Below are positions 1 through 64,000 of a DNA stretch of 64,000 bases, one piece after another. The notes below the pieces were generated by a model. The model ran no database searches, was not told where the DNA came from, and saw only the letters and a list, made by a program, of their open reading frames with translations. The number at the start of each line of letters is the position of its first letter. Within the stretch, counting starts at the first letter, position 1. Source of the DNA: Verrucomicrobiota bacterium (GTDB taxonomy: Bacteria > Verrucomicrobiota > Verrucomicrobiia > Chthoniobacterales > UBA10450); NCBI GenBank assembly GCA_003219175.1, contig QHPU01000041.1, positions 61,784 to 125,783 on the forward strand, read 5' to 3'. Made by a program: the position numbers and the translations under genes.

Positions 1-525
1 GGCCGTCGCAGCGAGGTGGTGGCCTTTGGAGTCAGTGCCCAGCAATATGTTACGCTCGACGATCGCAACCTGCCAAACGGCACTGCCTTAATTCACGGTC
101 TAAATTCCAGCAATACGAATCGCCACGATATCGCCCGGGCGTTAATTGAAGGAATCGTAATCGGACTTGCCCAAGGGATGAACCGCTTGATTAGTCTGGG
201 GATCGAAGCCAAAGAATTGCACATTACCGGAGGCGGCGCCAAGAGTGCCAGCATGCGCCAAATCGTTGCCGACGTTTTCGGTCTCCCGGTAGTCGGATTC
301 AAGGTGGTTGAAGGCGCCGCCCTTGGTGCTGCGGTTCAGGCGGGCTGGACTTATTGTCAGACGAAGGGCGAGCCGCTTCAGCTCGAGAAAATTGTGAAGT
401 CAGCAGTAAAAACCGATCGCAAGACGCGCGCCGAACCGCGCAAAGAAAATCAAGCGCTTTATGCGGATTTGCGTGGACGACACGCCGATCTCACGCGGAA
501 ATTAGCAAGCAGCGGCTATTTATGA
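1..525 (+). CDS. xylB: Xylulokinase-like FGGY carbohydrate kinase, C-terminal part
   Basis: The reading frame is open from the first base, so the gene starts outside the window and only about 174 C-terminal residues are seen, roughly a third of a normal 490-500 aa FGGY kinase. The FGGY C-terminal domain signature ITGGGAKSASMRQIVADVFG is clear, followed by the usual GAALGAAVQAG segment. FGGY kinases phosphorylate sugars with ATP in the cytoplasm; the GGGAKS..RQ..AD..G pattern is typical of xylulokinase (D-xylulose to D-xylulose 5-phosphate). Substrate cannot be fixed without the N-terminal domain. The stop codon overlaps the ubiX start (ATGA), so the two are probably co-transcribed. Confidence 0.85.
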   Translation, partial: GRRSEVVAFGVSAQQYVTLDDRNLPNGTALIHGLNSSNTNRHDIARALIEGIVIGLAQGMNRLISLGIEAKELHITGGGAKSASMRQIVADVFGLPVVGFKVVEGAALGAAVQAGWTYCQTKGEPLQLEKIVKSAVKTDRKTRAEPRKENQALYADLRGRHADLTRKLASSGYL

Positions 526-1091
526 AAATCGTAATCGGCGCGACCGGCGCCAGCGGCAGCATTTATTTGCAGCGTTTGCTCGAACAAATCAACATCACCG
601 AGCACGAAGTTCACCTGGTCATGACCGCACACGCGCGACAGGTCGCCGATCACGAACTTTTGGCCTTTCGTCTTCCCGCGAAAGTCCTTCGGCATGCCGA
701 CAATGATATGAACGTGCCGTTCGTCAGCGGTTCGGCACGTTTCGACGCGATGGTGATCGTGCCCTGCTCCATGTCGACGCTCGGCCGAATCGCCACCGGC
801 TCGGGTCAGAGCGCGTTGTTGCGCGCTGCCGATGTTTTTTTGAAGGAACGCCGTAAACTCATCGTCGTCCCCCGGGAAACGCCATGGAGCCTCATTCAGG
901 CGCGCAATGTCGTGACCTTGATCGAGGCCGGCGCAATCGTCTTGCCTGCTATCCCCTCGTTCTACAGCAATCCCAAAAACGTCAACGATGTCGCGGACAC
1001 GGTAGTGTGGCGCATTCTCGATCAGCTTGGGTTGCCCAGTTCGAAAGCCTTCCGCTGGGAAAGCGCAAAAGCTCGTCCGCCGCAAATTTGA
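522..1091 (+). CDS. ubiX: Flavin prenyltransferase UbiX
   Basis: A 189 aa flavoprotein matching the normal UbiX length. It has the N-terminal nucleotide-binding GATGASGS at residues 6-13, the PCSMST motif at 81-86 and the VPRETPWS segment around 117-123, all UbiX family hallmarks. UbiX joins dimethylallyl phosphate to reduced FMN to make prenyl-FMN, the cofactor of UbiD-type decarboxylases in quinone biosynthesis. The longer ORF-track start at 354 runs inside the kinase gene; the ATG at 522 gives the canonical N terminus and a 4-nt ATGA overlap with the gene before. No ubiD is in the window. Confidence 0.95.
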   Translation: MKIVIGATGASGSIYLQRLLEQINITEHEVHLVMTAHARQVADHELLAFRLPAKVLRHADNDMNVPFVSGSARFDAMVIVPCSMSTLGRIATGSGQSALLRAADVFLKERRKLIVVPRETPWSLIQARNVVTLIEAGAIVLPAIPSFYSNPKNVNDVADTVVWRILDQLGLPSSKAFRWESAKARPPQI

Positions 1092-1738
1092 AGCTCGACC
1101 CGGAAAGTTTCATAACGCGCATTCTTGTCGCATTTGGATTTCGCCTGGTGCAATTGTGGGCACGGACGTTGCGCTATGAAGTTGATGCACGCTCGGCCGT
1201 GCTGGAAACGCCGGTGAGGGAGAACTATATCGGGGCGCTGTGGCACAACCGGCTCCTGTTTATCTCGTATGCCCTGAAGCGATTTGCTCCTCACCGTCCC
1301 GGGGCAGGTCTGATCAGCGCGAGCCGGGATGGAGATTTGGTTGCGGACCTAACGAAACGTTTCGGTTTTGATGTTGTCCGGGGCTCCACTTCGCGGCTCG
1401 GGGCCAGTGCAATGCTGGAACTCGCCGAAGTTCTTGCTTCTGGACGTGACGTCTTGATCACCCCGGATGGGCCGCGCGGGCCAGCTTACGAGCTTGGGCG
1501 TGGTATCATTTTTTTAGCCCAAAAGACAGGAGCCCCAATCCAGCCGATTAATATTGAGTATTCGAGCTGTTGGAGGGCCAGGAGCTGGGACAGATTCATC
1601 CTTCCCCGTCCGTTCTCAAGCGCGCGCGTCATTTTCGGTCCCTTGCTTCGTGTCGCACCCACCAATACGGAAGAAGAATTTGAAGCGGAGCGGCGCCGTC
1701 TACAGAATGCAATGATGGCGCTGGTCGAAATGCGCTGA
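1088..1738 (+). CDS. Lysophospholipid acyltransferase-like protein (DUF374)
   Basis: About 216 aa with DUF374 family features: an N-terminal hydrophobic stretch, WHNRLLF near residue 52, SASRDGD near 77, RGSTSRLGA and ITPDGPRGP. These are the PlsC-like acyltransferase-related blocks. The family is thought to act on lipids at the inner membrane, often in lipid A or LPS contexts; the substrate is not known here. The start is a TTG that overlaps the ubiX stop (TTGA) and gives the normal family length; upstream in-frame codons lie inside ubiX. It ends 13 nt before folD, so it belongs to the same operon. Confidence 0.82.
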
Positions 1739-1751
1739 TAGCTTCTGCGCC

Positions 1752-2642
1752 ATGCCAAGACTGATCGATGGCAGAGCCGTCGCACAAAAGGTTTACGCAG
1801 AACTACGCGAAGAAATTGCCAATCTCAAATCGCGGGGATCAATCCCGGGGCTGGCGGTAATTCTCATCGGCGACGATCCCGCCTCGCGCACCTACGTGCG
1901 GGCCAAAGACAAAATGTGCCGCGAACTGGGTCTTCATTCGGTGAAACTCGAATTGCCCGCGACGACGACGCAGGAGGAACTCCTTGCCCGGGTGGACGAA
2001 CTCAATCGCAACCAGAAAATCCACGGCATTCTTGTGCAATCACCACCGCCGCCACAGATCGACGAGGCGGCTATCGTGCGCGCACTCGATTCGCAGAAAG
2101 ACGTCGACGGATTCCACCCACTCAACGTCGCGAAGCTCGCGCTTGACGACGAAACAGGTTTTGTTCCCTGCACTCCACTTGGTTGCCTGCGTTTGCTCCG
2201 TGAAAGCGGGGTCGCCCTCTCCGGTGCCAACGTCGTCGTGCTGGGCCGCAGTATGATCGTCGGAAAACCGATGGCGCTCTTGCTTATACGCAAGGGCATT
2301 GATGCGACTGTCACCGTCATCCATTCGCGCACTCGACACATCTCGGAGATTTGTCACCGCGCCGATGTCATTATTGCCGCAATCGGTCGTCCACATTTCG
2401 TTAGAACAGAATTTGTGGGTGAAGGCGCGACGGTAATCGATGTGGGAATTAACCGGGTGGACGACGCGACGAACGAGCGCGGTTACAAACTCGTTGGCGA
2501 TGTCGATTTCGACGCGGTGGCAGAAATTGCCGGCGCGATTACTCCCGTTCCTGGTGGTGTCGGTCCGATGACGATCGCGATGTTAATGTCGAACACCGTG
2601 AAGGCTTGCCGGCAAATCACTTCATCCTCAACGCCTGGATAA
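1752..2642 (+). CDS. folD: Bifunctional methylenetetrahydrofolate dehydrogenase/cyclohydrolase FolD
   Basis: A 296 aa protein of normal FolD length. Tyr48 and the catalytic Lys52 sit in [12 protein letters not shown], Gln96 in GILVQSPPP and Asp117 in KDVDGFHP. The NADP-binding [14 protein letters not shown] and the C-terminal [10 protein letters not shown] are present. It interconverts 5,10-methylene-, methenyl- and 10-formyl-tetrahydrofolate in the cytosol, feeding purine synthesis (purN lies further on), thymidylate synthesis (thyA) and methionine synthesis (metF). It is the last gene of the leftmost + strand operon. Confidence 0.96.
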
Positions 2643-2662
2643 CCGCTGGGCCCGGAAAAATA

Positions 2663-3745
2663 TTACCGGACGATTCTTCGCGTCAGAAAACGCAAGAGTG
2701 CCGGTTGAAAACGGGCGAAGTCGAGCAAAATCGATCCGAGCTTTGGTGACACAACTGCACTACGCGCTAGAGTGTTAATCCACAATCGGCCACGATACAT
2801 CGCAGTATGCTTCGCGGCATATTCAGCGGTTGCGTCCGTTGAATTTTCCTGAACAATTCTTGCCGTCGCAGTCGCGGCCAGCACACCCGAGCGCAGCGCA
2901 TAAAAAATTCCTTCACCGGTAAATGGTTCTACGACACGAGCAGCATCGCCGGCAAACAACAGATTCCGGTGCGCCGGAGGAACCGTCGCGCGCGTCAATG
3001 GCGTGATTGTTCGCCATTGCTGAGCTGTCGAGAGTGCGAATTGTTCGATTGCCCACTTTTGCAATGTGCGAATCGATTTGGGCTTCCCAACCAGACAGAG
3101 GTTGAATTCACCTTCGCTTACCGGTGCCTGGCCGGAATAGCCGCCCGGCAGCAATTGCAGAACGACCTTGTTTCCGAAATGAGGCGGCAATGAAATGTGC
3201 GCCTGCAGCGCCACGCGTTCCTTTCCGATGTGCGGAAGCAACCCGCACAACCGCGCCACGGTTGAGTTGCGGCCGTCCGCTGCCACCAAAACCTGCGCTC
3301 GACAAGCGAACGCATCCGCAATCGTCAGTTTCCAATCGCCATTGGTTTTCTCGAGCGATGTCAGCGTGCTTTTTTCCCGGATTTCTGCACCAAGCTGAGA
3401 GGCACGATCGAGCAGGAGAGTATCGAAGATACTCCGTTTAATGGCGATCTCAGCGTCTTCGCCCTGCGGGAGCGCAATCTCCATGCTCCGATCGTGCAAG
3501 CCAATGAACGCAACCGATGCCAGAGTGGCATGAGGCGCTTCTCGCACCCGTTGATCAATTCCGAGCTGCCGCAAAATCGGCCAGCACTCCGGATTCAAAC
3601 AATCGCCGCACACTTTTTCCCGCGGAAATTTTTCGCGTTCGATCAGAACCGTCCGCAATCCTGCCGCAGCACAAAATGCGGCGCAAACCGACCCTGCGGG
3701 CCCGCCGCCGACGACCGCGACATCAAAAATTTCCATATCATTCAA
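2663..3745 (-). CDS. FAD-dependent oxidoreductase, geranylgeranyl reductase family
   Basis: A 360 aa flavoprotein. The N terminus has the Rossmann dinucleotide motif DVAVVGGGPAGS followed by EREKFPREKVCGDCLNPE, typical of the geranylgeranyl reductase/lipid dehydrogenase-like family. A second FAD-contact motif GDAARVVEPFTGEGI lies near residue 265. Members reduce isoprenoid chains or act as halogenase-like or hydroxylase-like monooxygenases; the true substrate cannot be read from the sequence. It converges on folD with about 20 nt between stops and is transcribed away from the M50 protease gene, so both start from the 80-nt gap around 3746-3826. Confidence 0.85.
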   Translation of the reverse strand: MNDMEIFDVAVVGGGPAGSVCAAFCAAAGLRTVLIEREKFPREKVCGDCLNPECWPILRQLGIDQRVREAPHATLASVAFIGLHDRSMEIALPQGEDAEIAIKRSIFDTLLLDRASQLGAEIREKSTLTSLEKTNGDWKLTIADAFACRAQVLVAADGRNSTVARLCGLLPHIGKERVALQAHISLPPHFGNKVVLQLLPGGYSGQAPVSEGEFNLCLVGKPKSIRTLQKWAIEQFALSTAQQWRTITPLTRATVPPAHRNLLFAGDAARVVEPFTGEGIFYALRSGVLAATATARIVQENSTDATAEYAAKHTAMYRGRLWINTLARSAVVSPKLGSILLDFARFQPALLRFLTRRIVR

Positions 3746-3763
3746 GACGGGGCTGTCGCTAAC

Positions 3764-3780
3764 GCCAATCCGGCTCGGAC
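3764..3780. repeat. Dispersed 18-nt hairpin repeat (family A), copy 1
   Basis: GCCAATCCGGCTCGGAC, one mismatch from the consensus GCCAGTCCGGCTCGGACC. The core GTCCG..CGGAC can pair into a 5-bp hairpin. It lies in the divergent promoter region between the reductase and the M50 protease. Confidence 0.7.
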
Positions 3781-3826
3781 GTGCCGCCTTTGACGTGCGA
3801 TATGTTTGAGGACGACATTTGTTTCA

Positions 3827-4957
3827 ATGAGCTGGTCACTTCCAATCTTCCGCGTCTACGGAATCCAGTTGCGGATTCATGTCACCTTTTTGCTTCTAAT
3901 CGGATGGCTGGCATTCGGTTATTACGCACAGGGCGGCTCGGCCATCGCCTTTTGGCGCGTAATTTTTGTCCTGTTGCTGTTTGTTTGTGTTGTCCTGCAC
4001 GAGTTTGGCCACGCCATCGCAGCGAAAAACTACGGCATCAATACTCCTGACATCACCCTTTTGCCGATTGGCGGCGTCGCCCGCCTGCAGCGAATGCCTG
4101 AGGAACCGTGGCAAGAACTGGTTATCGCGCTGGCTGGTCCGCTTGTAAACGTGGTGATCGCTCTCACCTTGTTCGTATTCGTTGGCTGGCGCGGATTTTC
4201 CCTCGAACACGCTGCCTCCGGTGCGGACCTCCTCGTTCAGTTGCTCGCGATCAATGTGATACTCGTCCTCTTCAATCTGCTGCCGGCATTTCCAATGGAC
4301 GGCGGCCGCGTTTTGCGCGCCCTTCTCGCAACGCGACTGAGTTACGCGCGTGCCACTCAAATTGCCGCCAGCATCGGCCAAGCATGCGCCTTTATCTTTG
4401 GGTTTCTTGGTCTGTTTGGAAATCCGCTCCTCATCTTTATCGCCCTATTTGTTTATATGGGTGCGTCGCAGGAGGCAGCGCTCGCCCAAATCAAAGATAT
4501 TTCCCGCAGTTTCCCGGTCTCGAGTGCGATGGTGCGCGAGTTCCGGTCGCTGCCGCAAACCGCCACCCTTCAGGAAGCGGTCGACGCGCTTCTTGCCACC
4601 TCGCAGCACGATTTTCCGGTGGTGGATGAGACCGGCAACGTCGCCGGCGTTTTGACCCGGCACGATTTGATCGCGGCGCTGCGCAAACATGACCCGCAAA
4701 TCCAGGTCGGCGAGGTAATGCGTCGCGACATCCCGACGGTGACGACAGGCACGCGTTTCGAGGAGGCATTTCGAATCATGCAGGAATGCAATTGTCCCGT
4801 CGTACCGGTACTGGATGGAATGAAGCGACTGGTGGGTCTGTTGACTCCCGAAAACGTGACCGAATTGATGATGGTCCACTCGGCAATGCCACAGCGCCGG
4901 CCTAGGAGACTATTGAAGAGCCCTCATCCTAACCTTCTCCCAGTGGGAGAGGACTAA
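3827..4957 (+). CDS. Site-2 protease family (M50) zinc metalloprotease with CBS domains
   Basis: About 376 aa. HEFGH at residues 58-62 is the zinc-binding motif inside a transmembrane helix, and NLLPAFPMDGGR (Asp158) gives the third ligand. Four to six hydrophobic helices span residues 15-215, and two CBS motifs fill 225-350 (REFRSLPQTATLQEAVD; MRRDIPTVTTGTRFEEA). M50-CBS proteins cleave membrane proteins and may sense adenine nucleotides through CBS; the substrate is unknown. The ATG at 3827 (MSWSLPIFRVYGI) matches the family start better than the TTG at 3806. The last residues (SPHPNLLPVGED) are encoded by a palindromic repeat. Confidence 0.88.
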   Translation: MSWSLPIFRVYGIQLRIHVTFLLLIGWLAFGYYAQGGSAIAFWRVIFVLLLFVCVVLHEFGHAIAAKNYGINTPDITLLPIGGVARLQRMPEEPWQELVIALAGPLVNVVIALTLFVFVGWRGFSLEHAASGADLLVQLLAINVILVLFNLLPAFPMDGGRVLRALLATRLSYARATQIAASIGQACAFIFGFLGLFGNPLLIFIALFVYMGASQEAALAQIKDISRSFPVSSAMVREFRSLPQTATLQEAVDALLATSQHDFPVVDETGNVAGVLTRHDLIAALRKHDPQIQVGEVMRRDIPTVTTGTRFEEAFRIMQECNCPVVPVLDGMKRLVGLLTPENVTELMMVHSAMPQRRPRRLLKSPHPNLLPVGED

Positions 4958-5033
4958 GATGAGGGACAAATTGCAGGGCAGGCGCTCCTGATTTCCGATT
5001 GCACAACCGGCAAGCGAGGCGCTTGCCCTACAA
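4921..5033. repeat. Two adjacent palindromic repeats at the 3' end of the M50 gene
   Basis: 4921-4965 folds CCCTCATC against GATGAGGG, with a nested TTCTCCCA/TGGGAGA pairing. 4971-5033 pairs TTGCAGGGCAGGCGC with GCGCTTGCCCTACAA (imperfect). The first palindrome contains the stop codon of the M50 protease; together they fill most of the gap before uvrC and could end transcription. Confidence 0.75.
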
Positions 5034-5072
5034 TTCTGGCAGGGCGATTTTCAATCTTATCAAGAGCTGGCG

Positions 5073-6632
5073 GTGACTAAAAAAGAAAAACCAGATCTAA
5101 CGAAAAAGGTACACGAGGTGCCGCACAAACCCGGTGTTTATTTGATGCGCGATCGTTTCAACCGCGTCATCTACGTCGGCAAAGCGCGCGATCTGCGCAA
5201 ACGCGTTGGCTCCTATTTCATGCCCTCGAAAATGGCAGTGGCTGATCTGAAGACTCGCGCCATGCTGGACGCGGTTTGGGATTTTGAGACCCACACCGTG
5301 CAGAGTGAAGCCGAATCGATTTTGCTCGAAGGTAAATTGATCAAGGAATACCGGCCGCGCTACAACGTTTCCTTTCGCGACGATAAGCGCTTCCTCCTGG
5401 TCAAGGTGGATCAGACCGAAGAATGGCCGCGGTTTCGTCTCGCCCGTTTCAAGAAAGAGGACAACGCCCGCTACTTCGGACCATATGCACACGCCGGCGC
5501 GCTTCGGCAGACGTTAAATTTTATGCGCAAGAAATTCGGAGTGCTTACCTTTGGCCGTGGGTCACCGACGGAGCGTGAGTTGAAGTCGTCAACCTATCAG
5601 GTGCCGATGAAGTTAAGCGAGATTACACCGGAAATTTATCGTGAACGGGTCGCGCAGGCCTGCGAATTTCTCGAGGGACATTCGCGCGAAATGATGGCGG
5701 AGTTGGAGAAGCAAATGCGGGCGCAAGCCGAGAAGCTCGATTTTGAAAAGGCGGCGGAGTTGCGCAACATGCTAGACGATCTGCGCCGAACGACCCGACC
5801 TACGCGTCGTTTCACTCGTGGTTCGTTGCCAACCACGATTGATCCGGAAGCGGACGTTCGCGCTTTGGCCGACGCTTTGCAATTGCCGAAAATCCCGCGC
5901 GTGATGGAATGCTTCGATATTTCCAACATCAGCACGACGCACGTCGTCGCGTCGATGGTCTGTTTTCGAGACGGTGTTCCGGACAAGAATTGTTATCGTC
6001 GCTATCGAATTCGCACCGTCGAAGGCCAGGATGATTTCGCCAGCATGGCTGAGGTAGTGCGGCGAAGATATTCCCGAATCTTGCTTGAAGCCCGCGACGT
6101 GAATCCGGATGTGGCGGAATTTTCGCAGGAAAATCCCGCAGAAGCGCTGGAGCGCCAATCAACTATCAACTCTCAACCATCCACTGTGAATCTAGTCCGT
6201 TTGCCTGATCTCATCATTGTCGATGGCGGCAAGGGCCAGCTCTCCTCCGCCTGCAAAGAACTACAGCGGCTCGGGTTGCACGATCTGCCGATCATCGGTC
6301 TGGCCAAGGAAGACGAAGAAATCTATCGGCCCGGCCGGGCGCTGCCGTTGCAATTGCCGGATGATTCAGGCGCGTTACGTCTGCTTCAACGCATCCGCGA
6401 CGAAGCCCATCGTTTCGCCAACGCGTATCATCAGCTGCTGATGAAGAAACGAGTTGGTGAAAGCATTCTCGACGATTGCCCGGGCGTTAGCCAGCATCGC
6501 AAAAACCTGTTGCTGCGAAAATTTGGCTCAGTAAAACGGTTGCGGCGGGCCAGTGTGGAAGAAATCGCGGCTACGGATGGAATCGGAACAAAGTTGGCGG
6601 CCGACGTGCATCGGTTTTTACAAACGCACTAA
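5073..6632 (+). CDS. uvrC: Excinuclease ABC subunit C
   Basis: A 519 aa nuclease, shorter than the ~600 aa typical of UvrC. The GIY-YIG domain is at residues 15-95 (GVYLMRD, IYVGKARDLRKRVGSYF, catalytic Glu in LEGKLIKEYRPRYN). The UVR/UvrB-binding helix is near 205-240 (EKLDFEKAAELRNMLDDL), and the RNase H-like domain has ECFDISN, IIVDGGKGQL and DEAHRFAN. A short helix-hairpin-helix ends the protein. UvrC makes both incisions in nucleotide excision repair. Oddities: the cysteine cluster normally following GIY-YIG is absent, and 6155-6192 looks like an in-frame repeat insertion. The start is GTG. Confidence 0.93.
   Translation: MTKKEKPDLTKKVHEVPHKPGVYLMRDRFNRVIYVGKARDLRKRVGSYFMPSKMAVADLKTRAMLDAVWDFETHTVQSEAESILLEGKLIKEYRPRYNVSFRDDKRFLLVKVDQTEEWPRFRLARFKKEDNARYFGPYAHAGALRQTLNFMRKKFGVLTFGRGSPTERELKSSTYQVPMKLSEITPEIYRERVAQACEFLEGHSREMMAELEKQMRAQAEKLDFEKAAELRNMLDDLRRTTRPTRRFTRGSLPTTIDPEADVRALADALQLPKIPRVMECFDISNISTTHVVASMVCFRDGVPDKNCYRRYRIRTVEGQDDFASMAEVVRRRYSRILLEARDVNPDVAEFSQENPAEALERQSTINSQPSTVNLVRLPDLIIVDGGKGQLSSACKELQRLGLHDLPIIGLAKEDEEIYRPGRALPLQLPDDSGALRLLQRIRDEAHRFANAYHQLLMKKRVGESILDDCPGVSQHRKNLLLRKFGSVKRLRRASVEEIAATDGIGTKLAADVHRFLQTH
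6155..6192. repeat. Low-complexity repeat inserted in frame in uvrC
   Basis: CAATCAACTATCAACTCTCA and following bases are a pyrimidine/A-rich CAACTNTCAA direct repeat, very unlike the surrounding codon use. It encodes QSTINSQPSTVN in a loop between the two RNase H-like motifs of UvrC. Confidence 0.55.
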
Positions 6633-6671
6633 GGCTGATCATTCTAAATCACGCACAGAATTCCTGATCGG

Positions 6672-8606
6672 ATGAGAGGTTTAATCGCGCGCGTTGGTTT
6701 TATATCGCTGATGATGGCGACTTCGAATGCGACCGGACAACAATTGGCGCCGTCTCCGTCGACGACGCCCAGTGCCACGCCCTCGGAAGAAGTCGCGCAA
6801 CCTGCGCTCGACGAGGAAATTGTTCCGACCTTCGAGACGCAAAAACTCGCGCGCACTTACATCCTCGATATCCCGGCGCCGCGTGGACAGATTACCGATC
6901 GCAACGGTGCGCCGTTCGCGCAAAACCGACTCAGCTACAGTCTGGCGATCAATTTTCCAACCCCACTTGAGTTTAACGACAGTCAGACCTTGGAATTTGC
7001 GCATCGGCAGATCGCGACCGCACAGAGGTTACTCGGCCGCCAAATCCGGATTGCCGACGACGCTATTCTCCGTCACTACCATAACCGCGGAATTCTGCCC
7101 TTCGAGATTTCGACCAATCTTTCCGCGGAAGAATACGAGGCTGCGAAAGCGCATCTGCCATCGGAAATGACACTGCGCGGTGTTTACATTCGCGTTTATC
7201 CACAGGGCAAGGTTGCCGGACAGGTCGTCGGTTATTGTGGACGGACAGGGCGCAATCCCGACGGGATCATCGACAATCATGAAACCATCTGGCCAGAAAC
7301 CGAGGGGCGCGAAGGGATCGAACAAACCTTCAATGCTGTGTTAACCGGCAAACACGGTGAGTATAAGATGACCTTCGACAGAGATGGCCGAAGAACTTCG
7401 GAAAAGATCGCTTCACCTCCTGTTCCCGGTCACACGGTGGTGACCACATTAGACCTGCGGTTGCAGGAATTGGCTGAGAAAGCTCTCGAGGCGAAGGCGA
7501 AACGCGGTGCCATCGTGATCATGGATCCGAACAACGGCGACATTCTCGCGCTCGCGTCCTGGCCAGATTACAACCCCAACGTTTTCGTTCCTTCGATTTC
7601 GGCGGAAAACTTTAAGGCGTTGCAAGATGACCCTGGGATTCCACTTTTGCCACGCGCTTTTCGTTCATCCTACCCGCCCGGATCGACCTTCAAAGTCGCC
7701 GTCGGCATCGCCGCGCTGGAAAGCGGATCGGTAACACCGAGTGAACAGTATCAATGCGTCCCATCGATCCAGATCGGGAACCTCACCTTTCACAATTGGA
7801 AAAAAAGCGATCGCGGCTTCCTGAATTTCGTTCAGGCCCTGACCGAATCCTGCGACACTTGGTTTTATCAGGTCGGAATCAAGACCGGCGCGGATCCGAT
7901 CATCGATTGGGCGCAGAAACTCGGTTTCGGCGCAAAAACCGGAATTCCCATTCGCGGCGAAGTAGAAGGGCGCGTGCCTAACGATTCCTATATGAAGGCA
8001 ACACATGGGCGAAAGTTATTGAATGGGGACATCGCCAATCTTTCCATCGGCCAAGGCGACACGCAGGTTACGCCATTACAGATGGCACAGGCGATGTCGA
8101 TCGTCGCCAACGGAGGGACGTTTTACCAAACACGGCTAGTGCAGCAGGTGCAATCAATCGATGGCGGCATCGTGACGGCTTACAATGTGCGCGAGAAACG
8201 GACGCTGAATTTTTCCTCAGAAACGCTTGCGCAGCTTCGCGAGGGAATGATAAACGCGGTCAACGGCCCTGCGGGAACTGCCCATGCCGCTAGCCTCGAC
8301 CCCGTAACTGTGGCTGGCAAAACCGGGACGGCGCAATGGGGACCAAAAAATAAGGAGCGAACGGCGGCGTGGTTTGCCGGTTTTTTGCCCGCGCAAAAGC
8401 CGCAGTACGCTTTTGCGGCGCTTTACGAAGGCGACGTGGGTGTGAAAGCACACGGTGGAACTGTGGCAGCGCCGCTGATTGCCCAAGTTTTCAAGGAAGT
8501 TTACAAAGGCGAGCAGGCCAACGGTCGCCGTAATCGTCGTGGGCAAGTGGAAGAATCACCAACGGTCCGTCGCGCCGAGCCGGTCGAGGACGATTCCGGC
8601 GACTAA
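6672..8606 (+). CDS. Class B penicillin-binding protein, PBP2-like transpeptidase
   Basis: 644 aa. A PBP dimerisation region (ILDIPAPRGQITDRNG) is followed by a transpeptidase domain with all three active-site motifs: STFK (Ser338), SCD (Ser393, as in PBP2) and KTG (Lys550 in VAGKTGTAQWG). It cross-links peptidoglycan in the periplasm; PBP2 normally serves elongation with RodA. The N terminus (GLIARVGFISLMMATSNATGQ) looks like a short signal peptide followed by a Pro/Ser/Thr-rich linker, not the long uncleaved anchor expected in this class. No rodA or mreBCD is nearby, so the cellular role is inferred from the domain only. Confidence 0.9.
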   Translation: MRGLIARVGFISLMMATSNATGQQLAPSPSTTPSATPSEEVAQPALDEEIVPTFETQKLARTYILDIPAPRGQITDRNGAPFAQNRLSYSLAINFPTPLEFNDSQTLEFAHRQIATAQRLLGRQIRIADDAILRHYHNRGILPFEISTNLSAEEYEAAKAHLPSEMTLRGVYIRVYPQGKVAGQVVGYCGRTGRNPDGIIDNHETIWPETEGREGIEQTFNAVLTGKHGEYKMTFDRDGRRTSEKIASPPVPGHTVVTTLDLRLQELAEKALEAKAKRGAIVIMDPNNGDILALASWPDYNPNVFVPSISAENFKALQDDPGIPLLPRAFRSSYPPGSTFKVAVGIAALESGSVTPSEQYQCVPSIQIGNLTFHNWKKSDRGFLNFVQALTESCDTWFYQVGIKTGADPIIDWAQKLGFGAKTGIPIRGEVEGRVPNDSYMKATHGRKLLNGDIANLSIGQGDTQVTPLQMAQAMSIVANGGTFYQTRLVQQVQSIDGGIVTAYNVREKRTLNFSSETLAQLREGMINAVNGPAGTAHAASLDPVTVAGKTGTAQWGPKNKERTAAWFAGFLPAQKPQYAFAALYEGDVGVKAHGGTVAAPLIAQVFKEVYKGEQANGRRNRRGQVEESPTVRRAEPVEDDSGD

Positions 8607-8633
8607 CGAATCAGATATCCGTTCTCATAACGT

Positions 8634-8737
8634 GTCATCCCGATTCGCGAGGATCTCACCAACACGGAAGAACCAACCGATCTGAGTTGTCTGATCGACG
8701 ACCGTTGGCGAGGTCCCTCGCCTGCGCGCGGGATGAC
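8634..8737. repeat. Family B palindrome (GTCATCC...GGATGAC), copy 1
   Basis: GTCATCCCGATTCGCGAGGA on the left and a GGTCCCTCGCCTGCGCGCGGGATGAC half on the right form an imperfect long inverted repeat. It fills the gap between the convergent PBP2 and gdhA genes and may act as a two-way terminator. Confidence 0.65.
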
Positions 8738-8796
8738 GGAGTTTACTTCTCGCTCCCGGTTTGGGAACCAAAGATACGAACGGCCCTTCCCTCGAT

Positions 8797-10188
<1,392 letters not shown>

Positions 10189-10358
10189 TTAGGCGGGCGC
10201 TGGAAATACAAGCACAATTTTCCTGTGCACTCTCGATTTTTTTGCTCGGAAGTTCAACTACAAATGATAGGAACGCCAAACTGGCATTCAGGGCTGGCCG
10301 TGACCATAAACTTAAACGGCTGATCCGCTAAACCCGCGAAACGACGCCAAAGAAGCAA

Positions 10359-10733
10359 TTAGCGACTTGACTGCGCGTAGTGTTCCGCGCCCAAAAAGTG
10401 TAGGGAGATATACGTATCGTCGCCTACAACCCAGCTATCGTGCCCGGGCCCGATGTAAAACAAATCTCCCGGCTTCATCTCGTAGTAGCGGCCGTCTTTC
10501 ATCCGGCAAGCCGCGCACCCGGACACAACCATCCCGACATGTTCCACCTCGCAAAGCGCTGCACCGGTCACAGCTCCAACATGTTGCGACCATTTCCATC
10601 CCGGCTCATAACTGGCCCGGCCAATCGTTATCGATCCGATCTTTACGGTCTCGAATTTCCCTTTTTCGAATGTGCGCACTTCATCCGGTTGCTCGAATCG
10701 TCTGATCAAAAAGTCATCGTAGTTCGGTAACAT
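10359..10733 (-). CDS. Cupin domain protein
   Basis: 124 aa single-domain cupin. The beta-barrel motifs are visible as PGWKWSQHVG and a C-terminal MKPGDLFYIGPGHDSWVVGD. The metal site is incomplete compared with classic cupins: one His in the first motif and one in PGHDS. The family binds small ligands or metals and includes enzymes and regulators; no specific job can be assigned. It lies alone between groEL and gdhA on the same strand. Confidence 0.8.
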   Translation of the reverse strand: MLPNYDDFLIRRFEQPDEVRTFEKGKFETVKIGSITIGRASYEPGWKWSQHVGAVTGAALCEVEHVGMVVSGCAACRMKDGRYYEMKPGDLFYIGPGHDSWVVGDDTYISLHFLGAEHYAQSSR

Positions 10734-10860
10734 TGCTCAACATAGCAGAAAGAAACGATCCGCTAAACACGCGCCTTCGCCAAACTACGCCGCGAGCGCA
10801 AAATGACCCCAAGAAACCAGCAAAGTTCAGCATCCCTCGGAATAAATTTGGCTGAGCCCA

Positions 10861-10896
10861 AAGCAAAACAGCCGGACCCTTTCGAGTCCGGCTGTT
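10861..10896 (-). terminator. Rho-independent terminator of the groESL operon
   Basis: Read on the minus strand, ACAGCCGGAC and GTCCGGCTGT form a perfect 10-bp stem with a short loop, followed by TTTTGCTTT. It starts about 28 nt after the groEL stop codon. Confidence 0.9.
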
Positions 10897-10923
10897 GTTG
10901 AATCTTCGTTAAGTCTCAGCGGC

Positions 10924-12567
<1,644 letters not shown>

Positions 12568-12586
12568 TTAATTTCCTTCTTTTGGA

Positions 12587-12883
12587 TTAACCGATGATGC
12601 CGAGGATATCGTCCTCCCGCATGATCAGATAGGTATCGCCGTCGATTTTGATTTCGGTGCCGCCGTATTTCGAGATCAGCACTTTGTCCCCGGATTTGAC
12701 GGTGAAATCGACTTTCTTGCCGTTGTCGTCAATTTTCCCGGTTCCAAGCGCGACGACTTTGCCTTCCTGCGGTTTTTCCTTCGCGGTATCAGGGATAATG
12801 ATACCGCCCTTCTTCATTTCCTGCTCTTCAATCGGCTGCACCAGCACCCGATCTCCAAGTGGTCTGACATTAACTGATGCCAT
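12587..12883 (-). CDS. groES: Co-chaperonin GroES
   Basis: 98 aa, standard length. The N terminus [33 protein letters not shown] includes the mobile loop ([11 protein letters not shown]) that contacts GroEL, and [18 protein letters not shown] is the conserved C-terminal half. It caps GroEL rings in the cytosol. The gene sits directly upstream of groEL and 82 nt downstream of the dnaK stop on the same strand, with a GC-rich inverted repeat in that gap. Confidence 0.98.
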
Positions 12884-12919
12884 AGTTTCTTTCTCTACTC
12901 CTTTGTTTACTTAGTTGTT

Positions 12920-12957
12920 GCCGGCAGTAGCTCGGGAGTTATCGAGCTACCACCGGC
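12920..12957 (-). terminator. Inverted repeat between dnaK and groES
   Basis: GCCGGCAGTAGCTCG pairs with CGAGCTACCACCGGC, giving a 15-bp stem with one mismatch and an 8-nt loop. No U-tract follows on the minus strand, so it may be a weak terminator, an attenuator or an mRNA-processing/stability element that separates dnaK from groESL expression. Confidence 0.6.
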
Positions 12958-12965
12958 AAATTGGT

Positions 12966-14918
12966 TTATTTCTTCTTGTCTTCGTCGACTACTTCAAACT
13001 CTGCGTCGACCACGTCACCATTGCCGCCGCGAGCACCGGCGCCTTGTTCCGCGCTGGGACGCGGCTCTGCTTCGGGTGGCGGTCCTGCCTGCGCGCCCGC
13101 GCCGGCGGAGGCTTGCTTGTAAAGTTCGGCGCTGACTTCCTGAAACTTGTTCTGTAAGTCGTCGTAGGTCCGCTTCATCGCCTCGGTGTCATTGCGATTG
13201 ATCGCTTCACGCACCGCGGCAATGGCGTCTTCGACCTGCTTCTTCTTGTCGCCGGAAATCTTGTCCCCGAGATCTTTCAACTGCTTCTCACATTGATACG
13301 CCAGGTTGTCGGCGTTGTTCTTGATCTCGATCGCTTCCTTCGCCTTCTTGTCTTCCTCGGCGTGCAGCTCCGCTTCTTTCTGCATCTTCTCGACTTCCTC
13401 TTTCGAAAGGCCGGAGCTGCCGGTGATGGAAATTTTCTGCTCCTTGCCCGTGCCCAAATCTTTCGCGGAAACGTGCAGAATCCCGTTCGCATCAATATCG
13501 AAGGTCACTTCAATCTGCGGAACGCCACGCGGGGCCGGCGGAATTCCATCGAGATGGAAGGTGCCAAGATTCTTGTTGTCGCGCGAAAGCGGACGTTCAC
13601 CCTGCAACACCTTGATCTCGACCCCGGGCTGATTATCGCTGTAGGTCGAAAAGATCTGCGACTTCCGTGTCGGAATGGTGGTGTTACGCGGAATCATCGG
13701 TGTCGCCACGCCTCCCGCTGTTTCGATTGCCAGCGTCAGCGGCGTCACGTCGAGTAGCAGCACGTCTTTGACGTCGCCCTTAAGCACGCCACCCTGAATC
13801 GCCGCGCCGACGGCAACCACTTCGTCCGGATTTACGCCTTTGTGCGGTTCCTTGCCAATCAGAGCCCGCGCGGTCTCGATTACTTTGGGCATGCGCGTCA
13901 TACCGCCGACCAGCACCAGTTCGTTAATCTCTTTCTCGGTAAGTTTCGCGTCTTTAAGGCATGCTTTCACCGGACCGACCGTGCGCTGGAAAAGATCATC
14001 GCAAAGTTGTTCGAGTTTCGAGCGCGTCAGTTTCTTCTGAATATGTTTCGGCCCACTCGCATCCGCCGTGATGAACGGAAGATTAATCTCGTACTCCTGA
14101 GTTGAGGAGAGCGCTATCTTCGCCTTTTCTGATTCCTCTTTGATACGCTGGATCGCATCCGGCTGCTTCGTCAGATCGATCCCGGTATCTTTCTTAAATT
14201 CGTTAACGACCCAGTCCATAATGCGGGCATCCCAATCGTCACCTCCGAGGTGCGTGTCGCCGTTGGTCGCTTTTACTTCAAAGACACCGTCGCCAATTTC
14301 CAGAACGGAAATGTCAAAGGTGCCGCCGCCCAGGTCATAGACGGCAATCTTCTCGTCCTTTTTCTTGTCTAAACCGTAGGCGAGTGAAGCCGCAGTTGGC
14401 TCGTTGATGATTCGCAACACTTCGAGGCCCGCGATCTTGCCTGCGTCCTTGGTAGCGTTACGTTGCGAATCGTTGAAATAAGCCGGAACCGTAATGACAG
14501 CCTGGGTGATTTTCTCGCCCAGTTTCGCTTCCGCGTCGCTCTTCAGCTTCGCCAGAATCATCGCGGAGATTTCCGGTGGCGAAAATGTCTTACGCTCACC
14601 GTTAACTTCTACTTGAACGTGAGCGTCGCCGTTGGCGGCTTTCACGATTTTGTAAGGCACGCGATGTTCTTCTTCGTGAACCTCGTCGTACTTGCGGCCC
14701 ATAAACCGCTTGATTGAGAAAACGGTGTTCGCCGGATTCGTTACGGCCTGACGTTTCGCCGCCTGGCCAACAAGCCGCTCGCCATTTTTTGAAAAGGCGA
14801 CGATCGATGGCGTCGTCCGTGCGCCCTCGCTGTTCTCCAAAACTACGGGATCGCCACCTTCCATTACCGACATACAGGAGTTGGTGGTCCCCAAATCAAT
14901 ACCTAAAACTTTAGCCAT
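12966..14918 (-). CDS. dnaK: Molecular chaperone DnaK (Hsp70)
   Basis: 650 aa. The ATPase domain has [37 protein letters not shown] and [13 protein letters not shown]. The linker [16 protein letters not shown] leads to the peptide-binding domain, and the tail ends in an acidic [15 protein letters not shown]. It folds and protects proteins in the cytosol with DnaJ and GrpE. The ATG at 14918 ([10 protein letters not shown]) is chosen over the ORF-track start because a perfect GGAGG lies 9 nt before it. Neither grpE nor dnaJ is adjacent; groES-groEL follow instead. Confidence 0.97.
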
Positions 14919-15213
14919 TTGTGTACAGTCCTCCGCGTGCCTTGAGCAATGGCCGTTCCAAATGACATGAATCAAGCATAAGATGCTGATTTGAAGTGTA
15001 TTGTATCAGGAGCTGCAATTTTATGGTGGCCAAAATAGCGCCAGAATGACTCGAATTGCGCTGTATGGATTGGCTTGGTGAGTCAACTCGTCACCGAATT
15101 CGGCTGGAACCCGAAACCTTTTTAGAATATCAACGGGCGAGGTGCCACTGGCCCCATCGGCACCATGCCCGTGCCCCCCGCCGCTGGTATAGCCTCTGCT
15201 TGATTAGTGAGTG
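14919..15213. other. Divergent leader region between dnaK and the zinc-ribbon gene
   Basis: About 295 nt without a gene. Immediately upstream of dnaK is the GGAGGACTGTACAA ribosome-binding site. An AT-richer patch at 14960-15030 is the most likely promoter zone, but no convincing sigma-70, sigma-32 or CIRCE motif could be picked out by eye. Confidence 0.35.
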
Positions 15214-15564
15214 ATGAACCCTGTTCGTCCCCAGACAAAAAGCGAACATGGCGACCTCCTTTTCAAGTGTCAACACTGCGCCAGTCCGCTCATTGTTGAC
15301 GCCGCGGCCGCCGGAATGACGCTGAACTGCCAGCGCTGCGGCAAACCAACGGTCGTCCCAATGATGTCAGTGCCCGTCAGCCCGACGTCGCCGCAAGAAC
15401 TCACCGACTTGCAGCGGAAATTGAAGGAGAATGAATCGCAACGGACGGAAGTAACCGGCTACATCAACCAGCTGAGCATTCAACTCCATCGCTGGAAATT
15501 GCGTTTGCAAACCTTGAACGAGCGCAAGGATGAGCTGGAAGAAGAGGTGCGCAAGAACTCGTAG
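15214..15564 (+). CDS. Small zinc-ribbon/coiled-coil protein of unknown function
   Basis: About 116 aa, not recognised as a named family. Residues 17-45 hold a treble-clef or zinc-ribbon pattern, FKCQHCASPLIVDAAAAG then LNCQRCGKPTVVP, i.e. two CxxC pairs 17-18 residues apart. A Ser/Pro linker follows, then a strongly charged heptad-rich region (LTDLQRKLKENESQRTEV ... LNERKDELEEEVRKNS) likely to be coiled coil. Similar N-terminal ribbons occur on planctomycete/verrucomicrobial proteins of unknown role. GTG at 15211 or ATG at 15214 could start it; the ATG is preferred. Confidence 0.6.
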   Translation: MNPVRPQTKSEHGDLLFKCQHCASPLIVDAAAAGMTLNCQRCGKPTVVPMMSVPVSPTSPQELTDLQRKLKENESQRTEVTGYINQLSIQLHRWKLRLQTLNERKDELEEEVRKNS

Positions 15565-15607
15565 TCCGGGTAGCTCGACCAGAGTCTGGCGCGAGCAAAC
15601 GCATTGC

Positions 15608-15712
15608 TGTAGCGGTCTAAGACCGCCGACGATTTTTGCGGCCCATCGGCTTTCCCCCGCGGTCATAAACGGCCGCTGCAGTAAAAAAACATCGGCTGGA
15701 AGCCGATGCCAC
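15608..15712. repeat. Cluster of three REP-like hairpins upstream of thyA
   Basis: GCGGTC-TAA-GACCGC, an imperfect GCGGTC...GGCCGC and CATCGGCT-GGA-AGCCGATG (8-bp perfect arms, 3-nt loop) lie within about 105 nt. The last hairpin contains the ATG at 15706 that the ORF track uses as the thyA start. Confidence 0.75.
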
Positions 15713-15729
15713 TTTCGGTAGCGTTTGAT

Positions 15730-16524
15730 GTGCAACAATATCACGATCTCCTGCGCCTCGTCCTGGATGACGGAAAAGAGCGCAGCGATCGCACCGGCAC
15801 TGGAACGCTCTCGGTTTTTGGCGCGCAGGCGCGGTTCGATTTGCGTGAACGCTTTCCCCTGCTGACGACCAAAAAGCTTCATCTCAAATCGATCGTTTAC
15901 GAGTTACTTTGGTTTTTGCGCGGCGATACCAACGTTCGTTATCTGAACGAACACGGGGTCACTATTTGGGACGAATGGGCGGACGAAAACGGGAATCTCG
16001 GGCGCGTTTATGGCGCGCAATGGCGTGACTGGCGCGGCGCGAACGGAACTCATGTCGATCAGATTACCAAAGGGATTTCCCAAATTAGAGAAAATCCATC
16101 GAGTCGTCGTCTGATCGTGAGTGCCTGGAATCCCGCCGAGATTGACACGATGGCGTTGCCACCGTGTCACGTCCTGTTCCAATTTTATGTGAACGAGGGT
16201 GAGGTGAGCTGTCAGCTTTATCAGCGCAGCGCTGATTTATTCCTTGGCGTTCCATTCAACATCGCGAGCTACTCGTTGTTAACGATGATGGTAGCGCAGG
16301 TATGCGATCTGAAGCCGGGAGATTTTGTCCACACTTTTGGCGATCTCCATCTTTACTCGAACCATCTCGAACAGGCACGCGAGCAACTAAGTCGCGACTG
16401 CCGGGCCTTGCCGCGGATGCAATTAAATCCGGCAATCAAACGCATGGAGGACTTTCGATTCGAAGACTTTACGCTTCTGGACTATGATCCGCATCCGTCA
16501 ATCAAGGCGCCCATCTCTGTCTGA
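15730..16524 (+). CDS. thyA: Thymidylate synthase
   Basis: The GTG at 15730 gives 264 aa and places the catalytic cysteine of LPPCHVLF at residue 146; both match Escherichia coli ThyA. The ATG at 15706 would add eight residues and lies inside a repeat. Other motifs: [13 protein letters not shown] at the N terminus, [31 protein letters not shown] (dUMP binding) and HLYSNHLEQ. It methylates dUMP to dTMP using methylene-tetrahydrofolate, the FolD and MetF substrate. It is a monocistronic gene downstream of a repeat cluster. Confidence 0.96.
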
Positions 16525-16590
16525 ATTATTATTTCCGAATTTGCCGGATAAAACCTGAGACTTTTCTCGCCCGTGTGGGTTGAAATAGAT

Positions 16591-17211
16591 ATGAAGTTTC
16601 TCGTGGGTGTGGGGATTTTGTTGCTATCGCTCGCGTCGGTGGGTGCGGCGGAGGGAAATCCATTCCATGTAGAAATCGATCTCCAGGATCAGGTCGCACT
16701 TCTGCTTCGCGGACGCGGCGTTGTTTTGGAATCGCCAATTTCAAGTGGACGTTACGGACACCTGACCGAAACCGGCTCCTTCAAGGTCCTCGACAAAGAG
16801 GTCAATCATCATTCAAGCATTTACGGGAAGATCGTGGACGCGAATGGCAGAACCATTGTGGCCGACGCAGATATCGATATGAAAGTACCGCGCGGTGGCA
16901 AATTTGTTCCCGCCCCCATGCGCTACTTCATGCGCTTCCACGAAGCGGATGGGATGCACGCAGGCTATCTCCCCGGCTACCCAGCATCACATGGCTGCGT
17001 GCGCATGCCGGAACAATTGGCGATTGCGTTCTACCATGCGGTGGACGTCGGCACACCGGTCACAGTTTTCGGGAGAACGCCGCGGGCGACAGGTGACTCG
17101 CCTTATGGGCCACGGTGGCAGCGCGCGATGCAGCCGTGGTTCGGTCGACCGATCGGGCCCGGATTTCGACCGCAGTACGATCCGCGCGATCTCGATCCGT
17201 GGTGGCGCTGA
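16591..17211 (+). CDS. L,D-transpeptidase (YkuD family), secreted
   Basis: About 206 aa. A signal peptide (MKFLVGVGILLLSLASVGAAEG) leads into a YkuD domain ending in PASHGCVRMP, with the catalytic Cys at residue 136 and the upstream His in the MHAGYLPGYP segment. YkuD enzymes make 3-3 peptidoglycan cross-links or attach proteins to the wall in the periplasm. The C-terminal 45 residues are Pro/Arg-rich with no recognised domain. The ATG at 16591 gives a clean signal peptide, unlike the GTG at 16573. It converges with prc across 54 nt lacking an obvious terminator. Confidence 0.9.
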   Translation: MKFLVGVGILLLSLASVGAAEGNPFHVEIDLQDQVALLLRGRGVVLESPISSGRYGHLTETGSFKVLDKEVNHHSSIYGKIVDANGRTIVADADIDMKVPRGGKFVPAPMRYFMRFHEADGMHAGYLPGYPASHGCVRMPEQLAIAFYHAVDVGTPVTVFGRTPRATGDSPYGPRWQRAMQPWFGRPIGPGFRPQYDPRDLDPWWR

Positions 17212-17265
17212 TCGCGAATCTCAGGGCGCTTCTTTCCCCTTCTCAGATTAATCGCGTTCGCGCGC

Positions 17266-19464
17266 TCAGTGATTGGTGCTGGCAGTTTTCGGACCGCGCT
17301 CAAGCTGAACCAGGTCCGACAAAATGTTGAGCGTCTCATCGCGCTCGGGATCGATCACAGGGTCTTTCGTGTCATCGTCCACACCGCCCAGAACATCATC
17401 GCTGTCGGCATCGCCGGCCGCTTCCGGCGCAACTTTGGCCGAACCGTTCTTTTTCGCCGAGGCCAGTTTACCGGGATACATAATGAGCTGAAGATTCGGC
17501 TTATCGACAGTATCCAGCGTCACGCGATAAACGCGCGGCTCCTCGACGTTGCGCGCCAGACGCTCTTTCGTCCGCAATTCCTTGCGCGTCTTGTCCTCGG
17601 AAAGTTCTCTCTTCCGCACATCTTCATTAAGGGAAATGCGATTCTCATCGAGTCGATGGCGCAGCCGGTCCATGTCTTCCTGCACATAATGGAACTCGGC
17701 GTCATTTGGGATCCGTTCGGCCGACCGCCGTTTTAACTCGTCAAGGTAAAGCGACACGGGCTCGTTCCACTTGGTGTATTTTGCCTTGGGTACTTCGTCA
17801 TAAGGCAAACAATTCTTTAGAGCCCCTTCGGCAAACTCAGGCAGGTCAGTCAGCGACGGCAACACAATGTCCGAGGCAACACCGTGCAGCTGAGTTGAGC
17901 CGCCGGCTACTCGGTAAAATTTCTGGATGGTTAATTTTAGCGCGCCATCTTTGTGCGAGCGGCTGCCCAGCAGCGAAGTATAACCGCCGATATCTAGAAT
18001 GGTCTGCACGGTTCCTTTGCCGAACGTGCACTGGTCGCCTACAACAACAGCGCGCCCATAATCCTGCAGCGCCGCCGCGAAAATTTCGCTAGCCGACGCG
18101 CTTTGTCGGCTGGTCAGGACAATGAGCGGCCCCGAGTACGCGATTCCAGGATCCGGATCGCTTGAGACCACGATGTTGCCATTCGAGCCTTTGGTTTGCA
18201 CGATCGGCCCCGACTTCAAAAACAACCCCGTCAGCGAAATCACTTCTTCCAGCGAACCGCCTCCGTTGCGCCGCAAATCCACCACCAGACCGGAAATGTT
18301 TTCCTTCTTCAGCCGCTTCAACAACGCCAATACATCTTTCGTCGTGCTCTTGGCGTGATGATCCATATCCGCGTAAAAGGACGGCAGCGTGATCCAGCCG
18401 AGCTTCACCGGACGGCCTTCGTCATCCTTCTTGATGATAATGTCGGCGCGCGCTTCCTGGTCTTTCAATTTAATTTCATCGCGCACCAGTTCGACGTTTT
18501 TGCGCTTGGAAGGATCGGCTGCGTCAACCGGGATCACTAGTAGCCGGACTTTTGTTCCTTTCTTGCCGCGGATCATTTCCACCACTTTGTCCAGGCGCAT
18601 ATCTCGGACGTCGGTGAAGTCCCCCGTTCCTTGTCCGACGGCAGTGATGCGATCACCGACCTTGAGTCGGCCATCGACCTGTGCTGGCCCACCCGGCACC
18701 AAGCTCTCGATCTTGGCGTAACCATCTTCCGTTCGCAGCATCGCCCCGATGCCAACGAGCGAGAGCCCCATGTTGATACTGAAGTTTTTCAGATCGGATT
18801 CAGATAAGTATTCAGAGTGCGGATCGTAAGCCAGGGCAACGGCGTCGAGGAAAAACTTCGCCTGTTCATCGCGATCACTTTCGTGGACATTGCGCGCAAG
18901 CCGATCGTATCGGCGCGCGACCAACTGCGGTCCGGGTTCGATTGGATGCTCGCTCAGATGTTCCTGCAAAAGCTCGCTCATGATCCGGCCATGCCACAGC
19001 TCCTCTGCCTCGGCCATATTTTTTGGCCAGGGGCTTTTCTCGCGCCTGAAATCGATCGTTCCGTCGGTTTTGAAATCGACCGGTTGTTTGAGCGATTCCT
19101 TGATCTTAGCGACACGCTCATCGACTCGCTTTTGATAAAGATCGTAGATCTCGTAAGCGGGTTTGAGGTTGCCCAGTAAAATATCGTCATCGAGCGCGGC
19201 ACCATACTTTTGTGTAATGGCATCGATGTCTTCCTGGGTGAAAAACAGGTGAGTATAATCCAGCAGTTCGAGGTAGCTCCGCAAAATCTTGCCCGACATG
19301 TCGTCGTTCAATTGCTTGTGCGTGTAATGTCCTTCCTCCAGCAGCCTTCCTACTGAGACGCAGACGTTGTCGAGGTCGGTTTTGGCCGGAAGTGCGGGTG
19401 TCGGCGCCAGGCTAACCAGGAAGATTGCCGCCGCCGTGGTGTAAGAACGAAAACGAGAGTTCAT
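17266..19464 (-). CDS. prc: C-terminal processing (tail-specific) protease, S41A family
   Basis: 732 aa, with a signal peptide (TAAAIFLVSLAPTPALPA). The long N-terminal helical domain is followed by a PDZ domain (LSLVGIGAMLRTEDGYAKIESLVPGGPA) and the S41 catalytic core: SASASEIFA carries the nucleophilic Ser and TFGKGTVQ the Lys. A C-terminal Prc-specific domain with charged helices ends in an acidic tail. In the periplasm Prc trims lipoproteins and degrades peptidoglycan hydrolases by their C termini. The L,D-transpeptidase next to it (convergent) is a plausible functional partner in wall maintenance, but that is inference. Confidence 0.94.
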   Translation of the reverse strand: MNSRFRSYTTAAAIFLVSLAPTPALPAKTDLDNVCVSVGRLLEEGHYTHKQLNDDMSGKILRSYLELLDYTHLFFTQEDIDAITQKYGAALDDDILLGNLKPAYEIYDLYQKRVDERVAKIKESLKQPVDFKTDGTIDFRREKSPWPKNMAEAEELWHGRIMSELLQEHLSEHPIEPGPQLVARRYDRLARNVHESDRDEQAKFFLDAVALAYDPHSEYLSESDLKNFSINMGLSLVGIGAMLRTEDGYAKIESLVPGGPAQVDGRLKVGDRITAVGQGTGDFTDVRDMRLDKVVEMIRGKKGTKVRLLVIPVDAADPSKRKNVELVRDEIKLKDQEARADIIIKKDDEGRPVKLGWITLPSFYADMDHHAKSTTKDVLALLKRLKKENISGLVVDLRRNGGGSLEEVISLTGLFLKSGPIVQTKGSNGNIVVSSDPDPGIAYSGPLIVLTSRQSASASEIFAAALQDYGRAVVVGDQCTFGKGTVQTILDIGGYTSLLGSRSHKDGALKLTIQKFYRVAGGSTQLHGVASDIVLPSLTDLPEFAEGALKNCLPYDEVPKAKYTKWNEPVSLYLDELKRRSAERIPNDAEFHYVQEDMDRLRHRLDENRISLNEDVRKRELSEDKTRKELRTKERLARNVEEPRVYRVTLDTVDKPNLQLIMYPGKLASAKKNGSAKVAPEAAGDADSDDVLGGVDDDTKDPVIDPERDETLNILSDLVQLERGPKTASTNH

Positions 19465-19613
19465 GCCCTGAAAAAGAAGTTTTCCATAGTCGCAGATCGT
19501 CGCTCTGAACGCAAGAACTCCCCTTGAATCCCAGACCGCCGCAGCGATTAAGAAGACAATCGACGGACCAGAATATTCAAAAAAAGCGTGCTATTTGGCA
19601 CGCCTGACAACGT

Positions 19614-20225
19614 ATGAAATACGACACATTTTGCGGGGGAATTTTCGAAACGAATTGCTATCTTTTTCACGCCCCGGAAGGAGTTGTTCTATTTGACGCA
19701 CCAGAGGGATGTTGCACATGGCTTCAAAATCGAGGGGTCGACTTAAAGCTGCTGATCCTAACCCACGGCCACGTCGATCACGTTATCGATGTCGCAAAAA
19801 TTAAGCGAAAATTTGATTGCCCGATAGGTTGTCACTGCGATACCGCCCCTATGATCTCTGATCCGAATTTTTTCCGGAACTTCGGGTTTGGCTTCGATCT
19901 CGAACCTGTCGCGCCCGATTTTTTCATCGAGGAAACGGCCGAGCGCGAATTTCTCGGGGCAAAATTTCAAATTTTCGAAGTTCCCGGCCACTGTCCCGGG
20001 AGCCTTTGCTTTTTCCTGCGCCCCCAAAAGCTTTTAGTCGGGGGCGATGTTCTCTTTGCCGGGGGCGTGGGGCGATGGGACCTGCCCGGTGGCGACGCGC
20101 CACAGTTGTTCCAGGGAATTAAAGAAAAGTTATTCCCGCTCGGCGATGACATCATCGTCCTTCCCGGCCACGGCCCACCCACCAAGATCGGGGAAGAACG
20201 TAGAACGAACCCGTTCGTGCGTTAG
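19614..20225 (+). CDS. MBL-fold metallo-hydrolase (glyoxalase II-like)
   Basis: 203 aa with the metallo-beta-lactamase signature THGHVDHV at residues 50-57 (His51, His53, Asp55, His56), EVPGHCPGSLCF (second His), GGDVLF (bridging Asp) and LPGHGPPT (last His). All zinc ligands are present. The size and order fit small glyoxalase II/persulfide-type hydrolases that cleave thioesters in the cytosol; the substrate is not determinable. It is transcribed divergently from prc and convergently with the CPBP gene. Confidence 0.88.
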   Translation: MKYDTFCGGIFETNCYLFHAPEGVVLFDAPEGCCTWLQNRGVDLKLLILTHGHVDHVIDVAKIKRKFDCPIGCHCDTAPMISDPNFFRNFGFGFDLEPVAPDFFIEETAEREFLGAKFQIFEVPGHCPGSLCFFLRPQKLLVGGDVLFAGGVGRWDLPGGDAPQLFQGIKEKLFPLGDDIIVLPGHGPPTKIGEERRTNPFVR

Positions 20226-20250
20226 CTCATAGGTCCAATGAACCTAGGGC

Positions 20251-21222
20251 CTATACCCTATTTGACATCGCGAGAAAATAAAAAATCACCAAGTCCTGCA
20301 CAAAGTGAATGGCGAATGCCCAGCCCACACCCCGTGTTTCCAGCATGCTCTTGCCCCAAATAAATCCGGCAATTGTCGCCATCGCGACACCGAGCCAGCC
20401 GGATGGCTGTCCAAAATAGTGGCCAAGTCCGAAAAAAACCGCCGTTAACCAAATGCCTTCATGGGGTGGCAACACGTTGCGAAGATGCGCCAAAGGAACG
20501 CAACGGAATTGGAATTCCTCGTTCGCAGCATTGAGGGCGGCGGTGGCTACCGCCCACGGGAACAATTCCCAATGCTGGGTGAGTTGCCAAAAATTGGGCC
20601 GAAGATTGGAAAATAAGAACGCGATCATCGCCACCGCGAAGATCAGCACGATCGGCGGCCCAAGATGCGACCATCGCAGCGGGCTGCGAAACCAGAGAAT
20701 CCGCTCCGGCTTGACCGGCGCGTTCATATATCCTACACGCAGAAAAAGGTCGTCTCGGGTAATCCGGTGCCCGATAAAAGTGGTCAGCATGAGGAGCGCC
20801 CCCGTCGCATTCAGCAAACGCGTCACGAACATTTTTGGCCCCCAGTCGAGATCGTCCGTCAATCGCTGAACCGGCGCCCAGTCGGTGAGCATCGGCGCGA
20901 TCACAGACCACCCCAGTCGCAGAACTGCAATGGTAAGAAGAAAACCACTCAAAACTCGCAGTCGACTCGACCTGCCAACGATCGCTGAAGCGGCGACAAG
21001 TACAAGAACCTGAGCAACAGGTACCGAATAGCCCTCCTCGCCGGCGGAACGACTCAAAATCGTCAGCAGAAGGCTTCCGGAAAGCATTGCGCCCCAGGCT
21101 ATCGGCCGGCACCAGGGATCTGCCCGCGCAGGCAATGCCCCTAGCGCAGGTACAGACGCTGGCGGTGCATCTGTTACCGCGGTCGAGCACGAAACTGGTT
21201 TTTCGCTAAGGGATCCAGCCAT
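20251..21222 (-). CDS. CPBP family intramembrane protease (CAAX-like/Abi)
   Basis: About 323 aa, with roughly eight hydrophobic segments. The three CPBP motifs are intact in the last third: NAANEEFQFR (EExxxR), FGLGHYFGQ (FxxxH) and AIHFVQDLV (HxxxD). The family are membrane glutamic/metal-type proteases related to Rce1; in bacteria they process peptides or act in immunity, but most are uncharacterised. The ATG at 21222 overlaps the end of the upstream kinase gene by 17 nt, so it is co-translated with the AmgK/MurU-like pair. A role in cell-envelope recycling is only suggested by context. Confidence 0.85.
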   Translation of the reverse strand: MAGSLSEKPVSCSTAVTDAPPASVPALGALPARADPWCRPIAWGAMLSGSLLLTILSRSAGEEGYSVPVAQVLVLVAASAIVGRSSRLRVLSGFLLTIAVLRLGWSVIAPMLTDWAPVQRLTDDLDWGPKMFVTRLLNATGALLMLTTFIGHRITRDDLFLRVGYMNAPVKPERILWFRSPLRWSHLGPPIVLIFAVAMIAFLFSNLRPNFWQLTQHWELFPWAVATAALNAANEEFQFRCVPLAHLRNVLPPHEGIWLTAVFFGLGHYFGQPSGWLGVAMATIAGFIWGKSMLETRGVGWAFAIHFVQDLVIFYFLAMSNRV

Positions 21223-22204
21223 TGTCTGGCAGACTAGCAAGCGCCACGCCCAATGGCTTAAGCAAGTCGATCTCGGCGACCACCTTACATAATGAATTCA
21301 ACGCCGCCGGGATATGCCCAATGAATTGCCGGTTCCCTTTAACCAGCCCTAGAAAACCATAAGCCCCAAGCGCTTGCATTAACCGTTGCATCGCGCAAAG
21401 CCGTAGCGTTTCTGGCATTTCCGTTGCCGATTGCAGCCCACGGCGCCCTCTATAATAAGACCAAAGTTCCTCGCGCTCGACTGCGGACAGCCGTACGTAA
21501 GGGTCAAATAACAAAGAAGCTAGGTCGTACTCCGCCAAGCCGGGACGCATCCCCTGGAAATCGATCAAATACGCATGGCCCGCCCGCACAATAATGTTTT
21601 GCGACTGAAAATCGCGGTGCACTAACGTTCGTGGCAACCCGGCCAGGCGATCCGCAATCTCCTTAAGCGCCGGCAGCGATGCCAGCTCGCGTTGGGTCCC
21701 CTCGTCGACGCCAAAAATTCTTCCCAGACAGTTTTCGAAAAAATAATTCTGCTCCCATCGATAAAGCGCGGCATTAAATTCCGGCGGCATTTCTCCATCC
21801 AACTCCGACCATTCGCTCTGGGGCAGGTCATGAAGTTTCGTGATTTCATCCAAGGCCGATCGATAAAGCGCGCCGCGCACTAGCCAGCTATCATCGCGGA
21901 AACTGAAAAGATCGCTCTCGCCCAAGTCCTCGATCCAAATCAATCCTTCTTCGGGGTCATGAAAATAAATCTTCGGCGCGGCAATCCCATGTTCCGTCAA
22001 AAATTCAGCGATGCGCACGTAGTGCCGGTTTTCGACACGCTCGAGGTTGTATTTCACCAAAATGAGCGATTCCCCAGGCGCACAACTAATGCGGTAAAAT
22101 CTGCGATCGGAACCCCCCTTCTCGATCGGCGCGATTTCAATTTCTCCCTCGCTGAAAGCCGGTAAGTGCCGGCGGGTTTGGCGAAGAAGCAGTTCCGTTT
22201 TCAT
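21206..22204 (-). CDS. AmgK-like sugar kinase (aminoglycoside phosphotransferase fold)
   Basis: About 332 aa of the COG3178-type phosphotransferases. It shows GGSDRRFYRIS (P-loop equivalent), LVHRDFQSQNII (catalytic Asp loop) and YLIDFQGMRPGLAEYDLASLLFDPY (DFQ metal site plus the YDLASLL block typical of AmgK). In Pseudomonas, AmgK phosphorylates MurNAc/GlcNAc at the anomeric carbon so that MurU can make UDP-MurNAc, a cell-wall recycling bypass. The gene overlaps the partner nucleotidyltransferase by 4 nt (ATGA), which fixes its start at 22204. Substrate assignment is by family and context. Confidence 0.8.
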   Translation of the reverse strand: MKTELLLRQTRRHLPAFSEGEIEIAPIEKGGSDRRFYRISCAPGESLILVKYNLERVENRHYVRIAEFLTEHGIAAPKIYFHDPEEGLIWIEDLGESDLFSFRDDSWLVRGALYRSALDEITKLHDLPQSEWSELDGEMPPEFNAALYRWEQNYFFENCLGRIFGVDEGTQRELASLPALKEIADRLAGLPRTLVHRDFQSQNIIVRAGHAYLIDFQGMRPGLAEYDLASLLFDPYVRLSAVEREELWSYYRGRRGLQSATEMPETLRLCAMQRLMQALGAYGFLGLVKGNRQFIGHIPAALNSLCKVVAEIDLLKPLGVALASLPDNGWIP

Positions 22205-23139
22205 ACGATGGCGTTTTGCAGAATCCCCGCGGCCCTCTGCCGCGTGCGGACAATACAACCTTGTAACTCGCTTAGAGAAGCAATTTGTGCACCGGGCCAA
22301 ACAATCGTGTCGCGAAGGATAGCGCCCGCGCCAATGTAACAATTGGCGCCCACGACGGTTAGGCCGCGCAACTGCGCGCTGGTATCAATTGTCGCGCTTT
22401 TCGCGATCCGTGCTGCCCAATCGGCATCGTGGATGAAATCCGGACTCCAATTTTCGGATGAAATCATCCGATGCGCTTCCACATATTGCGCGCTCGAACC
22501 GATGTTAAGCCACTTGCCTTCGTTCAAGACAATGCCGCCAATTTTCCCCCCTTCCTTGATCCAATCGAGCAGGACGGGAATAAACGATATTTTTCGCTGC
22601 GGAATGCGCTGAAAAATTTTTCTGCCCCAGACCGCAATATTCGCAAAATCGTAATCACCGGCGATGCCGAATCGTTCCCCAATGTCGACGATACGTCCTT
22701 CTCGAAATGCAATCGAAGGCTTAAATCCTGTCTCGCGCAAGGCAAGAGTGACATCGTTCCCAGCACGGAAATGCTCCTCAATTAGCGAGAACAACGGAAC
22801 GTCCGTGAGGATGTCGCCGCTATAGGTGAGGAAATCACCCTCGCGCAGAAACCGTTCGACATTCTTGATCCCGCCGCCGGTTTCGAGCAATTCCGGCTCG
22901 TTCACGAGATCAAGCGGGCGACCGCGATAGTTCTTCTCCGCAAACTGGCGTTCGAACAAATGCGGTAGTCGATGCGTATTGATGACGAAACGCTGAATGC
23001 CAGTAGCGATTAAATGATCAACCGCGAAGGTGATGAGCGGCTTCTGAAAAATCGGCACCAGCGGTTTTGGCAACTCATCGGTCAGCGGCCGAAGACGCAT
23101 TCCCAATCCGGCAGCAAGAACGAAAGCCTGCGTAATCAC
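22201..23139 (-). CDS. Sugar-1-phosphate nucleotidyltransferase (MurU-like) with C-terminal repeat extension
   Basis: About 312 aa. The NTP-transferase signature AFVLAAGLGMRLRPLTDELPKPLVP is complete, with YSGDILTD as the metal-binding GD motif. After about residue 235 a short left-handed beta-helix-like tail (KSATIDTSAQLRGLTVVGANCYIGAGAILRD) is added; classic MurU (~223 aa) lacks it. It probably transfers a nucleotide to a sugar 1-phosphate made by the adjacent kinase. The GTG at 23139 begins directly at the conserved strand; the longer ORF would overlap the divergent PH-domain gene. GDP-mannose pyrophosphorylase-like activity is an alternative. Confidence 0.78.
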   Translation of the reverse strand: MITQAFVLAAGLGMRLRPLTDELPKPLVPIFQKPLITFAVDHLIATGIQRFVINTHRLPHLFERQFAEKNYRGRPLDLVNEPELLETGGGIKNVERFLREGDFLTYSGDILTDVPLFSLIEEHFRAGNDVTLALRETGFKPSIAFREGRIVDIGERFGIAGDYDFANIAVWGRKIFQRIPQRKISFIPVLLDWIKEGGKIGGIVLNEGKWLNIGSSAQYVEAHRMISSENWSPDFIHDADWAARIAKSATIDTSAQLRGLTVVGANCYIGAGAILRDTIVWPGAQIASLSELQGCIVRTRQRAAGILQNAIV

Positions 23140-23178
23140 TGGCTTGTGCTGAGGAGGAGGTCGGCTAAAAATTGAGGC

Positions 23179-23673
23179 ATGGCGGAAGAAACGGTCTGGC
23201 GTGGCACTTCTTCGCAAATGAAAAATGTAAGTGTCTTCCTTTTCTGCGGCCTTTGCCTGTGCGCTCCCATTGTTTTGTTCGCGATTCTCTGGCGCAACGA
23301 ATCCACCAGAGACTTCAGCCCATACATTTTTACTCTAGCCATCGTCCCGATTTTCATCGCCCTCGCCCGTTTCCTCCAGACCAAAAACAGAGTTTACGAA
23401 CTCACCACTGAACGGCTGAAAATTAGCCAAGGCGTCTTTAACAAAGTGACCGATACCCTCGAGCTTTATCGCGTGAAGGATTTGGAAACTCGCCAGCCGT
23501 TTTGGCAGCGCATTTTCCGCGTCGAAAATATCTACATCAGTACCTCCGATATCTCCACCCCGGTCGTGGTCATCGAGGCGGTGCCGCAAAAGGTCGGCCT
23601 CACAGACAAAATTCGTAACGCCGTCGAAAACATTCGCATGCAAAAAAAGGTGCGCGAGCTCGACATTGAATAG
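23179..23673 (+). CDS. Membrane-anchored bacterial PH-domain protein (DUF304-like)
   Basis: 164 aa. Two closely spaced transmembrane helices (SVFLFCGLCLCAPIVLFAILW; YIFTLAIVPIFIALARFL) are followed by a cytosolic PH-like domain (NRVYELTTERLKISQGVFNKVTDTLELYRVKDLET ... IYISTSDISTPVVVIEAV). This is the DUF304/bPH2 architecture. Function is unknown in general; such proteins are often envelope-stress or signalling related. A GAGGAGGAGG stretch about 20 nt upstream may aid translation. It is divergent from the MurU-like gene across only 39 nt. Confidence 0.75.
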   Translation: MAEETVWRGTSSQMKNVSVFLFCGLCLCAPIVLFAILWRNESTRDFSPYIFTLAIVPIFIALARFLQTKNRVYELTTERLKISQGVFNKVTDTLELYRVKDLETRQPFWQRIFRVENIYISTSDISTPVVVIEAVPQKVGLTDKIRNAVENIRMQKKVRELDIE

Positions 23674-23710
23674 CAGTAGCGCCCCGGGCGGCAAAGAGCG
23701 GCTGTTCAGT

Positions 23711-23728
23711 GCCAACCCGGCTCGGACC
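23711..23728. repeat. Family A 18-nt hairpin repeat, copy 2
   Basis: GCCAACCCGGCTCGGACC, two substitutions from consensus, in the gap between the PH-domain gene and the first APC permease. Confidence 0.65.
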
Positions 23729-23821
23729 TGCCACCGCCGAACCCAAACGGCGCTAGCCGCCGCGCCTCCCTCCTAAACGCCATTGCGCGATGGCATCCGA
23801 CAAGCTAAAGGATATATCCGT

Positions 23822-25336
23822 TTGAACGAGAGCATCACAGCGACACCCGCAGTGACAGAGGAAAAGTTCGTTCGCGGGCTGGGCTTGCTCGATTCCACCA
23901 TGCTGGTGGCAGGCTCGATGATCGGCTCGGGAATTTTCATCGTCTCGGCCATCATCGCGCGACAAGTCGGGGCGCCCGGCTGGTTGCTGGTGGTGTGGCT
24001 TGTGACCGGTCTGCTCACCTTAATGGCGTCGCTTTCCTACGGCGAGCTCGCCGCCATGATGCCAAAGGCCGGGGGCCAATATGTTTATTTACGCGAAGCT
24101 TTCTCACCGCTGTGGGGCTTCCTTTACGGCTGGACGTTATTTCTTGTTATCCAAACGGGCACGATCGCGGCGGTTGCCGTCGGTTTCGCCCGCTACACTG
24201 GTGTCCTCGTGCCCTGGGTTTCGGAATCGAACTACCTGATCGCACCGATTCGTTTTGGCGGATACGCTTTGTCGCTTTCCACCGCGCAGTTTGTCGGCCT
24301 GTGCATGATCGCGCTGCTCACCTTCATGAACACGCGCGGATTAAAGCTCGGCAAGCTGGTGCAGAACGTCTTCACCACCGCCAAGACCGGCGCGCTCATC
24401 GGCCTTATCATTTTGGGTATCATCGTTGGCCTGAAATCAGGCGCAGGGGCAGAAAATTTCAGTCACTTCTGGACTTTGCGCGGCACTTTGCAGGAGGTCG
24501 GGCCTGGTCTGACTGCGGCAGTCGCTTTCGGTCTTTTCGTTGGCATCTGCGTCGCGCAAACCAACTCGCTCTTCTCCGCCGACGCGTGGAACAACATCAC
24601 ATTCACCGCCGGAGAAGTGAAGGAGCCGCGGCGCAACGTCCCGTTATCGCTTGCGCTCGGGACCATTCTCGTCATCACCCTCTACCTTCTTGCCAACGTG
24701 GCTTATCTAGCGGCATTGCCGTGGGATGCCATCCAGAATGCGCCGAGCGATCGCGTCGCATCCGAGACTGCCAACGTCATCTTTCCCGGCGCGGGTGCCA
24801 CCATCATGGCGGTCGCGATCATGATCTCGACCTTTGGTTGCAATAACGGACTTATCCTGGCTGGCGCGCGCGCGTATTACGCGATGGCACGCGACGGTCT
24901 CTTCTTCCGGAAGGTAGGCCACCTCAACAAGAACCATGTGCCTGCATGGGGCCTTATCATTCAAGGTATCTGGGCCGCTGCGCTAGTTTTACCTCGCACC
25001 GTCAAGACAGATGCCGCCGGCAACGTCACCGGTTACGGTAACCTTTACGGCAACCTGCTTGACTATGTTATCTCGGCCGCGCTCATCTTCTATATCCTGA
25101 CGATCGCTGGCATCTTCGTCCTGCGCCGAAAACAACCTAACGCGGACCGCCCCTACAAAGCATTTGGTTACCCAATCGTGCCTGTCCTCTATATCATAGG
25201 CGCGACGGTCATTCTTGCCGTGCTCTTTATTTATCAAACCGCGACCACCTGGCCCGGCCTAATTATTGTCTTAACGGGCGTGCCGATCTATTTCCTCTGG
25301 AAATTCGCAAACGCTCGTTCGGCATCTACGCCGTAA
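23822..25336 (+). CDS. APC family amino acid permease
   Basis: About 504 aa and 12 hydrophobic segments. The N-terminal helix 1 signature GLLDSTMLVAGSMIGSGIFIVSA is the APC substrate/ion-binding stretch, followed by YGELAAMMPKAGGQYVYLREAFSP. It imports amino acids across the inner membrane, probably by proton symport or exchange; specificity is unclear. The TTG at 23822 is preferred because an AAAGGA sits 9 nt upstream and the extra ORF-track residues are not family-like. The permease reading frame directly downstream is a second, broken APC gene. Confidence 0.88.
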   Translation: MNESITATPAVTEEKFVRGLGLLDSTMLVAGSMIGSGIFIVSAIIARQVGAPGWLLVVWLVTGLLTLMASLSYGELAAMMPKAGGQYVYLREAFSPLWGFLYGWTLFLVIQTGTIAAVAVGFARYTGVLVPWVSESNYLIAPIRFGGYALSLSTAQFVGLCMIALLTFMNTRGLKLGKLVQNVFTTAKTGALIGLIILGIIVGLKSGAGAENFSHFWTLRGTLQEVGPGLTAAVAFGLFVGICVAQTNSLFSADAWNNITFTAGEVKEPRRNVPLSLALGTILVITLYLLANVAYLAALPWDAIQNAPSDRVASETANVIFPGAGATIMAVAIMISTFGCNNGLILAGARAYYAMARDGLFFRKVGHLNKNHVPAWGLIIQGIWAAALVLPRTVKTDAAGNVTGYGNLYGNLLDYVISAALIFYILTIAGIFVLRRKQPNADRPYKAFGYPIVPVLYIIGATVILAVLFIYQTATTWPGLIIVLTGVPIYFLWKFANARSASTP

Positions 25337-25382
25337 CCGAAAATCATTTCGTATAACAGCAAGTAATTAAGGAGAAAGACGC

Positions 25383-26793
25383 ATGGCAAATTTATTCGCG
25401 AGAAAACCTCTCGACAAATTGATGGCCGAAGCTCAGGAAGTCGGCGAACACAGCCTGAAACGCTCGCTCGGACCGACGAACCTTGTCATGCTCGGGATCG
25501 GCGGGATCATCGGCGCGGGCTTGTTCGTCCGCACCGCGGCTGCCATTGCCGATCGCGCGGGTCCTTCGGTCGTGCTCGCCTTTCTGCTCGCTGGCATCGG
25601 TTGCGCTTTTGCCGGTCTTTGTTACGCCGAATTTGCTTCGATGATTCCCGTTGCGGGGAGCGCCTATACTTATTCCTATGCCACAATGGGCGAGTTCATC
25701 GCCTGGATCATCGGCTGGGATTTGGTGCTCGAATATGCCGTGGGCGCGGCCACCGTCGCCATTGCCTGGAGCGAATACTTCAATCGCGTGCTCGGCTGGT
25801 TCCACTTGCGTATCCCCTATGAATGGTCGCATTCGCCATTTGAGATGGATCACGCCACCGGTGTGCACGGCATGATCAACATCCCGGCCGTGTTCATTTT
25901 ACTTTTGCTCACTCTTTTGCTGATTCGAGGAACCAAAGAGTCGGCCTTCGTTAATGGCATCATCGTCGTCCTGAAAGTGAGCATCGTGCTGCTCGTCATC
26001 GGTATTGGATGGGGATACGTGAATCCCGCCAATCACACGCCGTTCATTCCCGCGCCGATGTGCGGTCTCGACCGCGGCCCAGGAAGCGAGGAATCCCAAA
26101 CGCGACATGCCCATCGGCATTCTCGGTTCGCTCGTCATCTGCACCGTTCTCTACGTGCTGTTTTCTTACGTGCTGAGCGGTGTCGCCACCGTCGAGGATT
26201 TTCGGACACATGGACGGGAGGCGTCGGTGGCTTTCGCCATTAGCAATTATATGGCCGGCTACGAATGGCTCTCTAAGTCAGTCACGCTTGCGATTCTGGC
26301 CGGTTTTTCCTCGGTCATTCTCGTGATGCTGCTCGGTCAATCGCGCGTCTTCTTTTCCATGAGTCGCGATGGCCTTGTTCCGCAGACTTTTTCCGATGTT
26401 CATCCGCGCTTCCGGACGCCTTACAAATCAAACATACTCTTTTTCATCTTCACCGGAATTTTCGCCGCATTCATTCCAGAAGATGTCGTCGGTGAAATGA
26501 CCAGCATCGGGACCCTCTTCGCTTTCATCCTGGTTTGCGCCGGTGTCTGGATCATTCGGGTTCGCAGTCCTGAACTAGAGCGGGGATTCCGTGTCCCGGC
26601 GGTGCCGGTCGTTTCGACACTTGGCATCATCGTCTGCGGCGCCATGATCTACGGCCTGGGCTGGACAAATTGGATGCGCCTGATCGTTTGGCTCGCGATC
26701 GGACTAGTCTTCTACTTTTCCTACGGCAGGAGCCATAGTCGCATTGACGCGCCGCCGCCGGAAATGCCGGAAGGAATAAGAATGACCCGGTAG
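25383..26793 (+). pseudogene. Second APC amino acid permease, disrupted by an internal deletion and frameshift
   Basis: The first ORF (25383-26243) runs from a proper start (GAGAAAGACGC before ATG) through GPTNLVMLGIGGIIGAGLF and five or six helices to NHTPFIPAP, then goes into a nonsense tail. The second frame picks up at VSTAAQEARNPKRDMPIGIL (about 26065) and continues to the normal C terminus at 26793. Relatives have roughly 20-28 residues between these points, the helix ending in FFAYIGFDA. So a block of the order of 70 nt is missing and the frame changes by +1. As written the protein cannot be functional; a sequencing or assembly error is the alternative. Confidence 0.8.
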
Positions 26794-26795
26794 CA

Positions 26796-26812
26796 GGTCC
26801 GAGCCGGACTGG
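26796..26812. repeat. Family A 18-nt hairpin repeat, copy 3
   Basis: GGTCCGAGCCGGACTGG directly after the broken permease stop codon. It is followed by an A/C-rich GAAACATCGAACGCCGAACG segment that also looks like dispersed repeat DNA. Confidence 0.75.
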
Positions 26813-26867
26813 GGTTAGAAGCCGAAAAGGAAACATCGAACGCCGAACGTCGAATGACGGGGGACTA

Positions 26868-27869
26868 ATGTTCCGACGTTTGTTACTAAGTTGCTTTTGG
26901 TTCGCGCTCGCCGTTGCCGCAATTATCTCAATACTTTGGCTGTTAGGAATAAAAATGCCGGGAAAGAACATCTCAAATACGGCTGAGCTTTCGCCGGCTG
27001 AGATCATCCTGCGCGAAGAGTTACGCGCCGATGTCCAAAAACTCGCCGGTGAAATCGGTGAACGAAACATGGATCATTATTCCCGGCTCATGGCTGCGGC
27101 CGATTTCATTGAAAAATCGTTTTCCAGCGCCGGGTTGCGGCCGCGACCCGACACTTACCAGCTGCATAACTTGCCGTGCCACAATATTGAAACCGAAATA
27201 CCAGGGGCGTCTCCTCAGATCATCGTCATCGGATCTCATTATGATTCCGTTCTTGGCGCGCCCGGGGCAAATGACAATGGCAGCGGTATGGCAGCCGTTC
27301 TCGCGCTGGCCCGCCGTTTTGCAAAAAAGCAGCCTGGTCTAACGTTGCGTTTCGTCGCCTTTGTCAACGAAGAGCCTCCCTATTTCCAAACATCGCAAAT
27401 GGGAAGTTTGGTTTACGCCAGCCGATGCAAAGCCCGCGGCGATCAAATTTCCGCGATGATCAGCCTCGAAACTATCGGCTATTTTTCCGATGTTCCGGAC
27501 TCACAAATCTATCCGTCACCGCTGCTCGGCGCCTTCTATCCCAAGGTCGGTAACTTTATCGCCTTCGTGGGTAACATCGGGTCGCGCCAATTGGTGCGCC
27601 GCGCGCTGTCCACTTTTCGCCGGGCCGAGCGACTCCCTTCTGAAGGCGCGGCCGTGCCCGCGTTCATCCCCGGCGTGGCCTGGTCAGATCACTGGTCATT
27701 CTGGCAGCAAGGTTACCCCGCCATCATGATCACCGACACCGCCCCATTTCGCTACCCACATTATCACGCCCTGACCGATACCCCCGACAAACTCAACTAC
27801 GACCGATTTGCTTTGGTGGTTAGTGGCCTGGAGAACGTGATTCAGGACCTTGTAGCCAAGGCGCGTTAA
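26868..27869 (+). CDS. M28 family zinc aminopeptidase, membrane-anchored or secreted
   Basis: 333 aa. One N-terminal hydrophobic helix (LLLSCFWFALAVAAIISILWLLG) is followed by the M28 catalytic domain with zinc ligands His124 (GSHYDS), Asp136 (GANDNGSG), Glu168/169 (VNEEPP), an Asp/His in SDHWSFW and a final His in YHALTDT. M28 enzymes are co-catalytic aminopeptidases or glutaminyl cyclase relatives acting in the periplasm or outside the cell. Following two amino acid permeases, it may belong to a peptide-use locus, although spacing and a repeat argue against one operon. Confidence 0.87.
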   Translation: MFRRLLLSCFWFALAVAAIISILWLLGIKMPGKNISNTAELSPAEIILREELRADVQKLAGEIGERNMDHYSRLMAAADFIEKSFSSAGLRPRPDTYQLHNLPCHNIETEIPGASPQIIVIGSHYDSVLGAPGANDNGSGMAAVLALARRFAKKQPGLTLRFVAFVNEEPPYFQTSQMGSLVYASRCKARGDQISAMISLETIGYFSDVPDSQIYPSPLLGAFYPKVGNFIAFVGNIGSRQLVRRALSTFRRAERLPSEGAAVPAFIPGVAWSDHWSFWQQGYPAIMITDTAPFRYPHYHALTDTPDKLNYDRFALVVSGLENVIQDLVAKAR

Positions 27870-27901
27870 GGATGGCCTTCCTCTTTTCTCGTCGCCAATC
27901 G

Positions 27902-28633
27902 TTAACTACCACCGCCGAAGCCTTCGCTTGGGCTGGCGCCGCCGAAGGGCGCGCGCGCGGACACGCGCTGCGATTTTTCTAGCGACGCGCGGGCGGCTGC
28001 GGTTTTTTGCAGATCTTCAGGCGATAACTCGAGCACGCGCAGAATTTCCGATTCTTCGCGCGTAAGCTTTGCCGTGCCGGCTCGTTCCTGGAATTCCGCC
28101 AGTCTCTGCGCCAGATCGCCGCTTTCGGCTCTGCGAAATGCATTCAACATTTGTTGAAAAGTGAGATGAAATGGAACCGTTGCGACATCGACAAACTCGT
28201 CGCCCGCTTCGGAAGCAAATGGCATCATCACTTCGTTCCCGATCACTACGCTGTTCCAAATGTCCGGCGGGGCGTAATAGCCGAGCTCCACCGAATAGGT
28301 TTCGCCTGGCTCCAAGGCCTCGATCGCGCAACCGCCGCTCATTGGTTCGACCGCAACGGTTTTCTCATTTCCGCTTTGCCGCAGCCGCACGTGGGCACAG
28401 CGATCCACCGGCAAACCATTATCAAAGGCCGCCGACCAATTGACGCTCCAGCATACAAAAAGAGTCCGCGGATCTCGCGCAATCGCCACCAGTAGCGGCT
28501 TGCCGTAATGTGAAGGTAATTCGGTGAGGTCATCCCTCACCTCATCCTTCCGCCGAGACAACGACGACGAAGTTACCGGACCTTCCGAAATCTTGTAGCC
28601 ACCATTCGATGGTTCTGATGGGTCTTTTGCCAT
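27902..28633 (-). CDS. DUF4912 domain protein
   Basis: 243 aa. The DUF4912 core is residues 40-160: LPSHYGKPLLVAIARDPRTLFVCWSV, then EALEPGETYSVELGYYAP and a conserved SVVIGNEV segment. The fold is predicted to be beta-rich, fibronectin-like. A helical region and a Gly/Ser-rich tail follow. No signal peptide is seen. The family has no established function and is common in Verrucomicrobiota, Cyanobacteria and Firmicutes. It converges with the M28 gene over 32 nt. Confidence 0.78.
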   Translation of the reverse strand: MAKDPSEPSNGGYKISEGPVTSSSLSRRKDEVRDDLTELPSHYGKPLLVAIARDPRTLFVCWSVNWSAAFDNGLPVDRCAHVRLRQSGNEKTVAVEPMSGGCAIEALEPGETYSVELGYYAPPDIWNSVVIGNEVMMPFASEAGDEFVDVATVPFHLTFQQMLNAFRRAESGDLAQRLAEFQERAGTAKLTREESEILRVLELSPEDLQKTAAARASLEKSQRVSARAPFGGASPSEGFGGGS

Positions 28634-28696
28634 GCCGGGCGCTTATCAACCACTAATTCAACCGGCGAGGCAAGCTCAAAGTCCGGGCGGGAAGAC

Positions 28697-28763
28697 AGAC
28701 ACGATTAACAGGATGATGCAGGATTCAGAAAAACCGATCATTTAAATCCTGTTAATCTTGTCT
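28697..28763. repeat. Long inverted repeat upstream of the lipid kinase gene
   Basis: AGACACGATTAACAGGAT and ATCCTGTTAATCTTGTCT are near-perfect inverted arms (17 of 18) around a 31-nt loop. AT-rich content differs from neighbouring genes. It ends 15 nt before the kinase ATG. Confidence 0.8.
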
Positions 28764-28778
28764 AATTCTTCGGTTGCG

Positions 28779-29657
28779 ATGCGAACCTGCGTCATTCTCA
28801 ATCCAATCGCCGGCGCGGTGAACAACGTCGCCGCGATCCAAAAACGGTTGCGCCGCCTTGACGCTGAGCGCCTCTGCATTAGCCAACGACCCGGCGACGC
28901 GGAAAAATTCGCCCGGGAAGCGTCAGATTTCGATATGATTGTGTCGGCGGGTGGCGACGGAACCCTGAATGAAGTGGTGAATGGAATTGCTCAAACAGGT
29001 TGCAATGCTGCTCTTGCAGTGTTCCCGCTTGGGACGGGCAACGATTTTGCGCGGACGCTCGGGGTCCCGAGCGTCCTAGACTCTGCCATTGAACAAATCA
29101 TGGCCGGTCGGACCCGGGCCGTCGACCTTGTCCGCGTCACTAGCGATAGCGTCCGCTATTTTGTGAATGTTTCTTCCGGTGGATTCAGCGGCGTGGTGGA
29201 CGAAAAACTCACACCCGAAATGAAGCGAGCGTGGGGACCACTCGCTTACTTGCGTGGCGCCGCGGCAGCATTTGCTGAACTGCGCGGTTACACGACGACG
29301 GTCGCGTTCGACGACGCTGAAAGCTTCGAGCTTGATCTCTACAATGTGATTATTGCAAATGGACGCTATGTCGCGGGCGGTATCCCAGTCGCACCAGAAG
29401 CCGGCATCACCGATGCCCTCCTCGACATCGTGCTCATTCCCGAGCGCGGTCCGGCCGAGCTTGCGATTCTCGCCGCGCAAATTCTCGTCGGCAAACATCT
29501 GGGCTCCGATGCGATCATTTTTCGTCGCGCCAAAAAAATTGCGATTAAATCACGGCCGGGGATGTGGTTTAACGTCGATGGCGAGCTAATTGGTAATGAA
29601 CCGGCAACTTTCGAGTTGCTGCCAGGCGCATTGCAGTGCGTAGTCGGAGTAGCGTGA
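28779..29657 (+). CDS. Diacylglycerol/lipid kinase family protein (YegS/DagK type)
   Basis: About 292 aa. The N-terminal DAGK catalytic motif SAGGDGTLNEVVNG and FPLGTGNDFARTLG are present, as is the C-terminal DGE of WFNVDGELIG. The family phosphorylates diacylglycerol or related lipids at the cytosolic face of the membrane; the exact lipid is unknown. The ATG at 28779 starts right at the first beta-strand. Its stop overlaps the next start (GTGA), so it is translationally coupled with the heptose adenylyltransferase gene, a link to envelope lipid metabolism. Confidence 0.9.
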   Translation: MRTCVILNPIAGAVNNVAAIQKRLRRLDAERLCISQRPGDAEKFAREASDFDMIVSAGGDGTLNEVVNGIAQTGCNAALAVFPLGTGNDFARTLGVPSVLDSAIEQIMAGRTRAVDLVRVTSDSVRYFVNVSSGGFSGVVDEKLTPEMKRAWGPLAYLRGAAAAFAELRGYTTTVAFDDAESFELDLYNVIIANGRYVAGGIPVAPEAGITDALLDIVLIPERGPAELAILAAQILVGKHLGSDAIIFRRAKKIAIKSRPGMWFNVDGELIGNEPATFELLPGALQCVVGVA

Positions 29658-30133
29658 ACAGTAAGATTCTTACTCTCGATCAATTAGGGACGGAATCGGG
29701 ACGGCTGCGTGAGGAAGGCAAGCGCGTCGTCGTGAGCAATGGGTGCTTCGATATCTTGCACGTCGGCCATGTGCGTTATTTGGCGGCGGCGCGAAAACTC
29801 GGCGACGTTTTGGTCGTGGGATTAAACGGGGATGATTCCGTTCGTCAACTTAAAGGCGGAGGCCGGCCGGTGAATCGTGAACGGGATCGCGCCGAAGTGT
29901 TGACCGCGCTCGAGTCGGTCGACTACGTGACAATTTTCCCGGAAAAACGAGCCACGAATTTCCTGCGCGCAGCACAGCCTGCCGTCTATGCCAAGGGCGG
30001 CGATTACACGGCCGATACACTCGATCCCGAAGAACGGGCGGTCCTGGACGATTTCGGCACCAGAATCGAGATCATTCCCTTTGAAAAAGGCTACTCCACC
30101 TCCGAACTGCTAACGAGAATTGGGCCGAAATAA
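29654..30133 (+). CDS. rfaE2: D-glycero-beta-D-manno-heptose 1-phosphate adenylyltransferase (RfaE2/HldE C-domain)
   Basis: 159 aa single-domain nucleotidyltransferase with VVSNGCFDILHVGHVRYL (HxGH site), VVGLNGDDSVRQLKG and YAKGGDYTADTLDPEE. This corresponds to the HldE C-terminal domain as a free-standing protein. It makes ADP-heptose for LPS inner core, implying an LPS-bearing outer membrane. The kinase half (HldA/RfaE1) is not in the window. The GTG at 29654 overlaps the stop of the lipid kinase gene; its own stop shares one base with the purN start. Confidence 0.92.
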   Translation: MNSKILTLDQLGTESGRLREEGKRVVVSNGCFDILHVGHVRYLAAARKLGDVLVVGLNGDDSVRQLKGGGRPVNRERDRAEVLTALESVDYVTIFPEKRATNFLRAAQPAVYAKGGDYTADTLDPEERAVLDDFGTRIEIIPFEKGYSTSELLTRIGPK

Positions 30134-30717
30134 TGGTTAACATCGGGATTCTCGGATCAGGTAAAGGATCAAACTGCCGGGCCATACTGCAAAGCATTCG
30201 GGACGGCAAACTAGATGCGAAAGCTACCGTAGTGATTTCCGATGTACTGGAGGCGCCGATCCTTGAAATTGCGGGCGAGTTCGGTGTGCCCAACGCCTAC
30301 CTGCCGCCGGGTCACTTTCGCACCCGGCTCGAACCGATCGTAGAAGAACAACTGGTCGAGATGTTGCGAAATGCGGGAGCCGAGGTTGTCGCCCTTGCTG
30401 GCTTCATGCGGGTACTAAAGAAACCGATGCTAGCCGCTTTCCCGCGTCGGATCGTCAACATTCATCCATCGTTGCTACCGAAGTTTCCCGGCCTCGAAGC
30501 ATGGAAACAGGCCCTTGTCGCCAACGAAAAATGGACCGGCGTCACTGTTCACTACGTGGACGCGCAGGTCGACCATGGCGACATCATCCTTCAGCGCGAG
30601 GTTCCGATCTTGCCCGGTGATATTCCAGAGTCTTTACATGCGCGCATCCAGGAGGTCGAACATGTGCTTTATCCCGAAGCGCTGGCACAGGTCTTCAGAG
30701 AAATGCGCGATGCTTAA
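30133..30717 (+). CDS. purN: Phosphoribosylglycinamide formyltransferase
   Basis: 194 aa, normal PurN length. It shows ILGSGKGSNCRAIL at the phosphoribosyl site, ALAGFMRVL, NIHPSLLPKFPGLEAWKQAL (catalytic Asn and His) and HYVDAQVDHGDIILQ (catalytic Asp). It transfers a formyl group from 10-formyl-tetrahydrofolate (made by FolD) to GAR in purine synthesis in the cytosol. Its start overlaps the previous stop by one base (TAATG), so three genes form a tight unit. Confidence 0.95.
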   Translation: MVNIGILGSGKGSNCRAILQSIRDGKLDAKATVVISDVLEAPILEIAGEFGVPNAYLPPGHFRTRLEPIVEEQLVEMLRNAGAEVVALAGFMRVLKKPMLAAFPRRIVNIHPSLLPKFPGLEAWKQALVANEKWTGVTVHYVDAQVDHGDIILQREVPILPGDIPESLHARIQEVEHVLYPEALAQVFREMRDA

Positions 30718-30752
30718 TAATGGAAGAACGAGCCTTCGTTCGGCCTGGACGC

Positions 30753-30770
30753 GGTCCGAGCCAAACTGGC
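30753..30770. repeat. Family A 18-nt hairpin repeat, copy 4
   Basis: GGTCCGAGCCAAACTGGC, two changes from consensus that would open the hairpin stem. It lies in the 74-nt gap between convergent purN and gpsA. Confidence 0.6.
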
Positions 30771-30791
30771 GTTGAAGCGCCTCCCCCGTTC

Positions 30792-31790
30792 TCAAAGCCG
30801 CTCCGCTTTGGGATCGCGGCCGAGTAACTCTTGCATCGCAAGAAGGAGCGGCTTCTGCTGGTAAAGAATGGCATGGATTTGATCGATGATCGGCGTTTCC
30901 GCCTCCAGCCGGCGCGCGCATTCGAAGGCGCTTTTTGCCGTCGGAATCCCTTCCGCCACCATTTTCATATCAGCCTGGATCTGGGCCAAAGTCTCGGCAC
31001 GGCCCAGTCGTTCCCCAACGCGACGATTCCGGCTATGTTTGCTGAAGCAGGTCGCAATCAAATCGCCTACACCGCTTAATCCATAGAAAGTACGTTCGTT
31101 GCCACCCATTCTTTTCCCGAGACGCAACAACTCAGCCAGTGCTCTTGTGATGAGCGCAGCTTTTGAGTTGTCGCCCAATCCAAGCCCGTCACTTACGCCA
31201 GCCGCGATTGCGAAAACATTTTTTAGCGCACCGCCAAGTTCAATACTTACGACATCATTGCTGGTGTAGATTCGGAAATGCTCGCTTCCGAGAAACCGTT
31301 GCAACTCAATTGCATCATTCTCGTTAGCTGATCCGATAACTGTTGCTGTCGGCAGACCGCACACAACCTCGACGGCTAGATTAGGGCCAGATAGCACTGC
31401 GATCGGATTTGAGGGGAATATCTCCGACAGGATTTCACTCATTCGCAGGCCACTCCCATGTTCGATTCCTTTTGTGCAACTAAGCAGGACCGTGTCGCTC
31501 TTTCTTACGCCCGCGTCGCGGACGCGGATGGCAATTTCGCGCAGCGCCATTGATGGGGTAACGAACACGATCAGATCGGCTTCCATGCAGTCATCAAGGT
31601 TGTGTGTGGCGCTCACATTATTCGGCAGACGAACGCCGGGCAGATAATCCGCGTTCTCGCGACTCTCTTGCACGCGTCCAATGCGCTCGGAATTGTTGCC
31701 CCAAAGCGAGATGGAGCGGCCATCTTTCCCCCAAAGCACAGCCAAAGCCGTTCCCCAGCTTCCGGCGCCGATAATGACAGTGCGTTTCAT
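30792..31790 (-). CDS. gpsA: NAD(P)-dependent glycerol-3-phosphate dehydrogenase
   Basis: 332 aa. The Rossmann motif IIGAGSWGTALAVLWG opens the protein; LSCTKGIEHGSG, LSGPNLAVEV, ELGGALKNVFAIAAG (catalytic Lys) and GLSGVGDLIATCFSKHSRNRRVG follow. It reduces dihydroxyacetone phosphate to sn-glycerol 3-phosphate for phospholipid synthesis. It overlaps plsY by 4 nt (ATGA); PlsY uses its product, so the pairing is functional. Confidence 0.96.
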   Translation of the reverse strand: MKRTVIIGAGSWGTALAVLWGKDGRSISLWGNNSERIGRVQESRENADYLPGVRLPNNVSATHNLDDCMEADLIVFVTPSMALREIAIRVRDAGVRKSDTVLLSCTKGIEHGSGLRMSEILSEIFPSNPIAVLSGPNLAVEVVCGLPTATVIGSANENDAIELQRFLGSEHFRIYTSNDVVSIELGGALKNVFAIAAGVSDGLGLGDNSKAALITRALAELLRLGKRMGGNERTFYGLSGVGDLIATCFSKHSRNRRVGERLGRAETLAQIQADMKMVAEGIPTAKSAFECARRLEAETPIIDQIHAILYQQKPLLLAMQELLGRDPKAERL

Positions 31791-32392
31791 TTTCGATCAA
31801 AGCGTGGTTCGCGACCCTCGAGCAGGCGGACGATGTTGCTGCGATGCCTCAAGATTATCAAAGCCGCGATCAAACAGGTAAATGTTAAGAGGATTGGGTC
31901 AGCTGCATATCCCAAAAACAAGGCGCTGAGCGCCAGCGCGATGGCGGCGACAATCGAAGCTAACGAGACATAGCGAAAAATTAAAAATGTAGCGAGCCAA
32001 GTCAGAACCGCTATGAGTGTTGCCAGCGGCACCAAGCCGAGACAAGCGCCGGCGGCCGCGGCCACGCCTTTGCCGCCACGGAAACGAAGCCAGACGGGAA
32101 ATGAATGTCCCACTACCACGAAAAACGCGGCCAGAATTCCAATGAAATATCCCGTCGACGGATCGAACCGGGCGAGCCAAAGCGCAATCCTAACAGCAAG
32201 GAAGCCTTTCAGGACATCGGCGACAAACACCGAATAACCATATTTTTTCCCGAGGACTCGGAGCGTATTTGTCGCACCAATGTTGCCACTGCCGTGCTTT
32301 CGCACATCCACACCAGCAATTAACCCGGCTACGAATCCAAATGGGATGGAACCTAAAAGATAAGCGACAAGAGCCGAAACGAGATAAATCAC
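31787..32392 (-). CDS. plsY: Acyl-phosphate:glycerol-3-phosphate acyltransferase
   Basis: 201 aa integral membrane protein with about five helices. The three PlsY motifs are visible: GSIPFGFVAG, HGSGNIGATNTLRVLGKKYG with the following DVLKG, and GHSFPVWLRFRGGKGVAAAAGACLGL. It acylates glycerol 3-phosphate from acyl-phosphate in the inner membrane, the first committed phospholipid step. It is sandwiched by 4-nt overlaps with mnmG upstream and gpsA downstream on the minus strand. Confidence 0.95.
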   Translation of the reverse strand: MIYLVSALVAYLLGSIPFGFVAGLIAGVDVRKHGSGNIGATNTLRVLGKKYGYSVFVADVLKGFLAVRIALWLARFDPSTGYFIGILAAFFVVVGHSFPVWLRFRGGKGVAAAAGACLGLVPLATLIAVLTWLATFLIFRYVSLASIVAAIALALSALFLGYAADPILLTFTCLIAALIILRHRSNIVRLLEGREPRFDRK

Positions 32393-34177
32393 TTCGTTAA
32401 CCGTTTACTACTAAGCCAGATATCAAGAATCGATAAATCGGCGGCTGTTATTCCCGGGATACGTCGTGCCGCACTAAGGGAAGTTGGGCGAACTTTCCTG
32501 AGTTTTTGCCGGCTCTCGCTGCGCAACCCCGGGACAACCTCGAAATCGAATCCCATCGGAATAATTCGATCGCCGCGCAATTGTTCATAATTAACGCGTC
32601 TGGTTTGTTGCGCGAGGTACCCTGCGTATTTCATTTCCACAAGGAGATGCCGCCAAATTGAATATGGCGCGATGGCCAGGATTTCCGGTGGAATTGCGCT
32701 CAGAGCAAATCGCGGGTCCTTCAATGCCTGACGCAGCGAACGTCCGTCAACTTGAAGAGCATCGATCGCAGTTTGCAACGAGGCGATCGCGTCCTGTTTC
32801 TGACGAAGACCATCCATCCGCTCCTCGTCTACCAATCCGATCGCGGCTCCGGTACGGTTCGTCGATTCCACGAGTCGTTAGATCCTCGATGAGGACACCG
32901 ATGTAGCTGATTTCTTTGGAAAGGGTAAATGGATCACGATGCTGGGCCCGGAGTGCCGCATTAATTCCGGCGACCAAGCCTTGTCCCGCAGCCTCTTCAT
33001 AACCGGAGGTGCCATTGATCTGTCCGGCGAAGTACAAATTCTTAACGGGCTTGGTCTCGAGGGTCGGGTAGAGTTGAGTCGGCGGGAAATAATCGTATTC
33101 AACGGCGTAACCCGGCCGGATGATGTCGGCGCGCTCGAGTCCGGGGATGGAGTGGACCAGGTCTAGCTGAATATCAAATGGCAGACTGGTAGAGATGCCA
33201 TTGACGTAGATTTCACTGGAATGTCGGCCTTCGGGTTCGAGGAAAATAGGGTGAGAGGATTTGTGAGAAAAGCGGACAATTTTGTCTTCAATGGAAGGGC
33301 AATAGCGGGGCCCAGTCCCCTGAATCTTACGTTGATATAATGGTGATCTATAGAGATTTGTCCTAATTATATAGTGAGTCTCTGGAGTCGTATGAGTGAG
33401 CCAACAGGGGAGTTGTTCCACGTGGAACGTTCCGGCCTCGTTGAAATTTAAGGTGAACGATTCATCCTTCTCCCCAAGCACCCTGTCCAAAAACGAAAGA
33501 CGTGGTGGCGGATCATCTCCGACTTGCACGTCCAACGAGGAATAATCGATCGAATTCGCATTCAGACGACATGGCGTCCCCGTCTTGAACCGGCCGGCTT
33601 CGAATCCCAAGGCACGAATGCTGTCGCTCAGACTCGAAGATGCATCTGCCATCCGTCCCCCTGGCTTCGACTGCTCGCCCACGTGCAGCAACCCACGCAG
33701 AAATGTGCCGGCTGTGATCACGATCGCTTTCGCTCGGACCGACATCCCGAGATCCGTGGTCACGCCCACCGCTCTATCTCCCTCAACGAGCAGCGTAGCA
33801 GCAGTCCCCTGCAGCAGTCGAAGATTTGCTGTCTTCTCCAAGGTCGCCTTCATCCGAAATTGATAAGCCTTCTTGTCGCATTGGACCCGGGTCGCCCACA
33901 CTGCCTCGCCTTTGCTTCGGTTTAGGACACGGAACTGAATCCCAGTCGCGTCAGCATTTATCGCCATCGCGCCGCCCAACGCATCGATCTCCTTAACTAT
34001 ATGGCTTTTGGCGGAACCACCGATGGCAGGGTTGCATGACATCTGTCCGATCGTATCGAGGTTTTGGGTCAACATCAGGGTCCGGCAACCTAGTCTTGCC
34101 GACGCCAGGGCCGCCTCGATCCCGCCATGGCCACTGCCAACAACCAAAACGTCGATTGGATTAGGAAGGATCTGCAT
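32389..34177 (-). pseudogene. mnmG: tRNA uridine 5-carboxymethylaminomethyl modification enzyme MnmG, broken by deletion and frameshift
   Basis: The 5' ORF (32747-34177) carries the FAD motif [38 protein letters not shown] and [22 protein letters not shown] down to [12 protein letters not shown]. The 3' ORF (32389-32871) resumes in another frame at [15 protein letters not shown] and ends with the normal MnmG C-terminal domain (KYAGYLAQQTRRVNYEQL, FDFEVVPGLRSESRQKL). In E. coli MnmG 28 residues (MFTSRAEYRL...) separate the two flanks; here only about 10 nt do, so about 74 nt are missing at 32839-32849. MnmG with MnmE modifies wobble uridine; loss would be surprising. It overlaps plsY by 4 nt and cdd by 17 nt. 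Confidence 0.85.
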
Positions 34178-34571
34178 GTTTTAGAATTCCTCGGGTCGGG
34201 TCGGGGAGAAGACGCGAAAGACTGTCGATCTTTCGGTCGCCGCGCACGGTCGCGCCAACGATAATCAGATCCGGATTGAATTCAGCCAAAAATTGCCGGC
34301 ATGCTCCGCAAGGCACGATCGGTTCATCCGAATCCGAGGTCACCGCGATTGCGACGAAATCTCGTTCGCCTCCGGCGACCGCAGCACCCATCGCGACTCG
34401 TTCGGCACAAATCGTCAGACCAAACGACCGGTTCTCGATGTTAGCGCCAACAAAAACTGCCCCAGACTTGCATTTGACTGCCGCTCCGACAGCGAACTTT
34501 GAGTACGGCGCATAAGCCTTGGAGCGAGCGGCTAATGCCATCGCGACTAAATCATCGAATTGCTTATCCAT
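34161..34571 (-). CDS. cdd: Cytidine deaminase
   Basis: 136 aa homotetramer-type CDA. It has [34 protein letters not shown] (zinc Cys and catalytic Glu in CAE) and [14 protein letters not shown] (PCxxC zinc ligands). It deaminates cytidine and deoxycytidine for pyrimidine salvage. The 3' end overlaps the mnmG start by 17 nt, placing it in the gpsA-plsY-mnmG-cdd transcript. Confidence 0.95.
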
Positions 34572-34578
34572 CAGAACA

Positions 34579-35289
34579 TCAGCGAATTATATTGTTATCA
34601 TCGCGTAAAACACGCAGTGCAATCCGGCCCATCAGTGCCAGAATTGCCAGTGAGGCCAGCAATCCACAGCCCCAAACCCAATATTCGTAGGCTCGCGGAT
34701 GAGTTTCCCCGCGGGCCAGCCGCAACCCCAATTGTCCCAGGGTCCCTAGATAAGCGTATAGAAACAGCCCTGGCGCCTGGCCAATTGCGATCCAAACCAT
34801 GCACGTGCGAAAACGAATTTTGGTTAACCCGTAGAGATAGTTCATCAAACTGCTGGGAAACAGCGGATGCAGTTGACTGAGCAAAATCAACTTCCAGCCT
34901 TCTCGTTCCACCGCCGGTTCCAACGCATGAAGTCTCCGTGATTTTTCCAGACGACCTTGCAGCCACCGGCGCCCGATCGTCCGACCAATGAAAAATGAAA
35001 TCGCTGCACCGGTCACATTGCCGATCAACACAACGAGAAATCCCCACCATAAACCGAAAAAAAATCCGCCACCGATACTCAAAACGCCGCCCGGCAGCAG
35101 CAACACGTTACAACACGCGTAAAGAATCGGATAACAAATTGCGCTCCAAACGCCCCAGCGCATTACCCGTTGCTGGATCATCTCCAAAACTTCCGGGACC
35201 GGAAAAATGTTCCACAGCGCGACAATTATCCCGATCACACCGAGAACGGCGAAAAGTTGAAGCCAGACGACGCGGTTTGTTTTTTTCAA
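34579..35289 (-). CDS. TVP38/TMEM64 (VTT domain) membrane protein
   Basis: 236 aa with about six hydrophobic stretches. The VTT/DedA-like core is ILYACCNVLLLPGGVLSIGGGFFFG followed by GNVTGAAISFFIGRTIGRRW, and the second re-entrant region is LHPLFPSSLMNYLYGLTKIRF. VTT proteins act as lipid scramblases or transporters; in bacteria they are linked to undecaprenyl-phosphate or phospholipid flipping. It ends 8 nt before cdd, so it leads the operon; this fits with plsY and gpsA as lipid genes. Confidence 0.86.
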   Translation of the reverse strand: MKKTNRVVWLQLFAVLGVIGIIVALWNIFPVPEVLEMIQQRVMRWGVWSAICYPILYACCNVLLLPGGVLSIGGGFFFGLWWGFLVVLIGNVTGAAISFFIGRTIGRRWLQGRLEKSRRLHALEPAVEREGWKLILLSQLHPLFPSSLMNYLYGLTKIRFRTCMVWIAIGQAPGLFLYAYLGTLGQLGLRLARGETHPRAYEYWVWGCGLLASLAILALMGRIALRVLRDDNNIIR

Positions 35290-35460
35290 GCGCGCCAGAC
35301 CATCTGCGCGTCACATCTTGCGTGCAAATCGGGCGAGGTCGCAGGAGCGATCGAAATGCAAAAACGGTGTAATCAGGTAGATACCGGTAAATTTAGCACC
35401 ACCAGCAGCGACGATTCACAAATTGGGACCGTATCTATCGTCAAGCGCGCTATTGCTCGA

Positions 35461-36384
35461 CTAGACACTCTGGGCCTGTGCGTTCGAACGACGCGGAATA
35501 CCAAGGCTGTCAAAAATTATCCGCGTGGCGTCGGAGCGATTGAGCGTGTAGAAGTGAATGCCAGCCACATTGTTATCCAAAAGATCGTGGCATTGTTCCA
35601 GGGCGAAATGAACACCTACTCGCCTGACCATTTCAGGATCGTTCGCGCATCGCTGTAAGGCACGCAGAAGCCTGGCTGGGAAGCGCGTACCACCGGCCAG
35701 CTCAGCGATGCGATTGAGTCCACTCATGGAGGTGATCGGCATTATACCTGCGATAATCGGGACGTGGATGCCGGCGAGCGCACACCGTTCGCGGAAATCG
35801 TAGAAGTCGCGATTATCGAAAAATAGTTGTGTGACGATGTAGTTGGCACCAGCGCCGACTTTCGCTTTGAGATGATCCATTTCGACCAATCGATTCGGCG
35901 TTGCCGGATGTCCTTCAGGGAAACCGGCCACGCCGATCCCAAAACCGCGCTGATCGGGATGTGCGCCCGATTCGTTGAATTTGCGAATGAACTTTACCAA
36001 ATCGATCGCGTGTTGAAACGAGTTGGGCCATTTGTCGTACTCAATTTCAGGCGGTCTATCGCCCCCGAGTGCGAGAATGTTTCCAATCGCCGACTTAGCG
36101 TATCGAATTAAAATGGCTTCGATCTCTTCTTCGTTGTGACAGACACAGGTCAGGTGCGGGATCGGATCCAGTTTTGTGGTATGTTGAATGCGCTCGACAA
36201 GGTGATGGGTCAACTCTCGAGTTGAGCCACCGGCGCCATAAGTGACACTGACAAAGTGCGGCATGTAGGATTCGAGATCTCGAATCGTATGGTAGAGAAT
36301 CTCGGCCGCTTGCGGCGTTCTCGGAGGAAAGAACTCGAACGAGAAGGTGGGAGAGCCTCCTCGCATGATATCGGTGATGTGCAT
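35461..36384 (-). CDS. metF: 5,10-methylenetetrahydrofolate reductase
   Basis: 307 aa TIM-barrel flavoprotein, normal MetF size. It shows FSFEFFPPRTPQAAEIL (catalytic Glu), SVTYGAGGSTRE, LALGGDRPPE (FAD Asp) and ANYIVTQLFFDN. It makes 5-methyl-tetrahydrofolate for methionine synthesis in the cytosol. No SAM or SAH riboswitch was recognised in the 149-nt leader. That leader holds only a 7-bp inverted repeat (TGGTCAA/TTGACCA, 36420-36449). Confidence 0.95.
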   Translation of the reverse strand: MHITDIMRGGSPTFSFEFFPPRTPQAAEILYHTIRDLESYMPHFVSVTYGAGGSTRELTHHLVERIQHTTKLDPIPHLTCVCHNEEEIEAILIRYAKSAIGNILALGGDRPPEIEYDKWPNSFQHAIDLVKFIRKFNESGAHPDQRGFGIGVAGFPEGHPATPNRLVEMDHLKAKVGAGANYIVTQLFFDNRDFYDFRERCALAGIHVPIIAGIMPITSMSGLNRIAELAGGTRFPARLLRALQRCANDPEMVRRVGVHFALEQCHDLLDNNVAGIHFYTLNRSDATRIIFDSLGIPRRSNAQAQSV

Positions 36385-36533
36385 GATTCAAAGGCTATTT
36401 TCGTTCCTGCCGCGACTTTTGGTCAACTGAGCAAGCACATTTTTGACCATTGATCGTGGTCGCACCAAACTCGCGCAGGCATCCACGGTAATTCGAGGGC
36501 GGAGCTGTTTCGACAAGCACTCTCAGCAAATTC

Positions 36534-36992
36534 TCATGCCGGCGTCAGTTCCCATCGCCATACCACGCGATCATCTTCATCACGCGTTTCGCCAGCGAAA
36601 CCGAATCCTAGTTTCTGCAAAATGCGGTTAGAAGCGTTCTTCTCCGGCAAGGTAAAGGCAAAGATTCTGATGCCCGGCACGGTGGCTTGCGCGATTTCAA
36701 TCAGCTGCCGCGCCATTTCAGTGGCGAGACCCTGTCCTTCAAAGTCCGGAAAAGTAAAATATGCAATCTCGACCTCACGGTTACGCGGCGGTGAGCGAAA
36801 CGCGCAGGTGCCGACGACAATTTCATTTTCAAGAACCAGATAGCCAAGCCAAGGCGCGACTGAACCGGCGCTCCGGTAAAGGGCGGCCGTCTGCTGGCAA
36901 ACTTCTTTCGCAGTTTCGCCTAAATGCTGAACAGCCTTTATCGGCTCTCCATTTTTCCCGATTTCTACAAAAGACAGGCGCGAACGCTTCAA
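36534..36992 (-). CDS. GNAT family N-acetyltransferase
   Basis: 152 aa. The acetyl-CoA binding region is recognisable as PDFEGQGLATEMARQLIEIA (a Q/RxxGxG/A variant: EGQGLA), preceded by strand VEIAYFTFP and followed by NASNRILQKLGFGFAGE, the usual C-terminal motif. Substrate is unknown. The start overlaps the stop of the upstream cyclase gene by 4 nt (ATGA), so both are made from one message. Confidence 0.83.
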   Translation of the reverse strand: MKRSRLSFVEIGKNGEPIKAVQHLGETAKEVCQQTAALYRSAGSVAPWLGYLVLENEIVVGTCAFRSPPRNREVEIAYFTFPDFEGQGLATEMARQLIEIAQATVPGIRIFAFTLPEKNASNRILQKLGFGFAGETRDEDDRVVWRWELTPA

Positions 36993-37837
36993 GGCAGAAT
37001 CGCAAAGACGCGCGCGGGAAAACCAGAGCCGCCTTTTGGCTTGGGGAAACTGACGACGACGATCGCGCCGGACTCTGGCACTTGATCGAGGTTAGTTAGC
37101 AATTCAATTTGATAATGATTGATACCCAAGATGTAGGCCTCCAGGGAATAATCGTCTTTCGTTGTCGCCAATCCCGGATCGGTATCGGTTGTTTCGTGCC
37201 CGGAGGCAGTAATTTTTCGTTCCTCGTACAGATATTTCAGCGCCGGCAAACTCCACCCCGGGTAATGAGCGACGCCCTGGTTGTCTTTGTTTGCCATTTT
37301 GGCAGCATCCGGCCAGCGCTTCGACCAATCGGTTCGCATCACCACAAACGCACCAAGCGGAATTGTTCCGTGGTCCGCTTCCCACTTTTTCAGGCGATCG
37401 ACCGTGAGGGTATAGTCGGGATTCTTTGCACATTCCTCGTGAACATCGATACAGACAAGCGGCAGGATCATTTCCTTGAGGTCGATTTGATCAACCGTGC
37501 GTAGACCTTTGTGAAAATGCGCCGGTGGATCAACGTGAGTGCCCCATTGACCGACGTGGGTAAAAACCTCTGCAAAAAATCCGTCGCCCATCGAAGCCGG
37601 TTGTTTCTTATACCAGTAGATTGTCTTCTGTTGCTCATCCGGAAAACCAGGCCAATGCGGAATCCCCGGCGCAAACTCGTGCGTTAGATCGATGAACTTT
37701 TTGCTAGCGAGAATCTTCTGCAGCTCAAGCAACGACGATTCTGGAGTCGGCCCACGTTCGTCGGCAGCTGAACCTGACCAAACCAGGTTAATTAAAATTC
37801 CGACACTAAATACAAGCCTTATGCCTGGAATCCTCAT
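36989..37837 (-). CDS. Secreted cyclase/kynurenine-formamidase-like hydrolase
   Basis: 282 aa. A signal peptide (LVFSVGILINLVWSGSAA) precedes a cyclase-family domain: FIDLTHEFAPGIPHWPGFP, then the metal-binding HVGQWGTHVDPPAHF (HxGTHxDxPxH), and GHETTDTDPG near the C terminus. Family members hydrolyse amides or lactones using zinc or manganese; several are kynurenine formamidases, others unknown. Periplasmic location is predicted. Residues 15-50 are extra relative to minimal cyclases. Confidence 0.83.
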   Translation of the reverse strand: MRIPGIRLVFSVGILINLVWSGSAADERGPTPESSLLELQKILASKKFIDLTHEFAPGIPHWPGFPDEQQKTIYWYKKQPASMGDGFFAEVFTHVGQWGTHVDPPAHFHKGLRTVDQIDLKEMILPLVCIDVHEECAKNPDYTLTVDRLKKWEADHGTIPLGAFVVMRTDWSKRWPDAAKMANKDNQGVAHYPGWSLPALKYLYEERKITASGHETTDTDPGLATTKDDYSLEAYILGINHYQIELLTNLDQVPESGAIVVVSFPKPKGGSGFPARVFAILP

Positions 37838-38125
37838 ACGGACGCTGTTAACTCATTGTCCAAAAAGAAGCGAACAACTTCGAACAAGTTGTGATAATGG
37901 GCGCCCCCCTTTCCTTGTACGGCCGATATGCGTGAACCCTGCCCATTTATTCACATTGGCCTCAAGCAAAATTCGACGAAGTGTGGTACCCAACAAAGGA
38001 CCAATGTTGTTCCCAACATGAAGATGAATACTTCAATGGAATTCAAATATTATTTAATAGACTGTTTGTGAACAAATATTGGACTACCCGGGCTTTAATT
38101 TGGTCGTTCGATCGGCGCAGTAGCG

Positions 38126-38887
38126 ATGCATCACATTCTTGATCCGAGACGAGACCAGGCGTTTGCGCCCAAGCGATGCGCGCTTGCAATCATGACCAAA
38201 GCACCGCGAGCCGGGATAGTGAAGACACGATTACAACCACCCCTCAAAGCGGATGAAGCCGCTCAGCTGAATGTTTGTTTCTTGCGCGATATCGCTGCCG
38301 CGATCGTCAGCGCAGGACGAGAATCGAAAGGTGTCGCTGTTTTTACGCCCATAGACTGCGAGGCGGACTATGTGAATATTTTGCCATCTGATTTCATTCT
38401 CATTCCGCAGCGTGGCGACAGTTTCGGTGAGCGATTGATGAACGCCGCAAACGACCTGCTGCGCGGGGGTTTTGAATCCTGCTGTCTAATCAATTCAGAT
38501 AGCCCGATGGTAACGGCGGACGCATTTCGCCAAGCGGTGGTCGAGTTGCAAGGCGCTGACAATCGCATTGTGCTCGGTCCATCCGATGACGGCGGTTATT
38601 ATTTGATCGGGATGAGGAAAGCACATCGTCGACTTTTTGAGGACATCGATTGGAGCACCGAGCGAGTGTTTGCTCAAACGCTGGACCGGGCACGGGAACT
38701 AACACTAAACGTTCATGTCCTGCCTAAATTCTATGACATCGATGATGCAATGGCTTTGTGGCGTTTGTGTAGCGAGTTGCTAGATGAGAAGTCCGACGAT
38801 GTCGCGCCAGCGACAAGAGAGTTTCTAGTCGAGCTAGTTGGACGTGACGGACGCGAGCGGTTCTGCCCGTCTTCCGTTTCATCCTGA
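38126..38887 (+). CDS. TIGR04282/DUF2064 family glycosyltransferase
   Basis: 253 aa with the family blocks ALAIMTKAPRAGIVKTRLQPPL, CCLINSDSPMVTADAF, VLGPSDDGGYYLIGM and DIDWSTERVFAQTL, ending in a YDIDDAMALWRL motif. The fold is a GT-A/nucleotidyltransferase type; some members are assigned to arsenosugar biosynthesis, most are unproven. The next genes are a rhamnose-type epimerase and a GT2 enzyme. The last about five residues and the stop lie at the edge of a family B repeat, so the native C terminus may have been altered. Confidence 0.82.
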   Translation: MHHILDPRRDQAFAPKRCALAIMTKAPRAGIVKTRLQPPLKADEAAQLNVCFLRDIAAAIVSAGRESKGVAVFTPIDCEADYVNILPSDFILIPQRGDSFGERLMNAANDLLRGGFESCCLINSDSPMVTADAFRQAVVELQGADNRIVLGPSDDGGYYLIGMRKAHRRLFEDIDWSTERVFAQTLDRARELTLNVHVLPKFYDIDDAMALWRLCSELLDEKSDDVAPATREFLVELVGRDGRERFCPSSVSS

Positions 38888-39012
38888 GCTGCGTAGGATA
38901 ATGTCAGTCCGGCTCGGACCGAAGGATCTCACCATTTTAAAGAGCGAGCGCGCAAAGAACAAAGCACGATCCAGCGCTCGTTGTGAGATCCCTCGCTTTG
39001 CTCGGGATGACA
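38878..39012. repeat. Family B palindrome (about 135 nt) containing a family A copy
   Basis: TTCATCCTGAGCTGCGTAGG on the left and GAGATCCCTCGCTTTGCTCG followed by GGATGACA on the right make an imperfect long inverted repeat. Inside the left half is CAGTCCGGCTCGGACC (38905-38920, family A copy 5). The block forms the whole junction between the TIGR04282 and epimerase genes. Confidence 0.8.
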
Positions 39013-39048
39013 AGGCAATATGGGGCGGAGCTAGTTGAAAACAACGCA

Positions 39049-40179
39049 GTGAAAAACCAGAAGCGAGCATTAGTCACCGGCGGAGCGGGCCTGATTGGTT
39101 CGCACCTCACAGATTTGCTCGTGCGCGAAGGCTGGCGGGTGCGAATCATCGACAACCTGGAACCAAATACCCACAAGCGAGGGAAACCGGCGTGGATTAA
39201 TCGAGATGCCGAATTTGTACAGGGCGATCTGCGCGATCAAGAGACCATCGAGAACGCGCTGCAGGATATCGACGTAATTTTTCATCAGGCGGCGTATGGC
39301 GGTTACATGCCGGAGATGGCGAAATACGTGCACGTGAATTCACTGGGCACGGCGCAAATGCTCGAACTCATTCGCGAAAGAAGTCTGCCAATCAAAAGAG
39401 TGATCGTTGCCAGCTCACAAGCGGTTTACAGCGAGGGCGCGGGCGAATGCCCAAAACACGGTCTCGTTTTTCCCAGGGTGCGCCCGGTGAAGCAATTGCA
39501 GGGCGGGGATTGGTCGGTGCGGTGCCCGATCTGCAATGAGCCGATTACGAGCGTGCCAACGCCGGAAGAGGCGCCTGTCGGTGGCGAAACGATTTATGGC
39601 TTAACGAAGGTCGATCAGGAAAAACTGGTGCTGCTTTGGGGAAAACAAATCGGGATCCCAACAGTCGCGCTTCGTTATTCCTGCACCTACGGGCCGCGAC
39701 AGTCGATCTTCAATCCCTACACCGGCGTGATCGCGATTTTCTGCACGCGTTTGCTCAACAGTCTGCCGCCTGTGTTCTACGAAGATGGAGAACAAACCCG
39801 CGATCTTTCGTTTGTGGAGGATATTGCGCGGGCTAATCTCCTCGCTGCCGAAACGGATGCGCTCGATGGGCTGCCAGTGAATGTCGGCAGCGGCAAAGCC
39901 GTTAGCGTGCGCGAAATTGCGCAGCGAGTTTCCGGTGCGCTTGGAATAAAGATCCAGCCGGAAATCAATGGGGAGTTTCGGCCCGGGGAGATGCGCCATC
40001 TGATCAGCGGGACGGAACGGATCCGGGCTGCGGGTTATGTTCCGCAGGTGGATTTGGAAGACGGACTCGGCCGTTATCTTGATTGGATTCGTTTGCAAAG
40101 CGACGTGCGGGATTACTTCAGCGAAGCCGCTGAAATTTTGCGCAACAAAGGAATAGTTCATCGCGTGACCGCGTCATGA
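39049..40179 (+). CDS. NAD-dependent sugar epimerase, dTDP-L-rhamnose 4-epimerase-like
   Basis: About 376 aa extended SDR. It has ALVTGGAGLIGSHLTDLL (NAD), IFHQAAYGG, the catalytic YGLTKVDQEK (YxxxK) and CTYGPRQSIFNPYTG. Between residues 120 and 175 an insertion contains GECPKHGLVFPRVRP ... VRCPICNEPI, four Cys/His that may bind zinc. This insertion is typical of dTDP-L-rhamnose 4-epimerase homologues (dTDP-L-rhamnose to dTDP-6-deoxy-L-talose). The GTG at 39049 is preferred; the ORF-track start at 38983 lies inside a family B repeat. It overlaps a 41-codon ORF by ATGA. Confidence 0.85.
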   Translation: MKNQKRALVTGGAGLIGSHLTDLLVREGWRVRIIDNLEPNTHKRGKPAWINRDAEFVQGDLRDQETIENALQDIDVIFHQAAYGGYMPEMAKYVHVNSLGTAQMLELIRERSLPIKRVIVASSQAVYSEGAGECPKHGLVFPRVRPVKQLQGGDWSVRCPICNEPITSVPTPEEAPVGGETIYGLTKVDQEKLVLLWGKQIGIPTVALRYSCTYGPRQSIFNPYTGVIAIFCTRLLNSLPPVFYEDGEQTRDLSFVEDIARANLLAAETDALDGLPVNVGSGKAVSVREIAQRVSGALGIKIQPEINGEFRPGEMRHLISGTERIRAAGYVPQVDLEDGLGRYLDWIRLQSDVRDYFSEAAEILRNKGIVHRVTAS

Positions 40180-40301
40180 CTCGGGAGGAAATTATTCTGG
40201 CGCATATCAGGCGCGACGGGTCGGGGCGCGCCGGAGAGCTACCGGCAGGCACACGACTGGGATTGCTCCAGCAAGTCGATCGCGAGCAATCGCTCTCGTA
40301 A
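40176..40301 (+). CDS. Possible small coupled ORF, 41 codons
   Basis: The ATG overlaps the epimerase stop (ATGA), and the frame stays open to a TAA 8 nt before the GT2 start. The peptide MTREEIILAHIRRDGSGRAG... has no recognised family. Placement between two sugar genes with coupling on the upstream side suggests it might be translated. It could also be a remnant of a longer gene or chance. It is too short for the supplied ORF track. Confidence 0.3.
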   Translation: MTREEIILAHIRRDGSGRAGELPAGTRLGLLQQVDREQSLS

Positions 40302-40309
40302 TTGTCGAC

Positions 40310-40996
40310 GTGTGGATTTCCGTTGTTATCCCAGTGTTGAATGAGGAGGAACCGATCGCGCAAGTCGTCCGCGAAGTGGTTGCGACGAAAATCCCGCGCG
40401 AAGTCATCGTCGTTGATAATGGCAGCACCGATCAAACCGCGGAACGCGCCAGAAACGCTGGCGCCCGCGTGATTTCGGCGGTGCGCGGATACGGCCGTGC
40501 CTGCGCCGCAGGTGTAGCCTCGGTCTCTGGCGAATGCGATCTGATTGTGTTTCTGGACGGCGACGGGAGCGATGTCCCGGAATTCATCCCGGCGCTGGTG
40601 GAACCAATCATCAATGGCACACATGATTTCGTGATCGGCTCGCGCACCCGCGGGAACCGCGAGACCGGGAGCATGAACGCGCAACAAGTATTCGCTGGGT
40701 ATCTGGCCGGATTTTTGATCCGCGCACTCTATGGCGTGCGTTACACCGACATGTCACCATTTCGCGCAATTCGGCGCGACGCGCTCCAGAAACTCGCGAT
40801 GCGCGAAGAAACCTATGGCTGGAATCTGGAGATGCAGATGAAAGCGGCCCGCTCCGCTTTGCGGACTCTGGAAATCCCGGTTGATCATCGATGTCGCACG
40901 GGCGGAGTGTCGAAGGTTTCCGGGACATTGCGCGGCACATTCGTGGCTAGTTTCCGAATTCTCGCGACGTTTCTGAAGATCGCGCTTGGAGGTTAG
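40310..40996 (+). CDS. Glycosyltransferase family 2
   Basis: 228 aa GT-A enzyme. ISVVIPVLNEEEPI is the canonical GT2 N terminus; VVDNGSTDQTAE and FLDGDGSDVPEFI (DxD-type metal site) follow, and GSRTRGNRETGSM is the conserved dolichol-phosphate-mannose-synthase-like block. It transfers a sugar from a nucleotide donor to a lipid or glycan acceptor. No transmembrane domain is fused. The GTG start gives the standard N terminus. It follows the epimerase, whose product could be its donor, but that is inference. Confidence 0.88.
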   Translation: MWISVVIPVLNEEEPIAQVVREVVATKIPREVIVVDNGSTDQTAERARNAGARVISAVRGYGRACAAGVASVSGECDLIVFLDGDGSDVPEFIPALVEPIINGTHDFVIGSRTRGNRETGSMNAQQVFAGYLAGFLIRALYGVRYTDMSPFRAIRRDALQKLAMREETYGWNLEMQMKAARSALRTLEIPVDHRCRTGGVSKVSGTLRGTFVASFRILATFLKIALGG

Positions 40997-41046
40997 CCTT
41001 CTAGCCTGACTCGGCCGACATGCTTCCAGCTTGTCGGAGATTCGAC

Positions 41047-41085
41047 GGGCAAGGATGCCCATCGTCCGAGACAGGCAAGATGCCT
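41047..41085. repeat. Short CAAGATG-core hairpins upstream of the Mo-oxidoreductase
   Basis: GGGCAAGGATGCCC (41047-41060) and AGGCAAGATGCCT (41073-41085) are two short perfect-arm hairpins. Related hairpins CAGACAAGATGTCTG and CGGGCAAGATGTCTG occur at 46945 and 45520. Confidence 0.65.
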
Positions 41086-41133
41086 ATCTTCCGTTGCTTG
41101 TGCCGCACCCCTGCTCTTAGATAATTGCCAATA

Positions 41134-42693
41134 ATGATGACTCGATCCAAAGCAATGCTTTGCGGTTTTTTCGCCGGAGTTGTTGCTGGCATTGCCATGA
41201 CCTTTGCCATGCTCCTGCTGGCGTGGGCGTTCGACATTGCGACACCGCTCGTCATTCTCGGCGACCGTCTCAGTGTTTTCATTTCGCCAAAGCCATTCTT
41301 TTGGATCATGGGCCGGGTCGGCGGCTACAATCATTTGAAACAACTTGGCGTCGGCTCTTCCATGTTCGGCCAAATTCTGGTGGGCGCGATTGGCGGAATG
41401 GTTTACGGAATCGTGCGCCGCAAGGATCAGCAAATTCGATATCGCTGGACCTTCCTCATTTTTGTTGCGCTGCCGTTGATGGTTAGCGCAATTTTGTTGT
41501 GGCCGGTCCTTGGAACCCATTACCGCGGAATCCCCATCGACGCTGCGCGGTTGATCACGCTGCTTGGGCTCGCCATTTGTTTCCTGCTCTTCGAGCGCGT
41601 GCTTGTCCTTGGTTTCAATTTTCTAACAAATCGTGCACAAGCAAAGACCGCAACGGGCGTTGAATTCTCACCGCGGCTTGGTCGGCGCGCGTTTTTGTTT
41701 GGCACGCTCGGCGTTTTATTCGCGGGTGGAGGCGCCGCTATCGCGCGCAAGCTTTTTCAAATCGCGACTTTCAGCTATGATGGCACCCAATATAAAGGCG
41801 AAGGGATCCAGCCAATCACCCCGAACGATCAGTTCTACTGTGTGACCAAGAATGTGGTCGACCCGCGTGTGGATGGGGGCCTGTGGCATCTCGAAGTAAG
41901 CGGCCTTGTCCGGTATCCGCGGACCTATCGGATTTTGGATTTCAAGACCATGGAACTGATCGATCAGGAAACGACCCTGATGTGTATCAGCAATGGACTC
42001 GATGCCGGACTCATGAGCAACGCGGTCTGGCGTGGCATTCGCATGGCAGATCTGTTGCAGGCATCTTCTCCATTGGCAGGCGCGGAAAGGGTGCGGCTCC
42101 ACGGCGTCGATAACTACACCGACACTGTCCCGTTCGAGAAAGCGACGAACCCGACCACGCTGGTGGCCCTGATGATGAACGGAGTGGAATTACCGGACCG
42201 GCACGGTTTCCCCGCGCGCGCTATCGTCCCCGGTTACTTCGGCGAGAAACATGTGAAATGGCTCACCCGCATCGAAGTAACAAAAGCAAACGCGAAAGGC
42301 TTTTATGAAACGCAAGGCTGGGGTCCAAATTTTATCGTGCCGACGCGATCGCGTATTGATGTTCCGTATAACGAGATGTGGATAAAACTGGCGGAAGCGG
42401 CGAAGGGCGTGCCGGTGAAGGGCGTCGCGTTTGGCGGCGACCGCGGCATTTCGCGAGTGGAGTTCAGTTCCGACGATGGCGAGAACTGGGATGATGCCAA
42501 GATTGATTACCCGGGAACGAAACTAGGCTGGGCGCTTTGGAGTTTTAATTGGGAGCCGGACGAAATCGACGATTACACGCTGGTCGTACGTGCCACCGAT
42601 GGCGATAGCAAGGTGCAGGAATTCGAAGAAAATCGATCGTTTACTTCCGGTATCACCGGGTTTCACAAAATCGTGGTTCACGTCTTCACGTGA
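41134..42693 (+). CDS. Membrane-anchored sulfite-oxidase-like molybdopterin oxidoreductase with internal Tat-like motif
   Basis: 519 aa. The N-terminal 165 residues hold four hydrophobic helices (LCGFFAGVVAGIAMTFAMLLL; GQILVGAIGGMVYGIV; FLIFVALPLMVSAILLWPVL; LITLLGLAICFLLFE). A fifth follows at GRRAFLFGTLGVLFAGGGAA (about residues 183-202), which is preceded by a twin-arginine-like RRAFL. The molybdopterin domain spans 230-420, with the molybdenum-ligand Cys284 in TLMCISNGLD, and a Mo-co dimerisation domain ends the protein. It would expose the Mo site to the periplasm. The substrate is unknown. The ATG at 41134 is preferred to the TTG at 41125. Confidence 0.85.
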   Translation: MMTRSKAMLCGFFAGVVAGIAMTFAMLLLAWAFDIATPLVILGDRLSVFISPKPFFWIMGRVGGYNHLKQLGVGSSMFGQILVGAIGGMVYGIVRRKDQQIRYRWTFLIFVALPLMVSAILLWPVLGTHYRGIPIDAARLITLLGLAICFLLFERVLVLGFNFLTNRAQAKTATGVEFSPRLGRRAFLFGTLGVLFAGGGAAIARKLFQIATFSYDGTQYKGEGIQPITPNDQFYCVTKNVVDPRVDGGLWHLEVSGLVRYPRTYRILDFKTMELIDQETTLMCISNGLDAGLMSNAVWRGIRMADLLQASSPLAGAERVRLHGVDNYTDTVPFEKATNPTTLVALMMNGVELPDRHGFPARAIVPGYFGEKHVKWLTRIEVTKANAKGFYETQGWGPNFIVPTRSRIDVPYNEMWIKLAEAAKGVPVKGVAFGGDRGISRVEFSSDDGENWDDAKIDYPGTKLGWALWSFNWEPDEIDDYTLVVRATDGDSKVQEFEENRSFTSGITGFHKIVVHVFT

Positions 42694-42714
42694 GGTCGCA
42701 CTCACGCGACGTCG

Positions 42715-42801
42715 GTCATCCCGAGCGGCAGCCGAGGGATCCCGCCGCGGAAGCTTTAAGGTAACCTTCATCGGGATCCCTCGGTTTCGCTCGGGATGAC
42801 A
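42715..42801. repeat. Family B palindrome, near-complete copy
   Basis: GTCATCCCGAGCGGCAGCCG-AGGGATCCC pairs with GGGATCCCTCGG...CGCTCGGGATGAC, giving long arms around GCCGCGGAAGCTTTAAGGTA. It is the cleanest copy of this family in the window. It lies between the Mo-oxidoreductase and ybdK-like genes. Confidence 0.85.
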
Positions 42802-42835
42802 GGGAGCCATTCTTAGGACAACATTGGTTCTGTCC

Positions 42836-43981
42836 ATGAGCGCCAAAAATCATGTTTTTACTCTCGGCATCGAGGAAGAATTTGCCATCGTCGATCCCGA
42901 GACGCGCGAGTTGCGCTCGCACATTCATGAAATTTTGGATGACGGCAAAGTTACCCTCAAGGAGCAGATCAAGCCCGAGATGCATCAATCGGTTGTCGAA
43001 CTGGGCACGGAAATCTGCCGCGACATCGATGATGCCCGTACGCATGTAACGGAGTTGCGGAGTCGTCTGGCCGCACTGGCCGGGCGTAGCAAACTCAAGA
43101 TCGCGTCGGTCGGCACGCATCCGTTTTCGCACTGGCGTGATCAGCTCATTACCAAGGGCGAGCGCTACCAGGAGATTGTGCGCGACATGCAACTGCTGGC
43201 CCGGGCGAATCTCATCTTCGGATTGCATGTGCATGTGGGAATTCCCGATCGCGAGACCGCCATCCATGTCATGAATCAGGCGCGCTATTTTTTGCCCCAC
43301 ATTTATGCGCTCTCGGTTAATTCGCCGTTCTGGGTCGGCCACGATACCGGACTAAAAGGTTATCGGTTGAAAGTGTTCGAGCGTTTTCCGCGCACCGGCA
43401 TTCCCGATTCCTTCGAGTCGCTCTCCGAATACGAAGACTACTGCAAGCTGTTGGTGAAGACCGGTTGCATTGATAACGCGAAAAAAATTTGGTGGGACAT
43501 CCGCCTGCATCCCTTTTTCGATACCCTGGAAGTTCGAGTCTGTGATGCGCAGACCCGGGTGGATGATACGCTCGCCATCGCCGCTCTGATTCAGGCGTTG
43601 ATTGCGAAACTGCACAAGTTGCTTCGGCAAAACGTTACCTTCCGGATTTATCGGCGACGTTTACTGGACGAAAACCGCTGGCGCGCGTCGCGCTATGGCA
43701 TCGATGGGAAGCTCATCGACTTCGGCCAGGAAAGCGAAATGGAGACGCGCAGTTTAATTCACGAGTTCATAGAATTCGTCGCTGACGAAGTGGCGGAACT
43801 CGGGAGCCGGCGCGAGATGAATCACATCGAACGAATTTTGCATGAGGGCACCGGCGCGGATCGCCAGATCGCTGTTTGGGAACGGACGCACGATATGAAA
43901 GCCGTGGTCGATCACATCGTGGCGGAAACCTACCACGGCTTGAGCGAGATAAAGCTGGAAAAGCAAGCGACGGTGGCGTGA
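42836..43981 (+). CDS. Carboxylate-amine ligase, glutamate-cysteine ligase 2 (YbdK) family
   Basis: About 381 aa. Residues 5-20 (HVFTLGIEEEFAIVDPETREL) are the family start; IKPEMHQSVVELGTEIC, GLHVHVGIPDRETAI and LEVRVCDAQTRVDDTLAI carry the ATP and metal-binding residues. YbdK-type enzymes ligate amines to carboxylates, with weak gamma-glutamylcysteine synthetase activity in E. coli; the physiological role is unsettled. The ATG at 42836 matches the family start; the upstream TTG at 42824 abuts repeat DNA. Confidence 0.9.
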   Translation: MSAKNHVFTLGIEEEFAIVDPETRELRSHIHEILDDGKVTLKEQIKPEMHQSVVELGTEICRDIDDARTHVTELRSRLAALAGRSKLKIASVGTHPFSHWRDQLITKGERYQEIVRDMQLLARANLIFGLHVHVGIPDRETAIHVMNQARYFLPHIYALSVNSPFWVGHDTGLKGYRLKVFERFPRTGIPDSFESLSEYEDYCKLLVKTGCIDNAKKIWWDIRLHPFFDTLEVRVCDAQTRVDDTLAIAALIQALIAKLHKLLRQNVTFRIYRRRLLDENRWRASRYGIDGKLIDFGQESEMETRSLIHEFIEFVADEVAELGSRREMNHIERILHEGTGADRQIAVWERTHDMKAVVDHIVAETYHGLSEIKLEKQATVA

Positions 43982-44001
43982 ATTACGCTCTCGTCGATTC
44001 C

Positions 44002-44029
44002 TGTCATTCCGAGCGCAGCCGAAAGAGAG
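44002..44029. repeat. Family B half-element
   Basis: TGTCATTCCGAGCGCAGCCG followed by AAAGAGAG, one arm only, between the ybdK-like gene and the second GT2 gene. Confidence 0.6.
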
Positions 44030-44047
44030 GACTTTAATTGCTGATCC

Positions 44048-44752
44048 ATGATTTCGTTCATTGTCCCGGCCTATAACGAAGAAACTGAGCTGCCCGGCAC
44101 TCTTCGCGCGATCCACTCCGCCGCCGTTGGTTACGAATACGAAATTGTGCTGGTGAACGATGGATCGACCGACGCCACTGCAGCAATCGGTGAACAATTC
44201 GGAGCGCGCGTGACTTCAATCGAGCGCCGACACATCGCGGCCGCCCGTAATGCGGGAGCAAAAGCTGCCCGCGGCGATGTCTTTATTTTTGTCGATGCCG
44301 ATACTCAGATCGGCCCGGAACATGTTCGGGGTGCAATGGAGGCGCTCGAAAACGGTTTTGCGGGCGGTGGCAGTCGTCTCGCGTTCGACGGCGAAATTCC
44401 ATCGTGGGGCAAAGTAATGTTCGATGTTTTCAGCGTGCTCTACTTCGGTCTCAATCTCGGTGCTGGAGCTTTTCTCTTCACGACGCGCGAGAATTTTTTT
44501 GCGGCCGGCGGTTTCGATGAAACCTATTTCGCAGGCGAAGAAGTATTTTTCACCGTCGCGTTGAAACGACTGGGAAGATTCAAGCTGTTGCGCGAAGCAG
44601 CCATTACTTCCGGGCGTAAATTGCGAATGTATTCCGGATGGAAAGTATCGGGCGGTCTTTTCTCTTTGCTGTTCGGCGGTCCGCGTGGAGTCATGTCGCG
44701 CAAAAAGCTCGACATGTGGTACGGCGGCGCGCGCGAGAAGCCGGTCAGCTGA
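44048..44752 (+). CDS. Glycosyltransferase family 2
   Basis: 234 aa. MISFIVPAYNEETELPGTL opens a standard GT2 domain; VLVNDGSTDATAAIGEQFG and FVDADTQIGPEHV (DxD) are present, and GGFDETYFAGEEVFFTVALKRLG is the conserved acceptor-side block with ED-type residues. The enzyme would transfer a sugar in the cytosol or at the membrane face. The C-terminal 30 residues are basic and may associate with membrane. Acceptor and donor are unknown. Confidence 0.87.
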   Translation: MISFIVPAYNEETELPGTLRAIHSAAVGYEYEIVLVNDGSTDATAAIGEQFGARVTSIERRHIAAARNAGAKAARGDVFIFVDADTQIGPEHVRGAMEALENGFAGGGSRLAFDGEIPSWGKVMFDVFSVLYFGLNLGAGAFLFTTRENFFAAGGFDETYFAGEEVFFTVALKRLGRFKLLREAAITSGRKLRMYSGWKVSGGLFSLLFGGPRGVMSRKKLDMWYGGAREKPVS

Positions 44753-44820
44753 ATCGTGAAAAATGATGGTCAGTGGCGTGGCGCCCGTGTAATGTCGCGG
44801 GCATCTAACCGCAAAAACCT

Positions 44821-45081
44821 ATGCTACACATTATTTGGTACATCATTGTTGGTTTCGTTGTCGGTCTGGTCGCCCGCGCGGTCATGCCGGGCGCGCAAAG
44901 TATGGGGCTGATCATGACGACAGTGCTCGGAATCGTCGGCGGCGTTGTCGGAGGATTCATTGGACGGCTCTTCTCCAAGCCGGAACCGGGCTCGGCCTTT
45001 CATCCGGCCGGGTTCATCATGTCAGTTATCGGGGCCATTATTGTCCTGTTTCTTTGGACGCGCTTCGTGCCAGCTGGGTAG
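44821..45081 (+). CDS. GlsB/YeaQ/YmgE family small membrane protein
   Basis: 86 aa with three hydrophobic helices (IIWYIIVGFVVGLVARAVMPG; GLIMTTVLGIVGGVVGGFIG; GFIMSVIGAIIVLFLWTRF). GLVARAVMPG and the glycine-zipper GIVGGVVGGFIGR are family markers. These proteins are annotated as transglycosylase-associated or stress-response membrane proteins; the biochemical role is not established. The next ORF starts 3 nt after its stop. Confidence 0.88.
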   Translation: MLHIIWYIIVGFVVGLVARAVMPGAQSMGLIMTTVLGIVGGVVGGFIGRLFSKPEPGSAFHPAGFIMSVIGAIIVLFLWTRFVPAG

Positions 45082-45083
45082 AA

Positions 45084-45512
45084 TTGGAAGCAAAGGTCCG
45101 CGATTTCATAAATGATGAGGAAGTGCGCGAGCTGGTGCGCGCTTTCGAAGAGGCGACGATTCCCCCGTCGCAGTTCCATCACTGCGCGCATATCGCGGTG
45201 GCGTTAACATACTTGAGCGAGGGGCCGCTTGATGACGCCACCGCACGGATGCGGGAAACACTGCGACGCTTCACCCAGCATCACGGGGTGAACGTCTATC
45301 ACGAAACGGTAACGCGCTTTTGGATGAAGCTGCTCGATCATCTGGCGACAACGCATTACCGCGACATGCCACTGTGGCGTCGGGTTAATTTGATCGTCGA
45401 ACGTTGGGCGGTGACTGATCCGGTAGCGGCGCATTATTCGCGCGATGTTATCAAGTCGCGCGCAGCGCGCGAATCGTGGATCGACCCGGACCGCCTGCCG
45501 TTGCCGTTTTAG
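45084..45512 (+). CDS. Hypothetical protein, helical
   Basis: About 142 aa, not recognised. It appears alpha-helical and rich in Arg, Glu and His, with FHHCAHIAVALTYLSEGPLDDA and VNVYHETVTRFWMKLLDHL. Several His and Glu could bind metal but no known motif is complete. The TTG at 45084 is the first in-frame start after the previous gene and would be coupled to it. Conserved-looking composition and length argue that it is real; function cannot be given. Confidence 0.6.
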   Translation: MEAKVRDFINDEEVRELVRAFEEATIPPSQFHHCAHIAVALTYLSEGPLDDATARMRETLRRFTQHHGVNVYHETVTRFWMKLLDHLATTHYRDMPLWRRVNLIVERWAVTDPVAAHYSRDVIKSRAARESWIDPDRLPLPF

Positions 45513-45519
45513 TGTAGCA

Positions 45520-45534
45520 CAGACATCTTGCCCG
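45520..45534. repeat. CAAGATG-core hairpin half-copy
   Basis: CAGACATCTTGCCCG, the reverse complement of CGGGCAAGATGTCTG, just after the helical hypothetical gene. It shares its core with the hairpins at 41073 and 46945. Confidence 0.45.
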
Positions 45535-45630
45535 TTGATTCATTACTATGCCCGACCACTCGCGATTCTGGCCTCGACGATTTAATAAGCGCCGTGCGGC
45601 CTCGATCGTCGTGAAATGCGATGAAATCGT

Positions 45631-46122
45631 GTGAGCAGAGAGGAATCGCCCGGCCACGAACGGCTGCAGCTCTACCTTAACGATCATCTCGCCGGCTCAT
45701 TCGCGGCGATGGAGTTAATCGACAATTTGATTTCGGGCCATCCGCAAGACCGATTCGGGAAATTTTTTCGCGATTTGCGCGACGAGATTCATGCTGATCA
45801 GGAGAAGCTGCGAAATCTGATTCAGAAAGTCGGTGCCGAGGAGAGTGCCGTTCGCAAGGCAGGCGCGTGGTTGGCGGAAAAGTTCGGCCGGGCAAAGTTG
45901 GGGGATGCCGATGATAGCGCTGAATTGCTTGAGGCGCTGGAGGGACTCGCCCTTGGAATCACAGGGAAAAGGCTTCTTTGGCGCTCGCTCGCGACGATCT
46001 CAGCAAATTTCCCAGAACTTCAGGGGACCAACTTCAACGTGCTCGAGGAGCGGGCGCAGGATCAATTTTCGCGGGTGGAAGACTTGCGCATGGATATGAC
46101 GCGGGAAGCGTTTCAAAACTAA
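45631..46122 (+). CDS. Putative ferritin-like four-helix protein
   Basis: 163 aa, GTG start. Four long helices are predicted: LAGSFAAMELIDNLI, DEIHADQEKLRNLIQKVG, LLEALEGLALGITGKRLLWRSL and EERAQDQFSRVEDLRMDMT. Glu, His and Asp recur at ferritin-like spacing (E..H in DEIHADQ, E in the others), suggesting a ferritin-like or DUF892-type fold, but the di-iron motif is not strict. Function is unknown. It is followed by repeat DNA and the S9 peptidase. Confidence 0.55.
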   Translation: MSREESPGHERLQLYLNDHLAGSFAAMELIDNLISGHPQDRFGKFFRDLRDEIHADQEKLRNLIQKVGAEESAVRKAGAWLAEKFGRAKLGDADDSAELLEALEGLALGITGKRLLWRSLATISANFPELQGTNFNVLEERAQDQFSRVEDLRMDMTREAFQN

Positions 46123-46161
46123 GCTGGCATTTTCGTTCGCAGATCTCCGGATCCCTGGGGA

Positions 46162-46209
46162 GCATCGGCTGCCAGCCTGTAGTTGCCGGCAGCTTGCCGG
46201 CAACATGCC
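46162..46209. repeat. REP-like hairpin upstream of the S9 peptidase
   Basis: GTTGCCGGCA-GCT-TGCCGGCAAC is a perfect 10-bp stem with a 3-nt loop. It is preceded by GCATCGGCTGCCAGCC, which resembles the CATCGGCT hairpin upstream of thyA. Confidence 0.8.
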
Positions 46210-46256
46210 AGAAGACAGTTGCGCTACCCGAGGGGACGTTCACAATCGCAAGACGA

Positions 46257-48512
46257 ATGAAACTTAGTTCTTTCGCTTTCATGCTACTCGCTCTCGCGAC
46301 TGCGTCGGCACAATCGCCGCCGCAAAAACATCCATTTACCTTCGAAGACATGCTGAAGCTGAAACGAGTCGGGGCGCCGGTGCCGTCATCGGATGGGAAA
46401 TGGGTGCTGTTCGATGCCGAAGATGTCGACTTGGAAGCGAACACGAAGACTTCGCATCTCTGGATCGTGCCGGCGAACGGAGGTGAATCGCGCCGGCTCA
46501 ACCCGACGACCAATCACGAAGAACGACCACGGTTTTCACCCGATGGCAAACGGCTGATCTGGACGTCGAAAGCGACTGATCCGACGCAAATTTGGATGTG
46601 TGACTTCGAGACCGAAAGCGGTCGGCTGGAAGGTACACCTCGGCAACTAACGACAATCTCGACCGGTGCCGACGGCGGGATCTGGTCGCCGGATGGGAAG
46701 AACATCGTGTTTGTCTCAGCGGTGTATCCCGATTGCAAGGACGATTCCTGCGACAAGAAGCGCGACGACGAGCTTAAGAACAGCAAAGTCAAAGCCAAGA
46801 TTTTCAATCGCCAGTTCTATCGGCACTGGAATGCATTTACCGAGTTCAAGCGCAGGCATCTATTTGTCGTTAGCGCGGATGCACGGGGCGCGGACATCCT
46901 GTCTGCGGGGCAAGCAGGCGTCTCGCCTGCCGGAGTGCAACCACCAGACAAGATGTCTGCTGGCCCCACAGCCGGGACGGCTGCGCCCCGACAACAGCCG
47001 CGCGATCTGACGCCGGGCGATCACGATGTGCCGCCATTCAATCTTGGCGGTCAGGACATGTATGCGATTTCGCCCGACGGCCAGGAGCTCGCTTACACCA
47101 GCAACATTGATGAGGTCGAAGCAACGAGCACGAACAACGAAATTTTCGTCGTGCCGATCTCAGTAGGCTCCGCCGTCCCCGGCGGAAACAACCGCCAGTC
47201 CGGCTCGGACCCAAAGAAAATTTCCACCAGTCCCGGCGCCGATACCACGCCCCTCTATTCACCGGACGGAAAATATCTCGCCTGGCGTTCGCAAGCTCGC
47301 GCCGGTTTCGAATCCGATAAATGGCGGCTCCTCGTGCAAGATCGAAAAACTGGGAATACACGCGACCTAACCGAAAAGTTGGATCGATCCGTCGGGAGTT
47401 TCACCTGGACCTTGACGCCTCCCCCGCATGACAAACCGATAAGACCGATCATTTTCTCGGCAGAAGAATCGGGTGAATCACCATTGTGGCTGATCGATCT
47501 AGCGAGTGATGAAGCGCCTGCAAAGATTCCTAAACTTCACGCCGATGACGTGGTCTTTTCGGCAACCGGCGGCGAGTTAGGCACTCTTTTCTTTACCAAC
47601 CAATCGGTCAGTACGCCAAATGAGATTTGGTCGATCAAGTTTCCGGGGCAAGAAAAGCCCGCGCCATTAACCCACATGAACGACGCGCTGCTGTCGCAGA
47701 TCGACATGCAGCCGTTGGAATCGTTCACGTTCAAAGGCGCGAATGACGAAGACGTCCAGGGATTCATGGTCAAGCCGCCGGGATTTGATCCGAATAAGAA
47801 ATATCCACTGAAATTTTTGATCCACGGTGGACCGCAAGGCGCGTGGGGAAATTCGTGGTCGTATCGGTGGAACCCGGAGTTGTTCGCGGCGGCCGGGAAT
47901 TACGTCGTCGTAATGATCAACTTTCACGGCTCGACCGGGTACGGGCAGAAGTTTACTGATTCGATCAGCGGCGATTGGGGCGGGAAGCCGTATGAAGATC
48001 TGATGAAGGGACTCGATTACGCGGAGAAGAAGTATCCGTTCATCGACAAGAATCGCGAAGCTGCGTTGGGGGCGAGTTACGGCGGGTGGATGGCCAACTG
48101 GTTATTGGGCCATACCGACCGATTCAAGTGCATCGTGTCGCATGACGGCATGTTCAACACCGAATCGGCTTATGGAACGACGGAAGAACTCTGGTTTCCG
48201 GAATGGGAATTCAAAGGGCCGCCATGGAAACAGCGCGAGCTCTATCGGAAATTTTCGCCGCACCTGTTCACCGACAAATTTAAGACGCCGACGCTGGTCG
48301 TACACGGCCAGAACGATTACCGCCTCGATGTCAGCGAAGGTTTTCAGCTTTTCACTACGCTGCAGCGGCTGAAGGTGCCGTCCAAGATGTTGTATTTTCC
48401 CGATGAAGGGCACTGGGTGCTTAAACCGCAGAACTCACGGCTTTGGTACAAGACGGTGAACGACTGGGTCGATCAATGGTGCGGTTTGAGCGGCACGGGC
48501 GAGCGCCCCTAA
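46257..48512 (+). CDS. S9 family prolyl oligopeptidase/dipeptidyl aminopeptidase, secreted
   Basis: 751 aa. A signal peptide (MKLSSFAFMLLALATASAQS) is followed by a beta-propeller with repeated SPDGK motifs (46-500), then an alpha/beta-hydrolase domain. The catalytic triad is Ser607 (GASYGGW), Asp in VHGQNDYRLD and His in PDEGHWV. It cleaves peptides in the periplasm or outside. The propeller contains two in-frame repeat-derived insertions, about residues 210-245 (ADILSAGQAGVSPAG...) and 303-319 (GSAVPGGNNRQSGSDP). The ATG at 46257 begins at the signal peptide; the long ORF-track upstream part is another gene's shadow. Confidence 0.92.
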   Translation: MKLSSFAFMLLALATASAQSPPQKHPFTFEDMLKLKRVGAPVPSSDGKWVLFDAEDVDLEANTKTSHLWIVPANGGESRRLNPTTNHEERPRFSPDGKRLIWTSKATDPTQIWMCDFETESGRLEGTPRQLTTISTGADGGIWSPDGKNIVFVSAVYPDCKDDSCDKKRDDELKNSKVKAKIFNRQFYRHWNAFTEFKRRHLFVVSADARGADILSAGQAGVSPAGVQPPDKMSAGPTAGTAAPRQQPRDLTPGDHDVPPFNLGGQDMYAISPDGQELAYTSNIDEVEATSTNNEIFVVPISVGSAVPGGNNRQSGSDPKKISTSPGADTTPLYSPDGKYLAWRSQARAGFESDKWRLLVQDRKTGNTRDLTEKLDRSVGSFTWTLTPPPHDKPIRPIIFSAEESGESPLWLIDLASDEAPAKIPKLHADDVVFSATGGELGTLFFTNQSVSTPNEIWSIKFPGQEKPAPLTHMNDALLSQIDMQPLESFTFKGANDEDVQGFMVKPPGFDPNKKYPLKFLIHGGPQGAWGNSWSYRWNPELFAAAGNYVVVMINFHGSTGYGQKFTDSISGDWGGKPYEDLMKGLDYAEKKYPFIDKNREAALGASYGGWMANWLLGHTDRFKCIVSHDGMFNTESAYGTTEELWFPEWEFKGPPWKQRELYRKFSPHLFTDKFKTPTLVVHGQNDYRLDVSEGFQLFTTLQRLKVPSKMLYFPDEGHWVLKPQNSRLWYKTVNDWVDQWCGLSGTGERP
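46886..46991. repeat. Hairpin repeat block inserted in frame in the S9 peptidase
   Basis: GCAGGCG-TCT-CGCCTGC (46914-46930) and CAGACA-AGA-TGTCTG (46945-46959) are perfect-arm hairpins, flanked by GACATCCTGTC and a GC-rich block (CCGGGACGGCTGCGCCCCG). All is read through as coding sequence. Confidence 0.75.
47161..47216. repeat. Second in-frame repeat in the S9 peptidase, with family A copy 6
   Basis: GCCAGTCCGGCTCGGACC (47194-47211) is an exact consensus copy inside the coding region, preceded by GCCGTCCCCGGCGG (hairpin CCG-TCCC-CGG). It encodes RQSGSDP in a propeller loop. Confidence 0.8.
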
Positions 48513-48513
48513 C

Positions 48514-48627
48514 GGAACATAGACTTTCAGTCTGTGCGCCCAGCGGATCGCAAGTTAGAAAACTTGCGCCACATTTTTCAGCGGGTTGCAAACCCGCTGG
48601 GCGCACAGGCCGGGAGGCCTATGTTCC
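48514..48627. repeat. 114-bp terminal-inverted-repeat element between convergent genes
   Basis: GGAACATAGACTTTCAGTCT... and ...AGGCCGGGAGGCCTATGTTCC form the outer arms, with CTGTGCGCCCAGCGG/CCGCTGGGCGCACAG as a perfect 15-bp inner stem. CGCAAGTTAGAAAACTTGCG is an internal hairpin. It fills the intergenic space almost exactly and supplies part of the helicase stop codon. MITE-like or two-way terminator. Confidence 0.85.
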
Positions 48628-49844
48628 TATCGCCGTCTTCTACCAAAGGAGTACCCGCGATGGGTCCGGCCACCCCCGATGGCGCGTTTGCCGCCGATGG
48701 CCGCCTCCGGTTCGAACAGGACGGTGTAGAGATAGGGAAAATTCTCCAGTTTCAGGCGCGGAATTTTCTGGCCGATGAAATGTTCGATCGCCTGCAATGC
48801 AGGAACTTCTTCGCCATTCATCAACGTGAAGGCGTCCCCGACGTTTTGCGCGCGGCCGGTTCGGCCGATGCGATGGACATAATCTTCAGGATGTTCCGGG
48901 ACATCATAATTGATGACGTGACTGACGCCGGCAATGTCGAGTCCGCGCGCCGCGATATCAGTTGCGACCATCACTTCGTACTTGCCGCTCTTGAATCCTT
49001 CCAGCGCTTCAATCCGTTCCCGTTGGGTGCGATTCGAATGCAAGACCGCGACAGAATGGTTTCCCTGTTTCAGTTTGTGCGCGATGCGATCGGCGCCGTG
49101 TTTGGTTCGCGAAAAAATGAGCGCGCTGTCAAAATTTGTTCGTTCGAGCAGCACCATGAGCAGATCAAATTTTTGTTCGGCCGCCACCGGATAAACGGCA
49201 TGTGTGACGGTTTCGGCGGGGGAACGGCGCACCCCGATTTCCACCAGCTCGGGCTCGCGCAGGACCCACGCGGCCAGACGCTCGATCTCGGGCGGCAAGG
49301 TTGCCGAAAAAAGCAGCGATTGTCGGTCGCGTGAGATCTTTTCAACGATGCGGCGGACATCGGGCAGAAATCCCATGTCGAGCATGCGATCGACTTCATC
49401 CAGCACCAGAATATTGACGTCGCGAAAATGGAGCGTGCCCTGCTCGAGATGGTCGAGCAATCGGCCAGGCGTAGCGATTACCACATCAACGCCGTGCTTC
49501 AATTCCTGGCGTTGTTTGCCGTAGCCGACGCCGCCGTGCACGACGGTCGCACGCAAATCAGTGAACCGCCCGTAATCGCGAAAAGCGGTCTCGACCTGCG
49601 CCGCGAGCTCGCGGGTTGGCTCCAGGACTAAACAACGAAATTTCCCGTGATGTCCGAGCAGCGTCAGAATCGGAAGCGCGAAGGCAGCGGTTTTTCCGGT
49701 GCCGGTTTGGGCGGTGCCGATCAGATCTTTGCCGGCGAGAATAATTGGGAAAGCGCGAAGCTGGATTGGGGTCGGCTCGGCAAAACCCATCGCCTGTACA
49801 CCACGCACCACTTCAGCAGAAAGATCGAAATTTTGGAATGACAC
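48627..49844 (-). CDS. DEAD-box RNA helicase (RhlE-like)
   Basis: 405 aa. All helicase motifs are present: the Q motif GFAEPTPIQ, Walker A AQTGTGKT, PTRELA, TPGRLLDHL, motif II VLDEVDRML (DEVD, not DEAD), FSATLP, IFSRTKHGAD, ATDIAARGLDI and HRIGRTGRA. A short basic Arg-rich tail follows. It unwinds RNA in the cytosol, in ribosome assembly or mRNA turnover; RhlE is the closest named group by eye. The stop codon falls at the edge of the 114-bp inverted repeat. Confidence 0.92.
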   Translation of the reverse strand: MSFQNFDLSAEVVRGVQAMGFAEPTPIQLRAFPIILAGKDLIGTAQTGTGKTAAFALPILTLLGHHGKFRCLVLEPTRELAAQVETAFRDYGRFTDLRATVVHGGVGYGKQRQELKHGVDVVIATPGRLLDHLEQGTLHFRDVNILVLDEVDRMLDMGFLPDVRRIVEKISRDRQSLLFSATLPPEIERLAAWVLREPELVEIGVRRSPAETVTHAVYPVAAEQKFDLLMVLLERTNFDSALIFSRTKHGADRIAHKLKQGNHSVAVLHSNRTQRERIEALEGFKSGKYEVMVATDIAARGLDIAGVSHVINYDVPEHPEDYVHRIGRTGRAQNVGDAFTLMNGEEVPALQAIEHFIGQKIPRLKLENFPYLYTVLFEPEAAIGGKRAIGGGRTHRGYSFGRRRR

Positions 49845-49874
49845 GGACGGAATTTAGTGCCTGTCACTCGACTT

Positions 49875-49960
49875 GTCATTCCGAGCGAAGTCGAGGAATC
49901 TCTAACGATTTCTCCCCTCGAAAAAGAGAATAGAGATGTCTCGGTCCGAGCCGGACTGGC
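49875..49960. repeat. Family B half-element joined to family A copy 7
   Basis: GTCATTCCGAGCGAAGTCGA followed by GGAATCTCTAAC, then GGTCCGAGCCGGACTGGC (49943-49960, exact family A consensus in reverse orientation). It lies directly upstream of the phosphoesterase start. Confidence 0.8.
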
Positions 49961-49973
49961 ATATTCGCTCGAC

Positions 49974-50423
49974 ATGACAAAAGTGCTCGTCATCGCTGAC
50001 ACCCATAACAAATTGCCGCCACGGATTCTCGAACTGGCCGCGAGCGCGGACGAGATCTGGCATCTGGGTGACGTATGCGAGGAATGGATTGTTGATGAAC
50101 TGCGCGCTCTCGGTCCGCCGGTGACGCTGGTGCGGGGAAACTGTGATGAGAATTACAACTGGCCGCTCGTTTGCGACCTAACGAGAAATGGGATCCGGTT
50201 TCGGCTGGAACATATTTGTCCGCCCCCACGCCGCGCGCCCGCCGATTATGACATTCTGCTTCATGGTCATACTCATGTTCCGCGAGACGAAACCATCGCA
50301 GGCGTTCGGTTTCTAAACCCGGGCTGCGTTGCACGGCCGAATCGCGGCGCGCCACCGAGCATCGGCTGGCTTGAGATTAATAAAAACGGAAAAGTGAACT
50401 GGCGATTGGAATTACTTCACTGA
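49974..50423 (+). CDS. YfcE-type metallophosphoesterase
   Basis: 149 aa. It has VIADTHNKLP (DxH metal site), IWHLGDVCE (GD), VRGNCDENY (GNCD) and LLHGHTHVPR plus FLNPGC, the full calcineurin-like set of the YfcE/MJ0936 group. It hydrolyses small phosphodiesters with two metals. The ATG at 49974 is used. The ORF-track extension (MPVTRLVIPSEVEESLTI...) is translated repeat DNA. It converges with the HTH gene with a 12-nt overlap. Confidence 0.9.
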   Translation: MTKVLVIADTHNKLPPRILELAASADEIWHLGDVCEEWIVDELRALGPPVTLVRGNCDENYNWPLVCDLTRNGIRFRLEHICPPPRRAPADYDILLHGHTHVPRDETIAGVRFLNPGCVARPNRGAPPSIGWLEINKNGKVNWRLELLH

Positions 50424-50741
50424 ACATCTCCGTGTCGATCGCCAGTGTCGTAAGACGCGATGGGCGGGTACGGCGGTGCGATGCGCGCGCGAGGTTTTCA
50501 CCAACTGGCGATACTGCAACTTCGCGATTGCGCTTTGCACCGCGCTTTTGGAAAGACCGGTTTCATTAGCGAGCATACGCAGGCTGGCCTTGACCGGACG
50601 CCAGCCTTGCCTGGCGGCACGGCTGGAAAGATAAAGGTAAACGAGGAAGGCGGCCGGTTGCTGGTCGTGTCCGACAATGTCACGCATGAGGACATCGAGA
50701 ACGTAATCGTCGATCGGGATGGTTTGGTGAAAACGCGGCAT
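50412..50741 (-). CDS. Helix-turn-helix DNA-binding protein
   Basis: 109 aa. Residues 20-50 are helical, then VKASLRMLANETGLSKSAVQSAIAKLQYRQLV gives a winged-helix/HTH similar to GntR- or replication-initiator-type folds; a basic tail (RAHRTAVPAHRVLRHWRSTRR) follows. It is likely a small transcription regulator. A GTGGT-T-ACCAC dyad lies in its upstream region and may be its operator, and the divergent neighbour is a VOC gene. Family and target are not certain. Confidence 0.65.
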   Translation of the reverse strand: MPRFHQTIPIDDYVLDVLMRDIVGHDQQPAAFLVYLYLSSRAARQGWRPVKASLRMLANETGLSKSAVQSAIAKLQYRQLVKTSRAHRTAVPAHRVLRHWRSTRRCSVK

Positions 50742-50766
50742 GGTGAAGAAGGGTTAAAGGGGTTAC

Positions 50767-50777
50767 GTGGTTACCAC
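50767..50777. promoter_or_regulatory. Possible operator dyad between the HTH and VOC genes
   Basis: GTGGTTACCAC is a perfect 5-bp dyad with a 1-nt spacer. It sits in the 145-nt divergent region, 26 nt upstream of the HTH start, within an overlapping GGTTAC direct repeat. Confidence 0.3.
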
Positions 50778-50886
50778 ATTACAAAGTTAAAGTATTTCCG
50801 CTATACCGATAAACGGACAACACTTTTCGCACCAGCGCGCTCCCTGGGCCTGGACGCCGATGAACTACGCGTTCTAGGTTCGGGAC

Positions 50887-51249
50887 ATGATTAAACAAGT
50901 AAAATTTGTCAGCATCCCGGTAGAGGACCAAGATCGCGCTCTCGATTTTTACACCGAGAAATTAGGCTTCACCATTATCACGGATCAGCCGTTCGACGAT
51001 AAACAGCGCTGGATCGAATTGCGGGTACCGAAAGCGGAGACGCGCGTGGTGCTCTTCACCACCGAGGAAGATAAGAACCGGGTTGGCTCGTTCATGAACA
51101 TGTCTTTCACTTGTGATGATCTGGAAAAGACCTATCAGGAACTGAAGAAGCGCGGGGTCGAGTTCGAGAATCCGCCAAAGCAAGAACCGTGGGGTAAATT
51201 CGCCATTTTTAGAGACAGCGAAGGAAACCGTTTCGTGCTCGGCGATTAA
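50887..51249 (+). CDS. VOC (glyoxalase/bleomycin resistance) family protein
   Basis: 120 aa single VOC domain with the two beta-alpha-beta-beta-beta halves: FVSIPVEDQDRALDFYTEKLGFTI, then FTCDDLEKTYQELKKRGVEFENPPKQEPWGKFAIFRDSEGNRFVLGD. Metal ligands are partial, with the terminal Glu of DSEGN kept. Members act as isomerases, dioxygenases or drug-binding proteins; substrate unknown. Its 3' end overlaps the convergent FtsX permease gene by 4 nt. Confidence 0.82.
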   Translation: MIKQVKFVSIPVEDQDRALDFYTEKLGFTIITDQPFDDKQRWIELRVPKAETRVVLFTTEEDKNRVGSFMNMSFTCDDLEKTYQELKKRGVEFENPPKQEPWGKFAIFRDSEGNRFVLGD

Positions 51250-53575
51250 TCTTGTCGCAGAGCCACGATCGGGTCGACGCGACTGGCGCGACGCGCCGGA
51301 ATCCAACATGCGAGCAATGTCGCAACCAGCATCACGATGCCGACGCCGAAATAAATGTCCGCATTGGCACCATTCGCTTCGAACAAGACGCGCTGAAGAA
51401 ATTTCGACAACCCGATTGCGCTACCGAGTCCGATAATTGCGCCGACCAGCAGCAGTTGCATTCCGTGCGAAAGAATCATCGTGCGCACTTGTGCGGGTCG
51501 CGCGCCAAGCGCGAGGCGGATGCCGATTTCGCGGATGCGTTTCAATGTTGTGTAAGTGAGCAAACCGTAGAGACCTATAGTTGCGAGAGCGAGCGCCAGC
51601 GCGGCAAAGATAGAAAAGAGGAAACTAAGCAAACGTTGCGCGCCCCAGCTTTCCCGAACACGATCGCTCATCCGCCGGACGTCGAACGTTGGAACCGATG
51701 AATCGATTGAAGTTACAGCATCGCGGATCGAGCGCGCGAGCGCCGCAGAACCCACTGTCGATCTCACGAAAAGAGCAAGGCTGTTTCGCTGCGCCTGACC
51801 TAACGAACAATAAATCACGGGCAACGGCGCCATTTCATCGACCGAATGAAAACGCATCCGCGCGACGACACCGACGACTGATCGATAATGATCACGCGCG
51901 GCGAATCTTTTGTGTCGCGCTCGTTAAACGTGCGGCCGCGCAATAACGGCGCTTTGAGAGTAGAAAAATAATCGCCGTCGATAACTTCGAGGTCGCTGTT
52001 CAACATATCTGCAGGCTGGGGCCGTGGGTTCTCTTCACGCCAGAAACCCGTTTGCCACCCGCCCATGAGCGGGCCGTTTGAGCTGACGGCGGCGTTTTGC
52101 ACACCGGGTATCGTACGAACTTTGTCCAGCAGCGTCTTAGCGAAGATGTCGATCTTGTCGCGGTCATTATATTTTCGCCACGGTAACTCGAACCGTGCAG
52201 TAACTAGAGCGCGCGGTTCGTAGCCTAACGAGAGCGATTGCAACCGCGAAAAGCTTTTCACAACCAGACCGGCGGCGACCAACAATGTCAGCGTAAGCGC
52301 GATCTCACTGATCACCAGCCAATCCCGCGCGCGTTTGGCCGATGGCGGATCGCCGCTGCCAGCCGAGCCGGTTTTCAAAGCAAGCTGCACGTCTGTGTGT
52401 GAGGCCTGCCAAGCTGGCCACAAACCGAAAAGCACCGTCGTCAGCGACGCGATCAAAAATGTGAAACCCAGAACCGGGAGATCGAAGGAGATTTGGTGGA
52501 ATCGAGAGACATCTCCTGGACTCAGCGCGACCAAACCGTCACGGACCCAAAGTGCGATGAAGAAACCGAGCGTGCCGCCAATGAGCGCGATGACGAAACT
52601 TTCAATCAAGAGCTTCTTGACGATCTGGCCGCGAGTCGCCCCGACTGCCGCGTGAATCGCGAACTCTCTTGCGCGGGCAGCGCCTCGAGCGGCAAACAGA
52701 TTGGCTAGATTGGCACACGCGATCAGCAAAACCAAACCCACTGCCGCGAGAAGCAGTCCGAGGTTAGTTCGGTATTTGCCAACGAGATTTTCAATTAACG
52801 GCGTAACCTCGGCCGTTTCCTTGCCGTTCGTGTCGGGGTAAGCTTTCTCCAGTCGCGCCGCGATCATTTTCATTTCGGTGCGCGCTTGTGCGACAGTCAC
52901 GCCCGGTTTGAGTTTGCCCCAGACGTAAATCATCGGGTGGATGAACCGCTGCATCCAGACGGCGTTGTTGCTTCTGCGCATGAGCGACAACCAGACATCG
53001 GTGTCCTGCGGCGAAGTGATCTGCGGCGGCATCACGCCGATCACCGTGTAGTTCTGATCGTGCAACGTGATGGAGCGGCCGAGAACGCTCGGATCAGCGT
53101 TGAAGGCACGTCGCCACAATCGGTCGCTGATTACCACAACCGGCGGCGCACCGACCTTGTCTTCGTCTTCGCTAAATGTGCGTCCAATTTCTGGCGGCAG
53201 CCCGATGATGTTGAAAAAATTCCGTGTGACTGACGCGCACGAGATGCGTTCGGGCTCACGACCGGGAATGCCGCTGAGATTGCGCGATTCTTTGTGAGTC
53301 GCGGCAAGATGTTCGAAAACCGTGTTTTCATTTCGCCAGTCGAAATAGTCCGGCAGCGCGACTGAGGAATAATCCCCTGGCCCCGAAGATTCGTTCAAGA
53401 CCATAATGCGATCTGCGTCCGGATAAGGCAGTGGCCGAAGCAACACCGCATTGATGATGCTGAAAATGGCGGTGTTGGCGCCAATACCGAGCGCAAGGGT
53501 CAGTACTGCAATAAGAGTGAACGCCGGTTGTTTTGCCAGCACTCGCAAGGCGTATCGCAACTCTTGCCGTAGCAT
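51246..53575 (-). pseudogene. ADOP-type ABC transporter permease (MacB/FtsX), frameshifted with an internal deletion
   Basis: The first frame (51815-53575) begins MLRQELRYALRVLAKQPAFTLIAV, contains a MacB periplasmic domain, two to four helices and GDYFSTLKAPLLRGRTFNERDTKDSPRVIIIDQ. It then shifts. The next frame reads VVGVVARMRFHSVDEMAPLPV and continues through the C-terminal FtsX domain (LLSFLFSIFAALALALATIGLYGLL ... ASRVDPIVALRQD). Relatives have about 30-40 residues between IIDQ and VVGVV and another 10-20 after it, so one or two deletions seem to have occurred near 51866-51877. A GTCGTCGGTGTCGTCG direct repeat lies at the junction. Confidence 0.75.
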
Positions 53576-53633
53576 TTTGCAATTATCTAGTCATGTCGCA
53601 TTGCGTTTCAGCGAATGAGTTATCCAATTGTCG

Positions 53634-53843
53634 TTAGATGTTGTAGTTCGTTACCGTTCCCGTTTGGGCCGAGACAAAGCCGGCGGTGTGGGAAGGGACA
53701 ACGATAGGCTGCACCAGAAATTGCAGGATTGAAACCACCGCGCTCAAAATGAACAGCACGTAAATTACTGTTTCGAGGGCGGTGCGGTTTTTGTCCTCAG
53801 ACTCTACGATCAAATCATATGTATTGGCAGTGTGCGTTTTCAT
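53634..53843 (-). CDS. Small single-helix membrane protein
   Basis: 69 aa from the ATG at 53843 (MKTHTANTYDL), or 80 aa from 53876. One hydrophobic helix (TVIYVLFILSAVVSILQFLVQ) is preceded by an acidic/polar N terminus and followed by a polar tail ending in GTVTNYNI. No family recognised. It sits alone downstream of a repeat-rich gap, so expression is uncertain. Confidence 0.5.
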   Translation of the reverse strand: MKTHTANTYDLIVESEDKNRTALETVIYVLFILSAVVSILQFLVQPIVVPSHTAGFVSAQTGTVTNYNI

Positions 53844-54209
53844 AGATGGTTCCAACTTATGCATGGTGCGTGCCAACCAAATTTTGCTTGACGCAACCTT
53901 TTGTAATCGAGTGCCTTACAATGCGGCGACGAAGTCTGCCGCGCGACAAACTTATTCCGCGCGCGGGAAATGTCCGTCCCGAAAATGGAACATATGGAGG
54001 AGGATGCTTCCGCGTGGTGGAGGGGCGAGCTCTGCGAGCGCACGCCTTGCGAACTAGGTTGAGTGATCTATCGGCTTTGGTGGGATCCCTCTTCGTCTTC
54101 GCGGTTCGGGATGACGCGGGGGATATTATCGGACTGGCCTTGCTGCCTCGATGCGGCAAACGTTCCGCCCACTGAGGGCGAAACTCGATCGGGCAAAGCG
54201 ATGGTTTGA
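53844..54209. other. Non-coding gap between rplQ and the small membrane protein gene
   Basis: 366 nt without a supported gene. It holds repeat-like GGTGGAGGGGCGAGCTCTGC DNA, and a family B copy at 54082-54115 (GGGATCCCTCTTCGTCTTCG ... GGGATGAC). A region just upstream of the small membrane protein is AT-richer and may be its promoter. No terminator was identified after rplQ. Confidence 0.5.
54082..54115. repeat. Family B copy downstream of rplQ
   Basis: GGGATCCCTCTTCGTCTTCG then CGGTTCGGGATGAC, matching the right arm of the 42715-42801 copy. Confidence 0.65.
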
Positions 54210-54692
54210 CTAACTGGCTGCCGCTGCCGCTTTTTTCTTCGTTTTCTTTTCGGCGCCGGCGGCCTGCCCATCTTCTTTTTTTGATTTGCGGGCTTTCTTT
54301 TCCGCGGACTCATCGACCTCCGAATCGATGAGCAAAATGGCATCCACCCACTCCAAATATGCGATCCGAGCAGCGTCGCTCTTGCGTTGCCCAAGTTTGA
54401 CGATGCGGGTGTAACCTCCGTTGCGATCGGCCGTGCGCGGCGCGATCTCATCAAACAACTTTTTCACCGCATCTTTCTGCCGCAGCATCGCAAACGCAGT
54501 GCGCCGGGCGTGGATTGAGCCTTTTTTGCCGAGCGTCACCATCTTTTCCGCAAGCGGGCGCACCGCTTTCGCCTTGGCTAAAGTGGTACGGATGCGTTGA
54601 TGCTCGATCAAACTGCAAACCTGATTTGCCAACAGAGCTTTCCGATGCTCAGCCTTGCGACCGAGCTTGACTGTCTTTTTCTGGTGTCTCAT
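54210..54692 (-). CDS. rplQ: 50S ribosomal protein L17
   Basis: 160 aa. The bL17 core MRHQKKTVKLGRKAEHRKALLANQ, LIEHQRIRTTLAKAKAVRPLAEKMVTLGK and NGGYTRIVKLGQRKSDAA is followed by an extra 40-residue Lys/Ala-rich tail (KKARKSKKEDGQAAGAEKKTKKKAAAAAS). L17 is part of the large ribosomal subunit near the exit tunnel. The gene follows rpoA by 6 nt, the usual bacterial order. Confidence 0.97.
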   Translation of the reverse strand: MRHQKKTVKLGRKAEHRKALLANQVCSLIEHQRIRTTLAKAKAVRPLAEKMVTLGKKGSIHARRTAFAMLRQKDAVKKLFDEIAPRTADRNGGYTRIVKLGQRKSDAARIAYLEWVDAILLIDSEVDESAEKKARKSKKEDGQAAGAEKKTKKKAAAAAS

Positions 54693-54698
54693 CGCGAT

Positions 54699-55748
54699 TT
54701 AAACGCGTGGTTGCTCGGTGGTCGTCGCTCCGTTGGAACTGGTCACATCAACTCCCACTGGTGTTTCCACCAGACCGGGATCGAACTTCATTCCCAGACC
54801 CAAGCCGAGCGCAGTTAGTTTGTCCTTAATCTCGTTAAGCGATTTCTTGCCGAAGTTTCGATATTTCAGCATCTCTGCCTCGGTCTTTTGCGCCAATTGA
54901 CCCACGGTAGTGATGTTAGCGTTGTTCAGGCAATTGGCCGCGCGCACGCTCAGTTCGATTTCGTTCACGCTCATGTTCAGGAGCTTCTTCAGCTTTATGT
55001 TCTCTTCGCTCACGCCGGCGGGAGTCTCGTCGAACTCGATTATGTCTTCGTTGAAATTGACGAAAACATCGAGGTGATGCCGTAAAATGGCTGAGGCCTG
55101 GAGCAGCGCGTCATCGGGAGTAAGACGACCGTCCGTCCAAACTTCGAGAATGAGTTTGTCGTAATCGGTGCGCTGTCCGACGCGGGTGTGTTCCACCGCG
55201 TATTTCACCCGGGTGACCGGGGAGAAAATGGAATCGATCGGGATTAATCCAATCGGCTGATCGGGTCGCTTGTTTTCTTCGCCGGTGGCAAAGCCGCGGC
55301 CTACCCGCACTTCCAGCTCGGCATCGAATTTATGTTTTTTGTCAAGCGTGCAGATGACCTGATCGGGATTCAGAATCTCATAGCCTTGCGCGAGTTGAAT
55401 ATCGCCGGCGGTGACTTCGCCTTCCTTGTTCACACTGAGTGAAAGCTTGCGCGGCTCGTGCTCGGTCGCCTTAAACTTGATGCGCTTTAAATTGAGGACG
55501 ATATCGGTGACGTCTTCGACAACACCCGGCAAAGTGGCGAATTCGTGCTGCGCGCCCGTGATTTTCACCGCAGTGATGGCAGCGCCTTCCAGCGAGGAAA
55601 GAAGCACGCGCCGAAGCGAGTTGCCCACGGTGTGGCCGTAGCCCGCTTCAAAAGGTTCCGCGACAAACATCGCGTAAGTATCCGTCGCACCCTTCTCCTC
55701 CTTCGAGAGGGTCTTTGGCATTTCAAACCGACCGTAACGAACTGGCAT
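54699..55748 (-). CDS. rpoA: DNA-directed RNA polymerase alpha subunit
   Basis: 349 aa. The N-terminal assembly domain (FVAEPFEAGYGHTVGNSLRRVLLSSLEGAAITAVKI) and the C-terminal domain (LLNMSVNEIELSVRAANCLNNANITTVGQLAQKTEAEML) are complete, with a short Thr/Asn tail. It scaffolds beta and beta-prime and binds UP elements and activators. The usual upstream rpsM-rpsK-rpsD genes are not adjacent; a 371-nt gap precedes it instead. Confidence 0.98.
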   Translation of the reverse strand: MPVRYGRFEMPKTLSKEEKGATDTYAMFVAEPFEAGYGHTVGNSLRRVLLSSLEGAAITAVKITGAQHEFATLPGVVEDVTDIVLNLKRIKFKATEHEPRKLSLSVNKEGEVTAGDIQLAQGYEILNPDQVICTLDKKHKFDAELEVRVGRGFATGEENKRPDQPIGLIPIDSIFSPVTRVKYAVEHTRVGQRTDYDKLILEVWTDGRLTPDDALLQASAILRHHLDVFVNFNEDIIEFDETPAGVSEENIKLKKLLNMSVNEIELSVRAANCLNNANITTVGQLAQKTEAEMLKYRNFGKKSLNEIKDKLTALGLGLGMKFDPGLVETPVGVDVTSSNGATTTEQPRV

Positions 55749-56119
55749 AACTGATTTCTGATTGTCGATTGTCGATCGCCGATTTCGCGAAGACGCTGCT
55801 GCTAGCAGAATGCTTGCGAGAATCGAAAGTCGAAAATCTTAAATCACAATTCCTTTTCGCTGGGTTACCCCTGGCGAGTATAGCTTCACGTCCAGCGACG
55901 GAAGCCCAGGGACCAACAGCGTAATTAAGTTAAAAACTCGCTGCGAAGCGGGGAATAAACACCAAACTGCGCGCTTTGCAAGCAGCTGCTATGGTAGGGC
56001 GAGACTCTGTCGAGCCACGAGGATTGTCTCTTTTTCGGCTAATGGCTCGACGGAGTTTCGCCCTACAGATCCCGTCACCCCGAGTGTCGTTGTAGAGGCA
56101 CTTTTACCGAGTGCTTTAC
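55749..56119. other. 371-nt gap upstream of rpoA with an inverted repeat
   Basis: No gene is supported here. Next to rpoA is a GATTGTCGATTGTCGATCGC direct-repeat stretch with a partial inverted copy (GAGAATCGAAAGTCGAAAATC). An AT-rich patch at 55840-55860 could hold the rpoA promoter. The far half contains the palindrome at 55994-56066. Confidence 0.45.
55994..56066. repeat. Inverted repeat with GTAGGGCGAGAC arms
   Basis: GTAGGGCGAGACTCTGTCGA-GCC pairs with GGC-TCGACGGAGTTTCGCCCTAC (23-nt arms, about three mismatches) around a 27-nt loop. The arms resemble a widespread class of bacterial intergenic palindromes. Confidence 0.8.
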
Positions 56120-56557
56120 CTATTCCTGCACGATCTCGTCCGGCAGCTCGTTGATGGTATCGCCGGTACGGGGGAAATGGGCAGCCAATAATTTTCCTAC
56201 TTCGCTAACGGCGAGGATGATGGCGCGGTTGAAATCCTGTTTCTTGAAATGCTCCCGCATGTCGATCACCAATTTTTTCCAAAATTCTTTCCCGCATTTT
56301 TCGTGGACGCCGACGTCACCGACCACGGCATACTTCTGTTCTCGTGGCGCAACAAAGATCAGAACGGCGTTGCGACTGGTGGTCTTCTGCATTCCCAGCT
56401 GAAAGAATTTTCTTTCCGCCCTGGGCAAGGCGTCACCTTCAAAGGTCCACCGCTGAATAAAAACGCGGATTTGCCCGGAACTTTTTCCTTCCGCTTTCTT
56501 TATCGCCTGCACGATCCGCTTGTGGTCGAGCCGGCGAAGGAAACTGTGCGTTCGCAC
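56120..56557 (-). CDS. TPM domain protein (shorter paralogue)
   Basis: About 145 aa. The TPM-like fold is seen from KRIVQAIKKAEGKSSGQIRVFIQRW through RNAVLIFVAPREQKYAVVGDVGVHEKCGKEFWKKLV to MREHFKKQDFNRAIILAVSEVGKLLAAHFP. No signal peptide. The function of TPM (YgcG-like) domains is unsettled; a phosphatase and a photosystem-repair role have been reported for plant members. The GTG at 56557 follows the upstream gene by 4 nt. The ORF-track start at 56722 reads through that gene's glycine-rich tail in another frame. Confidence 0.78.
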   Translation of the reverse strand: MRTHSFLRRLDHKRIVQAIKKAEGKSSGQIRVFIQRWTFEGDALPRAERKFFQLGMQKTTSRNAVLIFVAPREQKYAVVGDVGVHEKCGKEFWKKLVIDMREHFKKQDFNRAIILAVSEVGKLLAAHFPRTGDTINELPDEIVQE

Positions 56558-56561
56558 CTTG

Positions 56562-57335
56562 TTACCAGCTACCGCTCGCTCCCCCGCCACCACTGGAGCC
56601 ACCGCCACCACCGAATCCGCTGAAGCCACCGCCGCCTGAAGACCAACCACCCGACGACCATCCACCGCCTCCCCAATTCCCAGAAACGAATGGCCCGCCA
56701 ACCCCAGTATAACGGTAACCACCGAAACGACGCGAGGCGCGCATGGCGAGTAAGATCATCACGATAAAGAGAAAGAATACCAGTAGCCCGGCCGGGTTAT
56801 TGTTTTGACTCGTTCCGGTCTCACGGACTGTTTTTCCGGTCCCTTTGTACTCACCGCGAATAGCCTTAAAGATCAGGTCGATCCCGGCACCGATCCCGCC
56901 TTCGAAATCATTGGCCCGGAATCGTGGGGCCACGGCGTCGCGAATGATTTCGTTGCAGGTAATGTCAGGGAGCGCCCCTTCCAAGCCGTAGCCTGGTTGG
57001 ATGCGCATGCCACGTTCGTCGATGAAGACGAAGAAGACGACACCGTTGTTTCGTCCCTTTTGTCCGAGCTGCCACGCCTGAAACGTCCGCTGGGTGAAAT
57101 CTTCGATCGAACTCTGCGATGGGATTTTCCGCCAGATCGCAACCACGACCTGATTGGAGGTCTGGCGTTCAAATTCCGCCAGTTGTTCATTGAACCGTGG
57201 TGCCGTGTTGGGAGAAACCACGCCGGCGTAATCATTGAAGTAACGATCGGGCCTTGGCGGAATGGTTTCCGCAGCGTGAGTAAACACGACCCCTGCCAGC
57301 AGTACTAAAATTCCAAGACAAAATCGCATCCGCAT
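56562..57335 (-). CDS. TPM domain protein, membrane-anchored YgcG-like with Gly/Ser tail
   Basis: About 257 aa from the ATG at 57335. A signal peptide (FCLGILVLLAGVVFTHAAE) leads to the TPM domain (YFNDYAGVVSPNTAPRFNEQLAEFERQTSNQVVVAIW ... NNGVVFFVFIDERGMRIQPGYGLEG). A transmembrane helix (NNPAGLLVFFLFIVMILLAM) and a low-complexity Gly/Ser/Trp tail follow. The TPM domain would be periplasmic. An alternative GTG at 57392 adds 19 residues next to a family B repeat. It lies between lemA and a second TPM gene, the common lemA-ygcG pairing. Confidence 0.85.
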   Translation of the reverse strand: MRMRFCLGILVLLAGVVFTHAAETIPPRPDRYFNDYAGVVSPNTAPRFNEQLAEFERQTSNQVVVAIWRKIPSQSSIEDFTQRTFQAWQLGQKGRNNGVVFFVFIDERGMRIQPGYGLEGALPDITCNEIIRDAVAPRFRANDFEGGIGAGIDLIFKAIRGEYKGTGKTVRETGTSQNNNPAGLLVFFLFIVMILLAMRASRRFGGYRYTGVGGPFVSGNWGGGGWSSGGWSSGGGGFSGFGGGGGSSGGGGASGSW

Positions 57336-57391
57336 CGTCAACCGCGGCGAAACCCGAGGGTTCCGTTGCTTAATCTTAAAGGTGACTTTCA

Positions 57392-57431
57392 CAGGATCCT
57401 TTGGCTCCGCTACGCTTCGCTCAGGATGACA
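57392..57431. repeat. Family B copy between the TPM and lemA genes
   Basis: AGGATCCTTTGGCTCCGCTA then CGCTTCGCTCAGGATGACA, the right-arm type of the family. Confidence 0.65.
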
Positions 57432-57440
57432 CGCAAAATC

Positions 57441-58103
57441 TTACGGTGTTGCCGCGGCGGTCGCTGCTGGTGAAGCCGGGGCGGGGCTGCCAAAGTTAAA
57501 ATTCACCGTCGGCGGTTTTTCTGCACCGGCTTGGGCTTCAAAAAATGGCCGGGGCCGAAAGCCAAATATTCCCGCGAAAAGGTTCGTTGGGAAAGTGCGG
57601 ACGGCGACGTTGTAATCCTGCACCGCGGTGTTGAAATTTCCGCGCTCGACCGAAATACGGTTCTCGGTTCCTTCCAGTTGCGCCTGTAAGCTTTGGAAAT
57701 TCTGCGTTGCCCGCAATTCCGGGTAGCGCTCGCTCACCACCAGCAGGCGCGAAAGTGCGTTGCTCAATTGTCCCTGCGCCGCCTGAAACTCCTGCAATTT
57801 TGCCGCGTCGGTTGGAGCGTGATTGGGATCGATCTGCACCCGCCCGACGCTGGCGCGCGCATTCGTTACTTCGGTCAAGGTCGATTTCTCAAAATTTGCC
57901 GCCCCTTGAACGGTGTTGACCAGGTTCGGAATCAAATCGGCCCGGCGCTGATAAACATTTTGTACCTGGGCCCAGCTTTGATCGACCTTCTGCTGGAGTG
58001 GGACCAATCGATTATAACTGGCGGCGATGGCACATCCGCCGACCAGGACAATGAAAAGAAGAATGGCACCGACGCCGAGACAACCAAGAAGACCTTTATT
58101 CAT
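57441..58103 (-). CDS. LemA family protein
   Basis: 220 aa. An N-terminal membrane anchor (LLGCLGVGAILLFIVLVGGCAIAA) is followed by the LemA helical domain: SYNRLVPLQQKVDQSWAQVQNVYQRRADLIPNLVNTVQG, ERYPELRATQNFQSLQAQLEGTENRI and FNTAVQDYNVAVRTFPTNLFAGIFGF. The C terminus is Pro/Ala-rich. LemA proteins have unproven function at the envelope. A Cys in VGGCAIAA could be a lipobox, so a lipoprotein is possible. It is the first gene of lemA-TPM-TPM on the minus strand. Confidence 0.92.
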   Translation of the reverse strand: MNKGLLGCLGVGAILLFIVLVGGCAIAASYNRLVPLQQKVDQSWAQVQNVYQRRADLIPNLVNTVQGAANFEKSTLTEVTNARASVGRVQIDPNHAPTDAAKLQEFQAAQGQLSNALSRLLVVSERYPELRATQNFQSLQAQLEGTENRISVERGNFNTAVQDYNVAVRTFPTNLFAGIFGFRPRPFFEAQAGAEKPPTVNFNFGSPAPASPAATAAATP

Positions 58104-58176
58104 ATGAGATAGAAACGTGTTTGCGCGAAATTAACCGTCCCCTGTTGCGCGAAGTCTCCAAAATTGCGCCGCCAAG

Positions 58177-58884
58177 TCAATCCTGCGCCGCAGGGGTTGT
58201 GGCCGGAGTCGCGGACTCCGGGTCCGGGCCGGACTGGCGGTGCGGGCCGGACGGGTGGTCCGAGGCAGACTTTTGGTTATCGATATCATCGGTGTCGGCA
58301 ACAGGTATACGCGGCGCGATTGGCAAATAGCGGGTACGCAATTCCTCGGCATTTGGCAGCTCGTCGAGATTGCGGAGACCGAAATGTTCGAGGAAGAATT
58401 CGGTGGTCTCGTAAAGCAGCGGACGGCCTGGCAATTCGGCGCGTCCACTGATTTTCAGCAGGCCGCGTTCCATTAAATTTTGCAGGACGCCTTCGACGGT
58501 GACACCCCGCACCGCTTCGACATCGGCGCGGGTGATTGGCTGGCGATAAGCGATGATGGCGAGGGTTTCCAGCGCGGGCGGCGAAAGTCGGGCCGGTTTC
58601 GGCCCGGGAAAAAGCTGACTAACCCAGCGCGCGCAATCAGGATGGCTGACCAACTGCCAGCCGCCGGCTTTTTCGACAAGCTGGAAACCGCGGGGAGTCA
58701 GAGTGTAATCGGTCTTTAATTGGCCGAGCGCTGCCGCCACTTCCGCTTCTTTTACGCGACCGAATTCGTTTGGAACCAGCTCGTCGCTGTCGCCCGCACT
58801 GGTGAGTGCATCGCGCAGGTCGGTCGTGTTCAGCGGTTTTTGTGCGCTGAATAACAATGCTTCGATTACCTGAATAAGCGTCAT
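58177..58884 (-). CDS. scpB: Segregation and condensation protein B
   Basis: 235 aa. Tandem winged helices are seen: MTLIQVIEALLFSAQKPLNTTDLRDAL and PPALETLAIIAYRQPITRADVEAVRGVTVEGVLQNLMERGLLKI followed by GRPLLYETTEFFLEHFGLRNLDELP. ScpB with ScpA regulates the SMC condensin complex. The last about 28 residues (SDHPSGPHRQSGPDPESAT...) are encoded by family A repeat DNA and lie outside the conserved fold. The ATG at 58884 matches the family start. glmM ends 20 nt upstream of it. Confidence 0.93.
   Translation of the reverse strand: MTLIQVIEALLFSAQKPLNTTDLRDALTSAGDSDELVPNEFGRVKEAEVAAALGQLKTDYTLTPRGFQLVEKAGGWQLVSHPDCARWVSQLFPGPKPARLSPPALETLAIIAYRQPITRADVEAVRGVTVEGVLQNLMERGLLKISGRAELPGRPLLYETTEFFLEHFGLRNLDELPNAEELRTRYLPIAPRIPVADTDDIDNQKSASDHPSGPHRQSGPDPESATPATTPAAQD
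58221..58238. repeat. Family A copy 8 inside the scpB 3' end
   Basis: GGTCCGGGCCGGACTGGC, one change from consensus, immediately followed by the partial second copy GCGGGCCGGACGGG. It is read as coding sequence (HRQSGPDP on the minus strand). Confidence 0.78.
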
Positions 58885-58903
58885 TGTTTGATCACCAATT
58901 TCA

Positions 58904-60286
58904 TCATGCTCCAATCGCCTCCTCGATCGCTTCCGCAATGCGATTGGCCTGCCGATCAATCTCGTCGCGTTCGCGGCCTTCAATCAGCAACCGGATTTTT
59001 GGTTCCGTTCCCGAGTAACGTAAGAGCACGCGGCCCTTCCCGGAAAGGTTGCGCTCGGTTTCGCCCACCAATTTCATCACCGCCGGCAATTCCTCCAGCG
59101 GCGGCTTGCGTTTTACCCGCAAATTCCGCTGGGCCTGCGGATATTTTTTGAGGCAACTCTTCAGTTCACTCAATGGCTTCCCACTTTCTTTCATGATTCG
59201 CAGAACCTGGAGCGCGCTAATAATGCCGTCGCCGGTGGTGGTGAAGTCGCGAAAAATCATGTGGCCGCTCTGCTCGCCGCCGACGTTGAGGTTACGCGCC
59301 ATCATTTCTTCGAGCACATAACGGTCGCCTACTTTAGTGCGAATGACGTTGCCGCCGTGCGCAGCCAGCACTTCGTCGAGACCAAAATTGCTCATGACCG
59401 TCACAACCAGGGTATTGTCGCGCAATTTTTTCGTTCGCAATAAATCAACACTCGCGATCGCCAGAATTTCATCGCCATCGACCAATTCGCCGCTTTCATC
59501 GCAGAGCAGGACGCGATCGGCGTCGCCATCGTGGGTGATACCGACATGCGCGCCGGATTCCTTGACCACACGTTGAATCTCTTCCGGATGCGTGCTGCCG
59601 CAGTCGGCGTTGATGTTAGTGCCATTGGGAGTGTTGTGAGCGACGGTGACGTCTGCGCCCAACTCGCGCAAAATGCAGGGGGTTGATTTATAAGCCGCAC
59701 CGTTCGCTACGTCGACCGCGATGCGGGTTTTCTCCAAAGTCATTCCGCGCGGAAAACTTTGCTTGGCAAACTCGACGTAGCGGCCCAACGCGTCGTCAAT
59801 TCGCGTGGCACGCCCGATTTTTCCGGCGGTGGGCCGAATCGAATCGATTTCTCCGCTGAAAACGAGCTGCTCGATTTGCTCTTCTATTTGATCATCCAGT
59901 TTGTAGCCATCGTGCCGGAAAAATTTAATTCCGTTGTCAGCATAGGGATTGTGTGAAGCCGAGAGGACGATACCGGCGTCCGCGCGCAGCGAACGGGTGA
60001 TATAAGCGACGCCCGGGGTTGGCAATGGGCCGATCACCAGCACATCCACTCCCAGCGAAGTAATGCCGGCGACGAGTGCGTTCTCGAGCATGTAACCGGA
60101 GAGCCGGGTATCTTTGCCGAGCACAATCTTCGGGCGTGCGTCGCTGGGATGCGCACGCGGATTCAGTTTCGTGAAAACGTGCGCCGCAGCGCGGCCGAGC
60201 TTGAGCGCAGTCTCGGCGGTGACGGGCTCGACGTTCGCGACCCCGCGCACGCCGTCCGTTCCAAAAATTTTCCGGTTCTCGCTCAT
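58904..60286 (-). CDS. glmM: Phosphoglucosamine mutase
   Basis: 460 aa. FGTDGVRGVAN opens the protein; the phosphoserine loop is GIVLSASHNPYADNGIKFF (Ser111), the metal site is THDGDADRVLL, and GGEQSGHMIF and RYSGTEPKIRLLIEG are the sugar and phosphate sites. It converts glucosamine 6-phosphate to glucosamine 1-phosphate for UDP-GlcNAc, used in peptidoglycan and LPS. The ATG at 60286 follows an AGGCCGG and is favoured over 60316. It sits between scpB and a two-component regulator. Confidence 0.96.
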   Translation of the reverse strand: MSENRKIFGTDGVRGVANVEPVTAETALKLGRAAAHVFTKLNPRAHPSDARPKIVLGKDTRLSGYMLENALVAGITSLGVDVLVIGPLPTPGVAYITRSLRADAGIVLSASHNPYADNGIKFFRHDGYKLDDQIEEQIEQLVFSGEIDSIRPTAGKIGRATRIDDALGRYVEFAKQSFPRGMTLEKTRIAVDVANGAAYKSTPCILRELGADVTVAHNTPNGTNINADCGSTHPEEIQRVVKESGAHVGITHDGDADRVLLCDESGELVDGDEILAIASVDLLRTKKLRDNTLVVTVMSNFGLDEVLAAHGGNVIRTKVGDRYVLEEMMARNLNVGGEQSGHMIFRDFTTTGDGIISALQVLRIMKESGKPLSELKSCLKKYPQAQRNLRVKRKPPLEELPAVMKLVGETERNLSGKGRVLLRYSGTEPKIRLLIEGRERDEIDRQANRIAEAIEEAIGA

Positions 60287-60403
60287 CCGGCCTAATTCAA
60301 CTTCCCGCTCTGGCATTCGTAAACCGAAAAAACTGTGACTGCCGGGGTGCCGCGGCCTCCTGGCTTTCCAAAGCTATGAATTAAGAACACGTTTGTGTCG
60401 GTA

Positions 60404-61813
60404 TTATTTCGAGTGTTTTTTAGCGGCGCGTGCTTGTTCGCGCACATTTCGACCTTGGGAGTTCATTTCGTTTAATTTGCGGTGCAAAGTCCGGCGGCTG
60501 ATGCCCAGCTGGTTCGCGGCAGCGGTAATGTTTCCGCCGGTGGAAGCGAGCGCCTGGGTGATCAATCGCTTTTCCGTTTCCGCCAAATCGAGCGGATTAA
60601 CTTTTTGTGCAACGGCGATGGCACCCGCGGCGTCCCCAACCGAATCCCGGATTGCGCGCGGCAGATCGCGCACTGTCACCTTGGGTCCACTTGCCATGAC
60701 CACTCCGTGTTCGATTGCCGTCCGCAGTTCGCGAACATTTCCCGGCCAATCATAAGCCAGGAACGCATTCATGGCATCGGTGGTGATGTCGAGCAGCGGC
60801 TTCTCGTTCGCCTTGGAGAAATGCCGCAGGAAGGACCTAACGAGAAGTGGGATGTCCTCCTTGCGGGAGCGCAATGGCGGCATGGTGATGCGGACGACGT
60901 TGAGGCGAAAGTAAAGGTCGTCTCGAAATTTTCCCTCCCGCACCAGTTGCTCAAGGTTCTTGTTTGTCGCCGCGATCACTCTCACATCCGCGCGCAGGGT
61001 TTGGGTACCGCCGACGCGTTCGAACGATCGCTGTTCGCTCATCACCCGTAACAACTTCACCTGCGTGCTTGGGTCGATATCGCCGATTTCGTCCAGAAAA
61101 ATGGTGCCGCCATTCGCCTGCTCGAACCTTCCGATCCGTCGTTCGTGGGCGCCAGTGAACGCGCCTCGCTCGTGCCCGAACAATTCGCTTTCCAGCAGTG
61201 TCGGCGACAGCGCTGCACAATGGACCACCACAAATTTCGCGTGATTCCGCCGGCTCAAATTATGAATCGCGTGGGCGGCCAGTTCCTTGCCCGTACCACT
61301 TTCGCCTTCGATCAACACGCTGGCCGAAGAAGGCGCGACCTGCCGGATGGTATCGAGTACCTCGCGCAGGGCGAGTGATTCGCCGAGAATATTTTCCAGA
61401 CCGAAACGCTCGTCGATTTGCTGACGCAGAGTCCGGTTCTCCTGCTCCATCCGGCGCGATTGCAGCGCGCGTGCAATCAGGATTTCAACCTTGTCGAGGT
61501 TGAGGGGTTTGGTAACGAAATCGTAAGCGCCGCGTTTCATCGCTTCCACCGCGGTATCAACCGAACCGTAAGCCGTCATCATGATGCAAACCGGCGGGTG
61601 CGGCGTTTTTAATGCGCGCTCTATCAATTGCATACCATCTTCGCCGCCCAGCCGGAGGTCGGTCAGGAGGACGTCGACAGTTTCGCGTTCGAGCACGCTA
61701 ATGGCGCCGCCAATGTCCTCGGCGACATAGACATCGTATTCGTTCTCGAGCAAACGTCGCAACCCGTCGCGGGTATGCTTTTCGTCATCGACGATCAGGA
61801 TCGTTGGCTGCAT
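60404..61813 (-). CDS. Sigma-54-dependent response regulator (NtrC/AtoC type)
   Basis: About 469 aa. Receiver domain 1-120 (ILIVDDEKHTRDGL, phospho-acceptor Asp52 in LLTDLRLGG, Lys in FVTKPL). The AAA+ domain follows, with Walker A GESGTGKEL, the sigma-54 contact GAFTGA in ELFGHERGAFTGAHE, Walker B GGTIFLDEIGD and a sensor VRVIAATNKNL. A Fis-type HTH ends the protein (GGNITAAANQLGISRRTLHRKL). It activates sigma-54 promoters when phosphorylated, presumably by the adjacent kinase. Targets are unknown. Confidence 0.95.
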   Translation of the reverse strand: MQPTILIVDDEKHTRDGLRRLLENEYDVYVAEDIGGAISVLERETVDVLLTDLRLGGEDGMQLIERALKTPHPPVCIMMTAYGSVDTAVEAMKRGAYDFVTKPLNLDKVEILIARALQSRRMEQENRTLRQQIDERFGLENILGESLALREVLDTIRQVAPSSASVLIEGESGTGKELAAHAIHNLSRRNHAKFVVVHCAALSPTLLESELFGHERGAFTGAHERRIGRFEQANGGTIFLDEIGDIDPSTQVKLLRVMSEQRSFERVGGTQTLRADVRVIAATNKNLEQLVREGKFRDDLYFRLNVVRITMPPLRSRKEDIPLLVRSFLRHFSKANEKPLLDITTDAMNAFLAYDWPGNVRELRTAIEHGVVMASGPKVTVRDLPRAIRDSVGDAAGAIAVAQKVNPLDLAETEKRLITQALASTGGNITAAANQLGISRRTLHRKLNEMNSQGRNVREQARAAKKHSK

Positions 61814-61966
61814 TCCTTGGGAATAAGATGACCGAGTTCCAGGAGACGACAATTCCTTAGCTCAGGATTTGCACGATTACGGAGGGACGCGCTTCCACGC
61901 GTCGAGGACACGCTCCGAGGCGGACTGCCGTTAAAGCACTTCTCTCCATTGCCAATCCTGCCCGGT

Positions 61967-63202
61967 TCACGCTGCCTTTCGGTCGCCCGCTTCCAACATT
62001 CGGACGCGCTGCTCTTTGAGCGGCAGGCGAATGGTCAGAGTCAATCCCTTGCCTTCCGTGCTTTCGATTGCGAGTTCGCCGCCGTGTTCGCGGACAATGC
62101 GTCTAACGATTAATAGACCAAGACCGGTCCCGGACGCCTTGGTGGTGTAGTACGGTTCGAAGACGTGACTTAGAGCTTCCGCTGACATTCCCCCGCCATT
62201 ATCGATGAAACTGACGCGCACATGCGATTCGTCCCGATCGGTTCGAATCCGCAAGATACCGCGCCGTTTCATCGCTTCGAAGCTGTTTTTGATAACGTTG
62301 TAAAACGCCTGCTTCATCTGGTCTCGATCGAGTTGGAGTAATGGCAGGTCGGAGTGCAGTTCCGTTTCCACGACAATGTCGCGCGCTTCGATTTCGGCGG
62401 CAAAGAAACGCACCGCTTCCTCCACCATGGTGTTGATATTTCCCGGCCGGAGCTGTGGACGAGACGGCCGGATGGCCCGCAGGAATTGACTGACGATGGA
62501 ATCGAGCCGGTTGATTTCGCCGCGGCAGATATCGATGGAGTGCCGGAGTTCTTCGCGGGCTTTACCTTTTAGTTTGCGTGCCTGTCGCTCCATCAACTGC
62601 AAGTGGATGTTCAGGGAATTAAGGGGATTGCCTAGTTCATGGGCGACACCGGCGGCGAGCAAGGTGAGCGCGTTCAATCGCTCGCTCTCAATCGTTTTTT
62701 CCGCTGTCCGCCGGCTCTCAGTGATGTCGCGCATGATAATGGCGTAGCCGACCTGCTCCGTTGTCGCCGCGACTGTCGATCCCCGGTCCGAACTGGGCGG
62801 ATGGTTACCGGAGGTGTCGGCTACAGACGCATCTCGCGGCTCGATGACGAGGGGCACGATGTAAAAGTTGATGAACCGATTTCGCGGATAAAAAATTTCC
62901 AAGTCGCGGGTGACAGGACCGCCGCTGTGGGTCAACGCGTTCCAATCGAGACCCTGCACTCGTTCGTCGAGTTGTTTGCCGATCGAATCTTCGCCCGCGA
63001 GTCCAAAAAGCTCGCCAGCCGCGTCATTCAAATAGGTGATGCGTCCGGACGAATCGGTGACGATGATTCCTTCCTGAATGGCGTTGAAAACTGTCTCGAG
63101 AAATCCTTTCTCCTGAGCCAGGCGCAGCAAATAATTCTGCACCTCTTCCGGCCCGATCTTACCGAGCCGCCCGATCAATTTTTCGAGAAAGCCAGCTTTC
63201 AT
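61967..63202 (-). CDS. PAS-domain sensor histidine kinase
   Basis: 411 aa, no transmembrane helix, so cytosolic. A PAS domain (residues 34-160: ETVFNAIQEGIIVTDSSGRITYLND) precedes the dimerisation/phosphoacceptor His188 (GVAHELGNPLNSL) and the ATPase domain (NVIKNSFEAM, FIDNGGGMS, GTGLGLLIVRRI). It is expected to phosphorylate the NtrC-type regulator just downstream. About residues 124-150 of the PAS region (ASVADTSGNHPPSSDRGSTV) look like inserted repeat-related DNA. Its ATG overlaps the RAYT stop by 4 nt. Confidence 0.93.
   Translation of the reverse strand: MKAGFLEKLIGRLGKIGPEEVQNYLLRLAQEKGFLETVFNAIQEGIIVTDSSGRITYLNDAAGELFGLAGEDSIGKQLDERVQGLDWNALTHSGGPVTRDLEIFYPRNRFINFYIVPLVIEPRDASVADTSGNHPPSSDRGSTVAATTEQVGYAIIMRDITESRRTAEKTIESERLNALTLLAAGVAHELGNPLNSLNIHLQLMERQARKLKGKAREELRHSIDICRGEINRLDSIVSQFLRAIRPSRPQLRPGNINTMVEEAVRFFAAEIEARDIVVETELHSDLPLLQLDRDQMKQAFYNVIKNSFEAMKRRGILRIRTDRDESHVRVSFIDNGGGMSAEALSHVFEPYYTTKASGTGLGLLIVRRIVREHGGELAIESTEGKGLTLTIRLPLKEQRVRMLEAGDRKAA
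62785..62798. repeat. Degenerate family A-like copy inside the histidine kinase
   Basis: GGTCCGAACTGGGC resembles GGTCCGAGCCGGACTGGC with the central AGCCGG lost. It lies in the extra loop of the PAS domain. Confidence 0.4.
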
Positions 63203-63696
63203 CCTACCCTTTCCAATTCCTCTACCGTACCGGTGTAAGGCCAATCTTCGGCCGAATGAACCAGCCCCGCTCTCACCGGATTATGGCGAACATAGTCCCA
63301 TTTTTGCGCATAACTCTCTTCCGAACGCAGAACATGATCAAAGAACTCGCGTTGCCACAGACTGGTTTCGGCGTTGGCCTTTGTAGCCGCGGTCGCTGGC
63401 CGCGGCTGAACGGCGCGAATCCTTCGACTCGTCCACGACTTCCATTCCCGCATAAAATCAGAAAGCCTCTTGGCATCACGTTCCGGCGCACAGAAAAAAT
63501 GCACGTGATCGGGCATGATGACGTACGAACCAATTGCCGATTGATGTCGCTCACGTGCCTGGCGCAGTTCGTCTACCAAAACCTCCGCTATGACATCTCT
63601 TATCAGGATCGGGCGGCGTCTAAACGTACAGACCGTGACGAAATAGATTGGAAACTCAATGCATACGCGATCGAGACGCTGCAGATGTTTGTGCAC
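63199..63696 (-). mobile_element. REP-associated tyrosine transposase (RAYT)
   Basis: 165 aa Y1/HUH transposase. YFVTVCTFRRRPIL and YVIMPDHVHFFCAP give the HUH metal site (DHVH); WQREFFDHVLRSEESYAQKWDYVRHNPVRAGL holds the candidate catalytic Tyr. RAYTs nick single-stranded REP sequences and are thought to spread REPs rather than themselves. Between SRRIRAV and SLWQREFF about 15 extra residues (QPRPATAATKANAET) are encoded by a REP-like palindrome. An inverted copy of the same palindrome lies 58 nt upstream. The GTG start is accepted. The stop overlaps the kinase start (ATGA). Confidence 0.9.
63381..63407 (+). repeat. REP-like palindrome inside the RAYT coding region
   Basis: AGCCGCGG-TCGCTGG-CCGCGGCT core with perfect 8-bp arms, preceded by TTGT. 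It matches the copy at 63754-63780 at 26 of 27 positions in opposite orientation. Confidence 0.9.
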
Positions 63697-63753
63697 GCAA
63701 ATTCTTTAGCCGAAGTCATTGGTCTCGGCCAGCTGGGAGACTTTGCAGCAGAG

Positions 63754-63780
63754 AGCCGCGGCCGGCGACCGCGGCTACAA
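63754..63780 (-). repeat. REP-like palindrome between RAYT and pnp
   Basis: AGCCGCGG-CCGGCGA-CCGCGGCT followed by ACAA, the inverted counterpart of the copy in the RAYT gene. It lies in the 104-nt gap between pnp and the transposase. Confidence 0.9.
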
Positions 63781-63800
63781 CCTGAAGCGAAACTAGGCGA

Positions 63801-64000
63801 CTACCGCCGCGCGCCATTTTGCACGGGCTCGGGGACCTGGCCGGTCTCGGCTTCGGCGCGTTCTTTCAAGGCAGCCTTGCGCGAGAGCTTAACCCGGCCC
63901 TTGTCATCGATGCCGATGCATTTCACCCAAATGACGTCGCCCACTTTGGCTACGTCTTCGGTGCGTTTCACTCGGAAATCAGCCAGCTCGGAAATATGCA
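63801..64000 (-). CDS. pnp: Polyribonucleotide nucleotidyltransferase, C-terminal end
   Basis: Reading the minus strand, the frame is open from the window edge to a TAG at 63803-63801 and encodes [20 protein letters not shown] ... [18 protein letters not shown]. This is the S1 RNA-binding domain at the C terminus of PNPase. About 66 residues are visible; it was not in the ORF track because it lacks a start. PNPase degrades RNA 3' to 5' in the degradosome. The rest of the gene lies beyond the right edge. Confidence 0.9.

Follow-up and report, generated by a model that had tools for sequence, protein, structure and literature searches.

Two propeller loops of an S9 peptidase from a verrucomicrobial soil bacterium very probably derive from in-frame insertions of small mobile REP/REPIN elements

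The window analysed here is a stretch of 64,000 nucleotides from a Verrucomicrobiota bacterium (contig QHPU01000041.1), and the gene under study encodes a peptidase whose coding sequence contains two stretches of hairpin-rich DNA. The features of this gene and its immediate surroundings are the following.

46257–48512, + strand: S9 family peptidase (prolyl oligopeptidase family) with a signal-like N-terminal sequence, a WD40-like propeller and a catalytic domain
46179–46203, + strand: intergenic GTAG-tagged hairpin upstream of the peptidase start (hairpin scan)
46884–46994, + strand: insert 1, codons about 210–246, decayed composite hairpin element of the GTAGCACAGACATC family, tag lost here, in frame
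47163–47213, + strand: insert 2, codons about 303–319, GTAG hairpin plus family A unit, in frame
47163–47186, + strand: GTAG-tagged hairpin in insert 2, GTAG-GCTCCGCCGTCCCCGGCGGA (GTAGGCTCCGCCGTCCCCGGCGGA) (hairpin scan)
47193–47211, + strand: family A unit CGCCAGTCCGGCTCGGACC in insert 2, with its 16-mer core at 47196–47211 (pattern search with reversed control)
48513–48626, no strand assigned: intergenic composite multi-hairpin element GGAACATAG...CTATGTTCC, of a family that also fills site 1 in orthologue L014

The protein matches Pfam PF00326 (2.4e-60) and PF07676, and Ser607, Asp687 and His719 occupy invariant catalytic columns in an alignment of 70 homologues. With both the Ser-Asp-His catalytic domain and the N-terminal propeller present, it belongs to the S9 (prolyl oligopeptidase) peptidases, and the signal-like N-terminus suggests that it is secreted. 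An AlphaFold2 model built from the 70 homologues (m713036c5e113), which replaces a poor earlier model from a shallow alignment, reached a mean pLDDT of 87, and its top Foldseek match was the S9 carboxypeptidase 8wt1 (TM 0.78 by query). Residues 216–238, within insert 1, form the sole internal segment with a pLDDT below 50 and are flanked by strands 199–206 and 249–250; insert 2 averages 61–65 and lies between strands 295–300 and 320–321. In the predicted fold, both inserts occupy strand-to-strand turns of neighbouring propeller blades, as the original prediction had proposed in placing them between propeller strands, and the two sites seem to be turns of one kind on adjacent blades.

At the DNA level, the two hairpins first read in codons 210–246 (GCAGGCG-TCT-CGCCTGC and CAGACA-AGA-TGTCTG) are both present, as is the family A copy attributed to the second stretch; the GTAG-tagged hairpin of insert 2 comes in addition to what had been described. 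Insert 1 is made of several hairpins and has decayed; elements related to it start with GTAGCACAGACATC and finish with GTGCTAC or a near variant. The GTAG tag is present in insert 2, decayed in insert 1 and absent from family A, and insert 2 holds a single GTAG hairpin with no inverted pair. Folded as single-stranded DNA, both inserts are more stable than their shuffled counterparts (z of −2.94 for insert 1 and −3.43 for insert 2).

Orthologues were found in 24 of 58 genomes in a genus set that includes some more distant relatives and in 42 of 83 genomes in a family set, the genomes compared being largely metagenome assemblies. Alignment to close homologues gives a good match on both sides of each stretch and strong divergence within, and residues about 210–246 and 303–319 stand out as repeat-derived insertions relative to orthologues whose sites are bare. 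Where bare, each site consists of a short turn, for example FVVPTEGGTPRDLT at site 1 and FIVPMAGGTPKKIS at site 2; most orthologues are short at site 2 (for example VPMAGGTPKK). The idea of inserted repeats would have been undermined by finding these loop sequences, with normal codon use, in distant lineages. In homologues from Acidobacteria, Bacteroidota and Ignavibacteria, the aligned block instead mostly spans 18 residues at each site, and the longer site 1 loops of some Acidobacteria are unrelated in sequence. In the set of 41 family-level orthologues, site 1 is filled in 29 and site 2 in 12, with at least nine repeat families at the former and at least seven at the latter, as labelled by eye. 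The gene studied here shares its site 1 family (GTAGCACAGACATCTTGTCTGTG) with L002, L003, L013, L268 and L272; a second family (GGTAGGGCGAGACTCTGTCGAGCC) occurs in L005, L009 and L012, a third (GTAGAGGCAGGCGTGTCGCCTGC and close forms) in L269, L270, L271, L276, L006 and L008, and family A itself in L011 and L015. Several inserts, including those of L269, L009 and L273, have GTAG...CTAC ends and are inverted REP pairs, or REPINs. A third place, at residues 545–548 of the catalytic domain, is occupied by a REP insert in L014 and by a palindrome in L004. Both stretches of the present gene keep the frame, as anticipated. Frame keeping is not absolute, since the orthologue L289 (genome G059) has a frameshift at site 1 (around L289 1180–1200), which may be what a lost insert left behind or an error of assembly.

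Loops of variable length might simply evolve fast, with hairpins arising by chance or from base composition and without any mobile element. The Acidobacteria just mentioned lend this some colour, since their unrelated site 1 sequences indicate that the turn tolerates length change anyway. The hairpin content of the inserts mainly refutes it: perfect stems of at least 7 bp occur in 85% of long site 1 inserts (n=26) and 64% of long site 2 inserts (n=11), whereas windows of matched length from other parts of these genes gave 4% and 1%, respectively. In two further loops of the protein that vary in length (residues about 405–432 and 458–472), such stems were present in 0% and 2% of cases, which is background, and the repeats are therefore not a general property of variable loops. 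Exact copies throughout the genome, GTAG tags, and like hairpins elsewhere and beside transposase genes (see below) also speak against chance, which we consider very improbable as an explanation.

GTAG-tagged hairpin pairs are the hallmark of REP/REPIN elements. In an unbiased scan of 455 kb of this genome for the tetramer beside hairpins, GTAG ranked first at 8.8 times background, and a looser scan of the same 455 kb returned 73 GTAG hairpins, a high copy number, against 12 in shuffled sequence. CT or TT directly precedes GTAG in 41 of the 73 hairpins, against about 14% in the background; in Escherichia coli, TnpA-REP cuts at CT and requires GTAG for activity (PMC8266576). A GTAG-preceded hairpin is found in insert 2 and in most of the site 1 and site 2 families of orthologues, and inverted pairing is seen in orthologue inserts as well as in the REPs of the aconitase and ligase genes of this genome. 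Genome-wide, most GTAG hairpins lie outside homology-supported ORFs, a distribution expected if insertions in genes are mostly removed, and intragenic copies are an accepted minority among GTAG REPs (PMC3733652). From these sequence features, most insert families are identified as GTAG-tagged REP hairpins or REPINs of the RAYT kind. Some GTAG hairpins inside ORFs (such as L093 9589 and L104 12351) were not counted as REPs and are probably chance coding matches. Assembly of repeat families from k-mers over the 455 kb recovered little besides family A, REP copies being too varied. A separate observation concerns GTAG hairpins located just upstream of the apparent starts of uvrC-, mutL-, dapF- and dapB-like genes and within the stop-to-stop frame, where gene callers may consequently over-extend the proteins.

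Window 5009–5027: start-adjacent GTAG hairpin
L104 3440–3458: start-adjacent GTAG hairpin
L093 447–464: start-adjacent GTAG hairpin
L093 2353–2374: start-adjacent GTAG hairpin

A candidate mobiliser is encoded in the same window.

63199–63696, − strand: RAYT gene (REP-associated tyrosine transposase; NCBIfam NF047646, 140 bits for a cut-off of 80; PF01797)
63383–63405, + strand: GTAG REP GTAGCCGCGGTCGCTGGCCGCGG, in frame within the RAYT gene (hairpin scan)
63756–63778, − strand: inverted GTAG REP of the same family as GTAGCCGCGGTCGCTGGCCGCGG, beside the RAYT gene (hairpin scan)

Around most small RAYT genes sampled from relatives, GTAG hairpins lie no further than about 300 bp away, often in inverted orientation on the two sides. 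The window RAYT has its two REPs from one family, most of the other small RAYTs sampled do likewise, and the families differ from gene to gene. The RAYT of genome G006 (L244) likewise holds a REP of its own family, in the matched stretch. One arm of the L273 insert (GTAGAGGCGCTTGTCTCAAGCGCC) is an exact match to a REP beside a RAYT gene (L265) from another species of the same genus. Such associations make it probable that RAYT proteins move these repeat copies in the cell. No RAYT gene flanked by the insert 1 family (GTAGCACAGACATC) was found among those sampled and family A is untagged, so that mobilisation by RAYT is the least secure step of this reading for both. As for the larger IS200-like Y1 transposases, these were set aside as mobilisers, most of them having no GTAG hairpins alongside.

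The peptidase is one of several genes that carry such repeats. In the same genome, in-frame GTAG REPs occur in genes read from their sequence as encoding aconitase, a metallo-beta-lactamase/DNA ligase fusion (in two linkers), PutA and MiaB. The aconitase loop is mostly bare in relatives (16 residues in the block) and somewhat longer in several members of the genus, and in L298 it contains a family A copy. The linkers of the ligase fusion carry differing REP pairs in most genus members.

L091 12716–15673: fusion of metallo-beta-lactamase-like and ATP-dependent DNA ligase-like domains, both linkers of which carry REP pairs across the genus

Among 90 reciprocal best pairs with one relative, we counted 12 insertions of at least 8 residues, too few to give a genome-wide rate, and six of the 12 had a stem of at least 6 bp where 8% would be expected. 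Exact matches to the 16-mer of family A (CAGTCCGGCTCGGACC) number 45 across the 3.24-Mb genome, and the reversed control has none. Family A is a unit of about 21 bp (WAAYGCCAGTCCGGCTCGGACC) of near-constant sequence, with unrelated flanks and without a GTAG tag, and its copies are found within other repeats (L054, L056, L060, L062) and within genes. Composite elements of about 110 bp with several hairpins (window 48513–48626; L350–L356) end in GGAACATAG...CTATGTTCC or GTAGCACAG...CTGTGCTAC; their layout is conserved and their hairpin stems vary, and the GTAG tag is absent from the GGAACATAG composites.

The diversity of families at a single turn could also have arisen if recombination or gene conversion among resident repeats had rewritten one ancient insert, rather than through fresh transposition each time. 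The neighbouring orthologues L001 and L014, which share the same flanks around different elements, would fit such rewriting, as would the composite elements that hold their layout while their stems differ and the nesting of family A in other repeats. On the gene tree, which was built without the two insert sites, bare orthologues are nevertheless interleaved with filled ones. Parsimony counts 21 changes at site 1 (20 with sub-families merged) and 12 at site 2, numbers that are indicative since many forks are weakly supported and the families were labelled by eye. Fresh insertion fits better with L008 and L005, each of which carries one family at both sites and has sister sequences without an insert at site 2. 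Neither a target-site duplication nor a clean empty site was reconstructed in the orthologue comparison. We regard rewriting of a single old insert as possible, though on balance unlikely.

Whether the inserts serve the enzyme or are merely endured can be approached through their rate of change. In shared inserts, pN/pS lies mostly between 0.3 and 1.3, with extremes of 0.28 and 3.85 that are based on few changes; outside the inserts it is 0.17–0.33 (about 0.2), and the inserts are higher in every pair. Retention for a function such as substrate access, surface properties or an effect of the hairpin on the mRNA could be argued from values well below 1 in some shared inserts (0.28–0.45) and from recurrence in the same gene. 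Values near 1 in many pairs, always exceeding those of the rest of the gene, argue against it, as do the unrelated peptides that different families would specify at one place and the relatives that do without an insert; a retained function seems to us improbable. The pattern fits relaxed constraint, and tolerated passengers suit it better than a conserved function. We infer that the inserts are kept through tolerance rather than for a useful role, and their open frames within a conserved gene suggest that they are translated into protein loops.

Taken together, both loops very probably originated as in-frame insertions of small mobile REP/REPIN elements, likely copied by RAYT proteins and held in place by the tolerance of the loops. 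Non-autonomous elements, mostly GTAG-tagged REP hairpins and their inverted pairs, would have inserted in frame at both sites, most likely copied via single-stranded DNA by the RAYT/TnpA-REP transposases of this genome. Both landing places would be beta-turns that tolerate additional residues, on neighbouring propeller blades, and selection would have purged the copies that broke the frame or needed parts of the protein, which would leave the survivors in frame and confined to loops. Across related species, different REP families have re-hit or rewritten the same turns many times. A bolder and rather doubtful extension is that a few loops of conserved enzymes are long-lived landing sites, overwritten by successive RAYT/REP families and with landing guided to the site (for instance by a resident hairpin) beyond what filtering by selection alone would produce; if so, RAYT turnover would continually feed new loop sequence to proteins.

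In these soil Verrucomicrobia, mobile DNA hairpins have apparently landed repeatedly in working genes and become extra surface loops of proteins. The series of filled orthologues, with bare relatives as natural controls, offers a well-controlled setting in which to ask whether proteins gain usable sequence from small mobile repeats. It widens the range of intragenic GTAG REPs to soil bacteria resembling Candidatus Udaeobacter, with a likely mobiliser in the same genomes; in the literature searched, with subscription papers mostly outside reach, REPs inside genes were not reported for Udaeobacter or Chthoniobacter.

GTAG REPs lying in frame within genes are known already, and the present one is a further, unusually clear case. 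GTAG and CGTC REPs have been described inside genes, with the largest number of intragenic GTAG copies in Opitutus terrae, itself a Verrucomicrobium, and with the proposal that intragenic REPs may occupy flexible linkers or loops as tolerant places (Di Nocera et al. 2013, PMC3733652); in the same study, recB of two Xanthomonas species carries different REPs at roughly one site. The Rickettsia palindromic elements, of which RPE-4 and RPE-6 are CGTC-tagged (PMC3733652), work alike and form a separate group, since the families described here are mostly tagged by GTAG and are found beside RAYT genes. With the REPIN/RAYT systems of Pseudomonas and E. coli (PMC3116915, PMC8266576) they share inverted REP pairs, the GTAG tag, CT before the tag and a REP-flanked RAYT; the repeats of those systems are mostly intergenic, whereas here an appreciable minority is intragenic. 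A close parallel is O. terrae, where GTAG-tagged hairpins also lie in frame in conserved genes, there often as dimers coding for 20–30 residues (PMC3733652). Unlike that study, the present analysis follows the same loops across about 40 species and counts at least nine families at one of the sites; it also has control loops, a gene tree and a structure model, and takes in the RAYT genes of this group. What is new is therefore depth: one protein and two turns followed through many events.

Follow-up and report, generated by a model that had tools for sequence, protein, structure and literature searches.

The RAYT gene and its genomic site

We analysed a 64,000-nucleotide stretch of DNA (the window) from a member of the Verrucomicrobiota, which carries near one end a gene for a REP-associated tyrosine transposase (RAYT). 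The gene (63199..63696, minus strand) starts with a GTG codon at 63696 and encodes 165 residues. Its original assignment as a RAYT was confirmed by the NCBIfam profile NF047646 (E=4.6e-41; 140 bits against a curated cut-off of 80), by the Pfam family PF01797 (E=3.6e-11), and by 4er8, the structure of E. coli TnpAREP in complex with a REP hairpin, which is the best solved structure by both sequence (E=2.7e-9) and fold (E=1.4e-9). The HuH motif is formed by H64-V-H66 (63499-63507), and the catalytic tyrosine is Y135 (63292-63294), which aligns with Y115 of the E. coli enzyme; H64, H66 and Y135 are without variation in an alignment of 49 homologues.

The RAYT insertion site is bordered on its 3' side by a PAS-HisKA-HATPase histidine kinase gene (61967..63202, minus strand), identified by Pfam and placed as the border by synteny and empty sites, and on its 5' side by the 3' part of a pnp-like gene (63801..63998, minus strand) that is cut by the contig end. 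The pnp-like name was inferred from S1-type sequence in a fragment without a Pfam match, and this neighbour is conserved in nine genomes of the same genus, one of which matches in the last residues only. The pnp/kinase site lacks a RAYT in G001, G007, G008 and G009 (G001 has one REP there), holds a co-directional RAYT in the window genome (G000) and in G002, and holds an inverted RAYT of a different lineage in G003, G004, G005 and G010. Since the kinases of G000 and G004 are 92% identical while their RAYTs are just 57% identical, RAYTs probably reached this site twice. The stop codon TGA of the RAYT overlaps the kinase ATG, in the sequence ATGA (63199-63202), both in G000 and in G002, which suggests that the kinase became translationally coupled after the RAYT inserted upstream. 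The incomplete MAGs G001, G008 and G009, in which the site is RAYT-free, contain many A-type REPs, and no close homologue of the window RAYT was found in them; a RAYT of G001 (L094) is split over two frames.

An inverted pair of REPs

The two inverted 27-nt palindromes originally described here, identical at 26 of 27 positions, were both recovered. The internal copy (TTGTAGCCGCGGTCGCTGGCCGCGGCT; 63381..63407, plus strand) is a perfect REP with its GTAG tag on the strand opposite the RAYT gene, and the upstream copy (63754..63780, minus strand), inverted relative to it, lies between pnp and the RAYT. The copies are 96% complementary and spaced 346 nt apart. Each opens with TTGTAG and then forms an 8-bp stem with a short loop, and the RNA folds predicted for the GTAG strand have energies of -20.2 kcal/mol (internal) and -18.6 kcal/mol (upstream).

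The palindromes are REPs, as had been proposed, showing both the tag with a short palindrome and the many genomic copies that characterize GTAG-tagged REPs. Within the window the 27-mer is present at these two sites only, and dinucleotide shuffles yield none. Counted across the genome, it is not confined to the pair: it occurs at 16 places with up to three mismatches, and its 23-mer core, at the same threshold, at 33 sites across 3.24 Mb of genome, with none for the reversed-pattern control. This is fewer than the more than 100 copies given as usual in PMC2817692. With up to two mismatches this core is found in 10 of 11 genomes of the genus; beyond the genus it is seen in part of the family's other genera, and none of the sampled genomes outside the family contains it.

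The pair does bracket the N-terminal part of the gene, but its extent is codons 1-96 of 165 plus ~57 bp upstream rather than two thirds of the gene, and Y135 lies outside. A composite BIME-like unit able to move the gene, suggested from this arrangement, was rejected: the 400-bp REP-to-REP block is found once in the genome, only the REPs recur, and the block does not include the catalytic tyrosine. The window RAYT resembles the RAYT/TnpAREP REPtrons (Nunvar 2010, PMC2817692; 4ER8) in its HuH motif and single tyrosine, its gene-adjacent GTAG REPs and its fold. Nunvar 2010 (PMC2817692) describes RAYT genes as always flanked by two inverted REPs, whereas the window RAYT has one upstream REP whose inverted partner lies within its coding region, and no REP was found on the 3' side within 300 bp downstream. 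Flanking REPs characterize the typical REPtron arrangement; profile, motif and fold are what place the enzyme among the RAYTs.

The REP-encoded linker

The internal REP is translated in frame into PRPATAAT-type residues, which lie in the linker from helix α3 to the W-Q strand (W114-Q115), ahead of the catalytic tyrosine (RAVQPRPATAATKANAETS; 63361..63417, minus strand). The K86-to-W114 spacing is 28 in the window RAYT, whereas 81 of the 128 unique RAYTs compared have 17-18; the net gain relative to REP-free homologues is ~10 residues, not the roughly 15 first estimated. Only the K-to-W segment varies widely in length: the W-to-NP spacing is 25 in 125 of 125, P to H is 47 or 48 in every RAYT compared, and H to K is less strictly fixed. 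In the AF2 model, residues 78-96 form a helix and residues 101-110 a low-confidence loop (pLDDT ~56), which lends no support to a new domain; self-insertion into the transposase's own gene as an additional loop, also put forward originally, agrees with what we find. For a homologue carrying a whole REPIN (paired REPs) in the linker, the core of the predicted structure is still modelled confidently. In E. coli TnpAREP, K82 of α3 touches the REP stem and Q95, D100 and R104 touch GTAG (PMC8266576), and Q115 of the window RAYT corresponds to Q95. From these contacts the insert would, by analogy, be located inside the REP-reading region.

The RAYT orthologue in G002 is 80% identical to the G000 copy, and dN/dS between the two is 0.20, with 0.45 in the insert and 0.18 in the remainder of the gene. 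Because the gene with its insert is intact and under purifying selection, the insert is tolerated and the gene maintained, and the protein is presumably active. It had been considered that close homologues might share these residues without the palindrome; the closest, in G002, does have similar residues, but with a slightly degenerate palindrome.

Recurrence of internal REPs among RAYTs

A REP inside a RAYT frame is unusual, as had been supposed, but not unique. A REP or REPIN of the same locus lies inside the gene in 26 of 231 RAYTs, a set drawn mostly from Verrucomicrobiota with some other phyla and picked by similarity to the window RAYT, so that this fraction is not an overall prevalence. 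The inserts are spread over 15 separate clades and occur in either orientation, and one REP-bearing RAYT belongs to an Armatimonadota MAG. All 26 are positioned in the α3-to-W linker, the sole strongly length-variable segment of the protein. The REP types vary in sequence, orientation, frame and start, and by orientation and frame they encode peptides including PRPATAAT, AVAGIDDPG, VAAAVSGG and GRRLQ; complete REPINs are present in L144, L153, L302, L328 and L337.

Comparison of coding with flanking DNA separated two groups, the REP-bearing RAYTs with mostly 0-2 mismatches in 20 and the others with mostly 4-6. On average, internal REPs differ from their own flanks at 1.3 of 22 positions, and from flanks of other types at 5.9 (permutation p ~5e-5). 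The trees are built on few columns and are weakly resolved; the smaller one (134 columns), with weak forks left open, gives at least seven changes. Internal copies are degenerate in G002, G003, G004, G005, G010, G021 and G058, where the flanking copies are perfect, and internal hairpins are intact in L057, L062, L073, L075, L085 and others.

REP-bearing status was assigned by rule and inspection, from sequences of MAG assemblies. G026 (L095) has a loop REP in a frameshifted gene and was excluded from the trees, and RAYTs with a 26-residue linker and no detectable REP (L079, L086, L115, L122 and L137) were scored as REP-free. Low-mismatch self-matches in L105, L128, L137, L164 and L318, which arise from tandem gene duplications or other repeats and involve no loop REP, were removed by hand; L335, with two mismatches but no in-gene hairpin, was taken as chance. 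The REP-like palindromes near L302, L320, L323, L328 and L337 have GGAGGG-like tags rather than GTAG. The F-type RAYTs L080, L085, L124 and L144 apparently sit in an mla-like operon with permease and ATPase genes on either side (named by eye).

REP-like hairpins occur at 1.49 per kb in the loop and at 0.021 per kb in the remaining coding sequence, a ~70-fold difference, with none in the loop for reversed controls. In the flanks their density is 4.05 per kb within 150 bp, 0.45 at 150-400 bp and 0.06-0.11 beyond 400 bp. The gradient around the gene and the contrast between loop and remaining coding sequence fit deposition near a source combined with tolerance at a single loop. The loop also exceeds flanks at comparable distance (1.49 versus 0.45 per kb), so a factor other than tolerance may favour it.

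Origin of the inserts

We consider it likely that REPs of a RAYT's own family are dropped near its gene, that only the linker survives a hit, and that the insert is mostly a drifting passenger. A REP, or a REPIN later cut down to one REP, would have entered the gene in frame. Judging from the hairpin densities, RAYT activity would deposit REPs mainly right beside the RAYT gene, where only the linker between α3 and W114 would accept added residues and hits elsewhere in the gene would be purged. The transposase would have stayed functional after insertion, as purifying selection suggests, and in most lineages the insert would then drift; since many inserts decay, most look like passengers. The insertion itself would have been performed by the RAYT, though A-type REPs are also present in congeneric genomes that yielded no close homologue of the window RAYT, so a different enzyme could have placed the REP. 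Taken as a whole, the original prediction holds for the RAYT, the REPs and self-insertion, and finds no support for the composite unit and the new domain.

A bolder reading is conceivable but doubtful: RAYTs may insert the sequence they recognize into the very part of the protein that reads it, repeated capture of a REP or REPIN in the linker between α3 and β4 shifting REP specificity or giving the gene a self-targeting brake, so that repeat and reader would evolve together. That selection keeps the internal REP as a regulatory site, with transposase output limited by RAYT binding to or nicking of this REP on a single-stranded template or by an mRNA hairpin that holds back translation, we regard as unlikely. 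The ~15 origins, each with the REP type found at its own locus, the intact hairpins and the excess of hairpins in the loop over outside DNA at comparable distance are in keeping with it, but many internal copies have decayed beside perfect flanking ones, nonsynonymous change is quicker in the insert than in the remaining gene, 205 of the 231 RAYTs have no internal REP, and orientation is variable although binding is expected for the GTAG strand only. That the peptide itself retunes REP recognition, giving feedback between repeat and reader, seems quite unlikely. The loop does lie between the stem-reading α3 and the putative GTAG reader Q115, by analogy with the E. coli contacts (K82 for the stem; Q95, D100 and R104 for GTAG; PMC8266576), but its sequence is wholly different according to orientation and frame, and it is modelled with low confidence.

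It is very improbable that most inserts descend from a single ancient insertion whose internal copy gene conversion has kept in step with the changing flanking REPs. The A, A2/A3 and B inserts are alike in orientation and frame (PRxATAAT-like), and because the forks among them are weakly resolved, these could derive from one old insertion. However, C+ (L062) and D- (L073) are nested within REP-free genes, the types differ in orientation, frame and start, and internal copies degenerate instead of being kept uniform. A chance palindrome or an assembly artefact has negligible probability, as shuffles and reversed controls gave none and the orthologue in a separate genome, G002, has the same insert; we found nothing in its favour. 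Deposition near the gene with tolerance at the linker is the reading we prefer. One and the same loop has received its own locus's REP in ~15 lineages and offers a natural record of how REPs insert, in which orientation, frame and empty sites serve as controls. This record bears on how REPs are placed and on whether RAYTs act close to their own gene. It also shows that the RAYT fold takes 10-30 additional residues next to its DNA-reading face, and surveys of non-coding DNA only would overlook such REPs.

Relation to other in-frame repeats

In the open-licence literature that we searched, we found no account of one RAYT loop receiving own-type REPs time after time, and an earlier report may exist elsewhere. 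The Rickettsia palindromic elements (RPE) are similar in being palindromic repeats in frame within protein genes, and differ in sequence. We know of no link between RPE and a transposase gene of their own. The complete REPINs in some RAYT loops correspond to the inverted REP pair described as the mobile unit by Bertels and Rainey 2011 (PMC3116915). GTAG REPs in frame within proteins are also documented in Opitutus terrae, another member of the Verrucomicrobiota (Di Nocera 2013, PMC3733652); the accessible text of that paper describes no RAYT-internal REPs and mostly different insertion sites, whereas here one loop of RAYTs is hit repeatedly, each time by REPs belonging to its own locus. Eight other Pfam-verified genes of the window genome contain in-frame REPs of the window family, so that, together with the Opitutus terrae cases (PMC3733652), in-frame insertion itself is already known. 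In this genome, genes with in-frame REPs encode an S58 peptidase, UvrD, DnaE, SMC, a class I tRNA synthetase, PurL and 2-oxoglutarate dehydrogenase E1 (L031, L038, L040, L048, L051, L055 and L056). In a fused E1-E2 2-oxoacid dehydrogenase (G000:C162; L030, L042 and L052), the lipoyl domain is surrounded by two complete REPINs, both in frame (VAAVADRG...PRPATAAT).
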